From NCBI GenBank assembly GCA_032622095.1, contig CP136063.1:216151982-216215981 (forward strand): 64,000 nt of DNA. The letters run 5' to 3'. Each line of letters starts with the position of its first letter. The first letter of the stretch is position 1. Under the pieces are notes generated by a model. It saw nothing but the letters and a program-made list of their open reading frames with translations, was not told the DNA's origin and ran no database searches. The position numbers were made by a program, and so were the translations under genes. Origin of the DNA: Siphonodentalium dalli. Its lineage: Eukaryota; Mollusca; Scaphopoda; Gadilida; Siphonodentaliidae. Of the stretch, positions 1 through 64,000 are shown in pieces.

Positions 1-489
1 GAATGCACTGGCACAGGGTTTTTGCAAATTTTCAGGAGGCTCCAGTCATGTAAGGGTAAGAAAGACTCCCAGTTTTCTGGATGGGATATTTGCAATCATT
101 TCAAGATTTGATGACTTTGCATCTACGTCTGTAAATGTTTTCATTATGGGTTTGCAATTTAGTTTAAATTTAATATTTTACGACCATACTATTCAACATG
201 TCTGATTTAATGTTTTATTGTAGACATTTGGGAATGAGATGGTTTATGGGTATTTCAGCATTGATAACAAATTTTACAAAAACTAAATTGTTTAGAAAAT
301 AAACTACAAAATAGCAGACTCACTGAAAAGCTAAGTCACCTACCGGTAACTAGTTCAAGCTTTAGCTTACTTTATGAAAGAGATGCTGTTTGCATAATTT
401 AGGAAACATTTCCCATATATCCTGATTCTGAGGACAAAAACAATGTTTCGCACCAAAAAGAATCTACTTAATTCAATAAAATAAGTTTA

Positions 490-704
490 TTAACCATTTC
501 AGTGCCAAGTCCAATTTTTGTATCAACCCATATTTCCTTGATCATTTTTCAAATTTATTAATTATAATAATGTGATACATTGATGGAAAGAGCTCTTAGA
601 GCTCTTTCCATCAATGTATCACATTATTATAATCAATAAATTTGAAAAATTATCAAGGAAATATGGGTTGATACAAAAATCGGACTTGACACTGAAAGGG
701 TTAA
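490..704. mobile_element. piggyBac-like hairpin MITE
   Basis: The two halves are near-perfect inverted copies meeting at about 597, where AAGAGCTCT is followed by AGAGCTCTT. Both outer ends carry TTAA (490-493 and 701-704). Just inside, the termini read CCATTTCAGTGCCAAGTCC on the left and CCCTTTCAGTGTCAAGTCC on the right when reverse-complemented. A TTAA target duplication with CC-starting termini is the habit of piggyBac-type elements. It has no coding capacity and lies in FAF2 intron 5. The superfamily assignment is inferred from the TTAA alone. Confidence 0.65.
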
Positions 705-736
705 AGTGCCAAGGGTATGAATGTTGCTTTACTCAC

Positions 737-766
737 ATTGCCTGGGATCAGGTCGCATGAATCTGT
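737..766 (-). CDS. FAF2: FAF2 coding exon 5 (30-nt micro-exon)
   Basis: This is a very small exon between ATTTTCAG and GTGAGT. With the T carried over from exon 4 it reads YRFMRPDPRQ plus one base, matching the FIRPDPRS region just after the hairpin. No downstream exon was found between 1 and 736. Confidence 0.82.
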
Positions 767-3700
767 CTGAAAATGGAATAAAACAGAAGGATCAGAATAA
801 TGCTTAATACAGACAATTGATTTACAGATAAGAGCATTGCTAGGGCATGGCAAAATACGCCTGTGGTAATTCCAACAAAGGGCAGGCAGGCAGATCCCAA
901 ATTCGAACGTGACCTGTATTTTAGACCATGAAACTCACATACCAAATTTCATTCCATTCAGTTCAGACTGTGTAAAGTTGTCATCTGGAAATGAAAATTG
1001 AGTGCAAATTTCAACAAAAAGAGCCATAACTTTGGCGAAAATTGGTGGGCGGAACCCGAAATTGAACTTGACCTGTATTTTCTGCTAGTAAACCCACATA
1101 CCAAATTTCATCACATTGAGACTATCTAAAGTTAATCCAGAAACCAAAAGCCAATGGACAGACGGACGGACCAATTAACATAATACGACCTGTTTTTTAA
1201 AAGCGGGCATATAATAAATATATATATATACACAAGGGAAACTTTTAACCCCATCATAACCCTTTCATGATGACAGGAGCTGTGCTGGTGCAGCATTAAC
1301 TATCCTGTGCCAGTGCATTCTCTTTATATGCGAGTTTCCCTACGGGATAAGAGAATCCATTGGATTTGAATCCAGGATTTTCGCTTGTGGAAATTCATTT
1401 TTTTGTCATCACTCATGAGACAATTCCCATATCCAACCAAAAAATGTAGATATGCTCTATTATATCACAATTGTAGTACATACACATGTACAAATTTGAA
1501 TTTAAAAATACTCACAGAAAAATTTAAATACATCGAGAACTGTAGTATATACAAATCGAAATGCAACCAGCACCAGGTAGTTGCTCCATTGGAAGAATCC
1601 TTGTGGTCGCCTTCTGGAAAACGTGAATACCCTGAAAACAAATACAAGATGGTGAAATACAAGAGACACATGCTCGGAAAACCATGGTTGGCAAATGTGA
1701 AAATGATATCAACAGTGACACTGATCATTTAGTCACTTGCTGACCAACTACAGTAATGCCCTAAGTAATCGACCCCTTAACCACAGCAGAATTATGGGTA
1801 ACTTTTCAGGATTTATTCGGAAATATGGCTTGATGCCATTCATCGGAAAGCATATATAGATAATTATAAGGAATAAATTCTTACTGATTTCCAAGAAATC
1901 TATCCTCCATCATCAACAGAAACATATCTAAATTTCTAATTATGGACAATTGGTGACTGAGTTTAGAACTTTTAGAAAAATTTTGATAATTTGCAAATAA
2001 TGTTTTTTTTTTACGAGGCTCTCTTTCCGGTGAAGAGTGGAGGTGACCGAGAACACAATAATATCTATATTTATCACATAATTAGCCCCTAAACCCGACT
2101 TCATATTATTTTAGTAAGATTGTAATATTGGCATGCGCAATGACGTAAGAACTTAGCACAATGGTATCGATGTCAATGCCGGAACTTTATTATTATGTTA
2201 ATTAGAATATAATTATGATATTCAATTTGTGTTGGGTTTTTTAGTGTTGACTTTGAGATAAACATGGGTCATATGGGTGTTTGGACAATTTTGTCAAGAA
2301 AAGATACTTTTAAAATGGAACTCTATTTTTTCTTGAAGGTGTCTTTACTTCCTCTTTAGTTATGATAAGGAAATACATATAAATTTTTTTTAACCCCAAC
2401 TGCTGAGATTGTTTTCCTTGCTAAAATGTGATTATGGGATAAAATGGATCTAAAATTTGTCGCAATTCTGTACAAAATTTATTGACCGTGTACACAAAAA
2501 CAGATTAATAAATTTTGTATAGAATTGCAACACCTTAAAGATCCTCTATTTATTTATTTGGCCAAACGGTAAAATGATACTACACACCGTTGATCTGTTG
2601 GCCTTAAGTCCATGGGAGGTGGCCTTGGTTCTGGCGGTGGCTCTGTAAACACTGACGGGTTGCCTTCTCGTTCATTGAATGTGTCGTGAACAGCAAGCTG
2701 TGAAATAGACAAGAATAAGTTAACATATAATTTCATGATTAATCTTGATGAACTAACTGATGAGTGACATTGTTTTAAGAAGAATAATTTGTTGTTTTAA
2801 CCATAAATGAATTCTCCCAATCAGTTATAAAAGTATACATTGGAATGGTGTATTATTCATTTGGAGGGGTGTACAGCATAAATTAGCAGACGACAGTCAG
2901 ACAAAAAAATAATACAAGTCCTGAAGGTTTCATAATCATAGGGGGGGGGGGAAATGTTCAGATAATAAGTTCAACAAAAGACCTATGGCCCATCAAATCA
3001 GATTGTGTACCTTTAATAGTTAGCTACAGTAATGCCCTAAGTAATCGACTCCTTAAACACAGCAGAATTATGGGTAACTTTTCAGGATTTAGTCGGAAAT
3101 ATGGCTTGTTGTCATTCATCGGAAAGCCCTCCCTGAGCTACAGTAATGCCCTAAGTAATCGACTCCGTAAACACAGCAGAATTATGGGCAATTTTTCAGG
3201 ATTTAGTCGGAAATATGGCTTGTTGCCATTCATCGGAAAGCTCTCCCCGATGGGCTGACAGGAGTTCAGAAGTCATAATTAACAAATCCAGTACTTCCCA
3301 CGCAGAAAACACAGCATCTATTTTCTTTCGCAATTCAGAAGATGGGTGTAAAATTTTGCACCTGTAATATAATCGTAAATTGGGTTTTTCTCAAACAAAA
3401 TGTCATTGTGAGATAGATTGGATGTCCAGTTTTCACTTCCACATGCCTATAATTTAACTAGATTGGAAAGGTTCTAAATAAGCCTTCAATATTGAATCAA
3501 CGACCATAAACATTTGAACAAGAGAAACCGAGTGAAATTTTTTAGAACACGTGAATTAAAAATTCCGAGTGCATACATGTAAGAGAGCAATCGCTCCCAT
3601 CTCCTGGGAAGAACTGCAAACTTTTGTTGCCTAGGCCAAAATAAAAAAGACCTGTATTTCTGGTGACAGGCCCGCCTCTATTACGGCCCTTTTCATTCAA

Positions 3701-6700
3701 TTGATTTTGCAAAATTAGTATGCATCAGATTTGATTTTCCTTGTAAACTGATTCATTTCCGAAAAAATGGACACATCGAGTGTACTGTTAAACCAGAAAT
3801 TATACCACACTTCAGCTGAATCAAATTAATTTTTTCATGTTTTATTCAATAAAACAATAAATTACACTACATGTACCGGTATATTCTAATATTATGTACT
3901 TAGTTTTATTAGTACATTACAAACAAGGAGAAGAAGTCCGGGATGGGGGGGGGGGGGGTATTCATATTTATTTTGAGCAAAGTTGAAAATAAAATGAAAA
4001 GCCACCCGCCCGCCCCTATATTTTACTTGCATGTCACCAGAAACAAAGGTATATATTTTTTTGGCCCTATCATTGACAAAGTAACATCATGGCAGCCCTT
4101 AAAATTGGCATTTTTTTTCTGCAGCATTTCTTTAGAACTGCATGAAATTCTATATTGGCTTCTACGGTATCATCACTAAAAGTAACGTGCATGATTCTGC
4201 CTGAATCGCAGGGGAGTGCATAGGAGCTCCCCTGTAAGGGACCCTAGGTGAGTGGCGAGTAGGTCGCCTGAATAAGTGTGAGGCGAGCAATACAGAAAAT
4301 TTGATGTCCGATGATAATTAAATACTATAATCTCATACTAGCTATTTATTTGCCACCTTTACTTAGTTTACTACCATCTTATATTCTTATTCATGTCATG
4401 CATACATATGACTTCTATTATAATGATTGACTGGTGATTAATATCCTTGGGTATGTCCAATAAGGGGAGAGTTTGCATGGTGGTAAGTAAGGTGTTATGT
4501 AATAATTGTAATACATGTATAACATGTGATACTTTATTAAAGACAGGTGGATAAAATGAAGAACTCTACTCTGTGTAATATGCATCTTGGTCCACAGGGA
4601 TAGAAAGATCCAGCCTGCAATTGACTGCAATTTTTTTTACCACCCAAATTGTATTCCTCCCTGTATTTAAAATGTTCAGTAATCATGGCATCCCATCGTA
4701 GATATGCAGCCCTTTTAATTCAGATTGTTTGGCTTCGGCAATCTGCTACGGCAACCCTTTATCGTGGCCCAGTTTGCTTCAGCAAATGGCTTCGGCATTG
4801 CCGATTGCCGTAGCCAATTATGAGGGCTGGATATGTCACCAAATTCTACCCTGTGACCCTTTGCTGCCATTGTGGTCGAAATTATAACATCAATCGCCTG
4901 GCCATGGGGTAAACAAATCGTAGTCTAATTTCGCTGTATTGCTATCCCATGTGTTTCAGTTTTGAGTGACTTGACAATTTAAAGTTATGCCTCTTGATTC
5001 ATATCGCTGCGTCAAAATCAATGACAGTGTGATGATTAGATTTTCCCAGTGAAAGTTCAAAGAGGCATAAAAAATACCACCAGCACAGCCGCATTTGTGG
5101 GCAGTCATCAAGACTTTAAGATGGTTATACTATCACAATTCCCCAGATATCCGGTGTATTATTAAATATAAGTGTATGTTGAGTCAATGTCGATGCACGC
5201 AATGCCACGCATACCAAACTTGGTGGATCTTGATTGCCGATGAATATTCTCTGACCGAGGCGAGTGGGCTTGCAGTAAAATTTTGTTTAGGCGAAATCGA
5301 GGTTAGCGAGAGCAATTACTTGTCCCATACGAAGAGGCCTGGCCTGGTTACATCGCCAGTTGCTTTGATACTTCCCCTATTTCTACTGATTATGTAAACC
5401 TTTCAGTTTGTCCAAAAAAAAAATATAGTCGAGATTCTTTGTATTAATCTACTTATTTCACAATAGATTTTCAGAATTTGGGATGAAGTAATCAACTGAC
5501 TTATTAATGTTAGATATTTGCAGTTTATTGCATGGGCTGATATTTCCCCAAGTGGATATAGATGTTCCATTCATCCAACCCCCAGTGGATAAACCTGTAT
5601 ACATAGAGAATTCCGCTATAAACTGGGGATGAGTTGTAGATTCTATTTATTACATGATCCAAAACCTTGACAAAACACACTTAAATCAACAAATTGGACG
5701 CGAAACTAACATCGGCTTCTATAAGGCATGCGATGACGTTTCACTTAACTATGCATTGTTAGTCTGCGTAAAGAAATAATCCCAGATAAATAAAGACTCT
5801 TTGGTGTATTTAAGGGCGAATATAATGACATAACTTTTCAAACTGTTCATTCATTATAGTCTGTTGGAAAAATATTGGAAGCCATAGTATTTTGAGACGT
5901 AGCATACGGAATGTAAAAGGACGACTAACTGGAAGTCAAAGGTCACCTGGAACTATTTACTGTTATTAAACGAACATTTAGTATCACAATTTATAGAATT
6001 GTGTTTATTGAATGGAATAAGGGTAGGATCATGTAATAAATATAAATATCATATGATCAAACACTTACCTCCATCTCCCAGTGTGTGGTTTCTAATATTT
6101 CTCGACATCTGTCCATGTCTTCAATGCCAGTTAAATCCTAAAAACAACCAAAAAGAAATTATTTTATTGTGGGACCTGACCACTCTGGAGTAAACTACAT
6201 ACCCGCATATAAAATAGTGGGTCTGATGACCTTTTGTAGAGTTCTCATTTACCAACCCCAGGATTCCATTGTTACTAGCACCAATCGAAACGATTAATGT
6301 AGCACGATGTGACGTAATTCGGGGGAATATCGCAAGCCTTCCGAGTAAGTAAGTAAGTAAGTAAGTATCCTTATGAATCTGAGCGTATGTTTACAAAGAC
6401 TGGGACGTGACCAGTCTGTGTTAATACACACTCATATTCGTTCTGAGAACTATCGTATTCATGCTGACTTTTCGCGCTTGCGGTCACATCACGCAATGTT
6501 AATCGTTACGATCGCACGCATTTATCTTGGTGCCACTAATAGTGAGTTCTGATTGGAGCTATACTGACGTGGAATCCCGCAGCTTAGGAAATAGAAAGTC
6601 TACGACAAGTAATCAGACAATAATTTAGTTTGTAATTTGCATGACTAAAGTTTATATGCAGATGAGCAACACTAGTACCAGTCAGGTCATCATATGGGTA

Positions 6701-9700
6701 TTGAAGTATGCGCCAAGGGTAAATGGAGGGAGGGTGGGTAATTAATCTACTGTCGAATGTCAAAAATGTTTGAATTGACCTGAAGGTGAAGGCTGTTCTG
6801 GTCTATGGGATATATCGTATGGTAGTAATTTCTGGATCAATTAAATGCTATAAGCCATTATTATGCTTATAATATCCCAAGTCACGCTCAGAAGTATGTC
6901 CAACTCTGTAACTTTTGCTCTGCAGATTTGCATGGAAATCTCCATTCAAAATTGGTCACTTGACCCAACCCTCTCAATTCAGATTTTTTTGGCTTTGACA
7001 ATCCGCTACGGCAACCATTGGCATGGGTCCAGTTTGCTGCAGCAAATGGCTTCACATTGCTGATTGCCTTAACCAATTATGAGGGCTGCTTGACCTCCCC
7101 TTGAATAATCTAAAAAAAAGTTTATAAATCGAATTGCCTTTAATCGCACCGAAGATGTTGTAATTTATAAAAATAGTTACAACGAAGCTGACATGACCAC
7201 ATTGACTCCCAAAGCAGTGCGTTTAACTTTAACATGGTTCTTAAACTTCAACACAGTCCGCGTTAAACTTCAACATGGTCAGAGTGTATGGGAGGCCCTT
7301 TTCACATGTATTATTTATTTGCCCTTAAGCGCAAATATTTGTGCTTAAGCGTACATCATTTGCGCTTAAGTGTGAGTCATTTGAGCTTAAGCACAAATCA
7401 TTTGCACTTAAGCACAAATCATTTGCACTTAAGCGCAAATATGTTTCTATCAATTTATTTGCGCTTAAGCGCAAATACCTAACACTCCCTTACTTCCCTC
7501 CGATTGTGAATGATTGAGTCAATCTCATAGTAAATTAGTATGGGGCCATAGTGGTAGCCCTATAGATACAGACTCGAAAATTGAAGAAACTAGAGGTGTG
7601 ACTGTCCCAATGGGACTAAGGATACCCCCCGTGTTTTTAAAATACTAAAATGTTCTTAAGTCGAAAAAGGGGAATAACTCCACACAAAAAAGTCGGACAG
7701 ACATCATAACCGCAGGTGCACAGGTTCTCATGGTACTTAATATCAGTGCCAAGTTTCAAAAACATTGACCTATAAATGTAGGAATAAAATCTTGGACAAA
7801 ATTATGCATGTTGCAAATAAATTTCTAAGTCGAAAAAGGGGGATAACTCCACCAAAAAATGTCGGACAGACGTCATAATCGCAGGTGCACAGGTTCCCAT
7901 GGTACTAAATATCTGTGCCAAGTTTTAAAAAAATTGACCTAAAAATGTAGGAATAAAAGCTCGGACAAAATTTTACATGTTGTGAACATTTTCTAAGTCG
8001 AAAAAGGGGGGATAACTCCGCCAAAAAAAGTCCGACAGACGTCATAATCGCAGGTGCACAGGTTCCCATGGTGGTTGATGTCTGTACCAAGTTTCACGAA
8101 TATTTATCCAAAAAACGACTGAGAAAAACTCCGGACAAATTTGTGTCCACGGACGGACGGAGTTGCGGGGGGTATAAAAACATATTTCCGTATGCATATC
8201 AGCATCTCTGTCCCTGGTGTCCCAAGAATTGGTGCTTCACAACCGGAGCTCTAGTATATTTAATTAAAGGGACATCTCCTGCACAGATATATACCATTTC
8301 CATAAAAAGTGAATTAGGGGTTACCAGTACTTGGAGGGGGCTTGCTTTCCTCATCTGGTGTACTTATTGACTTGAAATAGCGGAAAAACCATATTTTCAT
8401 ATTATCAGCATCCCTGCCCCCAAGAATTTGTGTCTCCATCCCAGAGATCTAGAATATTTATAAAAGAGACATATCTTGCACAGATCTATCTATACCATTT
8501 CCATGGTCATAAAAAGGGAATTAGGAGTTACTGGGGGATTGTTTCCCTCATATGGTAGGCCTATATACAGTATATAGACTTGAGTGATGTGTTTAAGCCT
8601 GTGCCATTTAAAATGGGGGGATCAATGCATATTAGGGGTGTAACGATACATCAATGTATTGATGCGTCCCCAATACAGCACTGCCGATACGGTCATCGAT
8701 ACAGGTGTTCAAACGATACATATCTCGATACACAAATCGCATGTTGTTATTACCTACATGTATAGGCTATAGCAGGTAAGTAAGCAGCAGGCCAGCGATC
8801 GCATGAATGAGAAAGATGGATGTTGAATCAGTATCTAACATACAATTAAGGTAATGAATCACGGAATAACAGTGAGGCCACTCAGGCCAACAGACTGTAT
8901 TGTATCAATTAGCATGTGCAGCAAATGAGATGGCATCTTCATGAAACACAGAGTCGCTAGTGAACCAACGAAATTAGCATGCATGTGACATGAGAGACCT
9001 GAACTCAATTACAATGACCTATTTTAATAGTACACACGCATGAAGAAATTGAGCGATGTCAATAACGTGTTGTTCACAGTCGGTGGCAAACCTTTTGATG
9101 TGTGTTTTAATTCGTGTTTCACTGTTAATCAGAGTGATGCAGCCGCTTTACTCTGGGACCATCTAGCACTTTAGTATTAACATATTCAATCGCATACATG
9201 TCATGTACATACCGTACAGTCGAGCCTACTGGCCTTCATTTTGTATCATGCTCAGACAGTAATCGTCGCATGAGAACCAGAAGGTTCTAGCTGTATTTTT
9301 AGCGGGAAAATGAGTTATTGGTACCGATAAAACTGGCAGCTCATAATCTGTCCGTTAAACGCATGATCACGTGACCTCGAGTCCCAGTATTACGACATTT
9401 TTTGGTAGAGCAAGATGGTTCTATCTACAGAGCCAATAGGATTGGCTGATCCGCGTCACGTGATGTAAGTTTGGCGAATGGCTGCCAACAAAATGTGAAT
9501 TGTGTTGTCTCGACAATAATATGAGGTAAATATTATAACGTTTCAACATTATTACGGTATAGCCCAATATAAATGTTCCCTTGAATACTATTTACCTCTT
9601 CAACCTACAAAAGTATCAAGATCAAGTCAATAAGACACTTTTGTGAGCTATATTGTAGATAGAACGTTCTGACATTGTGTTTTTCAATATATAGTGTATA

Positions 9701-12700
9701 ATAATTTTTCCTGTGCTCAAAATTTCAATATCGATTTTCTCTAAAATTGAGTAATGGTAGTTAGAACCTTCTAGTTCTCACACGACGCAGTGTCAACCTG
9801 TAGTCAAAGTAAATGCCAATCTCACATTTACTGAGAGACTTGAAGAGACAATGTTCCTCGTTGGTCAGCAGGTAGTGTTTGTATTATCTGTAATTAATTG
9901 TGTTCTGACAATGCAGTGTGACAATGCGCTCAATGTCGTCTTTATTATACTTCCTGATCAGGCGGAATATCACAGATAGTAGATATGTCGATGAGGTTTT
10001 TTATTAGTTATATTTCTTGGTATAAAATACACCACAAGTAAACAATTGTCATACAACAGGCCTTTAGATTAGACTAATTTGGGGACATTTAGGGAAACCG
10101 TGGGGGTGGGTTCGGGAGGGGGGGGGCACCCCTTACTGACTTTTTTTTTAAAGTAAGCCTAAAATGGGATCTATCTGGTTGGTTCTGAAGCATTCAGCAA
10201 GTTATATTACCCTTATATTTTCAAGTTTTGTAAGTTACAATCTGATATTTATTGACCACTTGGGAATATTGGATCATTTGACATCAACAAAGCCATTTTA
10301 TAGATGTATGGTGCTTGAAATTTCTCCAAGCAGTCCACCAACATACTGATCATGGGTATTGCCAATTAAAATTTAATTTAATGTGAACCTGAAAAAAGTT
10401 AGAAAGTTGATATGTTGTGGTCAAATGAAGCAATATAGTAATAGTATATACACACACAAACAGGTCATAAAGAGGGTGAAAATATTTAATGAAAATTTAA
10501 ATCCAAAAGTTCAAACAGGCTCATCAACAAACCAACAAACAGAAATATTATATTAAGTTACAGTTGCCAAAACTGACTGTATATCTTATCTAAAAGTCAT
10601 TACACAATTACTTAGATCAAGTTGATCATAAACACTGCGTGTGTTGAGCAACAGAATCAGTATTTCCTTTATTTTGAACTAATAACAAGTAACTACTATA
10701 ACTACTAAACTAGGCAAAACTGATGTTTTAAAGGGGTACTGGACACTAAATATTGCCATTTATTTTATGGGACCATCTCATATTATACCCAACAAGATTT
10801 ATACAGCCAACAAATGAATAAATTGAGCAATGAATGAGTGCCATATACACTCATGTGCTTTAAGAATAACTCATTTTCATTAAAATTATCTTGTTGTTTC
10901 CAGTTTTTCAAAGAGCACCTGTATGAGTGTATTTTGCAATCATCCATGGCACAAATTTATCCATATGTTGCATACATTCTGTTGGATATAATATGAGATC
11001 GTCCCATAATGATAAATCATAAAAATTAAAATGCCCAAACTTAGTGTTCATAATGACTTCATTACCCTTTAATGTTTCACTGTAACTAATGTAACTTAAT
11101 ATGTCTGTTTTTGTTGAAGTCCTTGTCAAATATATTTATAATTTCATTGATGGATTTGTTGTCCAAAGGGAGTGGAAACATGCGTATTCTAATTAGTTTA
11201 TCAAGAGTCTCATCTTTTGTCGATCCCTGATGTTTTCCCAGTAACAATTGCATTTGGCTGAAACCTCTCTCGGAAATGACATTAGAGCAGGCCTTTATAT
11301 TGGTCTAATTTGGGGATATTGGACACGGCGTGCCGACCATGGTTCGTCACGTCGTGAGAATTTTTTTTAATCTAAACCCGTGAAATGCAATATCTTGGCT
11401 TCTAACAGAACAAATATCTCACAATAGAATGAGATATATTTCCATCCTGTATTAGTTTAATTGAAGTTTTATTACATTTCTGAAAAAAATTCATCACTTT
11501 AATAAATCCTGCCCTTTTAAATAGATATGACATATGATATATATCCAATTTTAGATTGTGTATTTGTATATAAAAAAAAAAAAATTTCTTCAAATATTTT
11601 CATTTTTTTTTTAATTTGGGGACATCTCTTTAATTTTGGGACATCGTTAAACGCCGTGAATTTGGGGTAATTTAAAGGCTAGCATACAAGTAGCAACATT
11701 TCTGCAGGCTATATATGATATCTAACCTTACTTTCATTAATAATGACCAAGTTGAATCGACAGAGTCCATCTTCAGAAACAAAATAACAGCATGAACGAA
11801 CCATAAATAGTGACACCCCACAAATAGTTTCACGGGATTCCCCCACGTGATTGGTGGGGAATTCCATATCAGGGGAGATATCTTTGGTTCAATTTACTTC
11901 AGAGTATGGGAACATGGATCATAAAAACTGCCTCATTTATTATCTTGACGTAAATATTGACGAGGCGTTTGGACTAATTTGTAACTTTGTTCATCATTAT
12001 TCCAACTTGTATAAAACATGTGGATAATTTGAGGCATAGGAAACACACAAATATCGTATCATTTATAGTAATATAAAATTGCGAATTGGCTTACTATTGT
12101 TTTAGGGCAATGGATCGTTAATTTAGTGGTTGCCTCATTGTCGCGAACTGAAGCATAAAAACGCTTGGTCTAATGGCGATCATCATAAAAGAAACTTTGT
12201 GCAACATACACAAGTTCGCATTAATGCATGCCCTCATTCAGAGTAAGAGTTTGTTTAATGCTCGTTCCCGGGCTGGCTTAGATAATCATTCCGATGTGAC
12301 GTCATCCAGTAGAAGTTTGCAGACACGTGCAGTTTACTGTGTCACAATAATAGAGATAATCAAAGCTAGTATTCCGCAATCATTGAATATCATGCACATG
12401 TCCACAATTATTAATCAGGTCAAGGACGCCCAATGTTTTGCTGCTCTTTTGCAGTTGAATTATCAGATACTAAGACATATAATTTGATATAAATGTGTGA
12501 GACAGGGACAAACAATCACAGTGAGAATGGGTTCATTTACTTCTTTTTTTTTATATCGGATTTATCATCTTTTTAGATTTAGTTTGCGCCGGCATTTTGT
12601 CTTGTTGCTTACCTGTGATCGTCGTTTGTTTCTCAAAATCCTGATGAAAAATGCCCCTCATGACATACCGATCTATAAGTCGCAGGAAGTTTTTAATAAG

Positions 12701-14172
12701 GGAAACTGGGTTAGAAAGTTGCGACTTATACATCGGCCGGTACGGTAAATGGCGAAATTACAGATAAATCGGTCTTCATATATTTAATTATTTACTGGGT
12801 TTCCCCAATAGCAGCTACCGGACCCATTCCCCCGACCCCTAGCGGAAACCCTGCTTAAGCATAAATGATTTGTGCTGCGCTTAATCACAAATGATTTGCG
12901 CTTAAGCCTTAATATTAGCGCTTAAGCCTTAAGCGCAAATGACAGAAGTTATTTGCGCTTAAGCCCAAATATTTACGCTTAACCATTTACCCAACAGAAC
13001 GCATTGGCTTAACACATTAAAAATTATAAAATTGTTAAAGAATGTAAGAAAAAATGGTAAAAAAAGATTTTTTTAGGCCAATGCATTCTCTTATATATGC
13101 GAGGCGACCTATGGTCAACTCGCATATATAAGAGAATGCATTGGCACAGGGCATAACTGTAACTATCACAATGTGGTCAAGGAGCTGGTTCCAATGATAT
13201 CCATATTTGTATGGTTCTATTGAGACAGACCGAGGGTATATTAGGCTGTTGAAGCTTTATTTGGCCGGTTTTGGCCGGTTTGTTGGGTAAAGGGTTAAGC
13301 AAGTTATTTGCGCATAAGCCCAATTATTTATGCTTAACGCAAATAATGTTGGTAAATCTAGCTCGTAGAGGATCTTGCCATTCTTGGTCATATATCCATC
13401 TTCTTTGCTCTTATAGTCTCTTTTGATGAAACGGGTTGCTCTACGCTGGATTCTTTCCAGCTTGTCGATGTGATTTTGTTGGTAGGGGTCCCAGATGGTG
13501 TCTGCGTAGTCCATGATGGATCTGATCAGCGATATGTACCCCATTTTTCTGTAGTCCTCTGAGTCTGAGCAGTGTCGTATGTTTCTTCGCAGAAAGCCAA
13601 GAGTGGTTAGAGTGCATGCTGCTTTCCTGGAAACATTTCTAATGTGGGCGTCCCATGTCATGGTATTGCTTAAAGTTAGGCCAAGGTACGGGTGTTCTTG
13701 TACTTCCTTAAGTATATCTCCTTTCAGTCTGTAGTAAAAGTCATGGATTTTCCGGGATGACAAATGCAACGACCGCGTTGTATTGACGATCCAACAGCGT
13801 TTTAAACACCTGATTGGACTATTCTCGACGGAAGCATTATGTTGGGAAGTTGCATGGAACCACTGCGCCAGGAACGAGACTATAAGAGTAATCATAGACA
13901 ATGAGACTGTCTATGAAAATTTAAAAGACAAATATGAAAATGACATCAGCTGAGCTGTCGATTGTGAAATGTCAGTTTTGTCACCCAATAAAATATGATT
14001 TTAAAACGGTAAACCGAAATATTATATCAATCGGCGGCAAAATAAATATTGTTACTGGTATTTGTGTCGCTGTATGTTTGTGTATATAAAGGAAATCAAC
14101 CTGAAATTGCAGTAATTTCTCTGTTTTCTCGGGTGATAATTCATCGTCCGGCGGTTCACTGTTGTCGGCCAT
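737..14172 (-). CDS. FAF2: FAF2/UBXD8, 5' five coding exons (gene continues past left edge)
   Basis: FAF2 is a UBA-UAS-UBX protein. It sits in the ER membrane and on lipid droplets through a hydrophobic hairpin and recruits the p97/VCP segregase to ubiquitinated ERAD substrates. Coding exons on the minus strand are 14172-14101, 6137-6069, 2697-2588, 1631-1516 and 766-737; all junctions keep phase and give 132 residues. Residues 1-50 form the UBA region, with EKTEKLLQFQ followed by DLTGIEDMDRCREILE. Then come EGNPSVF, a proline-rich linker (PPPEPRPPP) and a hydrophobic stretch from about residue 99 (SNYLVLVAFRFVYTTVLDVF) matching the membrane hairpin, and finally RFMRPDPRQ. All match vertebrate FAF2 in order. 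The UAS, coiled-coil and UBX parts must lie to the left of base 737. The ATG at 14172 (MADNSE) is preferred over the in-frame ATG at 14187 because the family starts MA. Confidence 0.9.
948..1180. repeat. Diverged two-unit repeat in FAF2 intron 4
   Basis: Two diverged units share 'cataccaaatttcat' and 'gacctgtatttt', at about 898-970 and 1068-1110. They run into a GACAGACGGACGGACC stretch. The style resembles many mollusc interspersed repeats. No coding content is seen. Confidence 0.45.
1312..1362. repeat. Hairpin repeat with GAATGCAYTGG arms, copy
   Basis: Imperfect arms CCAGTGCATTCTC and GAGAATCCATTGG enclose a short loop. It is the same family as 13078-13144 and 31933-31993. The first 19 bases of the window (GAATGCACTGGCACAGGG) look like half of another copy. 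Confidence 0.5.
1516..1631 (-). CDS. FAF2: FAF2 coding exon 4 (membrane hairpin)
   Basis: The exon starts after TTTGTTTTCAG, completing the split Arg codon as CGG, and ends one base into a codon before GTGAGT. It encodes FSRRRPQGFFQWSNY and then an aromatic/aliphatic stretch of about 20 residues. This aligns with the FAF2 hairpin that inserts into the ER and lipid-droplet monolayer. The basic SRRRP run just before it may act as a topology signal. Confidence 0.88.
1746..1856 (+). repeat. 114-bp dispersed repeat, single copy
   Basis: This segment runs from CTACAGTAATGCCCTAAG to CATCGGAAAGC. It is closely related to the tandem pair at 3023-3250 and lies in FAF2 intron 3. Confidence 0.6.
2588..2697 (-). 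CDS. FAF2: FAF2 coding exon 3 (end of UBA and proline linker)
   Basis: The exon follows the acceptor CTATTTCACAG and ends two bases into an Arg codon (CG) before GTGTGT. It encodes LAVHDTFNEREGNPSVF and a proline-rich linker richer in Pro than the vertebrate one. Reading on without splicing reaches a stop within about ten codons, so the open frame there is intron read-through. Confidence 0.88.
2809..2995 (+). repeat. Dispersed repeat, copy A (partner at 21022-21215)
   Basis: Shared blocks in the same order are TGAAT..TTCTCCCA, TACATTGGA, GCAGACGAC and ATGTTCAGATAATAAGTTC. A run of 13 G near 2940 lies inside this copy, where copy B has only GGTGGG, so the G run is a later expansion or an assembly-sensitive tract. 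Confidence 0.5.
3023..3250 (+). repeat. Tandem pair of the 114-bp repeat
   Basis: Two head-to-tail units start GCTACAGTAATGCCCTAAG at 3023 and 3137. The open frame across them (MGNFSGFSRKYGL repeated) is a by-product of the duplication. Confidence 0.65.
3945..3958 (+). repeat. Poly-G tract
   Basis: Fourteen G are followed by TATTC, similar to the G-run cap of the foldback at 34774. No matching C-run partner was found nearby. Confidence 0.6.
4707..4829. mobile_element. 123-bp MITE, copy 1, with 6-bp target duplication
   Basis: The ends are inverted: CAGCCCTTTTAATT on the left and AATTATGAGGGCTG on the right. Inside, GGCTTCGGCAATC and GATTGCCG keep the foldback. GATATG flanks both sides (4701-4706 and 4830-4835). 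The second copy at 6966-7088 has exactly the same length. It lies in FAF2 intron 2. Confidence 0.75.
5603..6045 (+). repeat. Segment related to 46525-47400 (empty-site copy)
   Basis: From about 5757 the sequence follows 46632-46690 and 47187-47400 closely, for example TAATGACATAACTTTTCAAA, GAAGTCAAAGGTCACCTGG and GGTAGGATCATGTAATAAAT. The first 40 bases match 46525-46563 in inverse orientation. This copy lacks the 0.5-kb element present at 46693-47190. Confidence 0.65.
6069..6137 (-). CDS. FAF2: FAF2 coding exon 2 (UBA core)
   Basis: This exon has 23 codons (DLTGIEDMDRCREILE, then TTHWEME). It is bounded by a pyrimidine-rich TTTTTAG acceptor and a GTAAGT donor, phase 0 on both sides. It carries the middle and last helices of the UBA fold. 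Confidence 0.9.
6345..6367 (+). repeat. (GTAA)n microsatellite
   Basis: About six uninterrupted GTAA units in FAF2 intron 1. Confidence 0.8.
6966..7088. mobile_element. 123-bp MITE, copy 2, with 7-bp target duplication
   Basis: It is the same element as 4707-4829, more diverged, with ends CAACCCTCTCAATT and AATTATGAGGGCTG. CTTGACC occurs immediately on both sides (6959-6965 and 7089-7095), so it inserted independently of copy 1. Confidence 0.75.
7290..7480. repeat. Array of CTTAAG-centred palindromes, GCGC type
   Basis: Seven CTTAAG cores occur in variants of the 20-base palindrome ATTTGCGCTTAAGCGCAAAT, spaced about 20-24 bases; one is perfect near 7460-7480. The same motif recurs at 12853-12985. 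The GGAC/GTCC version fills the ends of the element at 15049-16743. Confidence 0.75.
7656..8165 (+). repeat. Three-unit tandem repeat, about 169 bp
   Basis: Units begin TAAGTCGAAAAAGGGG near 7658, 7827 and 7995. Each carries GTCGGACAGACRTCATAA and GCAGGTGCACAGGTTC. The last ends in ACGGACGGAGTTGCGGGG. The monomer size is like the core monomers of bivalve HINE-type elements. It is non-coding. Confidence 0.7.
8193..8560 (+). repeat. Two-unit tandem repeat, about 195 bp
   Basis: 8193-8370 and 8395-8560 share ATCAGCATC, CCCAAGAATT, CACAGAT, ATACCATTTCCAT and TTTCCCTCAT in order, with moderate divergence. Confidence 0.6.
8634..8740 (+). mobile_element. Possible terminus of a hAT-type element
   Basis: AGGGGTGTAACGATACATC followed by repeated ATCGATACA motifs is the usual look of one end of non-autonomous hAT elements. 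No matching inverted end was found to the right, so this is a solo terminus at best. Confidence 0.35.
8770..9260. other. Intronic stretch with no recognised feature
   Basis: Unique-looking FAF2 intron 1 sequence. No exon, repeat or terminal structure was recognised. Confidence 0.4.
9264..9787. mobile_element. Short inverted-repeat element, about 0.52 kb
   Basis: The ends GAGAACCAGAAGGTTCTAGC (from about 9270) and GAACCTTCTAGTTCTC (9763-9780) are inverted copies. The interior is AT-rich and non-coding. No clear target duplication was identified, so the boundaries are approximate. Confidence 0.45.
10069..11681. mobile_element. Composite hAT-like remnant
   Basis: The left terminus GCCTTTAGATTAGACTAATT recurs in altered form at 11290 (GCCTTTATATTGGTCTAATT). 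The far end at 11662-11681, reverse-complemented, starts GCCTTTAAATTA. Between them lies a minus-strand hAT transposase C-terminal fragment. The layout suggests two related elements joined or nested: 10069 to about 11289, and 11290-11681 with terminal AATTTGGGG motifs at both ends. Confidence 0.45.
11086..11290 (-). pseudogene. hAT transposase C-terminal dimerisation fragment
   Basis: Reading the minus strand from 11288 gives an open frame to a TAG at 11088-11086. It contains SNVISERGFSQMQLLLGKH and then DETLDKLIRIRMFP. ERxFSxM followed by a Leu-rich helix is the signature of the hAT family dimerisation region. The N-terminal side is cut exactly where the terminus-like GCCTTTATATT sequence begins, so the gene is a truncated relic. 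No upstream RNase-H-like part was found. Confidence 0.6.
11690..12850. other. Intronic stretch, mostly unrecognised
   Basis: FAF2 intron 1. The only structure noticed is a small inverted pair, CTATAAGTCGCA (about 12672) and TGCGACTTATA (about 12720). The open frames here have no recognisable protein content. Confidence 0.4.
12853..12985. repeat. Second GCGC-type CTTAAG palindrome cluster
   Basis: About five CTTAAG cores occur in GCGCTTAAGC contexts, including a compound GCGCTTAAGCCTTAAGCGC. A degenerate pair also lies at 13310-13340. It is the same family as 7290-7480. Confidence 0.65.
13078..13144. repeat. Hairpin repeat with perfect 26-bp arms
   Basis: CCAATGCATTCTCTTATA..GCGAG and its exact reverse complement flank a 15-base loop. 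Diverged relatives lie at 1312-1362 and 31933-31993. Confidence 0.75.
13257..13901 (-). pseudogene. Non-LTR retrotransposon reverse-transcriptase C-terminal fragment
   Basis: This is a 214-codon open frame on the minus strand. Residues 48-187 (13760-13341) match the region after the RT domain in CR1/Jockey-type LINE ORF2 proteins: HPYLGLTLSNTMTWDAHI, then ACTLTTLGFLRRNIRH, YISLIRSIMDYADTIWDP and IDKLERIQRRATRFI. The catalytic fingers and palm, with the YADD box, are missing. Residues 1-47 do not look like LINE sequence, and the C-terminal tail runs into a palindrome cluster. It is a 5'-truncated, inactive insertion in FAF2 intron 1, in the same strand sense as FAF2. Confidence 0.8.
14101..14172 (-). 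CDS. FAF2: FAF2 coding exon 1 (start codon)
   Basis: This exon has 24 codons, from MADNSEPPDD to KLLQFQ. It ends in phase 0 at a GTTGAT donor, which is a weak match to the GTAAGT consensus. The join to exon 2 rebuilds the LLQFQ/DLTGIE junction of the family, so the site is believed despite its sequence. It opens a 7.96-kb intron. Confidence 0.88.
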
Positions 14173-14236
14173 TGTTGCTAAAAACACTTAAAAGCACGGA
14201 ATTCCGGAATATTGAGAGAACCGAAACGACATGCAG

Positions 14237-15030
14237 TTAATTAAAAAGTAATATGTGGACCTGTATTGCCATTGTAACTATGCCACGAGAATAATATTTT
14301 CCTGAATGGGATGTGTGAATCTCATCCTCGGGGCCTGATATTTTGGACGGACACGAGGCTTGACGCATGTGCGGTGCGATAATGTTTTTCAACGTAGCAC
14401 TGTCCATAACTAAATCAAGATTAAGATCAAATATATCTGCCCGAGGCACGATGAGATTTTTCCATGCCCACATCCCAGGCCATGATGGATCAGTTTTCTC
14501 CCAATATGACAAGAGCCTCATTATGATTTTTTGGTTTTATATCAATCTTTGGCATATTCCACTTGGTTCATCTTAAAAATCTACAAAGTCTACCAGAAAG
14601 AACAGCCAATGTAGCGGGATATACACTACTTGGTGTCCTACCGGTAGGTCTACCAATGAAGGCTCAAGTCTATAATTGACCTAAAACAATAACATTTTAA
14701 ATAAATATTGCTAAAACACAAAGCTCGACAGAAAGCACTGGCTAAAAGACAATTAACTTAGTTGACAATAGTCATAGCTGCATATAATGTGACGATCCAA
14801 CACCTTAACCAGACATTAAAAAAACAGATATATTGCATGCGAATTGACCATAATCCAGATGACTATACCCACTTCATTTTGAACACCAGCGCATCTTGCA
14901 ATTGTTATTTTTTCAATACATATATGTTCATGAATGTTTCAAACAGACATTGTTTTTCTGAAATCGGTCGGATTTCCAAACATCGAACCATCCAACGCTG
15001 CTAATTTTTACTGAGCTGACGTCAAATAAC
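14237..15030. other. FAF2 upstream region, no gene recognised
   Basis: This is sequence 5' of the FAF2 start. Open frames on both strands (14237-14521 minus, 14367-14576 plus) lack recognisable domains or splice-framed homology. The FAF2 promoter and 5' UTR presumably lie at its left side; no TATA box was identified. Confidence 0.35.
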
Positions 15031-15084
15031 AGCCATGATACAACATCCTATGGCAAGCCGTTTTCACATTTTTGATTGATTTGA

Positions 15085-15365
15085 ACTTAAGTCCAATTAT
15101 TTGGACTTAAGTCCAATTATTTTTGACTTAAGTCCAAATAATTGGACTTAAGTCCAAATAATTGGACTTAGGTCAAAATAAATGGACTTAAGTCCAAATG
15201 AATTGGACTTAAGTCCAAATGAATGGGACTTAAGTCCAATTAGCGAATTGATTTGGACTTAAGTCCAAATGAATTGGACTTAAGTCAAATTATTTGGACT
15301 TAAGTCCAATTAGTGAATTGATTTGGACTTAAGTCCAATTCATTTGGACTTAAGTCCAATTCATC
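15085..15365. repeat. Left subterminal palindrome array, GGAC type
   Basis: Twelve CTTAAG cores and one degenerate CTTAGG sit in copies of ATTTGGACTTAAGTCCAAAT or AATTGGACTTAAGTCCAATT, one about every 20-30 bases. Confidence 0.85.
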
Positions 15366-16496
15366 TGGTTTGAAACGATAGTCCCCTTCTTTGTAATGGT
15401 ATATTCCTGAAAGTTTTGATTGACAGTCAAACTCCGTACTAACCAGGGCATTCCTGACTCCAAGACTAACTCCGTACGTCCCATTTGCCACGTGACTTGT
15501 TTTCGGCATGCCGAGATTGAAAATGTTTCGAATCCGAATTGGCATCTTAATAAATGCTAACTGCATGCATGAATGAAGTAAAATTAATTCACGACTTGAT
15601 TCAATTGTTATTTGACAGCATGTAGTGTAGGCTACACGCAGTTTCGTTTATTGCATTTACTAAGTGTCTTATTTGTATAATTTGCTCGGTTTTCAAACTC
15701 AATGTAATAAGGGTGTACTCGAAAGTCGAATTATGCCAAAACAATAGATTAGAGTGACTCCCCTTCTATTGCTATTGTAATGACTGCGTGAAGCACAGCC
15801 TCAGTTAACTTTGTCAATCTATTCTACAGAGACTTCTTTGCATCAATTAGCTTGGTCAGAAGGAAATTGCAAAAAATAATTTACATTATATATTGCTCAG
15901 ACTCAGTGTTAACATACGCTTTAGCCCACTATTTCTATAAATTTGGTCAAATATATAAACAAATTGGCAGCCATAATTCCATTAGTGCACGCAGCCTCGA
16001 TCGAGTGTGGACCCTGTACACAAGTTGTAACTTTTTTATCAGGTTAAAATTATAAAGATCAAGGGGTGGTATTTTATCTACCTGGTCGGACTCTGGTAAC
16101 ATTATTATCGGTATACGGACATTTCCCCACCCGGACAATTACCCACCGGACATTTACCCACCATACTAATAAAATGCAGACATCAAAGAATGCTTTGACT
16201 GATCAGTGAAGCCTGGTCAGTGAGGCCACATCAAGCGATGTCAACTCAGTCGATGTAATGTTTTGACAGACAGACATCATCATATGTTAAAAATCGTTCC
16301 GAACTTCTTACAACATGGGCTATTGTTGATAGGATCTCGTCCACATCGAGCTGATTCATTATATATGTTGAAAAAGGTAACAATTAACAAGATCAACAAG
16401 AATTAGACCCACATGTAAATGGCCATTTTCCCACAACTCCGCCCTATGAGCAAAACCAGACCTGCTTAATATCTGATGGGGGTGTTTCTTATACAG

Positions 16497-16712
16497 ATGA
16501 ATTGGACTTAAGTCCAAATGAATTGTACTTAAGTCCAAATACCACATAATTGTGAATTCGGCGAGGAATTGGACTTAAGTCCAAATAGATGAAAATATCG
16601 GTATTTGGACTTAAGTGTAATTCATTTGGACTTAAGTACAATTCCTCGCCGAATTCACAATTATGTGGTATTTGGACTTAAGTCCAATTCGCTATTTGGA
16701 CTTAAGTCCAAA
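16497..16712. repeat. Right subterminal palindrome array with internal inversion
   Basis: Seven CTTAAG palindromes. The block ACCACATAATTGTGAATTC plus GGCGAGGAATT (16538-16568) recurs inverted at about 16639-16670, so the array is itself a foldback. Confidence 0.8.
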
Positions 16713-17296
16713 TCAATCGAAAATGTGAAAACGGCTTGCCATAACATCCACCCCCTTGTAGAGGGTAATCAACGCCTGAAACACCAACACAAGAGAGTAG
16801 ATGGGCGCGAAGCGCCCATGATGGTCGAAAAGATCGAGTGATCTTCTCCTTCACCCCACGCTTTGTTGTTATTGGAGATATATTGTACATAGAAAATCGT
16901 CATGTCCGAACACGGCAAAGGTTGAGTTGAATTGAATTGAATGTTGTATGGGGAAGGGCCCATGCACGAGCTTTAATATGGGGTATGGTGGTGGGGTCCC
17001 GAGGCGTCCCTTTAATGATTTTGTAGTTGCAGAGCTAGTCATATGGTGCGCTGGAATGAAGAACGGGGCCCGAGTTGTAATGTTAAAATTTGTTAGTTTT
17101 GTTAGTTGTTTAAAAATATGTATATGCATAAACTCAAGCAAACGTAAGCAAGAAGACAGGGGACCAGGCGGATGCGGCACGTGCAGAGCGAGAGCGAGAC
17201 ATGGGGAGAATTGCATGCAGATTGGGCCCAGCAATTGCACTTAGAGAGTTTGCATAGCTATCACATGTTGTCGCATATTTCTGACCCACCCTTATG

Positions 17297-17360
17297 AAAT
17301 AACAGCCATGCTACAACATCCACCCATTGTAGAGGGCAATCAACGTCTGAAACACCAACA
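17297..17360 (+). repeat. Copy of the target sequence of the 15049 element, uninterrupted
   Basis: AAATAACAGCCATGCTACAA, CATCCACCC and TTGTAGAGGGCAATCAACG follow both flanks of the 15049-16743 element without a break. It shows one mismatch on the left side and a few on the right. Confidence 0.7.
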
Positions 17361-20300
17361 GTCAGATGCTCGTAGCCCGTTTATATATAACCATGGGTAT
17401 ATGCGAAAAATACACAACGAAAACACACTCCACAGTTTGGATCGATAAGTCATGACCTGTGTATTTTGATGTTGAATTTTTTGACAATCGGTCTTCCGTA
17501 TCAGTTCTACAACACAATTATCGTCTTACTTGCAGCACGACTTTATCGTGTGATCGTCACGGAAGCGTTTTATTTCAGAGTATGGTGAAGTGAATTATCG
17601 GATAAGAAACAAATAAGCCTATGCCGAGGGCAGAAACTAAAGTTGCGAGAGGCATCCCTGGTTGAGTGTGGGATATTTGGCACTCGAGACTTGGTTAGAG
17701 GGTTTTCGTTGGGGCGGTCCCCACCTTGGAATTTCCAACTGCACCCCCACCACATTGAACCACACCAAGCTCATAAGTTTGCGTAAATCAATTTGCACCC
17801 CCCCCCTTTGATTTTTCCCAAATGTTCCCTCACAGACTACCAGATGGTAGACTATTCCAAATGAACCAGTAATATTGTGGCCACTTGTCGTGCGGGGGGG
17901 GGGGGGGGTGGCGGGGGTGAAAAAGATGGTTCGGCCCAGTATGAGATTAAAACATCTTAACATCTAGTGGTATAACACCACACAAATTTACACCCCGATC
18001 TATTTTTTCTTAAATTAATTAGCGAGTAACTACTGGCAAGGACACATAACACACGGGTCGGCCGATGGTTAGGCCCGATGTGAGAACATTTTTGAAATAT
18101 GAACATGAACATTTGACAATCCTATAGCATAGACCGGCCTCAAGTTTTCCAATTCTGGGAAATTATTAACCTGACACTCACCCATAGGTTTCAAAATTGA
18201 CAACAGATGGCCATTTGATTTTTTTTGTCTAAAAACAACGAATTCGTCACTAAGAAATTAATTTTGCTCGGGGTATTAGGTATGACTACAATTGGGGGTA
18301 AGACCCCTGCATAGCCACCCCTGTCGACAAGTCCCTACTTGACACCCCATTCTAAATAATCGATACTAAGTTATGTTGGGTGGCATCGGGGGGAGTCAGG
18401 GGCTACATCCCAGCCCTGTCGGGGAGTCATAGCCATCCCCCGTCGGTGAGTTATGTAATTGTCAACCCGGCGGCTAAAGCCCGCCCCCTGTCGGGGATAT
18501 CCTGGTGCCACCCCTGTTTGAAATCATATAAAACTTTTAAAGAAGAAGACCACATATTGAACAGAAATCAGGGGGAAATGAGCTCTCGTAACCACAAAAG
18601 TGCACTAAAGACATCCCAATAAATCCAAATTAGATGCAACCGCATATTGTATATATATGGTATCGTTCTGTTTGCCTCTCTATATCCAGGGACGTGGCTA
18701 TATGGTTTCCGTTAGGGGTGTCCACCATGGGAAATTCCAACTGCACCCCTTTGAATCAGAATCACCCCAAACACAAATTCCATTTGCACCATCCCCCTTA
18801 CATCAGTGCTCACGCCTAATATCCTATATATATTTTAAAAAAAACCTATATTCCAGGTTTGAAAATTCAGATAGTTTAAAGGTACTCAACCCGATAAAAC
18901 TCCTCTCAATTACTATTTCAATGGCTTCGGGGGTCAAAAATATTTGATTCGAGTCGAGGAAGTCACCCATCAAAGCTCAGATTTGTTAGATATCGATTTT
19001 AGAAATCTATTATTTTTCATTATCGGGAATACTATCTGGCCCAGAACTCAGTCAAAATTGCGTAAAAATTACCACTTGATTTTAGAGTTATTCATCCTTG
19101 TCTGTTTGAATAGATTTGGAGTACACATCCAGAGCAGATTACGGCAGTTATTGGTACTCATCTCGAGAACATAACAAATTTGAAAAATCAATATCTAATA
19201 ACTCTGAGCTTTGTTTGATGGGTTCCTCGACTCGAATCAAATATTTTTTACCCCCAAAGCCAAAGAAATAGTAATATAGGACCCTCTGATCGGATTGTTG
19301 TTGTTGGAATCTGTTGAGATGGGGACCCTCTTTACGGGTTGAGTACCTTTAACCTGAACAATTGCATAAATCATAACATCTAATGGTCTAACTCCAGACA
19401 AATTCCCACGGCTACGGGCAAGAGGCGGGGACACGCCGGGTTGACCATGGTTCTTCGGCCCGGTGTGAGAAATTTTTTAAAACTATAAAAGAAAATATTA
19501 AATCCTAGCATGCATCTAGACTGGCCTCAATTGAACCTTTCCTGGTGTTGGAAATTTCTAACCTCATACTCCCCCTCGGGTTGGAAAACTCTCCAACTGA
19601 TGACTATTTCAGTCCACAAGTTTGACCAAATGAAGTAAAATATTGTTTTGCAGTTTTGTATTGGCCACGGGGGAATGGACAATGACAACGATAGTCGGCA
19701 ATTTTTTTTTAATCTGAACAAGAAAATCTCAAAATCCTAGCATCTAGACTAGCCTCAAACCTTCCTAGAGTTGGACATTTCAAACCTGACACCCCACTTA
19801 GGTTGGAAAATTTCAACTGATGACAATTCCAATGACAATATTTACCAAATGCATGACAGTATTGTTTTCTTAAATTAACTAGCAGTGTTTTGACTGGCCA
19901 CGGGGGAGGGACCAGGACACAAACTGTCCAAGTGTTGGAAATATCCAACCTGTCACCCTCCTAAGGTTGTAAATTTCCGACTGATGACCATTTCAGTCCA
20001 AAATATTTACCAAAAATAGGAAAATATGCAAATAAACTGTTTGAAAATCAAACTACAAGAACATTTTCAACTTAATGTTGGTGTGAAATTTCCAACTAAT
20101 GTTTTGGCAGGTATGAAATTTCCAACTGTTGAACATTTTGACCAAAGTTTGGGGGGGGGGGTGAGACATCCCAACCCCCACCCCTGTCGCCACGTCTCTG
20201 TCTATATCATATAAATACTTTTTCTAAAAACCTTAAACCAACTCGACGTGCGATTTCCCTGCGCTCCTGTTGCGCAAATTCTAGTATAAAAAGTGCGTCT

Positions 20301-20553
20301 ATTTCAGACAAAGTTCAAACAGTAAATGTGACCAGACAAGACATAGAAACCGCTAATTTCATATCACCAATCTGACAACACCAGTCGAACATGATTACCT
20401 TTCAAAGCAATAACACCGGGCACCATGTTACGGACAACCACAGGCACGCACACCATGGATAAATACACGGTGAAAAGAACGGCGTTTTTTTTGTACGGTT
20501 ATATCTGACATATACCCATGGTTATATATAAACGGGCTACGAGCATCTGACTG
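17359..20553. mobile_element. TIR element, 3195 bp, 45-bp terminal inverted repeats
   Basis: The left end reads CAGTCAGATGCTCGTAGCCC and continues through GTTTATATATAACCATGGGT. The right end is its complement, ending GACTG at 20553. A possible 3-bp duplication CAA lies outside (17356-17358 and 20554-20556). The interior holds many diverged units with TTGGAAATTTCCAAC, TGACACCC and GATGACCATTTCAGTCC, several G/C runs and a MITE at 18876-19352. No transposase frame was seen. The superfamily is uncertain. Confidence 0.6.
18876..19352. mobile_element. TTAAAGG-ended foldback MITE, copy A
   Basis: Its ends are TTAAAGGTACTCAACCCG and its complement. The inner arms share GACTCGAATCAAATATT and the GAGGAA/TTCCTC region in inverted order. 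It is nested inside the 17359-20553 element. Related copies: 24362-24819 and 36167-36621. Confidence 0.65.
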
Positions 20554-20559
20554 CAAGGC

Positions 20560-21015
20560 AATACGATACACCTTTTATGTTTTTTCTTCTTTTAACAACA
20601 CGAGGTCTCTGTCGTCATTGCATTTGCAAGGGCTTAGTCTTGATTGACAGTCGTCTTGTTCCAAGTATGCTTGGAGTCAGGTCCGTCCTGGTTAGCAAGG
20701 GCTAAGCATTTCAACATGTTCACGTGATCCAGCATAACGTCACATAAAGCAGAATGACGTATATAATTGAGACACCGTGCATGATCCAATCGAATCTGCA
20801 TTTTAAGTATATCCCAGTGCTGGTTGTGTGCCAAGATACCACGGTCTCTTTTGGAGGCCATATCTTATGGTGTGATGGTGACTCTCAAGTTATTGACTGA
20901 TTGTTCTATATAGTCGACTAAGATGTTCCTCGACTTGTACGTCGGTATTGTTCGAAGCATAACAGCGATGCCGCTTGTATATTGTGACCTGTAGGTTGTG
21001 GGTATTAAACTTTTC
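20560..21015. other. Intergenic stretch with one 75-codon minus frame
   Basis: The minus-strand frame 20861-20634 begins MASKRDRGILAHNQHWDILK. It has a start in reasonable context but no recognised family or splice partner. It could be a small real ORF or chance. Confidence 0.2.
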
Positions 21016-21021
21016 TTTACT

Positions 21022-21215
21022 GAATGGATTCTCCCATTCACGTATCAATTCATACATTGGATTGGTCTATCGATTTTGGAGGGATGGTCAGGTAAAAATT
21101 AAAGCAGACGACGGGCATACGAAACGACAATAGAAGTGCAGAATAATTCATATTCAATGGTGGGAAATATGTTCAGATAATAAGTTCCATAAACGACATA
21201 TGGTCATTTGTTGGA
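21022..21215 (+). repeat. Dispersed repeat, copy B (partner at 2809-2995)
   Basis: Same ordered blocks as copy A, without the long G run. Confidence 0.5.
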
Positions 21216-22640
21216 CTTATTACCTGAACATTTATAAGGGAACTAATCATGAGTATTTAGTACCGACCGTTCGGATTTATAACCAGTTATAACTCAATCG
21301 ATTGTCACAAGTTCTCAGAGTAATCCCTTTTTAAACCACACTCAGTTTTATTCTGCCAAAGTGTTGTCCGAATTAGATTTTGTGAGATGTTCCACAACAG
21401 AAAGTGTTATTCGATCGCATCTCGTATTCATTGTTGGTACGATATATGCAGTAATTTACTCACAAGTTACTAGTGGAACCTCTAATAATGAAATGATGTC
21501 CATTCAGTCTTACGATGAGAATCTGTCATGTTTCCACCACGGATGTTTCACCAGGACATTTATTGTAAACACGTTACTTTTACAGCTGCGGTTTCCTCTA
21601 CAACACGACCTATTCCATCAGTCCGAACATTTTTTAAAAAGTTTATTATACCCCGACCCCCGAATAAAGTTCGTGGCATACACTGTAAGAATTATTCCGT
21701 TCTTCGTGGGTTATTCAGCGCGAAGAACCGATTCATATAGCGAGTGGGTTCTTCAATTACCGAGGAACCAAATGTGGTGTTCAGAACCAAATGAATTATG
21801 AAGAACCAATTCTGATTCGCACACAAATCATTATAATGGATGTGTTAAAATTTAGTTATTGCAAACTGGCATTGAATAGTTATAATGGATGTGTTTAGTC
21901 ATTGCAAACCGACCGTGGTCATGCTTGATATATCTATTGATGTCGTTTTGCTAAAACCAAAACCAGCTATTGTTTAAAAAATTTAAAGAGATATGTTCTT
22001 CATAAATATCATACCGGCTTTTTTTCTCAATCGTTCGGATTAGCGCGACCAAAGACCGCGAAAATTCCAATTTAGAAAAAGATAACGGTACTTTTTCTTA
22101 ATAGCCTCAGTTTACCCTACCAGCATCACATCAATTCAACAGGACCAACAAACATCATAGCAAACTGACAGGACCACTTAACCAGGGGTGGTTCCCAGCG
22201 TGTACAATGTCAAATTCAAGTTATTTGATACCTATCAGTAAGATAGCCTATATATAAGATCAAACTTTATCTATTTCTCATGTTCTTATTGGTGGTGTTG
22301 TTTTTATATATTTAGATATTTTTTGCATATAACTTTACCCTCTAGGCCTATATACGAATTAGGCCTTGGGTCCCTTTAAAATAATTGATTCGTGTATAGA
22401 CTTTAACAGATAAATGCGAACTGGGGCGAAAGTTTAAAGATGCACTATCCGATTTGACACAAAATAATATAGTATTTCCTAAGCAAATTTTCCGCTTTTT
22501 ATGCAGGCAAAAGACAAGAAAAAATGCTTGCAATCATATGTGGCACAGGCATAGCGAAAATTCACAAAATCATCCATAACTAATATACGCCGATCACAAA
22601 AACTCCAAATTGAGAACGCTCTTTATTTCTGCCGATTTTA
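21216..22640. other. Intergenic stretch, nothing recognised
   Basis: The longest frame (21361-21801, plus) shows no domain, and its start and stop are not backed by splice or family evidence. A local GAAGAACC-rich area at 21700-21810 may be low-complexity. Confidence 0.35.
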
Positions 22641-23654
22641 CTCACAGGTATATTTGGCACAATTGACCCCACCAACTCAAAGATATATATATACACCCCA
22701 TGCATCCGGATATGCCCGTAGCGGAAGACATGCCCGTAGCGGAATAACCACATGGCCCGCGATTTGCACACCATTCACGGTTAGACACATGTTGCACCGA
22801 AACCAACACATACCAGTGGTTGACGGTGGTGGTAATATTTGTGGCTATAATTTACCCAACTGTACATCAAACTTCTTTAAACATGGACGCAGTTTAATCC
22901 TATTTTATAGCGAAGTTAGGCCAAACATTGTGGCAAAATTTGCATTTCTTACATAAAATTACGATTTCTGTGGTAACAGCCCAGACAACATAGTCTTTGC
23001 ATACATTGCTATTTCCGCGGATATTCCCTTAATATAATAGACAACATTTTAAGTCATGTTTCTACATTTTTCATAGTAAAAAATTACCATATATGCAGAT
23101 CGTAGCAAGAAAATATGGCATGTCTATAGCAGTGGTTTTACGTTTGCTATAGACATTCCCCAAAATCAAGTGAGTGCCTCCATGGAAACTAATTTTTCGG
23201 GCACTAATATGATTGACATCGCAAACATGTCCAGTTCATTTTGAAGCTAATATATCATACATTGAGAGAATGTATGTTATATAATGTGTCAATGCAAAGA
23301 TTCATTAAAATTTGATAAAACCTTATATCGAGTAAGTATTTCAGGTCATAATTTTCGTATAAAACCCTATTATCGAACAGTAATATGCAAATTGCGGAAA
23401 CCACAACCGCTCATTTCCGTAGACCGATTATCGCTGTTAACTTTAAAAAAAAATCAAGGTAAAGTAAACCGTGTTTTTATGAAATAACTTACGACAACTA
23501 AGGACGATGTGCAAATCGCGGGCCATGTGGTTATTCCGCTACGAGCATGTTTTCCGCTACGAGCATGTCCGGATGCATGGGGTGATATATATATATATCT
23601 TATATATGTGTATTTAGGGTGGTGGGGTCTATTGTTCAAAATACCTGTGATTTT
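22641..23654. mobile_element. Foldback element, about 1.0 kb
   Basis: The outer arms are inverted. The left arm runs TCACAGGTAT, GACCCCACCA, TATATATATA, then CCCATGCATCCGGA, TGCCCGTAGCGGAA twice, and CATGGCCCGCGATTTGCACA. The right arm (23508-23654) mirrors these in order. The duplicated CCGTAGCGGAA unit inside each arm is a small tandem. There is no coding content in the middle. Confidence 0.65.
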
Positions 23655-23699
23655 GCTGACGGAATCATGGACACTCTTAATTTATAAGAGGCGATCATT

Positions 23700-24361
23700 G
23701 GAATTATTTCCGTATTGGCTGAACGTTTTAAAACTTCCTATTTTGAAAGTCGATATTTGGCCATCTATAGACCTCAGGACTATATATGCTTAAACTTTCA
23801 ACAATAGAATATGATAATATCTGAATATATGCATGCATACATGCATGCTACAAAAAAATCTCTGAATTGTAAATTACCCCTATCGCGGATCTGACTGACA
23901 GGGAAAAATAAAGTACTGAATTACAAGATATTTAGCACGCTGGGTATTCGGGTTGGTAAATAGTTGCCGTCGGTCAATAGTCAGTCGGCACAGGTCCCTG
24001 ACACATAATTTGTCACAACAGTATTGTTCTAGTATGACATATTTATTATTACCAAACCAAAAAAAAACCTCGATAAAATGCAAATATGTAGATTTAAAAT
24101 TATAATTCGTGCAACAATTACATATTAGCATACCGGTAATGTAATATATATGAGTACCCGAAGCCTGAAATAAATACATACTAAATAAAATATTATACCC
24201 ATTAGTATATATCTTGCATGGTCTTCAATGGTGTGTTTTGCAATACATTCTTGTATCTTGTCAATTTGGCCATGCAATTTGTTATACAAAGTTCACAACC
24301 ACCGATTGGATACACGATGCCGTAAAAGACAATTTAGTTGGCTGTGTTTCATGATACAACC
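23700..24361. other. Intergenic stretch, nothing recognised
   Basis: AT-rich sequence with a CATGCATACATGCATG run near 23830. No exon or element was identified. Confidence 0.35.
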
Positions 24362-24819
24362 TTAAAGGTACAAATCCGATTCGATGGTCTCCATATCATC
24401 AGATTCCAACAATTTTTTTATTTTTTTTAAATGCCGCTTCAGTTGCCCAAAAATAATGCTAACCACAGTCAACTATAGTATAAAATTGCCCAAAACCTGT
24501 TATTTATCAACATTTTGTTCAACGAAATTTTGCCGATTTGTCAAATATCTGACACTGTGACACAAAAAACTTGAAAAAAGCCACTTGATTTCTGAGTTAT
24601 CCATCTTCATCCGCAATTTGGTCGGAAACAATCTTCTCGTCGACTTTTACTGGGCCATTAAATATTCCAGGATGTGAAAAATAATAGATTAAAAAAAATC
24701 GATGTCTGATCACTGCATGAGCTTTGATGGGTGGGTTCCTCGACTCGAATCAAATATCCCCCCCCCGAAGCCAAATAAATAGTAATTGAGTGGCGCTTAA
24801 TCGGATTGAGTACCCTTAA
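24362..24819. mobile_element. TTAAAGG-ended MITE, copy B
   Basis: The left end is TTAAAGGTACAAATCCGATT and the right end GATTGAGTACCCTTAA. The inner block GGGTTCCTCGACTCGAATCA is shared with copies A and C. It ends about 290 bp before the start codon of the helical-repeat gene. Confidence 0.6.
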
Positions 24820-25108
24820 GTGACAGCAACACTTCGTTGGTGCTACAAGTAACGATTATTGCCACATCATTTTGAAGTGACAGCAACCACAGCCCAGCCG
24901 ATTTCCGACGTGGTTTCGATTTTTTTTGTCGCCCCCTCCGTAGTTGCTATCGACAACGTCCTGGTAACGTTGAACGTCACGGTGATTATCTCAGTTCAGA
25001 GAAGCGCTTCGGAACACATGTATATTGAGCTATCATTTGTTATATTTGTCAAAATCGTGCTATTTAATATATTGTGTTGCTGATATTATTCTAAAAAACA
25101 AGAACAGG

Positions 25109-25122
25109 ATGAATTTCTTGCG
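25109..25122 (+). CDS. Helical-repeat gene, coding exon 1 (MNFL)
   Basis: Fourteen coding bases, ATG AAT TTC TTG CG, then GTAAGT. The two carried bases plus G at 29583 make an Arg codon, giving MNFLRNERKY. It was chosen because phase and donor fit exactly. The assignment is still less certain than the other exons because only four codons support it. Confidence 0.6.
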
Positions 25123-28100
25123 GTAAGTAAAAATTATTACCGATTTTCAAAGTTCAAGTAAATTGTAACAGCAATGTTACTTATTTCGGCCAATTTGGCC
25201 GTTTACTTCATGTCTGTTTTTCATCTGACGTGTGTGTCGAATAAATGATGTGGAGGATTTATGTAAATGTTAGCCCAAACTACATTTCCAAGTAACGATG
25301 GTTTTGTTGTTTATTTTGAGGAATAATACCGCGTCAGATGAATTCAGCCCAAATATGTTAACAGTTGTCGTGTAAAACATTCGGCAGTAGGTTAGCGTTA
25401 TTTAGTATTTGTGGATGTCCTCATGGGGAAAATAGACTACTGCGCTTGAACGAGCATGTGAATTTGTCGTTTTTAATGTATAGCAACTTGATAATCAATA
25501 ACAGAGGCATTCTCTGTCAAATATGGTCGCTCTATTTACGGTATTAATTGCGGAACTTTCTAAAGTAAACTACGCGTAAACGGATACATACGGTAAATTA
25601 TAGAAGGTGCCGGAATCGTCGTACTCGCCCCAGGGCCAACTCGCCCCACTCGACGTGTGTCAATTCGGTACCTACTATAACATGTACCCGAGGATGAGTC
25701 CGGCTCGGAATAAAATATGTATACGGGTGTTATATAGCGTTTTGTCCGTTGTTTCTCAATTAATATTATTGAAATTTGGTGTATATGTCCGGGCTGGGAC
25801 ATGGAATACAACAACGTTTGAATTGTTTTTAAATTTACAAATTTGTAGATTTTGTTCATTTTTGTTTTTCGTTCTGAAAACACACTATAAAGTGTATATA
25901 ATATAATAACGAAGACGACACATACATAATTTATAAACTGTTAACAAAAGATATCAAATTCAATACATGACAAAGATGACTCAGTGGAGTTTATAAAGTG
26001 AACATAAAAACATTGAGGTAAGAATCTTTTTAAGGAATGCAACTTTATTTAATGATAATAAACACATAAATTAAAATAACAAACATGAGACATACATAAT
26101 TTATAAACTGTTAACAAAAGATATCAAACTCAATACATGACAAAGATGACTCAGTGAAGTTTATAAAGTGAACATAAAAATATTAAGGTAAGAATCTTTT
26201 TAAGCATTACCAAACCGTTTAGCACAGACCACAGTCCACTTCACTCATCCGATCATCACCAAACTTCATATTTATCTTGATATTGATCTATCAGATGAGA
26301 GCTATCAAATATTTTGTTAATTTCATAGGAAAAAATGGTCGCCAGCGGCCATATTGCATTTACGTTATATGTTATCGCGTTATGTCGATATCTAGTATTA
26401 CTTAGAAATTTCACCTTTCCAGATTCATAATTGCTCCATTGACTGTAACAGATGAAATTATTCCCCTCTTCGGATAGAGTGTCACTGAAACTTTATTTTG
26501 TCAAACTGTCTGTATAATCACTGATTATATATGGCAATAATCTGTAATAAGATGTAGCACTATTTTATTTTATATATGCTGTTTTTATACAACAATTCTA
26601 ATCCCCCCTAGATCATCATGTGGTCGACCATACATCGCGCGAGGACCTGGTTGAATTAAGGGGGGTTTTATGGATCACTTCTGTCCTCAAGCTAGATTAT
26701 ACTTATGACATTTAATGGCATGTTTCTAACGTGGAGGGTTAGATATGCTTGAGAAACCACCACTCTTTAATTCACACCAAGTTCTCAGCTGTCATGAACC
26801 CATAGCCATGATATATGGTTTATTTTATGTATACTAGTAATATAGTTATTTTCAGTACCTTTATATACCAGTACTGTGTATAACAATGCATATAAATTAA
26901 TCAATGTATACATGTATATTGATTCAACGGATTCAGTGGTTTTGTCCATCAGTCTATCAAATTTGCGGGGAAAACATGACCACAAGCAGTACACCCTGCT
27001 AAATTTCGAATTTGAATCAATTGGCGCACCCTGCAGCCAGCTTTTATTGGAGAACTTTTTCTCATGTGGATATTTTGGGTCACCGCTAGATGTGAGCCAT
27101 ATTTTGTTCTCAAACTGTCCTTGTGAAGACATCACTGGCATTGCCAGCGGTGATCTTCAATTTTACTATTTTTATGGCTAAATAATTTGGTTGATACTAC
27201 AGACGACACCCCTTGTCCGATCGTCACCAGATTCCACAATGATCTTCTGGATAACCAGCGTGAGAGTAATCTAATTTTCCCGAATTTCGTTAAAAAACAT
27301 TACCACAGGCAGCAATTTGGTATATTACTCTTTTATCCTCTTTTGCATGACTGAATTGTTTAGAAACTGTACAGACATATCCCTCATCTGACAGTCACCA
27401 AACTTCATATTGATCTTCGGGCTGACAACTAGATGGGAGCTATCGAATGCTTTGAATTTTTTTGGAAAACATTGTCGCCAGCAGTCATCTTCTATTTTGG
27501 TTTTTATATACATGTATATCTCTTCACGCGGATAGCCAGTATTACGTAGGTACTTCAACTTTCCGCATTCCTGTCATCATTTGAAATATAAAAATTTACC
27601 TGATACATGCACCCTTCAAAATTTGTTTCGTCGTATCTATTTTAATGACCCGTATGGTAATATTGATACAGATATATTTGTCAAACATTTCTTTGTACAA
27701 TATACAGGTATTTAGTTTGTAACTAAATCTAGAAATATATAATAGTAGCTGGTGGACCCGACTTCGTCCGGGATGCTCCCCTCTGATTTTCGGAGAATTG
27801 CGCGATTTAACCTTGAATTGACTTTTTTAAAGGTGAAGGTCATGTCGGGGTCACGATTTGACCCGTCCAAAACACTCCCCGGACAAAAGTCACGACAAAC
27901 GTACCCGTCGAAATCCGCCCGGCTTTACCCGATTTGATCTTGAATTGACAATTTTGAATGTCAAGATCAGGTCAGGGTCATGATTTGACCCACCGAAACA
28001 CTCCTGGGACAAAAGTAACAGTATGTATCAAATTTCGTTGAAATACTTCCGTTTTACCAGATTTGACCTTGAATTTATCTTTTTGAATGTCAAAGTCAGG

Positions 28101-31100
28101 TCGGGATCAAGATTTGACCCGCCCAAAATACTCCCTGGAAATAATATCCCCTAGGTATCAAATTTCGTCAAATCTGTCAGGCAGTTTTCCCGGCCATAGC
28201 TAACAGACAGACAAATGTCCAAAATATATATTAGACTAGCTGATGTACTCGACTTCGTTCGGGCTAGTTAGGGATTTTTTGTGATCGCCTCCATCTGGAC
28301 AGTACCCAGTATATACAGCGTCTGGCCAAATTATTGTTCAATTGGTCCAGAAACATGCCTATATCAGCACGTTCGAGAACATGGTCCCACGTGAAATTGG
28401 ACCCGTCCATATTGCTCCCGGGATCGAAGTAGTCCTACACACAAATGTTTAGTCGGATCGGTCAAGGTCCAGAAACATGCCTATGAGCGAGGTCAAGTTG
28501 AAACGTTAAATATCAAATTCGAGCAGTGTTAGAGTCTATAACACATACACACATGCATTCATGCATACACACATACATACATACAGACAGGTGTTTCAAA
28601 ATGTATAATCGATAGCTACAACAATTCTATGGTTGATAGTTCACGGCCGACCTGATGCATGCATCTTAGTTTTCTTGTAAGTTATATATAGGGGACTTAT
28701 ATATGTGACACTGCGGTATCAATTCTGCCGCGGTCGAATTTTCTTGACTCTTCGTCTTGTTTTGTGTAACTGAACATATAAATGATTACTTGGAACTCAT
28801 TTAATATTAAGTTTTGCTTGTCCGGATAATATTCTTTAATTAAATTTAAAGGCCTTATATGGCTGAGCGACTCATCACGAAATTTCTCTTCGGACGATTG
28901 ACGATAATTATTATAGTTCTACGCACAGGCCTATTATTTTCTGATAAGACATTATTTAAAGGTACGGTTGGCCTTGGCGGTGGGTATCCTGTAAAAATAT
29001 TTCCACCCGTCAAAAACAGCCACAAACAGAAAGAACATCAAAATGTAGACCGACTTTGTCCGTATACAAATAAGAAATATCGCATAAACAATATGTTATT
29101 GTCATTTGTTTGACCATTGTTATGTAAACAAAAGCATAAAAAGTAACTTTTCTGGTGTTTGTTTATATTATGATGGTAAACATAAAGAGCGTTCTTTGTT
29201 GGTGAATTCCTGATATGGAACAAATAAAGAGCGTTTATGCCATTTGTGTGTGATTAGCCAGTAGCATTGTGCTGTCTTCTGTAACACAATCAGGCTCTTG
29301 CTTGGGTAAAATATAGTATGTCTTTATGATAACATGCTGTTTACGCGATAGTCATGGTATATATGAACGAAACTCTATGCATTTTAATGTTTTTCTGTTT
29401 TTGGTGATTGGAACAAATATGAATATTTTCCACAACTAAGGCCTCACGTGCCTTTAATGCTTATGTATACTATAGCATTAAAGAAACTGTGCGATACATA
29501 CACTTCACTTTCTGTCGTAGATGAAACTGTCTAATGGGTTTCATATCTATATAATGAACACCATTTTTTGTTTGATTCTCAGGAACGAACGAAAGTATCC
29601 CGACCTAAAGGAAGAGATGGATAAGATGCTAGGGGAAAGATATGTTAAGGAAGTTATCTTACCGGGGTCAATACAGAAGTACGAAAGAGAAGGAATCGTG
29701 GATGTGATCGAATGTGTGCTGGAAAGAGTCGATACCGTAATTAGAGAACGAGAGGATCAGAAGGAAAGAGAAATTGAGAAGACTGTTCGCATGTTGGTTA
29801 GTGGCATCATTCCAGAAGCCATAGACGAGGTTGCAGAAGAAATAAGAACGAAACAAGATGCTATTATGCAACAAGCTGAAGAGTTAGCAAGTGATGCTAT
29901 TCAGGCGGCCGTATTTGAGATGGAAGATGGGAGAGAACAAGAGAGAAGTCAGCAGGCTAAATGGCTAGTGCGAAAAGTTATGAAGATGGCTGTGTTGGAA
30001 ATTGAAGACGAGGAAGAAGAGAGAAGAATGTTAGAGTATGCTAAGGATTTGATACAAAACATAGTGATCCCCAATGCAGTAAAGCAATACGAAAATGAGA
30101 AACAAATGGCGTTATTCGAAAAGGAGTTAGCTGCTGAAGCTAAATGGTTGTGTGTTGACCTTGTAATACCACGTGCTCTCCACGAGGTGGAATTGGAGCT
30201 CATTGAAGAGCAAGATCATATTATCCATGACCTTATACAGGATGTGGTTATTCCAAATGCATTCATGGAGATCGAACAGGCGGAATCGTTGCACGGCAAT
30301 GGGCAGACTGAGGACAGACTCGTCACCAAAACTGAGGATGTCGACAAGGGAAATGGCGAAGATGAGCCCAGAAGCATCTTGTCCCATATGGTTCACGGCG
30401 CAGGGGATATAGCAGGTTAGCACATATATGGAAATCTCCAAATACATTTTAACCCTTTGATGACGTGAGCTGGCACATCATTAAAGATCATGTGGTGATT
30501 TCTCTTATATATCATATACTAGCCGATGAGCCCGACGTTGTCCGGGCTATTCAAAAACCAAATTTCAAGTCGATAGCTCTACAAAAACCAAATTTCAAGT
30601 CGATAGCTCCACCCGTTTCCGATATCTAGTCTGCGCATGCGCGAAGCTGGTGTCGCACGGGCTCGGCGACCCGATAACATTCGTATCCGGGGCAAGATAC
30701 ATTCACATACCAAATTTCAAGTCGATAGCTCCACCCGTTTCCGAGATCTCGTCTGCGCATGCGCGAAGCTGGCGTCGCACGGGCTCGGCGACCCGATAAA
30801 ATTCGTATCCGGGGCAAGATACATTCACATAGCAAATTTCAAGTCGATAGCTCCACCCGTTCCCGAGATCTCGTCTGCGCATGCGCGAAGCGGGCGCCGC
30901 ACGGGCTCGCCAATACGACAACGTTCACCGCCTGGTCAAACTACACACACGTACCAAGTTTCGTCCCGATCGGTCGAGAATCGTAGATTTGTATTAATGA
31001 CAGACAGACAAACAAACAAACAAACAAACATACATACAGACAGAGGTCTTCAAAATATATATGAGACTAGCAGGTTAGCCCGCCACCGGCGGCTTGTCCG

Positions 31101-34100
31101 AAACATGACATTTTTATATATATTTTTGAAATTTTTAGCTCCACGCGTTTCAATATGAAAAATTTGTACCCGGTAGCTCCACCTGTTTCCGAGATCTGGT
31201 CTGCGCATGAAAATTTGTACTCGGCGCAAGATACATTCACATGCCAAATTTCAAGTCGATAGCTCCACCCGTTTCCGAGATCTCGTCTGCGCATGCGCTG
31301 CACGGGCGTCGCACGGGCTCGGCGACCCGATAAAATTTGTACCCGGCGCAAGATACATTCACATAGCAAATTTCAAGTCGATAGCTCCACCCGTTTCCGA
31401 GATCTCGTCTGCGCATGCGCTGCACGGGCGTCGCACGGGCTCGGCGACCCGATAACATTTGTACCCGGCGCAAGATACATTCACATAGCAAATTTCAAGT
31501 CGATAACTCCACCCGTTTCCGATATCTCGTCTGCGCATGCGCTGCACGGGCGTCGCACGGGCTCGCCGCCAATACGACAACGACCACCGCCTGGTCAAAC
31601 TACACACACGTACCAAGTTTCGTCCCGATCGGTCGAGAATCGTAGATTTGTATGAAGTACAACACACACACAGACATAAATATATAAGAGAGATATGTAA
31701 ATTAGATAGATTGTATCAAAATATATAGGAGAGATATGTAAATGATCTACACACCATTACTGGTGTTTGTCAAAGTTTAGTGGGGTATATCAATACTCAT
31801 TCACGATCTTATCATTGAGGTCCGGAGGGTGTGGACTATTTCTCGAATACAAGGAGTTCTCAAAATATATAGAAGAGATAAAGAATGTACTGGCTCACAT
31901 TAAGTTACAAGGTAAATGTAAATATTTTTAGGCCAATACATTCTCCATATGTGAGACTCCGCAGAATCGCATATACAAGAGAATGCATTAGCCTATGTGT
32001 TTTGCAAAATAACGGGAAGTTCCAGCCACGAAAAGATTACAGATACAAAATAATGTGACCATTGCCAAACTAAAATACTATCAGATGTACATATGCACGT
32101 TTTTTCTTCTTGAATAGATGAGAGCTACCATGCATGTAATAACCCCTAAAATGGAAAATAAAAAAAATATAACGATACTATATATGAACAGCATCCTTTT
32201 GCCCCACGAGCTAACAACAGGACCCGAAACATCATAGACGTTTAGCAGGACAATTTTACCAGATTTGTACGTACACTCAATCATACTATATTACGTTTTC
32301 AGCTGAGTGGGTGTTGGCCTACAAAGAATATGAAGGCGATGCAAGATCATATACCAAGGTAAATTAAGTTTTTTTTCCTGGTGGGTTCACTGTTAAAATC
32401 AACGCAGTCTTTATAATCGAATTCGATCACTCTACATGTACGCGTCTGATGGTGTGATCACTGTTTGGAATTGGTTTCAATGTGGTAAAGTTATATACTG
32501 TGTGTATATATGTACACATACCACTCACACCACTCTGGAAAGACTGCAAGTTGTATATATATATAGTATAGTTTAGGTGGACAGTTGTACTCGACGGTAG
32601 TCTCCACCCCCACGAAATAGTATATACATATTCTCAGAGATAGTCAATGCATTTCAGGTTGATCGCAGCATTCACAACATGATGCGGAACTACAACAACA
32701 AAGATGACTCAAGAACTGTCAAAGATGTATCATGGCAGGCTTGGCTGTTTAACTCTGCACACATACCACAAAAAGGTAACGACTGGTATCAATATGTTAC
32801 ACATTAATAAATTTAATTTGTATTTGCTGTGCACGTGGACCCAATAAAATATAGGCTGTACCTGAGTGTTGAGTCCAATTCATTTAAGTAATGAAAGTAA
32901 TGGAAATATATTTAAACAAAACACTTAACTTATTTTATTTCTTTATAGAATAACATGATATTTATGATTGTCAGATTGTTAGTTGGGACAACTAAACAGA
33001 AACAAGCGGTTTTCCTGGATGTTAGTATGATTATTAACTAACAAACAAAATGCTAAACATCACAAAACAAAGCAAACACACATTATTTGCCATCTTTCCA
33101 TTTCTACAGCTTCTGCTCTGTCGTTGTATATATATATGTAGGCATATCTTGGTGTGCTTGTGAATGAAACACGGACATGATGAGTTTGGGGCGAGCTATA
33201 TATGACAATATAGTCATGTTGGAGGAGTCGTCAAAATTGTTTGTCAGGCTATATTTCTTAGCATAATTTTCATATCAGGTTTGAGTTACACAAATGTGAC
33301 CAGCTTGGATACGAGAAGCATGACCAGGCGAACGTTGGGGAAGATGAACCGAGAACGTGAGGATACTGCAGATCAGATGTCCACTTTCCTAGCACCCGAC
33401 TTCGTAGGAGGTAAGTGTCGGTCAACAGCATCATTAAAGTTTCAATCACTAACATGTAGTTTTCTGTTAGATTAACCTTGAAATAATCGTCCAAAGGTTT
33501 CGGAATGGAAAAATCGATAGAACAAATCCAGGTCTGCACGCTTTGTTATATGGGTATATCTTTGGCATTCCATGTCTACATGTCTTTATTTTTGGTACTA
33601 GTACACAAACATCAATGAGATGTATTGATAATAACCACATGAGGGTGTATTATATTCATGCAGAATCTGTAGATTGACTGTTATTTGTGCGATTACCCAC
33701 ACGCGTAAGACCGATTGAAAAAAGGCAGGACTGTGGCGAGACCAGGTTTTGGGTTCGTGGCTTAAAGTGAACTTAACAAACTGCAGTTAAACAATTCAGA
33801 CTTGAACATTTAAGTTGAGATTATTCTGATAAGTTTATCTTTTCAATCAATATTATTGTAAGTTAAAAATCATATGTTTTTGGGTTAATCGAATATTTTA
33901 CTTAATTTAAATCAAAATTTAGACGGAAATCTCACATGTTGGAATAATTTCGAAGTTACGGGAATTGGGATGCCTTGGGTTACCGTTGACAAAGCGAATC
34001 CAAATATGGTGTAAATCATATCATATACATGTATTGACAACAAGAGCATCTTTACTCATAATATAAATTCTCGTTTCAGACAATAATGATGTGAAATGCT

Positions 34101-34237
34101 TGCCGCTGTCGAAGTCTGAAACAGTGCGCGCAGGAGAGGTGGGTGACGGACAAGAACCTGTTTCCAAAAAGAAAAGCCGTGGGTTCCTTCGCCGTCTGTT
34201 TAAAAGAGCGACACCAAAGAGAAACACGGGATGCTAA
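25109..34237 (+). CDS. Six-exon gene for a 436-residue helical-repeat protein, family unknown
   Basis: Exons: 25109-25122, 29583-30415, 32303-32358, 32658-32775, 33279-33410 and 34080-34237. All five introns are GT-AG and all phases fit, giving 436 codons plus TAA. Residues 20-240 are highly charged and helical. About eight repeats of roughly 28 residues share a hydrophobic-IP-x-A-x-x-E pattern (VILPGSIQKYE, GIIPEAIDEVAE, NIVIPNAVKQYE, LVIPRALHEVE, VVIPNAFMEIE). Residues 240-282 are acidic and polar; 283-340 contain two Trp-rich segments (AEWVLAYKEYEGDA and VSWQAWLFNS). The C-terminus is polybasic (KKKSRGFLRRLFKRATPKR) and ends in Cys. There is no signal peptide or clear membrane span. No known family is recognised; a scaffold or membrane-surface role is a guess. 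The ATG at 29521, in the frame of exon 2, is probably intronic. Confidence 0.8.
25916..26205 (+). repeat. Direct repeat pair, about 118 bp each
   Basis: 25918-26034 and 26090-26205 are almost identical (ACATACATAATTTATAAACT through GTAAGAATCTTTTTAAG). They are separated by 55 AT-rich bases, in intron 1 of the helical-repeat gene. Confidence 0.75.
26215..27580 (+). repeat. Diverged repeat units with CACCAAACTTCATATT
   Basis: Three or four decayed units (about 26215-26420, 26930-27140, 27195-27320 and 27345-27580) share 'ccgatcatcaccaaacttcatatt', 'gatgggagctatcga' and 'ggaaaacat..gccagcagtcat'. They are non-coding, in intron 1. Confidence 0.5.
27748..28660 (+). repeat. Two decayed elements of the TAGCTGRTGNACTCGAC type
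   Basis: Heads at 27748 (TAGCTGGTGGACCCGACTTC) and 28244 (TAGCTGATGTACTCGACTTC) each precede repeats of 'gatttgacc..gaattgac' or 'agaaacatgcctat'. They end with AACAGACAGACAAATGT or ACATACATACAGACAG tails. The head and tail match those of the 122-bp monomer elements at 30518 and 43553, so all are one superfamily. Confidence 0.6.
28956..29457 (+). mobile_element. 0.5-kb MITE, copy 1
   Basis: The left end is TTAAAGGTACGGTTGGCC; the right end is GGCCTCACGTGCCTTTAA. It is nearly identical, inverted, to 46693-47190. It carries two AAAGAGCGTT motifs flanking GAATTCCTGATATGGAACAA. It ends 125 bases before exon 2 of the helical-repeat gene. Confidence 0.8.
29583..30415 (+). CDS. Helical-repeat gene, exon 2 (all helical repeats)
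   Basis: Acceptor TTTGATTCTCAG, donor GCAG/GTTAGC. It encodes residues 5-282 uninterrupted. If no splicing occurred at 29582 the frame would open at 29521 with a hydrophobic MKLSNGFHIYIMNTIFCLIL, which does not resemble the rest. Confidence 0.85.
30518..31065 (+). repeat. 122-bp monomer array 1 with head and tail
   Basis: The head is ACTAGCCGATGAGCCCGACG. Three 122-bp monomers follow (CTGCGCATGCGC at 30631, 30753 and 30875), then a TTTCGTCCCGATCGGTCGAG segment and a GACA/AACA-rich tail ending TCTTCAAAATATATATGAG. It lies in intron 2 of the helical-repeat gene. Open frames on both strands are artefacts of the 122-bp period. Confidence 0.85.
31066..31690 (+). repeat. 122-bp monomer array 2, second subfamily
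   Basis: It abuts array 1 directly. Its head is a different version (ACTAGCAGGTTAGCCCGCCA) and its monomers carry CTGCACGGGCGTCGC. The tail is an AC-rich run. Confidence 0.8.
31933..31993. repeat. Hairpin repeat, diverged copy
   Basis: Arms CCAATACATTCTC and GAGAATGCATTAG. Same family as 13078-13144. Confidence 0.6.
32303..32358 (+). CDS. Helical-repeat gene, exon 3 (56 nt)
   Basis: Between TTACGTTTTCAG and GTAAATTAAG. Encodes AEWVLAYKEYEGDARSYTK, joined in phase to exon 2. Confidence 0.8.
32658..32775 (+). CDS. Helical-repeat gene, exon 4
   Basis: Between CATTTCAG and GTAACG. Encodes VDRSIHNMMRNYNNKDD through WQAWLFNSAHIPQK. Confidence 0.8.
33279..33410 (+). CDS. Helical-repeat gene, exon 5
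   Basis: Between CATATCAG and GTAAGT. Encodes LSYTNVTSLDTRSMTRRTLG and then an RERED-containing segment ending in APDFVG. Confidence 0.8.
34080..34237 (+). CDS. Helical-repeat gene, last coding exon
   Basis: Acceptor TTCTCGTTTCAG. Encodes DNNDVKCLPLSKSE and, at the end, the polybasic tail that stops after NTGC with TAA at 34235-34237. Confidence 0.82.
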
Positions 34238-34247
34238 CCAACATTCT

Positions 34248-34253
34248 ATTAAA
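34248..34253 (+). terminator. Possible polyadenylation signal ATTAAA
   Basis: This common variant hexamer lies 11 bases after the stop codon. It is close, so a later signal may be used instead. Confidence 0.3.
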
Positions 34254-34773
34254 GGGTTCCATCGCAAAGATGATGATGAGATAACACTCTTTCATTGAGG
34301 CATCCAATTGTATTGATTAAGAAAAGACGGAGGTGATAGAATTATGAACAACGGTGTCTGACATACTATATATCTACGGCGAATTTGACGTTTGTGTTGA
34401 TATATATTAGCGACATTTAGATCTGAAAATATTATAACCATGAACGTTGTTGCTATTTTATACGAAAGCTGTTTGGACAATCTACGATTGGCATTTAAGA
34501 TTCAAACTTAATTTATATAGCAATGGCGATAAGACAATATATAAAGATGTCTTTAACGTGCCATATTGCAGTATATGTATGCGTGTACAATGTTCATCTA
34601 TAGTATACCATTACTGTAATGTTTGGTCGGTCCAGCTAAAAAACTTTTCTTTAATTGAATTAATAATAAGAAATGATCAGTCATAGTAGAATGCTATCTC
34701 GTCATATAAACATTATAATTTCGACGGACTTATATAACCTATTTGTAAGTTTCGGATCTGATCTTATTGTCGC

Positions 34774-35621
34774 GGGGGGGGGGGGGGGGGGGGGGGGGTA
34801 TCCGCATAATTCGGCCTTACATAGTTCACATGCCAACAACATGTTCGTGATTTTCCGTTGGCATTTCTATTTTATAAGCGTTGTTTATCACTATTTTAGT
34901 TAATCGTGTAAAACAAAAATACCATATATAAGTTCCATTTATTTTTCTCGGACAAATGGTTTAACTCGAATAAATTTCGAGGCCAATAGACGGCATGGGG
35001 TATTAACCAACGATCACACTGGTTTATTTCATTAAATAGTGCGGTATACGCCTATTCTGGGGTTATTCATAGTCATGGGTACATTGTATGTGGATAAAGC
35101 GGCTAAACTCGATAGATAACGATAGATTTATCATGGTGGCCGCCTTATCCATCGAGCATGGCCGTTTTATCCACACCCAATGCACCCACGTGTGTGAATG
35201 ACTCCATAAAAACGTATAACGCACTATAGTTTCATGAAATAAACTAGTATAGGGCCGAATCGTTTGTTAATACCCCATGCCGTCTATTGACATAGAAAAT
35301 TTATTCGAGTTAAACCATTTCTCCGGGGAAAAAAATGGAATTGTTATGGTATTTTTACCATAAAAAAAATCGTGATAAACAACGCTTATTAGATATCAAT
35401 GCTAGCGGAATATCACGAACATTTTGTAGATATGTAAACTATGTAACTATGTAAACGTACCTCGTCGTTCATCATGCATTTTCCGATATAATGTGGTTTT
35501 AACGTTATTTTTATCTGTTACATCCTAACATAATTATTGTTTGTAAGGCCGGATTATCATTCACATGGCCGGATTATGAAAATAAGGCCGAATTGAATGG
35601 ATACCCCCCCCCCCCCCCCCC
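34774..35621. mobile_element. Foldback element capped by 25 G and 18 C
   Basis: Poly-G (34774-34798) followed by TATCC opens the left arm, and GGATA plus poly-C (35604-35621) closes the right. The inverted blocks include AATTCGGCCTTA, GTGATAAACAACGCTTAT, GGTTTAACTCGAATAAATTT, AATAGACGGCATGGGGTATT and GTGGATAAAGCGGC. The two arms meet near 35130. It is non-coding. Confidence 0.75.
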
Positions 35622-36166
35622 GTGATTATGCATATATATTAGATTATTAGATGTACATTGCAGACGCAATCAAAAGCTCTCGACTACAATGTACATATAA
35701 TTGATTATCTAATTGAATGCTGATTGTGACCATGCACATTTCCTTGTAAATATTTATTGATGTTGTGCTTTTATATAAAAAATGTTGACAACCACAAACG
35801 TTTCTGTTAATTCCTATATTATATATATACTATATTACAGATATCTTATTGGTTGTTGTGTGTCATTTTGAAACATTACAATGACCAAATAGCTACGCCC
35901 AACACTTTTAGTCCGAAGTGCTTACATGGGGAAAAGCGGGCTATATCCTGGATAGCCCGATATCTTTAACCGAGCTGGTTCGGTTTACAGGGCTGGTTCG
36001 CCTAATATAAACGCAAACCATATTTAACATGTGTCAGTATAGGAGACTGGGGTAGCTCGCCCCCTTAGATTGCTGTCATGTGGCCGCAGTCCCCATATAT
36101 ATATAGGGTTCATTTAATGTTACGTTCAGATGAATCTGTCTAATCACTTTAGCGATAGCTCGTCGC

Positions 36167-36621
36167 TTAAAGGTTCTCAATTCGATCAGACGGTACCAGT
36201 TAGTTAATCAAGTTACAACAACAACATTTCTTCAAAATACATTTTTTTTATGAGAATCGATTAATTACAACAAAATAATGCAAAACGCTGTCAATTTCCC
36301 AAAACGTGTTATTTATCAACATGTTGTTCAACGAAATATGGCCGTAAATTACCACTTTCGTATCACGAAATTTGGTCGTATTACCACCCGATTTTAGAGT
36401 TATCCATCTTCATCCGCAATTTTGTCCGAGACAATTCAATTGACGACTCGTTTCTGGGCCACATATAATTAAACATTTCGAGAAATACAAAATTAAAAAA
36501 ATCGATATCTGACCACTCTGAGCTTTGACGGGTGGGTTCATTGACTCGAATCAAATAGTTTTCACCACGAAGCCAAAGAAATAGTCATTTGGCAGCATTA
36601 AGTCGGATTATGCATCTTTAA
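36167..36621. mobile_element. TTAAAGG-ended MITE, copy C
   Basis: Left end TTAAAGGTTCTCAATTCGAT; right end TCGGATTATGCATCTTTAA. It shares TATTTATCAACATNTTGTTC and TGACTCGAATCAAATA with copy B. Confidence 0.6.
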
Positions 36622-36894
36622 ATTAAACGAATGGCCCAATATTGTCTTATCATCGGATCTAATATTGTGTTGCCTTTTTATGTCACATAGGATTGCACTC
36701 TGTCGAGTTAGCTAGTATCGCTGAAGGGGTCACTCTCACCAAAAAAAGTGTTGAAGGGTACACAGGGTTTGAAAATGTTCTGAAGGGTACACATGGTTTG
36801 TGATCGGCACGAACACCATTACTTAAATTGTGTTTATGAAAGTCTGGCGCCCATTACTGTATATACTTGCGGGCTTTGTCCGATATCACCTTCT

Positions 36895-37290
36895 AACTCG
36901 AATTTGGTTGTGCCTCGGTATATGGGGAAAAGGATACTCGCATACAGTTGTTGGTTTCGTCCATTTATTTTTACCAGATATATGACCCTTGCTGAACTGG
37001 GAAATTTGTTAATCTGTTAATTTGTTAAAAACATTCCACCTTGTAACTCGGGTGTGGATCATCTGATTTGGTTGCGCTTTGGTAAGTTGATTGGGGGAGT
37101 ATACGCAAATATATACCGCGGGTTTGTCAATTTAGTTTTACGCCAGTTTTTCAGCCCTTGTTGAACTTGTAATTTCGTGAATTTTGTGCCCGTAAGGACA
37201 TTTCATCTTGTAACTCAGGTTTTGATTATCGGATTTGGTTATTCGTTGGTATGGGTCCCAGTTTGGGGAAAGATTACCAACTTACTTTAC
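36895..37290 (+). repeat. Degenerate tandem repeat, 150-170 bp
   Basis: Units start AACTCG or AACTCAGG at about 36895, 37044 and 37212. They share GATTTGGTT, CGGGTTTGTC-like and CCCTTG.TGAACT blocks. Non-coding. Confidence 0.5.
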
Positions 37291-37540
37291 ATTACTTAGT
37301 CCGGGAGCTAATAGGGGTACCCTTGCACCCCCCCCCCCCACATGGGACTTAACTTCACCCCACTCATTTTGTTCCTTATTATATCCTTCAACTTTTAAGC
37401 AATGTTAACAAGAAAAAAAAGTGGCCTTTTAGACTCCAGACAAGATGGCGTTCATCATGGCCGCCGTTTTTCAGACAAGACCCTAAGTCAGTTTTATGCA
37501 AATTATAGCGGGAAAATCTAGTAAAATGTATACAAATGTA

Positions 37541-38574
37541 TTTGTAATACGACCCTGCCTAACTATGCTTAAAAGCCATGTTCTGATTGGCCAGTGGCCC
37601 GAGTTACCATGGCTATCTCGTTCCAGTTTTGTGGTACAATTCTACTTTTTCCAATTGTACCACGAAAAAAATCGGTTTATTCAGACGCCGCACGCGACTT
37701 TTCCCGTCTTTTCTAACTCCGCGCAAACGGGGCATCAACGGAGTACACCCGCACCCGTAACCCGTTGAATTTTGCTACATCTTGACAATCTTGCGAATTT
37801 TCTAGCGATTTGTCGCTTGAAACCAGTTTGGTTGCCAAAGAATATGGTCCAAATGATGTTATGGTATATTGATATATGTTACGACCAAAGAAAGTTACTT
37901 AATAAGTATATTAAATGACAAAATAAATCCATGGGGCCGGGCTGTGCATTCGTCGATTCGAATCTCGATCATATTCGATATTTCTGAATCAAGTTGAAAA
38001 TGAAAGCGTTTGTTCACCAGTACAGAAGGGGGATAAGATTAGTTTAGTAAACTATATCATTTAGATCGCTTTGTGTAAGGAAAATGGTCCATAGTCGATC
38101 ATATTCATGTTGTCCCAACAACGTTCAACACAGAAATGACAGCAATTCGTATTTCCTGTACAATTTAAATGAAAGGCACGGGCGCCGCTGAAAACACATC
38201 GTTTTTTTAGCCAATCACAACGATTATTTTCTAGAAGAGGTGCCTCGAAAAGTCAATGGGGGAATTTCATAACAAGACAAGATTACCGGAGTACTCTACG
38301 CAAAGAAATCGAGTACGCCCAATACGAATTACACCACGAAATGTTTTCTCACCTGAGACCGAAAAAGCGCAGTATTTCGTTGACTATTCAGTCGAATTGT
38401 GACCATAAACTTTCAGTCGTATTACAAAAGAAATAAATACACGGTGTATCGGTGTGTATGGTCAAGTTGTACCACAAAAAACTGATTGTAGGACTCCGCT
38501 ACGCGTCGTCCTACAATCAGTTTTTTGTGGTACAACTTGACCATACACACCTCTACACCGTGTATTTATTTCTT
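37541..38574. mobile_element. Insertion in the left arm of the giant foldback
   Basis: The right arm runs straight from CTAGATTTTACAAATG-like sequence into the AGCTAAGACATA block, but the left arm is interrupted here by about 1.03 kb. The insert starts TTTGTAATACGAC, which recurs inverted at 38416-38428, and ends in a hairpin. A C-rich target or duplicated site could not be fixed. Confidence 0.6.
38428..38574. repeat. Near-perfect hairpin, about 67-bp arms
   Basis: AAGAAATAAATACACGGTGT.. and its complement meet around TCCGCTACGCGTC (38495-38507). Arms also contain TTGTACCACAAAAAACTGAT. Confidence 0.8.
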
Positions 38575-39649
38575 AAATATTTTCTTGAAGCTAAGACATA
38601 TTGACACTTTTTTGTGCCGAAATTGAAACTCACCATCCAAGATGGCCGCCAAAATGGACGCCGGAAGTTGAAAATATGACATTTTTTCACAGATATATTC
38701 TAGATCAATTCATGCTGTTTGGAACTAGTTGAGTAATGCAACTTTATTTTGTGTTTTGTATATTAACTGATCATTGGAGCAATTAAATAAGCAATTATTG
38801 GGGTCCTACCCCCTTCCGATCCCTCAAAAATTAGATTTGACAGAATGCGGTATAAAATTTCACAAAAAATCACAATTGGGATTCTATTCATATTTCAACA
38901 AGAAATCAACAGAACTTTGTAATGTAAGGCATATCATTACCTATGAATATTCCAAATCACTGGAACCAAAATTCTTACTTTGGCTCAAAATGGCTGCCAA
39001 TATGGCCGCCATAATATGGAAAATGGTAAATATTACACCAGCATGTTCTGCAATCGCTTACACGTTGTGGTTGATGAATAAAATTGGTTATTCTGCATTC
39101 TATACATTGAATACTAACATGTTTGATGCACCATGGTTAATTGTTACTATTGTCACCACTGACATCGTCAAAAATATTGGACTTTTCTCTCAAAATATAA
39201 CTTTTCAGGTAAAATATAACTATCTTTGGATTGAAAGGTGTTTATTGTTTTGGATATTTTAAATGTGTCACACTACGGTCTTTATAGACCAAACTGCTCA
39301 AGATGGCTTCCAAAATGGCAACAAATTTGTAAAATGTTAATTTTTTACATATATCCCGAACATTCGCTGCATTATCCGAAAAGGTAGCAAATTGTGACTC
39401 ACTTGGTTATTATACGTGTTAGTTAATTAACTGACAGCTACATGTTCTATTCTGGTTGTCCCAGTTCCGTATGGGGCATGACAAATTCATTTTAAAGTAT
39501 GTAATTTTGCCGAGAACCTCTTTTGTGATTTTGGCCATATTTATCGAAAGGAAATGGGCAGAACTTTTGAGACAGAACTGAGATGGACCATAATCTTTGG
39601 CTATTCTGATAAAATAAATTTCAACAGAATACAGTGTGGAAGACAAGAT

Positions 39650-41960
39650 CTTAGCCAGGGAGTTACTCTATGATCATATGTGAGGTGAATATGCATACAG
39701 TGAGTTATTGTATGTCATGACTTATGTGAGTAGGTATACAATGAGTGACTATATGGGTATGAGTGGGTTGTCCATGGTAAGATGCATCTAGGTATACAGG
39801 GAAAGGTCATGGTCAGGTGTGAGGTGAATCGGTATGCACGGAGTGACTGTATGGTGTATGATTGTGTATATCCAGTATGGGTGCACCCGGTGTGTCTGTA
39901 TGGTCATTGGTATGCTGGTGTATGGATATAGCTACATGGTCATCTATGCATTGGTTATGTATATATGGAGTGACTGTAAGGTCATGGTGGGATGTACATG
40001 TGTTGTCTGTATGATCATGGATGGGGTGTGTGGGTAAATAGGGAGTGATGTTATGGTTACGGGTAATGTGTATATGTATATGTGGAGTGACTGTACGATC
40101 ATGATTGAATATGAATACATGCAGTAAACTGGGTGGACATTATCGAGCGTGTGGGTATATAGGGAGTGTCCTTGTGGTAACGGGTGGGATGTATATTTAT
40201 ATATCTCGTGGATGTATTATCACTGGTGGGTGTATAGGGCTTAGCTGTATTATCATGTATGGTGTGTATGATTATACAGTGAATTGCTGAATTGTCATGT
40301 GTGAGGTGTATATGCAAGTATGGATTGTTTGAGTGGTCGTGTGCGCGGGTTTTTTTTATATCTGGAAGGGCTGAATGGCCATTAGTGAGGTTTACATGTA
40401 TACCTGGATTGAATCTATGGTCTAGGGTGGGCTGCATAATTATGTATATTGAATGGTTATATGACTATTTGTGTCGAATAGGTATACATGTAGTGACTGT
40501 ATGGTTAATGGTGAGATGAGTACATGTAGGTATACAAGTAGTAACTGTATGATCATAAATGTAATGAACACCTATACAGGGGGTGACTAAATGGTCATGT
40601 GCCAGGCGTATGAGTATACCTGGTGTTCCTCTTTGGTGACTCGTGGCGATCTGGTCATGTGTAGGTAATACCAGTATACACATGTGTTGCTTTATTGTCT
40701 TGAGGGATATGTGTATATAGAGAGTGTCTATTTGGCCATGGATGAGGTGCATATGCATACATGGAGTGACTATACTGACATGGCTGGGTGTATTAGTATA
40801 TATTGAGTGGCTATTCGGCTATGGTGTGACAAATAGAGATACAGGGAGTGACACGGCCAATGTTGAGGTGAATATGTATGGATTAACCATGATCATGTAT
40901 GAATGTTTTGAATAGGTACAAACGGGGTGGCTATATGGCCATATGTCAGGTGAAGGAGTTTACCATGTGACATGGGTGAGGGTATGTGTATGAATGGCAA
41001 TTGGTGAGATGCATATGTATACCGGAGTGACTTTATGGTCATTGTTTTAGTAATGATATATATATTAATAGATTGTCTATTTGACCATGCGTTTGGAGAA
41101 TAGATATACAGGGGATGACCTTATGGCCAATGGTGAGATGAATGGGTATACAAGGAGTGACTATATGGGTATGGGTCGTGTTTAGGGGTATACCCGGTGT
41201 GCCTGCATTGTGGTGTGTGGCTGTATGGTCATCCGTGGTCATGGGTTAGGTGTACATGTATACACTGGGTCACTATATTGTTATGTATGTGGTGTTTATG
41301 TATATATGTAATGACTGTGTGATAATGGGTGGCTATCGCTTTCCGTGATATGACTCTCTGACATGACCTCTCTATTGATTAACATATCCTTGAGTTATTG
41401 TGGAAAGCGATAGCCACACAAGGTACACATGTACAACCCACCCATTACCACAGTCACTCCATATGTACATAAACACCACACCAATGACAACATAGTTACC
41501 CACTTTATACACGTACACCTGATCATACAGTCATACTTGGTTATACCCGTACATACCACAAATGATGATACAGCCACGAGTCACCATGCATGAACACCAG
41601 GTATACACCTACACCCGACCATACAGTCACTCATTGTATACATATTCACCTCACCATGGACCATACAGCCACTGCATGTATACCTATTCGCCATACCCAT
41701 GACCATAGAGTCAATCCAGGTATACATATGCACATAACCAATGGTGAGCCCTTCCAGATATACCAATACCCACACATACGACTCTTAAGTTCCATACTTG
41801 CCATACTCATACAAGCCATCCATGATCATACATCTACTCCCCATACACCATCAATGATAACACATCCACAACATATATAAATATACCACCCACCGTTACC
41901 AACAAGGCACTCTATATATACCCACACATCATTCATGACCATACAATAACTCCATGTATA
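39650..41960. repeat. Degenerate minisatellite, 50-60 bp units, in two opposed blocks
   Basis: The left block (39650-41328) repeats variants of GTATACATGGAGTGACTGTA and TGGTCATGGGTGAGGTG. The right block (41418-41960) is its complement (CCATACAGTCACTCC, GTATACCT). The turn is a hairpin with arms GTGGCTATCGCTTTCC at 41329-41344 and its complement at 41402-41417. Confidence 0.8.
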
Positions 41961-43552
41961 CCTATTATCCTCATCTTGGCTTCCACCCTGTATCCAGTTG
42001 ATAATTTTGTACCATAATTGGCCAGAATACGCACATGTAATGGTTCATCTTAGTTCCGTCTCAAAGTACTGCCCATTTCCTTACAATAATATGGCCAGAA
42101 TCATAAAAGAGGTTCTCCGCAAAATTCCATACTGCAACTTTAAAATGAATTTGTCATGCCCCATACGGAACTGGGACAAACATAATAGAACGTAGCTGTC
42201 AGTTAATTAACTAACACGTACAATAACCAAGTGAGTCACAATTTCCTACCTTTTTCGGATACCACAGAGAATAATGTTCGGGATATGTTAACTTTTAACT
42301 TTTTACAAATTTGGTTGCCATTTTGGAAGCCATCTTGAGCAATTTAGTCTATCAACACCGTAGTGTGACACATTTAAGATAGATCAAAACAATAAAGACC
42401 TTTGATACCAAAGATAGTTGCATTTTACTTGAACAAATGGTTGAACCCTGAAAAGTGAATTTTTGTCGATATTTATGTCAAGATTGTGAGAGAAAAATAC
42501 AATATTTCTGGTGATGTCAGTGGTGACAATAGTAAAAATTATCCGTGGTGCACCAGACATGTTAGTATGCAATGTATAGAATACAGATTAGCCAATTGTA
42601 TACATCAACCACAACTTGTAAGCGATTGCAGGGCACCCTGTGCAATATTTACCATTTTCCATATTTTGGCGGCCATATTCGCAGCCATTTTGAGCCAAGG
42701 TAAGATTTTTGGTTCCAGAGAGTTGGCATATTTATAGGTAATGACATGCCTCCCTTACATTACAAAGTTCTTTTCATTTCTTGTTGAAATATGACTAGAA
42801 TCCCAATTGTGATTTTTTGTAAAATTTTGTACCTCGTTCTGTAAAATCGAATGTTTGAGGGATCGGAAGGGACAATGGACCACATTAATTGCATATTTAA
42901 TTGCTCCAATGATCAGTTAATATACAAAATACAAAATAAAGTCATATTACTCAACCAGTTCCAAACAGCATGAATTGATCTAGAATATATTTGTGAACAA
43001 ATGTCTTATTTTCAACTTCCGGCGGCCATTTTGGCGATCATCTTGGATGGTGAGTTTAAATTTTGGCCCAAAAAAGTGTCATTATGTCTTAGCTTCACGA
43101 AAATATACACATTTGTATACATTTTACTAGATTTTCCAGCTATAATTTGCATAAAACTGACTTAGGGTCTGGTCTGAAAAACGGCGGCCATGATGGACGC
43201 CATCTTGTCTGGAGTATAAAAGGCCACTTTTTTTTCTTGTTAACATTGCTTAAAAGTTGAAGGACATAATAAGGAACAAAATGAGTGGGGTGAAGTTAAG
43301 TCCCGGGGGGGGGGGGATGCAAGGGTACCCCTATTAGCTCCCGGACTAGCGACCATTGCTAGACTTAAGAAAGTTTACTCAGCACATACATTTGCATATA
43401 TGACCAGTACCAATGATTAGTTTTATATTATGACTAGATGAAACAGGCTCCCGATGCGTCGGAGGGGCATGTGGCACCTTTTGATGCGGCCCTAGGGAAA
43501 ATTATGTTCCAATATATGGCAATTGTGTAACGAATTACGAGTATATATGTAA

Positions 43553-44075
43553 ACTAGCCGATGAGCCCGACGTTGTCCGGGCTATTCATCCGGGCTATTC
43601 AAAAACCAAATTTCAAGTCGATAGCTCTACCCGTTTCCGAGATCTGGTCTGCGCATGCGCGAAGCTGGCGTCGCACGGGCTCGGCGACCCGATAAAATTC
43701 GTATCCGGGGCAAGATACATTCACATACCAAATTTCAAGTCGATAGCTCCACCCGTTTCCGAGATCTCGTCTGCACATGCGCGAAGCTGGCGTCGCACGG
43801 GCTCGGCGACCCGATAAAATTCGTATCCGGGGCAAGATACATTCACATACCAAATTTCAAGTCGATAGCTCCACCCGTTTCCGAGATCTCGTCTGCGCAT
43901 GCGCTGTACGGGCGTCGCATGGGCTCGCCAATACGACAACGACGACCGCCTGGTCAAACTACCCACACGTACCAAATTTCGTCCCGATCGGTCGAGAATC
44001 GTAGATTTGTATTAATGACAGACAGACAGACAAACAAACAGACAGACAGACAGAGGTCTTCAAAATATATATGAG
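43553..44075 (+). repeat. 122-bp monomer array 3
   Basis: Head, three monomers, TTTCGTCCCGATCGGTCGAG segment and GACA tail, as in array 1. Here the head contains a duplicated CCGGGCTATTC. Confidence 0.85.
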
Positions 44076-44593
44076 ACTAGCCGATGAGCCCGACGTTGTC
44101 CGGGCTATTCAAAAACCAAATTTCAAGTCGATAGCTCCACCCGTTTCCGAGATCTGGTCTGCGCATGCGCGAAGCTGGCGTCGCACGGGCTCGGCGACCC
44201 GATAAAATTCGTATCCGGGGCAAGATACATTCACGTAGCAAATTTCAAGTCGATAGCTCCACCCGTTTTCGAGATCTCGTCTGCGCATGCGCGAAGCTGG
44301 CGTCGCACGGGCTCCGCGACCCGATAAAATTCGTATCCGGGGCAAGATACATTCACATAGCAAATTTCAAGTCGATAGCTCCACCCGTTTCCGAGATCTC
44401 GTCTGCGCATGCGCGAAGCGGGCGCCGCACGGGCTCGCCAATACGACACCGTTCACCGCCTGGTCAAACTACACACACGTACCAAGTTTCGTCCCGATCG
44501 GTCGAGAATCGTAGATTTGTATAAATGACAGACAGACAGACAGACAGACAAACAAACAAACATACAGACAGAGGTCTTCAAAATATATATGAG
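44076..44593 (+). repeat. 122-bp monomer array 4
   Basis: Head to tail with array 3, again with three monomers and an identical order of parts. Confidence 0.85.
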
Positions 44594-45149
44594 ACTAGCC
44601 GATGAGCTCGACGTTGTCCGGGCTATTCAAAAACCAAATTTCAAGTCCGGGCTATTCAAAAACCAAATTTCAAGTCGATAGCTCTACCCGTTTCCGAGAT
44701 CTGGTCTGCGCATGCGCGAAGCTGGCGTCGCACGGGCTCGGCGACCCGATAAAATTCGTATCCGGGGCAAGATACATTCACATAGCAAATTTCAAGTCGA
44801 TAGCTCTACCCGTTTCCGAGATCTGGTCTGCGCATGCGCGAATCTGGCGTCGCACGGGCTCGGCGACCCGATAAAATTCGTATCCGGTGCAAGATACATT
44901 CACATAGCAAATTTCAAGTCGATAGCTCCACCCGTTCCCGAGATCTCGTCTGCGCATGCGCGAAGCGGGCGCCACACGGGCTCGCCAATACGACAACGTT
45001 CACCGCCCGGTCAAACTACACACACGTACCAAGTTTCGTCCCGATCGGTCGAGAATCGTAGATTTGTATAAATGACAGACAGACAGACAGACAAACAAAC
45101 AAACAAACAAACATACATACAGACAGAGGTCTTCAAAACATATATGAGA
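44594..45149 (+). repeat. 122-bp monomer array 5
   Basis: It follows array 4 directly. The head has a repeated GGGCTATTCAAAAACCAAAT block (44627-44680). Confidence 0.85.
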
Positions 45150-45275
45150 TGATATAAGTTATAAATGTAACGCAGAGCAGCAAATGAATGACAGGCTCGG
45201 TCATTGTACAAAATTGTACAAAGAGGAGTAACTCTATATGCATAGATTATGATGCTAACGATGACTTATGAAAAG

Positions 45276-45380
45276 GATAATGGCTGAAAACTGTACATTA
45301 TTTCAGGGAATGGATCGATCGAGGCCGTAGGCCGAGATCGTTCCATTCGCTGAAATAATGTTAAGTTTTCAGCTATTATC
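45276..45380. repeat. Hairpin repeat
   Basis: GATAATGGCTGAAAACTGTA, CATTATTTCAG and GGAATGGATCGATC are mirrored by the right half, ending CAGCTATTATC. The loop is GAGGCCGTAGGCC. Confidence 0.75.
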
Positions 45381-45399
45381 TGACTTAAAACATGGCCGA

Positions 45400-46190
45400 G
45401 TCCATTTGTTTGATGCGACAGCTATTGTCAAAATGAATTAACCCAAAATTGGATCAAGAAACCTGAGTTGTACCATGTGTTCGGCGTTATCCACTCACTC
45501 ATTGGCTGTACGGGTGGCGTAACATCTTAACCCATTGTCAACTTATTGGACAGGCAGTGCCCCATCGCTTATCCAACCATTACATGAACATGACTTACCG
45601 ACTATCATCGAATATCATCGGGAGTTTTTGCCCTTATACATTTCGGCATTTGTATTAAATTATTTATGCGGCATATTTCGGATATTGCAGAGAATTATAC
45701 ATTGAATGGCAGATTGGTGCGATCGGTATGCATAACCGGAGATTTGGCGATCTTGTAGTTTGAGATCGTGGGTAATAATGAAGATCGAAGGACTACATTT
45801 ACATGTAAATTACTATATGCCACCCACGGATTAGATTCGATTAATTTTAACAATTAAAAACTCAATGCCTCGTGAAACGACATTCCTGGAATTTGAAGTT
45901 ATACACCCCATCACATCAACCCTTCTGCCATGTTCTAGCTATCAATAAGAGCGATATTATATTTGAAAACTGTTTGTATATAAAGAGCTACGTGGATACA
46001 TTATGGTATTATACATGCAAGTCATATAAAAATAAATCGTTCACAATAAAATAACCGTTCATTAAATTGGATTTTGAGCGTCCGTTATTAAAATAATGGA
46101 TTATAATTTGTAAAATAATGTACGATCTCGACAATAATCATCCATTATTCTATAAACTGGACTCAATGAACAAAGGAGGGACGTCATAGC
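45400..46190. other. Stretch with no recognised feature
   Basis: AT-rich, no exon or repeat boundary recognised. Confidence 0.35.
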
Positions 46191-46279
46191 CATGTTTTAA
46201 TATATGGTTAACGGACCTCTTTTGCACCATTGTTGGTATGGGTACAGTACCAATCAGAAGAAGTGGTATATTGAGGCGC

Positions 46280-46435
46280 ACCTTTATTGCGATATTGAGC
46301 GCGCTTAATCTCGAAAAAGGCGCGATTATATCGCAATACCAAAAATCTGTCACGCTTATAATTGCGATATTGAACGCAGAATATTGCGATATTAAGCGCG
46401 CATTGTCGCAATATTGAGCGCGACAAAATTTCATA
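46280..46435. repeat. Cluster of TTGCGATATTGAGCGCG motifs
   Basis: Five or six variants of TTGCGATATTGAGCGCG occur on both strands within 150 bp (near 46288, 46330, 46361, 46383 and 46406). They alternate with GCGCGCTTAA-like and GGCGCGATTATATCGCAATA pieces. Confidence 0.6.
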
Positions 46436-46692
46436 CATATCCGATCCAAGGATATATTGTAAGATGTTTTATACAATTCTGGATACTGGTAAATTCCATG
46501 ATATATGGACTACCGATATGAGGATCTACAACGAGTCCCCAGTTTATAGCGGAATTTACAAAATGAGTCCAGTAAATTAGGTCTGGACCGAGCCTTTGTC
46601 GAGAACGTCTCATGTAACCATGCGTTGTGTGTCCGCGTAAAGAAATAGTCCCAGACAAATAAAGACTCTTTGACGTATTTAAAAGCGTATAT

Positions 46693-47190
46693 TTAAAGGC
46701 ACGTGAGGCCTTAGTTGTCGAAAATATTCATATTTGTTCCAATCACCGTAAACAGAAAAACATTAAAACGCATACAGTTTCGTTCATATATACCATGACC
46801 ATCGCGTAAACAGCATGTTATCATAAAGATTTACTATATTTTACCTAAGCAAGAGCCTGATTGTGTTACAGAAGACAGCACAATGCTGCTGGCTAATCAC
46901 ACACAATTGGCATAAACGCTCTTTATTCGTTCCATATCAGGAATTCACCAACAAAGAACGCTCTTTATGTTTACCATCATAATATAAACAAACACCAGAA
47001 AGGTAACTTTTTATGCTTTTGTTTACATAATGGTCAAATATATGACAATAACATACTGTTTATGCGATATTTCTTATTTGTATACGGACAAAGTCTGTCT
47101 ACATTTTGTTGTTCTTTCTCTTTGTGGCGGTTTTGACGGGTGGAAATATTTTCACAGGATACCCACCGCCAAGGCCAACCTTACCTTTAA
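46693..47190 (-). mobile_element. 0.5-kb MITE, copy 2, inverted relative to 28956-29457
   Basis: The ends are TTAAAGGCACGTGAGGCC and GGCCAACCTTACCTTTAA. The insertion interrupts a sequence found uninterrupted at about 5815-5830, which supports the boundaries. Confidence 0.8.
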
Positions 47191-47422
47191 TGACATAACT
47201 TTTCAAACTCTTCATTCATTATAGTCTGTTCGAAAACTATTGGAAGCCATAGTATTTTGAGACGTAACAGAATGAAAATAGACGACAAACCGGAAGTCAA
47301 AGGTCACCTGGCACTATTTCCTGTTATTAAACGATCGTTTAATATCACAATTTATAGAATGGATTTATTGAATGGAATAAGGGTAGGATCATGTAATAAA
47401 TAAGGGTAAGGGAACTCGAATA

Positions 47423-47583
47423 TTCCGAAACTATAGGGGAATAACTCTAGTGTTAGTTGTCTGAGAACACTGTATACTGCCATTCTGAATATGAGGCTAA
47501 CCGATATTGCTGAACACGAGGGACTCATAACTGATTGTCAGTCCGGATTTAGCCGAGGACATTCAACTGTTGAAAATATATTT
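47423..47583 (+). pseudogene. Non-LTR reverse-transcriptase fragment (fingers/palm start)
   Basis: Frame 1 reads FRNYRGITL. After a one-base shift the next frame reads VSCLRTLYTAILNMRLTD, then DCQSGFSRGHSTVENIF, and stops. NYRGITL..S...ILN.RL....CQSGFR.G.ST..NIF is the start of the RVT_1 domain in non-LTR retrotransposons (RTE/CR1/Jockey type). It is a short relic, unrelated in position to the fragment at 13341-13760. Confidence 0.75.
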
Positions 47584-47902
47584 TAATTTATTTATTTTCA
47601 AATGAAGGCGCAGCATTGAGATAAACGCTCTTTATGTTTATCATACCAGGAAAAGATTAAAGAGAAACGTCCTTTATAGTTACACACTAGTTTTGTTCTT
47701 CACTGAAGCGATAACCCAATACTATGTTAGTGGTTGATTGACGGTACATGGAGCACGACTCGGTTGAACTCCTAGCAGTCAATGTCACACCTGTCGACTG
47801 TCATTGTTGTTTATCGTCGGTTCAGCCGATATGTTTGATATGACAGAAACAGTCCAAAAACTATCGTAACGAGCCATCTATGTATACAAAGCAGACAGTG
47901 GC

Positions 47903-48387
47903 ACGGTGGGGAATCACGTGGTTTCGAGTTGATGAGTTCAAAATGGCCGAGGCGATCGCAAACACGAACAGAAACGAGAACAAGGGTAATAAACTAGGAT
48001 AATGATATATTACATAGTATTTTGGCAGCTTCGAGCTTATGCTATACTATTTTTCAAACAAACTGATACCTCAGTTATGACCAAACTCACATTTGTTTGT
48101 TCTAACATTCTGACCAAAGTTGTCAGTCGAAGGATTCTCCTAGATGTATGGACTTGTGTATTCCACGAACCTCCGCCTGGCAACTTTGGTCAGAATGTTA
48201 TAGCAAACTACAGAGTATTTCCGAACAAATAATGTATCAACTTGTTTTTAAAATAAACAAGCATATGCTCGTAACAGTCAAAATACTATGTTTTGTGTCA
48301 GTTCGTTATATATAATCTTTTTGTGCGTTTGTACATTTTGAATGCGTGGCACCCTCCAATCTCGAATCCACGTGATTCCACACCGTG
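47903..48387. mobile_element. Palindromic MITE, GTGGGGAATCACGTGG ends, copy 1
   Basis: The termini CACGGTGGGGAATCACGTGG and CCACGTGATTCCACACCGTG are inverted. The interior also folds: ACATAGTATTTTGGCAGC pairs with AGTCAAAATACTATGTT, and CCAAAGTTGTCAG with CTGGCAACTTTGG. The second copy is at 61968-62402, same orientation. Confidence 0.75.
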
Positions 48388-49189
48388 AGTGGATAAAAGC
48401 ACACAAAAGGGGAACAAATCCGCTTGGGGCAGGAATATAAATTCAAGAACTGACTTTTGTATGCAAACATATAATTACAAAATTAGCACAAAAATACCGA
48501 TGGAATACATAATCAATACCAACTAATAAAAATACAATTTACGAAGGTTTCACATAAAGATATATAAAGTGGTTTCTAATATCGGACTTTGCACTGAAAA
48601 GATATTTATGATATTTCATGAATCTAGCGTGAGCTTAACACTTATCATTAAATGCGTAAAGTTGACGGCCGGGCGGATGACACCGAAGGTCGTTTTTCAC
48701 TCAGCCGGAAGTTTCAATCCACAAATAATGTTTGGCGTCTTTCAAAGTTAAAAGTTTCTCTTCAAGTATCGAGTTAAACTTTTCAAACCCAATTATCAAC
48801 CTATGTTTCCGAGATACTGTTTGAGAGATTTTTGCGACTGGTTTTGAGCAACAGGCTCAACTTGAGTAGATTGTTTTTTGAGGCGAATGGCTCAACCTGA
48901 GTAGAAGGTTTTGGAGCAACTGCCCTAACTTGGGCATTTTTAGTCGAGTTTTCAAAAAACTCGACTTATGGTTTGACGAGGGACGGTTGGCGGGCGGGCG
49001 GGCGGGCCGACCTAAAGAATGCCTTATAACTTTGACATTTGTGAACGGATTCAAAAATATTTTGGTATTTGAGTTGCTCCTACTGACTATTTACTGTCTG
49101 TAGAAAATGGGTCACGTCCGAACTTTTTGACAAGAGTTATCCATCTTTGATGATTTTTTTGCAATTTTATCACCCGCTAGTGCGATAAC

Positions 49190-49990
49190 TCAATCAAATA
49201 TTAACTGATTACAACCATATTTGATATATGAGTCTTTGCAACAATATCTCGGACGAGTTCGAAAACCAGGTTTGTCTGAATTTTTTCCCCGGAGTTATGG
49301 GCCTTAGTTTGTCTATTTTTAGCATTTATTTTCACCGTTAGCGCGATAACTGAATAAAATATTAACTGATTCAAACCATATTTGATATATGAGTCTCTTG
49401 CAACAATATCTCGGACGAGTTCGAAAACCAGGTTTGTCCGAATTTTTTCCCCGGAGTTATGGGCCTTAGTTTGTCTATTTTTATCATTTTTTTTCACCGT
49501 TAGCGCGATAACTGAATCAAAATATTAACTGATTCAAACCATATTTGATATATGAGTCTGTGGCAACAATATCTCGGACGAGTTCGAAAACCAGGTTTGT
49601 CCGAATTCCCCCCCCCCGGAGTTATGTACCTTAGTTTGTCTATTTTTAGCATTTTTTTCACCGTTAGCGTGATAACTCAATGATTTTTTTTTTCAAACTC
49701 GGACGAATTCGAAAACCAGGTTTGTCCGAATTTTTCCCCGGAGTTATGGGCCTTAGTTTGTCTATTTTTAGCATTTTTTTCACCGTTAGGTCGATAACTG
49801 AATCAAATATTAACTGATTCAAACCATATTTGATATATAAGTCTCTTGCAACAATATCTCGGACGAGTTCGAAAACCAGGTTTGTCATAATTCCCCCCCC
49901 CCGGAGTTATGTGCCTTAGTTTGTCTATTTTAGCATTTTTTCACCGTTAGCGTGATAACTCAATGATTTTTTTTTTCAAGAGTTAATTTC
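49190..49990 (+). repeat. Tandem array of 162-bp monomers, five copies
   Basis: GGACGAGTTCGAAAACCAGG occurs at 49251, 49413, 49576, 49701 (variant) and 49861. Each monomer continues TTTGTC..CCCGGAGTTATG, CCTTAGTTTGTCTATTTT, CACCGTTAGCG and GATAACT.AAT. One monomer is shortened. The same unit reappears at 61373 and 61542. Confidence 0.85.
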
Positions 49991-50410
49991 TATGCATAAC
50001 TCAATGAAATATTAAACAATTTCAACACCTGTGCACCTGCTATTCGAAATTTGGTTGGGCTGAAATTTTGCTGGGTGAGTACCAATTTACTTTATTCAAA
50101 TACCAAAATTGTCTTTTATTCGATTCCATTGAATACCCAGAAATGTTCTTGTATTCGAATACATTGAAAAGTATTACATGGCGCGAGTAAGCTGCTCCAT
50201 TCAATCGAAACTTTTAGAACATTGAACATATCCATTCAATCTATTATATATGTTCAATGTTCGGAAATTAATTTAAACACTGTATGCAATTTTAGAAACT
50301 TTTTGGAACATGTGTAACAGGTATAACTTCAGATTATATTTCTGGTGGAGCAGGTTGCTATTGGTTTCCCTCCTCGTGGGCGCGCTGGTAACATGAACAG
50401 GACTGTCTAT

Positions 50411-50510
50411 AATCGATGTGTTGAATTTCAAAATACTCAGAATTGTTTACATGTACTAATAATCGATGTGTTGAATTTCAAAATACTCAGAATATTTTAC
50501 ATGTACTAAT
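50411..50510 (+). repeat. 50-bp tandem duplication
   Basis: Two copies of AATCGATGTGTTGAATTTCA plus the following 30 bases, differing at a few positions. Confidence 0.8.
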
Positions 50511-50735
50511 AATCATTTCTATAGTAGACACGTCAACATCGTTATTAAAAAAATTCAGTCAACACATCTGTAAAAACGAAATTTGAGAAAATTTTCATTG
50601 CCAGTCTTTTCCATGGCCAATAACCATTTCCATTTTTAGTATCCAGCTCTTTTAATTTTACAGATACATGTTCTAGTGGAATCTCAGCCTCACCAGCAGT
50701 ATCCTCTACCATCGGATATTCCTAAATGTACGGAT

Positions 50736-50876
50736 GCATGAAACTTTTTTGTAACTTATACTTCTGGTGTTTATAGCACTCCGCATGAAACATTTTTGTA
50801 GCTTACACATCTGATGTTTATAGCACTCCGCATGGAACCTTTTTGTAGCTTACACTTCTGATGTTTATAGCGCTCC
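50736..50876 (+). repeat. 47-bp tandem repeat, three units
   Basis: Units start GCATGAAACTTTTTTGTA at 50736, 50783 and 50830 and contain CTTCTGATGTTTATAGCACT. A further single unit occurs at about 53165. Confidence 0.7.
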
Positions 50877-51216
50877 TGATTTTCAGCACTCCTTCTTAGA
50901 CGGTTTTGTAACCCTGCTATGATATGGCTTCAGCTTTCTGATGTTTTGTAACCCTGCTATGGTGATGGCTTCTGATGTTCAGACCTCTGGATATGGTGTT
51001 CACTAATCCTTTCTTCTTTTTACTATCATAGCTTTTTTCACTTGGTGCTAGGGTCCTGCAAATACTTGATTATTCTGGTCGATCAAAGTTTAGTCAACGT
51101 TCAAAGTCAATATGTTGTACTGCTTGATATTCGAGTAGAATTATATCTGATATTTGCAGGACTCTACAGTCTACTTTGTTCATGGGTAATATTGAGAAAT
51201 TAAAATATGTATATAC

Positions 51217-51900
51217 ATGTACCATGCTTACTTCGCATTCAGAAATATGGATAATTATCACAACATAAAGAGCAAAACTCTCCATATCGCGGGAATGTTT
51301 GCTCGGTTGAGATCCGGGTCATATTCAATTGATACTGCCTTCACCCAAGCTGTGAAAGCCACCGGCTCGATTGATATGTCAGCGGACCAGATGAATTCGA
51401 AGGAAGCAGAACAACGAAAGAAGCTTCAATCTACACAGAAGGAAATATATCTCCTAAAGCAGCAGCTCAAACGTTCCCAGGCCCAGACTTCCGAATTTGA
51501 AGAGGAAGTTATGAAACCCTCAAGTTCGCAACGGTGCTCATTGACACAATTATAATTGTCCCAACTTACGAACCAGAGTCTGTTCTCCGATTACATGTAT
51601 GAGTCGGAAAGCCAGGAGGAGAAAATTTCAGAAATTCAGCCAGCTAAAGATGATGAGTCGTAGTCAAATAAGTCGGAGTCAAATAAGTCACCAGAGAGTA
51701 AAGATGATAAGTCAGATAAGTCACCAGAGAGTAAAGGTGATAAGTCGGATAAGTCACCAGAGAGTAAAGGTGATAAGTCGGATAAGTCACCAGAGAGTAA
51801 AGGTGATAAGTCAGATAAGTCACCAGAGAGTAAAGGTGATAAGTCGGATAACTCTAATGCAACCAGACGACAGAAAGGGTGATAAGTCGGAAATTATAGG
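51217..51900 (+). pseudogene. Broken ORF: coiled coil plus DKSDKSPESKG tail
   Basis: The frame opens at 51217 and is in step through TAA (51553) and TAG (51659) to a stop near 51881. The middle (MNSKEAEQRKKLQSTQKE and KQQLKRSQAQTSEFEEEV) predicts a short coiled coil. After the first stop come ESESQEEKISEIQPAKDD and then five or so exact 11-residue repeats DKSDKSPESKG. No family is recognised. It may be a Helentron-carried ORF or a broken gene fragment picked up by it. Confidence 0.45.
51655..51860 (+). repeat. 33-bp coding minisatellite
   Basis: Unit GATAAGTCGGATAAGTCA plus CCAGAGAGTAAAGGT, about six copies, nearly identical. The 33-bp length keeps any frame open, and one frame gives DKSDKSPESKG. 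Confidence 0.85.
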
Positions 51901-51909
51901 ACTCTAAAT

Positions 51910-53380
51910 GATCAACTTATTTTGAAGATAATATTCATTACAATTGCATTAAAATGTTTTGTATTAGATAAATACAACATTAGCATGATATGTTCAATAT
52001 CCCAATTTGTTTAAAGTGTGTTCTTTTGCTCACGAGAGGCTTGAAAATAACTCACTTTCAACGAGTTGAGATATTGAACATATAAAAAAACACTATGCTA
52101 ATATCATATATTTCATTTTTAGCGTGGGCATAGCCAGCTGTTAATTGCCTGTAATATTTTTGTTCATTGTTAACTTGAGCTAGTGCCATGCAATAACAAG
52201 TTTGAATATTATTTTATTATTAATATTGTATGTGCCAGCTAGCTTAGATTTGTCTTCAGTATAGTTGCATGTCGTTTGTAGCGTAATTTAATGTTCCTGT
52301 TGTCTTTATCAAAGAGAAAAACCAAACAGTCTTTAACTTAAACGAACAGAAAATATTTAAATTTTATATAACCATTTGAGTTTGTTACAGCATCCAATTA
52401 GAGAAATAAGTTTCAATATTCTTGTAAAATCTGTAAAACATTATTATGCTTAGTTTTGAATTAAAAGGTGGAGTTGACTGTGGCTGTAAATCAAGAATAC
52501 TCAAAATGTTATGACGTATTCTGACTGCTATAGCTGGACGTATTCTGACTGCTATAGCCTGTTTTCTATCTGGATTTCTTTATAACTTATCAGCCCAAAT
52601 TGTCCTAGCAACATGTAGGTTTAACAGAGATATCTTTATACTACTTCTACAGAAAATTATACCATTGATATCACGAACATGTTGGACCATCGATGCAAAC
52701 GTTTAAAAATAATCAATGTCTATATGACTTTTTGAAACAACTTATAAAAGATAAACATGGATGTCTATTTCCTCGCCATCTGGTTTTACTACTATAACAC
52801 TATCTTCCACTATGTGCATATTCGGATCTATGGAATCATGAATGGCAACCCAATATGGGTGTACTTATTCCGAATTATTTTGCCCCAGTACTAAACACAA
52901 ACATAGAATCAGTAACTAAATTTTCTCTTTGATTATCTATACATATTTTTTGTTTTGGATTTCTGAGTGATAAGTAGTTTAGGTCACATGATAATTGATC
53001 GAAATAAAACTTGGTATAATTTTTCACGATTTCTTCTCTCTAAACACAGAGTCAATAACTAAACAAACCTCACTGATCAGCCATATAGATTTGAGTGTTC
53101 TTGGTTGAAAGGGGTGATACGGAGGCCACATCATTTTCAGGGAAATACCACATCATCATTTTCAGGGATGAAACTTTTTTGTAGCTTACACTTCTGATGC
53201 TTAGCACTCCTTCCTTCCTAGATGGTGTTGTAACCCTACTTAAAAGTGCACTTTATAATTGTTTCAGGATGTACAAATCGATAAAAAAACACTTTATAAT
53301 TGTTCCAGGATATGCTCACAGCTAACGGTTTGTTCTTTTCATTTCAGTTGTTTCGGAACGTCTAAATTAAAGAATGCAGT
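51910..53380. other. Stretch without recognised coding content
   Basis: AT-rich. A 24-bp direct duplication (GACGTATTCTGACTGCTATA) lies at 52511-52558, and a lone 47-bp unit related to 50736-50876 at about 53165. It may be the Helentron leader. Confidence 0.4.
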
Positions 53381-53389
53381 TGTTTCAGA

Positions 53390-54430
53390 ATGCCTAAATT
53401 GAAGAACAAGAGTGTGGCGCAACGGCGAACCCAGTCATCGGTTCTTACTGCAGCCAGGCGTGAAGTTGTTAGTGGACTTGATGCAGTTTCGAGTGAGAAT
53501 AAAACTATGGAACCAGTGAGTGACATGCCTAAATTAAAGAACAATAGCGTGGCCCAACGGAGAGCCCAGTCATCTGACAGGAAAACTAGTGATAAAGGAT
53601 CCGCAAGTGAGGACGTGCCTAAACGGCGAACCCGGTCATCTGTTCTTACTACACCAGGCGTGAAGTTGATGCTGGACCCGACGGAATTGCGAGTGATAAC
53701 AAAAATGTTCGCGGTGGACATGCAGAAGACAAGAGTCAAAACAGAAATATTGAACTCACAAGTGACATGCCTAAATTAAAAAAAAAATGTTCGCAATGGA
53801 CGTGCAGAAGTGAATAGTGGGAACAGAACTATGGAACCAGTGAGTGACATGCCTAAATTAAAGAACGTTAGTGTGGCCCAACGGAGAGCCCAGTCATCTG
53901 ACAAGAAAACTAGTGATAAAGGATCCGCAAGTGAGGACATGCCTAAACAGCGAACACGGTCATCTGTTCTTACTACACCCAGGCGTGAAGTTGATGCTAG
54001 ACCAGCAAGTGACATGCGTAAATTAAGCAAAAATGTTCGCGATGGACGTACAGAAGAGAACTATGGAACACACAAGTGACATGCATAAATTAAACAAAAT
54101 TTTTCGCAATGGACGTGCAGAAAAGAAGAGCGCGAACAGAACTATTCTGACTGAGAAAAATAGTGATAAAGTACCTGCGAGTGAGGACCTGCCTAAATTA
54201 AACAACAAGGTTGTGACCCAACAGGTCACCTGTTCTTACTACATCCAGGCGTGAAGTTGTTGCTGGACCCAATGGAATTTCGAGTGAGAACTCAAACATT
54301 CGTGATGGACGTGCGAATGAGGACCAAACAAATTATGATAAAGCAGTTGCGAAAAACATTGCATATGCCAACAGCACTAAAATTCAAAACATAACGACTG
54401 TAGGTTTGGATTTGAAGACCCTAACACAAT
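53390..54430 (+). pseudogene. Helentron ORF 5' part: degenerate basic repeats
   Basis: Opening from MPKLKNKSVAQRRTQSSVLT, the region repeats two modules: (D)MPKLKNxSVAQRRAQSS and KTSDKGSASEDxPKRRTRSS..TTP. They occur near 53390, 53527, 53849 and 54170, with indels between. The product would be basic and Ser/Lys-rich, probably disordered. Frames shift at about 53780 and 54080, so it is broken. It leads directly into the peptidase-like segment with no other start needed, which is why it is grouped with the Helentron. Confidence 0.5.
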
Positions 54431-54960
54431 GATTTGTTAGTATAATTGTTCTTGATATGGCTTCTGCGATCCTTGCTACCCAATTTGGAACATCCCATGG
54501 AATTCTGCCACCATCTCTGTTACTTCACTCCAATTTTGACGAATCCTTGTGTATTCCTTCCAACGTCAAGGCAGTTCAGATTCACTATGTATCCAGTCAC
54601 TATGTTACATCTGTACAAGATCATGGCATTATTTATGTTTATGATTCCAAGTATTCCCCGAGAAGAATGACAAGCATCAATCCCCAACTCAACAAACTAT
54701 ATTCCTCTGTCAAATCAGGTTTCAATACGAAGACGAGATATATTGTGTCTCAGAATCAAAGCACTAGCTCTGACTGCTGTGTCTACTGTCTCCAATGCCC
54801 TTTCCTTACTTAGTTCTGAAGATCCTTTGCCATTAACAATTTCTCATGATGTAGCTAAGGCACACTTCATCAGTTGTTTGAATAACAATGTTTATTCGAC
54901 CTTCCCCACTCACAAATCTTTGTTACAAACAGTCTCTTCAAAGGGAAACACTGTTGGGCC
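54423..54960 (+). pseudogene. Cysteine-peptidase-like domain (Ulp1/C48 type) of the Helentron
   Basis: The frame from 54457 (MASAILATQFGTSHGILPPS) contains AVQIHYVSSHYVTSV, GIIYVYDSKYS and VSQNQSTSSDCCVY. These fit the His, Asp and Gln..DC(G) blocks of the Ulp1/adenain-like peptidase that accompanies many invertebrate mobile elements: candidate His at 54598, Asp at 54643, Cys at 54775. The Gly after the Cys is Cys here. A one-base shift near 54785 moves the reading to the frame ending NALSLLSSEDPLPL and then AHFISCLNNNVYSTFPTHK, the usual segment after the catalytic Cys. The family call rests on the motif pattern only; an OTU-type peptidase, known from other Helentrons, is the main alternative. 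Confidence 0.6.
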
Positions 54961-55136
54961 TTCAAAGAAAACATGCCTCAGAGAGAATATACATGGCAGC
55001 AACAAACTATTACAATGGACACAAACAGAACAAACTGTCGCAACATTAGCTCATAACTCACAGAACGAAATAAGGCAAACACTACAATCTTCTAAGAAAC
55101 TACTTTCCAGAAGAAACCAACTTCGGTTAAAGGAAA

Positions 55137-55760
55137 GGAAACGCAATAGCTCTCGAATTGCTGAGAATGAAAAGAGAAATGTACAGAGAAGGCAACTGAG
55201 AGAAGACGACCTATTCAAGAGTAAAGAAAAGGAGAAAAGAAATGTCAAAAGGAGAACACTGAGAGAAGACGACCTATTCAAGAGTAATGAAAAGGAGAAA
55301 AGAAATGTCAAAAGGAGAACACTGAGAGAAGACGACCTATTCAAGAGTAATGAAAAGGAGAAAAGAAATGTCAAAAGGAGAACAATGAGAGAAGACGACC
55401 TATTCAAGAGTAAAGAGAATGACAAACGGAGAAAACTGAGACAAGATGACCTACTCAAGAGTAATGAAAAAGAGAAAAGAAATGACAAAAGGAGATAACT
55501 GAGAGAAGACGACCTATTCAAGAGTAAAGAGAATGACAAACGGAGAAAACTGAGACAAGATGACCTATTCAAGAGTAATGAAAAGGAGGAAAGAAATGTC
55601 AAAAGGAGAACACTGAGAGAAGACGCCATATTCAAGAGTAATGAAAAGGAGAAAAGAAATGTCAAAAGGAGAACAATGAGAGAAGACGACCTATTCAAGA
55701 GTGACGAAAAAGTGAAAAGGAATATCAAAAGGAGAAAAAAAGAAGAGAAAATGTGGAATT
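55137..55760 (+). repeat. 63-bp coding minisatellite in the Helentron ORF
   Basis: About nine units encode LREDDLFKSNEKEKRNVKRR plus one residue. Some are shortened to KENDKRRKLRQDDL. The frame stays open to a TAA at 55496 and continues in register after it. The product is a highly charged helical, basic spacer between the peptidase and Rep domains. The minus-strand frame 55728-55051 is its shadow. Confidence 0.8.
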
Positions 55761-55928
55761 CAGTCAGGCAGAAAAGAGAAAGAGAAATCCTCGTATAAAC
55801 ATATTAAGAGGACAAGTGGACTATGTGACAGCGGAAAATTACAAAAGAAATCAATCTAGAAAGGAAAGTGGGCTGACCTACTATATAAGATAAGACAAAA
55901 GAACAAGCAGCCCCAGAGACGATCGTCA

Positions 55929-57210
55929 TTGAATTATAAAATTAATGAAAGGAATTGGTCTCGTAGAAGCAGAAAGAAGAAGATTATATTTGATTTGTTA
56001 ACAATGGACAAACTTATGTTTGATCTTCTTAAAAGGGGTGATGCTTTTATCTGCACATGCTGTAATCAGACATTTTATCAACATGGTGTCTACCATGCTA
56101 CACATCACAACTATACTAGAAAGCAAGTTCCAGATTCTTTGCTTGAGAAATGTCTTACCGGAATTGTCAGTGGAAGTGATTCAAGTTAAAAAAGGTACAG
56201 ACAAACCAAGTCAAAAGTTCCATCATGACTGCAATGAGGAAAGTGAAAGGCAAAACGCAGTATATAGCTTCTGACATGCTAGATGATGGGAGAATGAAGC
56301 AAATTTTTACACATGATGGGGGCTATAGAATCTTGAAAAACCTGCGGTCTGCGCCTGCGTTCTTTGATGAAAAGCAGAAAGAGCTCTTTGCCATGATCAG
56401 GCAGCTGGGAATGCCAACTTTCTTTTGTAGCTTTTCTGCTGCTGAGACACGGTGGTCTGACCTGCTCAATTTGCTATACAAGAAAGCTTATGGAAGAGAG
56501 GCTAGTGAGGAAGAAATAGCTAACCTATCATTTATGGAGAAATCTAAACTAATTCAGCAAGATCCAGTCACATGCTCTCGTCATTTTCAGTTCAGGGTCC
56601 ATCTATTTTTCAACAATGTCTTGAAAACGTCTCTGAATCCATTAGGCAAGATAGTGGACTTCTATTACCGGGTGGAGTTCCAGAACAGAGGTTCTTCTCA
56701 CCTGCATTGCCTCTTTTGAATTAAAGACAGCTCAGTATATGGAAAAGATGAAGATGCTGATGTTATAAAATTTATTGATAAACATGTATCCTGCTCTGTG
56801 AGAGACAATACTGAATTTAATGATTTGCTGTATGTACAAACACACAGACATACCAAGACATGCCGTAAAAAGACTGCTAATGAATGCAGATTTGGCTTTC
56901 CAATTCCACCAATGCAAAAATACCTGCATCTTGGATGCACTACCCAAAGACTACCCTGATCTGAAAGACCACAAGATGATGTTTTTGAAAATAAAGAAGT
57001 TACTTAATGACAAAATATCTACCACTCTGACTTTCCACCAATTTCTACAGAAACTTCATCTGTCTTAGCAAGAATATATCACAGCTGTTCAATCAAGTCT
57101 CGTTAGAAAACAGATATTCTTGAAGCAAGGCATGGCTGAAACTAGAATAAATGCTTACAACCCTAAACTGTTGTCTATTTGGAAAGCAAATCTAGATAAC
57201 CAGTTCGTAC
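55929..57210 (+). pseudogene. Helentron Rep part 1: Cys-rich segment and HUH domain
   Basis: FICTCCNQTFYQHGVY (56040-56095) is the Cys/His segment found ahead of Helitron Rep domains. The Helitron_like_N region follows: FTHDGGYRILKNLRSAPAFF, LGMPTFFCSFSAAETRW and FYYRVEFQNRGSSHLHCLF. HLH is the HUH pair (His codons 56699 and 56705). An in-frame TGA at 56717 replaces the expected Trp, after which IKDSSVYGKDEDADVIKFID, HRHTKTCRKKTANECRFGFP and PIPPM continue in the same frame. Further shifts occur at about 56170 and 56940. The segment ends NPKLLSIWKANLDNQFV, where the hAT element enters. Confidence 0.85.
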
Positions 57211-58402
57211 CAGGGTTGGGGTAATCGTAATCAGTAATCGTAATCAAAGTAATCGATTACAAAATTTGGAGTAATCGTCTGTAATCAGTAATCATGACAT
57301 TTCTTGATTACAAGTAATCGTAATCGTAATCGATTACTTTCAAATGTACCTGTAATCATGATTACATTTTGATTACTTTTTGATTACTTTTACTAAAATA
57401 TCCATATGGATGGCTATTGGATACTCATAGTCTCATACTGTGGAGTGTGAAAAGATACAAACAACATATTAGAAAGTTAGTACAATTATGTCATGTGTTA
57501 TGTTAGTGGTACAGTGTGTATGCATATTCTGGCAGTGGACACAGATAACAACACACAATTGTTGAATACAACATGAATGGCAATAAACTTGTGATACAGA
57601 CAATGAAATGTTCTAATATGAATAAATAGGCTAGCCAACTTCAATTATGATTAAATTGAATTGGGATTGATGCAGACAATGGCTGTAGAGTCACACTGGT
57701 ATACAATAGGGCTAATTAACTGAACAAAGCAGGTGTGATGTACATCGGTAGACCTAATTAGCTGGTTTGTCATTTACTGCACTCGTGGAGTTAAGCCTCA
57801 TTTAATCCTCATCAGGATTAACAATGGATGATCATCAAATAAATCTTAGTGTTATCTTCATTGTGTTGGGTATTGAATCTAACAGAACATGCAAATAATT
57901 TATAATTGTTTCTGGTGATATTTTCATAAATAGTATGCGTTAGTTTGAATGCATGTAAGAAAATTTAAAATATATTAAAATATATTTACATAAATAAATA
58001 CACATAAACATAATGTATTCCCAATAAATTGGTGCATACATTCATGATGAAACCTTTCCAATACATGTAAATGGAAAAAAGTTTATATGTTTATTTTATT
58101 GCTTGCATCTTTCTATTGTTTCAGTCGTTTCTTATTTCCATGTTATGCAGTGATGTCTTTATTCAATCAAATTTGATAATTTAATTTGAATTATTTCATT
58201 ATTTATTCCTATGCGATCAAAATGGTTGGAAACTAACAATTGTAATCAGATGTAATCAAAAAGTAATCGATTACATTTACTAAAGTAATTGTAATCGTAA
58301 TCGATTACATTGGAAAAAATGTAATCAGTAATCGTAATTGTAATCATGTAAATCAAAAGTAATTGTAATCGATTACATTGGCATGTAATCGCCCCAACCC
58401 TG
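57211..58402. mobile_element. Non-autonomous hAT-type element nested in the Helentron
   Basis: The termini CAGGGTTGGGG (left) and CCCCAACCCTG (right) are inverted. GTTCGTAC is duplicated on both sides (57203-57210 and 58403-58410). An 8-bp duplication with CAG-type ends is diagnostic of hAT. Both subterminal regions are full of GTAATCGATTAC and AATCGTAATC motifs. The centre (57400-58130) is AT-rich with no transposase. Confidence 0.9.
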
Positions 58403-58410
58403 GTTCGTAC

Positions 58411-58985
58411 TCGACCCATGGGCAGTATGTGTGTAAATAGCGGCCTATATTATGAAGTCTCAAAGAGGTATAAGCCGCTTGCTCCGAACAGCATCAGAAG
58501 AAGCGAAGAAAGGTAACATGCCAGTGAAAGAGAAACTTCGCTTTTTGGGTAATACTTTCCTGAACCACTGTGAGATAAGTGCACAAGAAGCAATTTATCT
58601 ACTCTTACAGATGCCACTTACTCAGAGTAGCATATATGTCCTGTTCATCAACACAGATCACCAGGACAAGAGAATGTCCATCCTAAAGACGACAAATGCT
58701 CTGAAGGCATTAGATGCTAATAGTACAGACATTTTCTGTGAAGGAAATTTAGTGCAATATTCTCAGAGACCACAGGAATTAGAATCTCTTACACTAGCAG
58801 AATACTGCTCAGAATATGATGTCAGAGCCAAGACCTCCAGTACAGAAGCTGATGCCGACAAAACTGACAACCCTGTACAAGATGTGCAGCTTAGTTCACA
58901 ATTCGCCCTGCCTTCTGGTAAACGCTTAGTTAAAAGGATCGCCCCAAGGTAATATCAAACGTGCTGAAGAGAATTTCTTTCGTGA
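58411..58985 (+). pseudogene. Helentron Rep part 2: catalytic tyrosine region
   Basis: After the hAT element the same frame resumes: LDPWAVCV, a TAA stop (58433-58435), then IAAYIMKSQRGISRLLRTA. The Helitron Y2 motif is Y-x-x-x-Y; here the first Tyr position is the stop and the second Tyr is kept. EISAQEAIYLLLQMPLTQSS and FINTDHQDKRMSILK follow, as in other Helitron proteins, and STDIFCEGNLVQYSQRPQ leads to a stop after VKRIAPR. FFREQIMLYHPWRK in a shifted frame (58966-59010) is the usual linker to the helicase. Confidence 0.85.
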
Positions 58986-59028
58986 ACAAATAATGCTCTA
59001 CCATCCATGGAGAAAATAGAGTGAAATA

Positions 59029-60888
59029 TTGGGTAATTGTAGTTCATATAGGCAATACTACCTTCAAGTACAAGATGCAATTCATGCCTTATATTCAAAG
59101 TTTAATGCCCTCGGAGAAAGATTTGAAGACCCCATAGGACAGATAAATGATGAGATTATACAGAATGCCATGGACGTGTTGGCTCCTAATGATGCACACT
59201 CTAATGTGGAAGAAGAACAGTATTCAGTGATAACAGATGATTTTCAAGCTCTACAGATGGATGGTTCACACCCAGATGTTGACTTGGCTCATGAAGGCCT
59301 ACAAGATGGAAGTATTGCACAAACTGTTAAAGTTGCTAGACTTTCCTATGAAGACTATCTCGGTACTATGGGGGCTCTGAATGGTCAACAATCCGCTCTT
59401 GTCAACCACATTCTTCACATTAGTAAGACTGAGATAGAACCCTTACAATTTTCCTCTCAGGCGGTGCTGGAGTTGGAAAAAACTTTGTCATTAAAGCTCT
59501 TTCTGAGAGTTTGCAGCGCTATTATGATTGTCAACCTGGCAGTAATCCAGATGAAATAAAGTTGTTCATAGCAGCTCCTACAGGTCGTGCTGCATTTAAT
59601 GTCAATGGCAATGCAGTACACTCACTGTTTGCTATCCCACCCAATGAATCTCTTCGAAACTACAAAACACTTCCATATGGTCGTCGCAACACACTGAGGG
59701 CATTATTTCTAAATCTCCGGCTCGTGATAATAGATGAAATCTCAATGGTCGGCACTTTTATGTTGAATTATATAAATCAGAGACTGCAGGACATTTTTGA
59801 TTCACAAAAGCTGTTTGGTGGGGTCTCTGTCCTCTTTGTTGGAGATCTGTTTCAGTTGAAACCTGTTGATGATATGTGGATATTCATGACACCCCATGGT
59901 CCATACACTGATCTGGCTACTTGCGTTTGGGTTGACTCAGTAAAAATGTTCGAACTCAACAAAATTATGCGCCAAAAAGACATTTATTATGCTGAAATGC
60001 TCAACAGAATCAGAGAAGGAGTACATACACAGTCAGACATTAATGTGCTGAAAACAAGGGAAATATCGAATGTCTTTTCTTTTCCTGCTGTTCCTCACTT
60101 GTTCAACCAGAATGGTTGATAGTTACAATGAACACGTCCTTGGACTGTCAAATACTGAGTCAGGAATATTTGTTGCTGAAGACTTCCTTAGAGGACAAAT
60201 TTCAAATGAAAAGAAAGATAGACTTCTTAAAGAATTAAAGGAATATCCTTCAAAATTCACACAGAACCTTTGATATCGACTCCATCTTTAAATTGATGCA
60301 CTATTTATGCTGACTCATAACCTTGATACAGAAGACGGCTTAGTTAATGGTGCAACATGTGTCCTGAAGCATTTCTCAACAGTGCAGACAACCAGTGGAC
60401 CTGTGCATGTAATTTGGATGCAATTTGACAGCGATGTTGTGGGACTAAAACAAAAGCTGAAGATGATACACCTCTATGGAAAAAACCTGAGTTCCAGTTG
60501 GGTTCCTCTGATGAAAGTTGCCAAATAATTTCAGCTTGTTGGAGACAAAGGAGTGATGGCAACTAAGAAGCAATACCCTGTTAGACCATGCTTCGACATG
60601 ACCATACATAAGGCTCAGGGCGCTACCCTCCCAGAAGTTGTAATTTATTTCGAGGAATGCTCCAAGATATTTCTGTATAAATTTAACGAGTCACGTATAA
60701 ACATTGACAAAAATGTCACGGAAGAAATGCAGAGACTACGGAAAAGTCTTTTGATTCTGAAGCCTGTAATTCCAAATGTGAAGGACTCAAACATATTGAT
60801 AATCCTTCTCAATACTAGGAGCAGATGTATTTGTAAGAGACATTCCCTGCGCCTTGTGATCCAAGTGAAGTTACAATATCTAACATGA
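59029..60888 (+). pseudogene. Helentron helicase (PIF1-type, SF1B)
   Basis: Helitron helicases unwind DNA during rolling-circle transposition. Visible motifs are Walker A GGAGVGKN (59460-59483, Asn where Ser/Thr is usual), IAAPTGRAAFNVNG (motif Ia), VIIDEISMVG (Walker B, about 59726-59755), VLFVGDLFQLKPV (motif III) and TIHKAQGATLPEVV (about 60601-60642, motifs V-VI). The reading is broken by a frameshift at about 59440, the stop at 60117, and further breaks near 60270 and 60528. The N-terminal portion (GNCSSYRQYYLQVQDAIHAL) matches the pre-helicase linker. Confidence 0.88.
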
Positions 60889-60894
60889 CAATAT

Positions 60895-61350
60895 GACAGG
60901 ATTGATAGCAGTTCACCAAAACAGAGACATGGTGGAACCGTCATCTTAAAAAAACAACACATATTCTATGAACACAAATCAACTGTGTCACTATCAGGAA
61001 TAGAAATTGAAATAGGATATGTGGGAAATGTTCTCCTCTTGACACTTTATAAGCCACCTTCACAGGATATCAGAACTGCGCTTAAATTACTCAAAACTCA
61101 GCTACAACAAATTCCTGTCAAAAATGTCAAAACCAGTGTACTCTGTGGTGATATCAATGAAAACTTCCTTGATCCAACTACTCACGTGGAAGAATTCAAC
61201 GACTTCATGAAAGAAACATTTAGTGTAATTCCCATCGTCCACGAGGAAACAACTGATTACCATTCCGCATTGGATCATATTTACTGTCGGTCAGCAGATA
61301 TCGATCATGGTGGACAGACCACAAGATAGTTTAGCTATCCCTGCCAATTG
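60895..61350 (+). pseudogene. Helentron C-terminal AP-endonuclease-like domain
   Basis: This is an exonuclease-endonuclease-phosphatase type fold, related to LINE endonucleases. SPKQRHGGTVIF precedes IEIEIGYVGNVLLLTLYKPP. VLCGDINENFLD carries the Asp-x-Asn catalytic pair (about 61144-61152), and HSALDHIYC the LDHI block (about 61261-61286). The final Asp-His motif (WTDHK, about 61311-61325) lies in another frame after a shift and is followed by an in-frame TAG. An endonuclease C-terminal to the helicase separates Helentrons from canonical Helitrons. Confidence 0.82.
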
Positions 61351-61372
61351 AAAATTGACTACAAGTGGAAGT

Positions 61373-61600
61373 GGACGAGTTCAAAATCCAGGTCTGTCCA
61401 AAAAACATTCCCCGGCGTTAGGGGTCTTACTTTGTCATTTTTTTTACAATTTTATCACCATTAGCGCGATAACTAACTCTATGAGATATTAACCAATCAT
61501 TCAATTTATATTTGGTATATAATTCTATTGCAATAATATCTCAGACGAGTTCGAAAACCAGGTTTGTCAGACTTTTTGGGCCTTGTGTGGGCCTTATTGC
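61373..61600 (+). repeat. 162-bp monomers at the 3' side of the Helentron
   Basis: GGACGAGTTCAAAATCCAGG (61373) and GACGAGTTCGAAAACCAGG (61542) start two partial monomers of the same family as 49190-49990. The first begins about 45 bases after the end of the endonuclease domain. Confidence 0.8.
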
Positions 61601-61967
61601 CAAGTTATTGGCAGAAGTTGTTTTCGACTGCCAATAAACTCGACATAGCATCTTAGATGCGTATCCCTTGTTATTATATAAAGTCGTGTCCATGGCCTGT
61701 GATACAGCCAGTATCGGTCCATTCCACTTGAGTTGATAGCGATACATTGACTACATTATTTTGACTGAGTTCTGGCATTTCGCTGTGGACATAACCGCAA
61801 TAAAAATGTACGATGTTCAGCTGACGGTGGAAGTCCAGAAATTTTCTGAGCGTCTGGATATGGCATTTATTTCTCAGCTTGAATTTTCTGTAGTTGGAAT
61901 TCATAGTCCAAATCGGACACGAACGATATATTGCTGAGTATGCACCGATACAATTTGAATATAATTT

Positions 61968-62402
61968 GGTGGGGAATCACGTGGTTTTGACTCAGTGAGC
62001 AGGCGATCAGAAATGAGGAAAAGGGTAAAAACTAGGACATCACATATTACATAGTATTTTGACAGCTACGATCATATGCTATACTATTTTTCAAACAAGC
62101 TGATACCTCAGTTGTCTCCAAATGCACAGTTTTTACTATGACATTCCTGCCAAAGTTGCCAGTCAAAGGATTCTTCTAGATGTATGGACTGCATGGTGCA
62201 TTTCACGGACCTCCGACAGGCAAATTTGGTCAGAATGTTTTAGAAAACTACTGCGTATTTCGGAACAATTAAGCTATCAAAAATAAAAATAAACTAGCAT
62301 ATGGTCGTAACAGTCAAAAGGCTATGTTTTGTGTCAGTTCCTCATATATTATGTTTTTGTGCATTTGAATGCGTGGTACTCGAAACCACGTGATTCCCCA
62401 CC
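61968..62402. mobile_element. Palindromic MITE, copy 2
   Basis: GGTGGGGAATCACGTGGTTT and AAACCACGTGATTCCCCACC are perfect inverted ends. The interior follows 47903-48387 in the same order and orientation. Confidence 0.8.
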
Positions 62403-62520
62403 ATGAATTCGTGCGTTCATGGCCTGGGACAGACCACCGTGCACGCTAGTTGGCTTTGTTCTGGCAATTCTCTTGGCCATGGTCATACGTTTGATACAAT
62501 ACCGCAAAGGGGTACAACAG

Positions 62521-62853
62521 TCATGTATCGAACATTCTACTCCGGTGGGTGTTGAGACCATTGAAGGTCAGAATGTATCTATTTAAAAGTATTTTCTTGC
62601 AATCAATTGTTTTTGATGTTCTATGAACATTTGTAACTCCTTGTGTAGCCAATATATCAGACGAATCAGACACATCACGGGTCCTCAAAGCGGCTCTAAT
62701 GATATCTAAGGTCTTATGAGGAGAAAATAACACATGTGTTTGTACCAGTGATGTCAACTGAAGAGGACCGCCAGATTGAACTTCCTTTGAAGACTCAATC
62801 AGGCGAGAGCCATTTACTGAACATATCCTCATGGCTCGTGCAAATATGTTCAT
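62521..62853 (-). pseudogene. Retrotransposon ORF1 (gag-like) fragment
   Basis: The 110-codon minus frame contains NGSRLIESSKEVQSGGPLQL, VLFSPHKTLDIIRAALRTRD and ILATQGVTNVHRTSK followed by YILTFNG. This is the pattern gslLIE..k..q...L..SPHKTLN..RGVIR..D..ILatQGVT.VrRi..ILTF found upstream of the CCHC knuckles in ORF1 proteins of invertebrate LINEs. The knuckles are missing and the key GVIR and TLN positions are altered, so it is a decayed fragment. Confidence 0.6.
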
Positions 62854-63272
62854 ATTGAACGTATTTAAAAAAAAAACAAATACCCCATATTGGCGTTATT
62901 TTAATCTGAATTACGCTCTATATGAACGTAAATGGGGCACGAAAACAGTCAATTCTGAAATAAGTCCATAATGAGCGTGTACCCCGTTATTCACTTGAAT
63001 GTCGCGGGCCGCAGTGAAAGAACATTTAAAAGAGAGTGAATCTGGCAAGTCTTGTCCATGAAAATAGTTAGATTAAATTCTCATGATACTGCCAATATGA
63101 CCGTGTTTCGTACGGGGTGCATCAAATACGCCCGATACGGACGTATTTGTAATCTGAATACGCTCATATACGACTGTTTTCGTGCCCACTTTACGTTCAT
63201 AGACAGCGTAATACAGATTCAAATAAACCCGATATAGGCGTATTTGGTGTTTTTAAATCCGTTCAATATGAA
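62849..63272. mobile_element. Foldback element, 424 bp
   Basis: TTCATATTGAACG opens the left arm and CGTTCAATATGAA closes the right. The arms also share TACGCTCTATATGAACGTAA and GGGCACGAAAACAGTC in inverted form, with ACGGGGT/ACCCCGT near the centre. Non-coding. Confidence 0.7.
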
Positions 63273-63279
63273 TCTATTT

Positions 63280-64000
63280 TCAGGAGAACGGGCTGATTTA
63301 CTGGCCCAGTTCTGATTAAATCATACTCAGACCTTCATGTACCGAGGCTGACGAAATTAGGTAGGGTTTCCATTACTACAAGCAGATATTAAGTAATTGC
63401 CAGCCAATCGCAACATATCACCAGTAAAGTGATGTAACCGATCAGGTGGTAGTCGCATGGAATCCCCAAGACTAGGGGATTTCCTTCAGCCAACACGATT
63501 CCAGCAAACCCCGCCCAATAGCTAAAAATAGCATAAGAACTTTTCCGCCGTATGGCTAATTTCAAGCAGTGTTTCCAAATTCAGAGTTTACGACAACCAA
63601 TTAAACACCGAAAAGCGTATATTTAGAGTCCAGAATTGACCAGCATTACCTCATATGTCCAAAGTAATTGAATATTATCAAGAAATTCAACATTTAGTAC
63701 TGAATAATTTAGAAGTCGCGATGTCATAAATATATTTAATTTCCAGTATATGATGTTGAAGCGAAACAAAGACAATATTATTAAGCATTAAACGTGATAC
63801 ATCGCTGTTAAAATTATGTCACAAGGCGCAGAAGATATTCTGATAGAACAGGTATAGAATAAGAAGCCATGTTTTTCTTTTGCGAAAACGAAAGTCATTC
63901 GCGGAAACGAAACCGATTGTACATTATGTCAATCAAAGCTATTTTAAAAGAAAATTGACGTCATACTGCATGGTGTTGCCCGTGGACGTTATCAATAACG
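63280..64000. other. Right-edge stretch, nothing recognised
   Basis: No exon, repeat unit or terminal structure was recognised; the longest open frames are short and featureless. Confidence 0.35.

Follow-up and report, generated by a model that had tools for sequence, protein, structure and literature searches.

The window, that is, the whole stretch of 64,000 nucleotides of Siphonodentalium dalli DNA analysed here, carries a decayed coding element between two end modules (Table 1). Its domains follow one another in the order Helitron_like_N, PIF1 and Exo_endo_phos over 56180-61326, which is the order found in Helentrons. The coding part is not intact: in addition to an in-frame stop and a nested insertion of 1.2 kb, we noted frame changes in the helicase region, and the element is thus not autonomous as it stands. 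We found no copy of this lineage with an intact coding part in the genome. Helicase-region DNA was identified at three places (the window, C1 at 93% and partial, and C5 at 66%), and the endonuclease region at five, being whole only in the window.

Table 1. Features of the element in the window, and deletion junctions of short elements in window coordinates.
Feature	Position or junction	Strand	Evidence or remark
Whole Helentron copy, 12,736 bp, decayed	48937-61672	+	Ends from genome copies; unity from C1 copy and deletion derivatives
5' terminus: T-run followed by hairpin of subterminal repeat and its inverted copy	48937-48966	+	41 of 42 non-self row starts; hairpin z -5.3
GGGC microsatellite in left module	48989-49008	+	Read in sequence; similar run upstream of C5 array
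Degenerate monomer within left module	49026-49164	+	Profile match, E 2.1e-5
Array of five ~162-bp monomers, fourth shortened	49174-49937	+	TRF; monomer profile
5' non-coding body, retained whole or partly by short derivatives	49985-50348	+	Deletion derivatives; 202 bp at 95.5-98.5% to 7 copies
Rep-region segment, Helitron_like_N, frame closed by in-frame stop	56180-56716	+	PF14214, 1.3e-25
Nested 1.2-kb hAT-like non-autonomous insertion interrupting Rep gene	57203-58410	+	8-bp direct repeat, inverted ends; C5 relative continuous here
PIF1-like helicase segment	59433-60116	+	PF05970, 4.1e-23
Endonuclease segment	60889-61326	+	PF03372 (Exo_endo_phos), 0.0011, below cut-off; C5 frame 1.3e-5, above cut-off
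Two partial monomers, terminal monomer type of family	61372-61606	+	Alignment, profile; tree clade 100/98
3' subterminal repeat, complement of 48943-48951 over 9 bp	61636-61644	+	Left-versus-right comparison
3' palindrome GCATCTTAGATGC, 12 bp before end	61648-61660	+	28-nt end fold; end pattern at 1,120 places
Derivative L006	50348/61334		5' body kept beside array
Derivative L021	50291/61311		5' body kept beside array
Derivative L025	50271/61320		5' body kept; left module undetectable
Derivative L027	50320/61454		5' body kept beside array
Derivative L028	50229/61440		5' body kept beside array
Derivatives L029 and L030 (two places)	50186/61495		5' body kept beside array
Derivative L031	50142/61612		5' body kept beside array
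Derivative L002	array/61322		3' end of endonuclease region or flank
Derivative L003	array/61330		3' end of endonuclease region or flank
Derivative L004	array/61313		3' end of endonuclease region or flank
Derivative L005	array/61157		3' end of endonuclease region or flank
Derivative L007	array/61093		3' end of endonuclease region or flank
Derivative L008	array/61339		3' end of endonuclease region or flank
Derivative L020	array/61198		3' end of endonuclease region or flank

Monomers of approximately 162 bp are present on both sides of the genes. On the left, TRF identified a period-162 array at 49155-49681, with overlapping rows reaching 49979, and a monomer profile resolved units at 49174-49326, 49333-49489, 49495-49654, 49659-49776 (shortened) and 49781-49937. 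On the right, the profile placed units at 61372-61443 (partial) and 61456-61606; these start about 43 bases past the end of the endonuclease frame (61329), and are therefore non-coding. When 49190-49990 was searched against the window by BLAST, right-hand copies were recovered at 61373-61596 (77% identity over 227 columns, E 1.1e-40), so that within the window the two sets are one and the same unit, as the first-pass annotation had claimed.

Ends and target sites

The limits of the element were placed from its copies, using repeat searches of the genome in which at most 40 of approximately 1,900-2,400 candidates were scored. Among the matches listed for the left-region query, the start falls within 48934-48940 in 41 of 42 non-self rows and later in one; for the right-region query, the 39 best non-self rows have their ends at 61672-61675 in 30 cases and spread over 61659-61680 in the other nine. 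The first-pass annotation had set the left end at 48943-48965 and the right end at 61600-61660. The former is a genuine hairpin (0 of 200 shuffles equally stable), and copies elsewhere begin at about 48937; on the right, copies place the end at about 61672 and not at 61660. A short palindrome near the 3' end, characteristic of Helentrons and HINEs, is present. The 28-nt end containing this palindrome is more stable than all of its 200 shuffles (z -5.0), and the full 61-nt 3' end folds no better than shuffled sequence (z -0.84), the effect being confined to the palindrome part. Left and right subterminal repeats agree perfectly over 9 bp, or over 10 bp with one mismatch, the published length being 11-15 bp, and the left 11-mer of the window, AGTCGAGTTTT, was found in 24 of 30 elements. 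Among 30 elements for which the two ends and their flanks are available, A precedes the left T-run in 19, and a T follows the right end CTTGTT in 15.

We identified empty sites for two of 12 joined flanks. When all 12 were searched together, 39 of the 40 scored places corresponded to the junction of one short element, L029, and the remaining one to that of another, L003, so that the search bears almost wholly on L029 and hardly on the other ten junctions. For L029, six uninterrupted places were aligned, and four of them read five Ts where the occupied site shows five to the left of the element and two to its right. For L003, a paralogue at C7:111074670 reads through the junction, with a small ambiguity in a T-rich stretch. 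Neither empty site has a target duplication, and the cut within the T-run is placed only to the T-rich stretch. At these two sites, therefore, insertion was T-rich and without target duplication, consistent with the T-T target habit that had been expected.

Short elements and their subfamilies

The same genome is rich in short elements that combine these ends with at least one monomer, as first proposed. The 3'-end 25-mer occurs at 1,120 places (at most one mismatch) and the window-type right module pattern at 264 (at most three mismatches), and the reversed controls gave 0 in both cases. Twelve distinct non-self places were read first; in each, sequence of the left module, of monomers and of the right module lies within about 1.7 kb, and ten of the 12 have both termini.

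Two sets of loci were compared with the window. The similarity-fetched set (L002-L008 and L017-L031) was obtained by match to the window right end, the endonuclease region or the 5' body, and the map-order sample (L038-L057) consists of 20 loci, all in the first 79 Mb of C1. Left-module sequence was identified within the 1.5 kb fetched in 18 of the 20 map-order loci, being absent in L043 and L046. All 20 carry a right module unlike that of the window, and the window copy is therefore unsupported as their direct parent. A subfamily rule of at least 80% identity over the last 60 bp, taken from PMC4067079, is satisfied by 19 of the 20 map-order loci and by 18 of 21 similarity-fetched loci, the latter including the C1 copy and the majority-type L016; the loci falling below it are L021, L025, L027 and L039.

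The window copy appears to be of the same generation as the copies aligned with it. The number of substitutions from the consensus is 1-7 in the 5' body (202 bp, eight rows; window 2), 0-4 in the right module (about 180 bp, 12 rows; window 3) and 1-9 in the left module (11 rows), where the 9 of the window is the highest value excluding L026, a row whose 22 substitutions are raised by its missing left end. The idea that the window holds the autonomous partner of a local HINE family stands as far as lineage is concerned, with 202 bp of 5' body at 95.5-98.5% identity to seven copies and a median of 95% over the last 60 bp across the 21 similarity-fetched loci, which are mostly window-type; but the window copy is decayed, and is therefore a fossil of such a partner. 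We conclude with high confidence that 48937-61672 is a single Helentron copy, with monomers inside its 5' module and before its 3' end, that it is the fossil partner of the window-type short elements and, as part of the same explanation, that it is closely related to the majority subfamily's own partner.

It is also conceivable, though in our judgement unlikely, that another, undetected coding Helentron was the true partner of the majority subfamily, and that the window element served the window-type elements only. The majority right modules, with a median of 85% over the last 60 bp, are more distant from the window than the similarity-fetched set, and the majority type forms a separate clade of terminal monomers. 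In a tree of 56 monomer rows, in which the bootstrap had not settled and row L002_m6 lies on a long branch, ten terminal monomers, from the window, the C1 copy and short elements, form one clade (100/98), and the six of window type among them a narrower one (100/99). Against a separate partner, both types satisfy the 80% rule, and left modules and monomers are common to the two.

Deletion derivatives and coding relatives

The reading of 48937-61672 as a single Helentron copy is supported by a second copy and by a set of deletion derivatives. The C1 copy (L032) contains, in order, the left module from 48971, the array, the body as far as 51552, including a 2.2-kb insert, helicase sequence corresponding to 59646-60662, the right monomers and the 3' end, at 91-97% identity to the window; it lacks about 34 bp at its start and the greater part of the coding sequence.

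Remnants of the body are kept by 15 distinct short elements in 14 deletion structures (Table 1), a share that is no frequency, since the loci were fetched by similarity. These are what remained of 21 aligned loci after removing L018, L019 and L024, which repeat other places, L023 and L026, which represent the C1 copy, and L011, which has no body. The left module was at least partially identified in 14 of the 15, with the exception of L025, and the shortest body remnants, in L002, L003 and L008, measure 34-51 bp. Two further loci with 5'-body similarity, L036 and L037, gave body matches only, without ends. Across the eight loci that keep the 5' body, the junctions show overlaps of 1 bp (L006, L028, L029 and L030) or 5 bp (L031), or else 4-22 bp of filler (L021, L025 and L027), and the junctions from array to 3' body have an overlap of 0-11 bp or a 9-bp gap. 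Homologous recombination of left with right monomers, as the sole route to short elements, is unsupported by these resolved junctions; it may apply to the short elements with seamless arrays.

We additionally identified a divergent Helentron on C5, with 59-70% nucleotide identity to the window over coding alignments. An array of 3.6 x 161 bp, itself preceded by a GGGC run, lies upstream of its genes, partial monomers lie downstream of the endonuclease, and the 3' end has a similarly built palindrome, these limits being read from the C5 copy alone. Of its open frames, one of 477 residues matches PIF1 (4.7e-25), one of 309 residues matches Exo_endo_phos, and a third, of 378 residues in the Rep region, has no Pfam match. 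No 5' subterminal repeat was recognised in this element.

A reverse order of events, with short elements ancestral and the coding body gained by one that already existed, appears improbable to us. The 20 map-order short elements read are all seamless arrays with no body remnant, bar a monomer-like 32-bp match, as would fit such an order; yet partial bodies in so many distinct structures are what deletion predicts, and the C5 relative already has genes between its monomers. It is scarcely credible that two independent HINE insertions, flanking an unrelated coding Helentron fragment, left the monomers at 49 kb and 61 kb since, although HINEs are abundant and do insert into or beside one another (L013, L041 and L053), and although the outer limits on C5 come from a single copy, the array elsewhere joins the same 5' body (from 49985) and the same 3' body joins the right end, the C1 copy has the same order, and the window has neither a 3' end after the left array nor a 5' end before the right monomers. 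We thus reject independent insertion on the strength of the C1 copy and the derivatives and, with short elements found as well, uphold the first-pass annotation in assigning both monomer sets to the protein-coding element.

Known systems and the origin of the monomers

The structure of Helentrons and HINEs was defined, and deletion derivatives reported, by Thomas, Vadnagara and Pritham 2014 (PMC4067079). In the sections of that paper drawn on here, the Helentron/HINE pairs of mite, mosquito and Drosophila resemble the present system in a coding element with Rep, helicase and endonuclease, in subterminal repeats, which here match over 9 bp, and a 3' palindrome, in T-rich insertion without target duplication, in deletion derivatives that have the same ends and are more numerous than the coding copies, and in the tandem repeats inside some HINEs. 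In contrast, tandem repeats are described in those sections for non-autonomous copies, whereas here the coding element itself bears ~162-bp monomers on both gene flanks.

The short elements also have the modules and central tandem monomers of about 140-180 bp that typify pearl and Cg_HINE elements. In the portions used of the account of Cg_HINE in the Pacific oyster (Vojvoda Zeljko et al. 2020, PMC7492417), the left module contains a subterminal repeat, its inverted copy and a 4-nt microsatellite, the central monomers are of 138-181 bp, with two clusters at 162 bp, and the right module contains a subterminal repeat and a palindrome, with insertion of TT type. The same portions assign 7,151 satellite-like arrays to HINE elements, and report that no link could be made between ten autonomous Helentrons and Cg_HINEs, leaving the partner unresolved; in contrast, a partner is found here, in decayed form, the monomers of the two systems being likened by description only. 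The pearl elements (CvA, CvE and CvG) and the BIV160/HindIII/Cg170 satellites of bivalves, similarly compared by description from parts of PMC7492417 and PMC11136912, agree in monomer size class and layout, and the link to bivalve pearl/HINE elements is structural only. As to the host, a muscle-type myosin exon of this genome scores highest against PDB chain 3i5f of squid (141 bits) and next against the scallop chains 1dfk, 1b7t and their kin (131 bits), with lower scores for other chains, which suggests a mollusc but not a bivalve in particular. The first myosin loci examined (from L065-L070) were of non-muscle type and carried no taxon signal, and the mollusc haemocyanin domain gave 0 matches, with a control that was uninformative. 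A coding Helentron with monomers on both gene flanks is not described in those parts of the literature that we consulted (PMC4067079, PMC7492417, PMC11136912, PMC12628747 and PMC9659126). What is new is the double-ended placement of monomers on a coding element, its recurrence in a divergent relative, and the set of deletion derivatives.

In the history that we propose, the lineage moved in the past and inserted in T-rich sites without target duplication, as at the two sites seen, by what would have been a rolling-circle process using Rep, helicase and endonuclease, as its domains suggest. Short non-autonomous elements (HINEs) keeping the end modules and monomers would have arisen where the coding middle was lost, wholly or for the greater part; the deletion derivatives are visible cases, and these elements may have spread through lineage proteins acting in trans. 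Here, common ends, remnants of the body and the C5 relative link the monomers of a single genome to a coding element and to the deletion derivatives of that element, and the origin of satellite-like arrays thereby becomes testable.

The monomers themselves would be inherited spacer DNA, probably shifting in copy number by slippage or unequal exchange; three short monomer motif strings had no occurrence in the literature text searched. We suggest, tentatively and at somewhat less than even confidence, that they are a built-in, inherited part of a molluscan Helentron lineage, present on both gene flanks before the two coding lineages split, and not a later capture by short elements. If so, molluscan satellite-like arrays of this size class would have been born inside autonomous Helentrons and freed by internal deletion. 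The left and right monomers of the C5 element form one group on the monomer tree (98/95, bootstrap not settled).

Coding repeat and insertion within the Helentron

The tandem repeat in the Helentron coding region (see table) encodes a lysine- and arginine-rich peptide. We identified a matching repeat array in the C5 relative, a divergent Helentron with monomers on both sides of its genes; the repeat is therefore conserved in the Helentron protein. The Rep gene is interrupted by a nested hAT-like element, which has inverted ends of ~20 bp, is flanked on both sides by an 8-bp direct repeat, and is rich in GTAATC motifs.

Features within the decayed Helentron
Feature	Window position	Location	Character
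Coding tandem repeat	55194-55786	5' coding part of Helentron	63-bp period
Nested 1.2-kb element	57203-58410	inside Rep gene of Helentron	inverted ends and direct repeat

Arrangement of short elements and right modules

L053 (626-2603) holds a head-to-tail pair of short non-autonomous elements ~30 bp apart, and two 3' ends separated by 87 bp occur at L051 (1370-1525). At L013 and L041, short elements sit inside or beside monomer-like sequence of other elements, and these arrangements are nested insertions. Seven right modules of the window Helentron's type lie on the same strand (G000:C6:227645902-227913427), where neighbouring modules are ~46 kb apart in five cases and 35 kb apart in the sixth; this cluster looks like a segmental tandem duplication with a short element inside.

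Other repeated sequences

Window positions 44017-45127 hold a 122-bp tandem repeat in two blocks, alternating with GACA microsatellites, which might be another monomer-bearing element. Elsewhere, numerous muscle-type myosin exons that resemble one another extend over 1.3 Mb (G000:C4:274219458-275508405), and in several of them the matched stretch contains a stop codon; this group is a myosin gene or pseudogene cluster.
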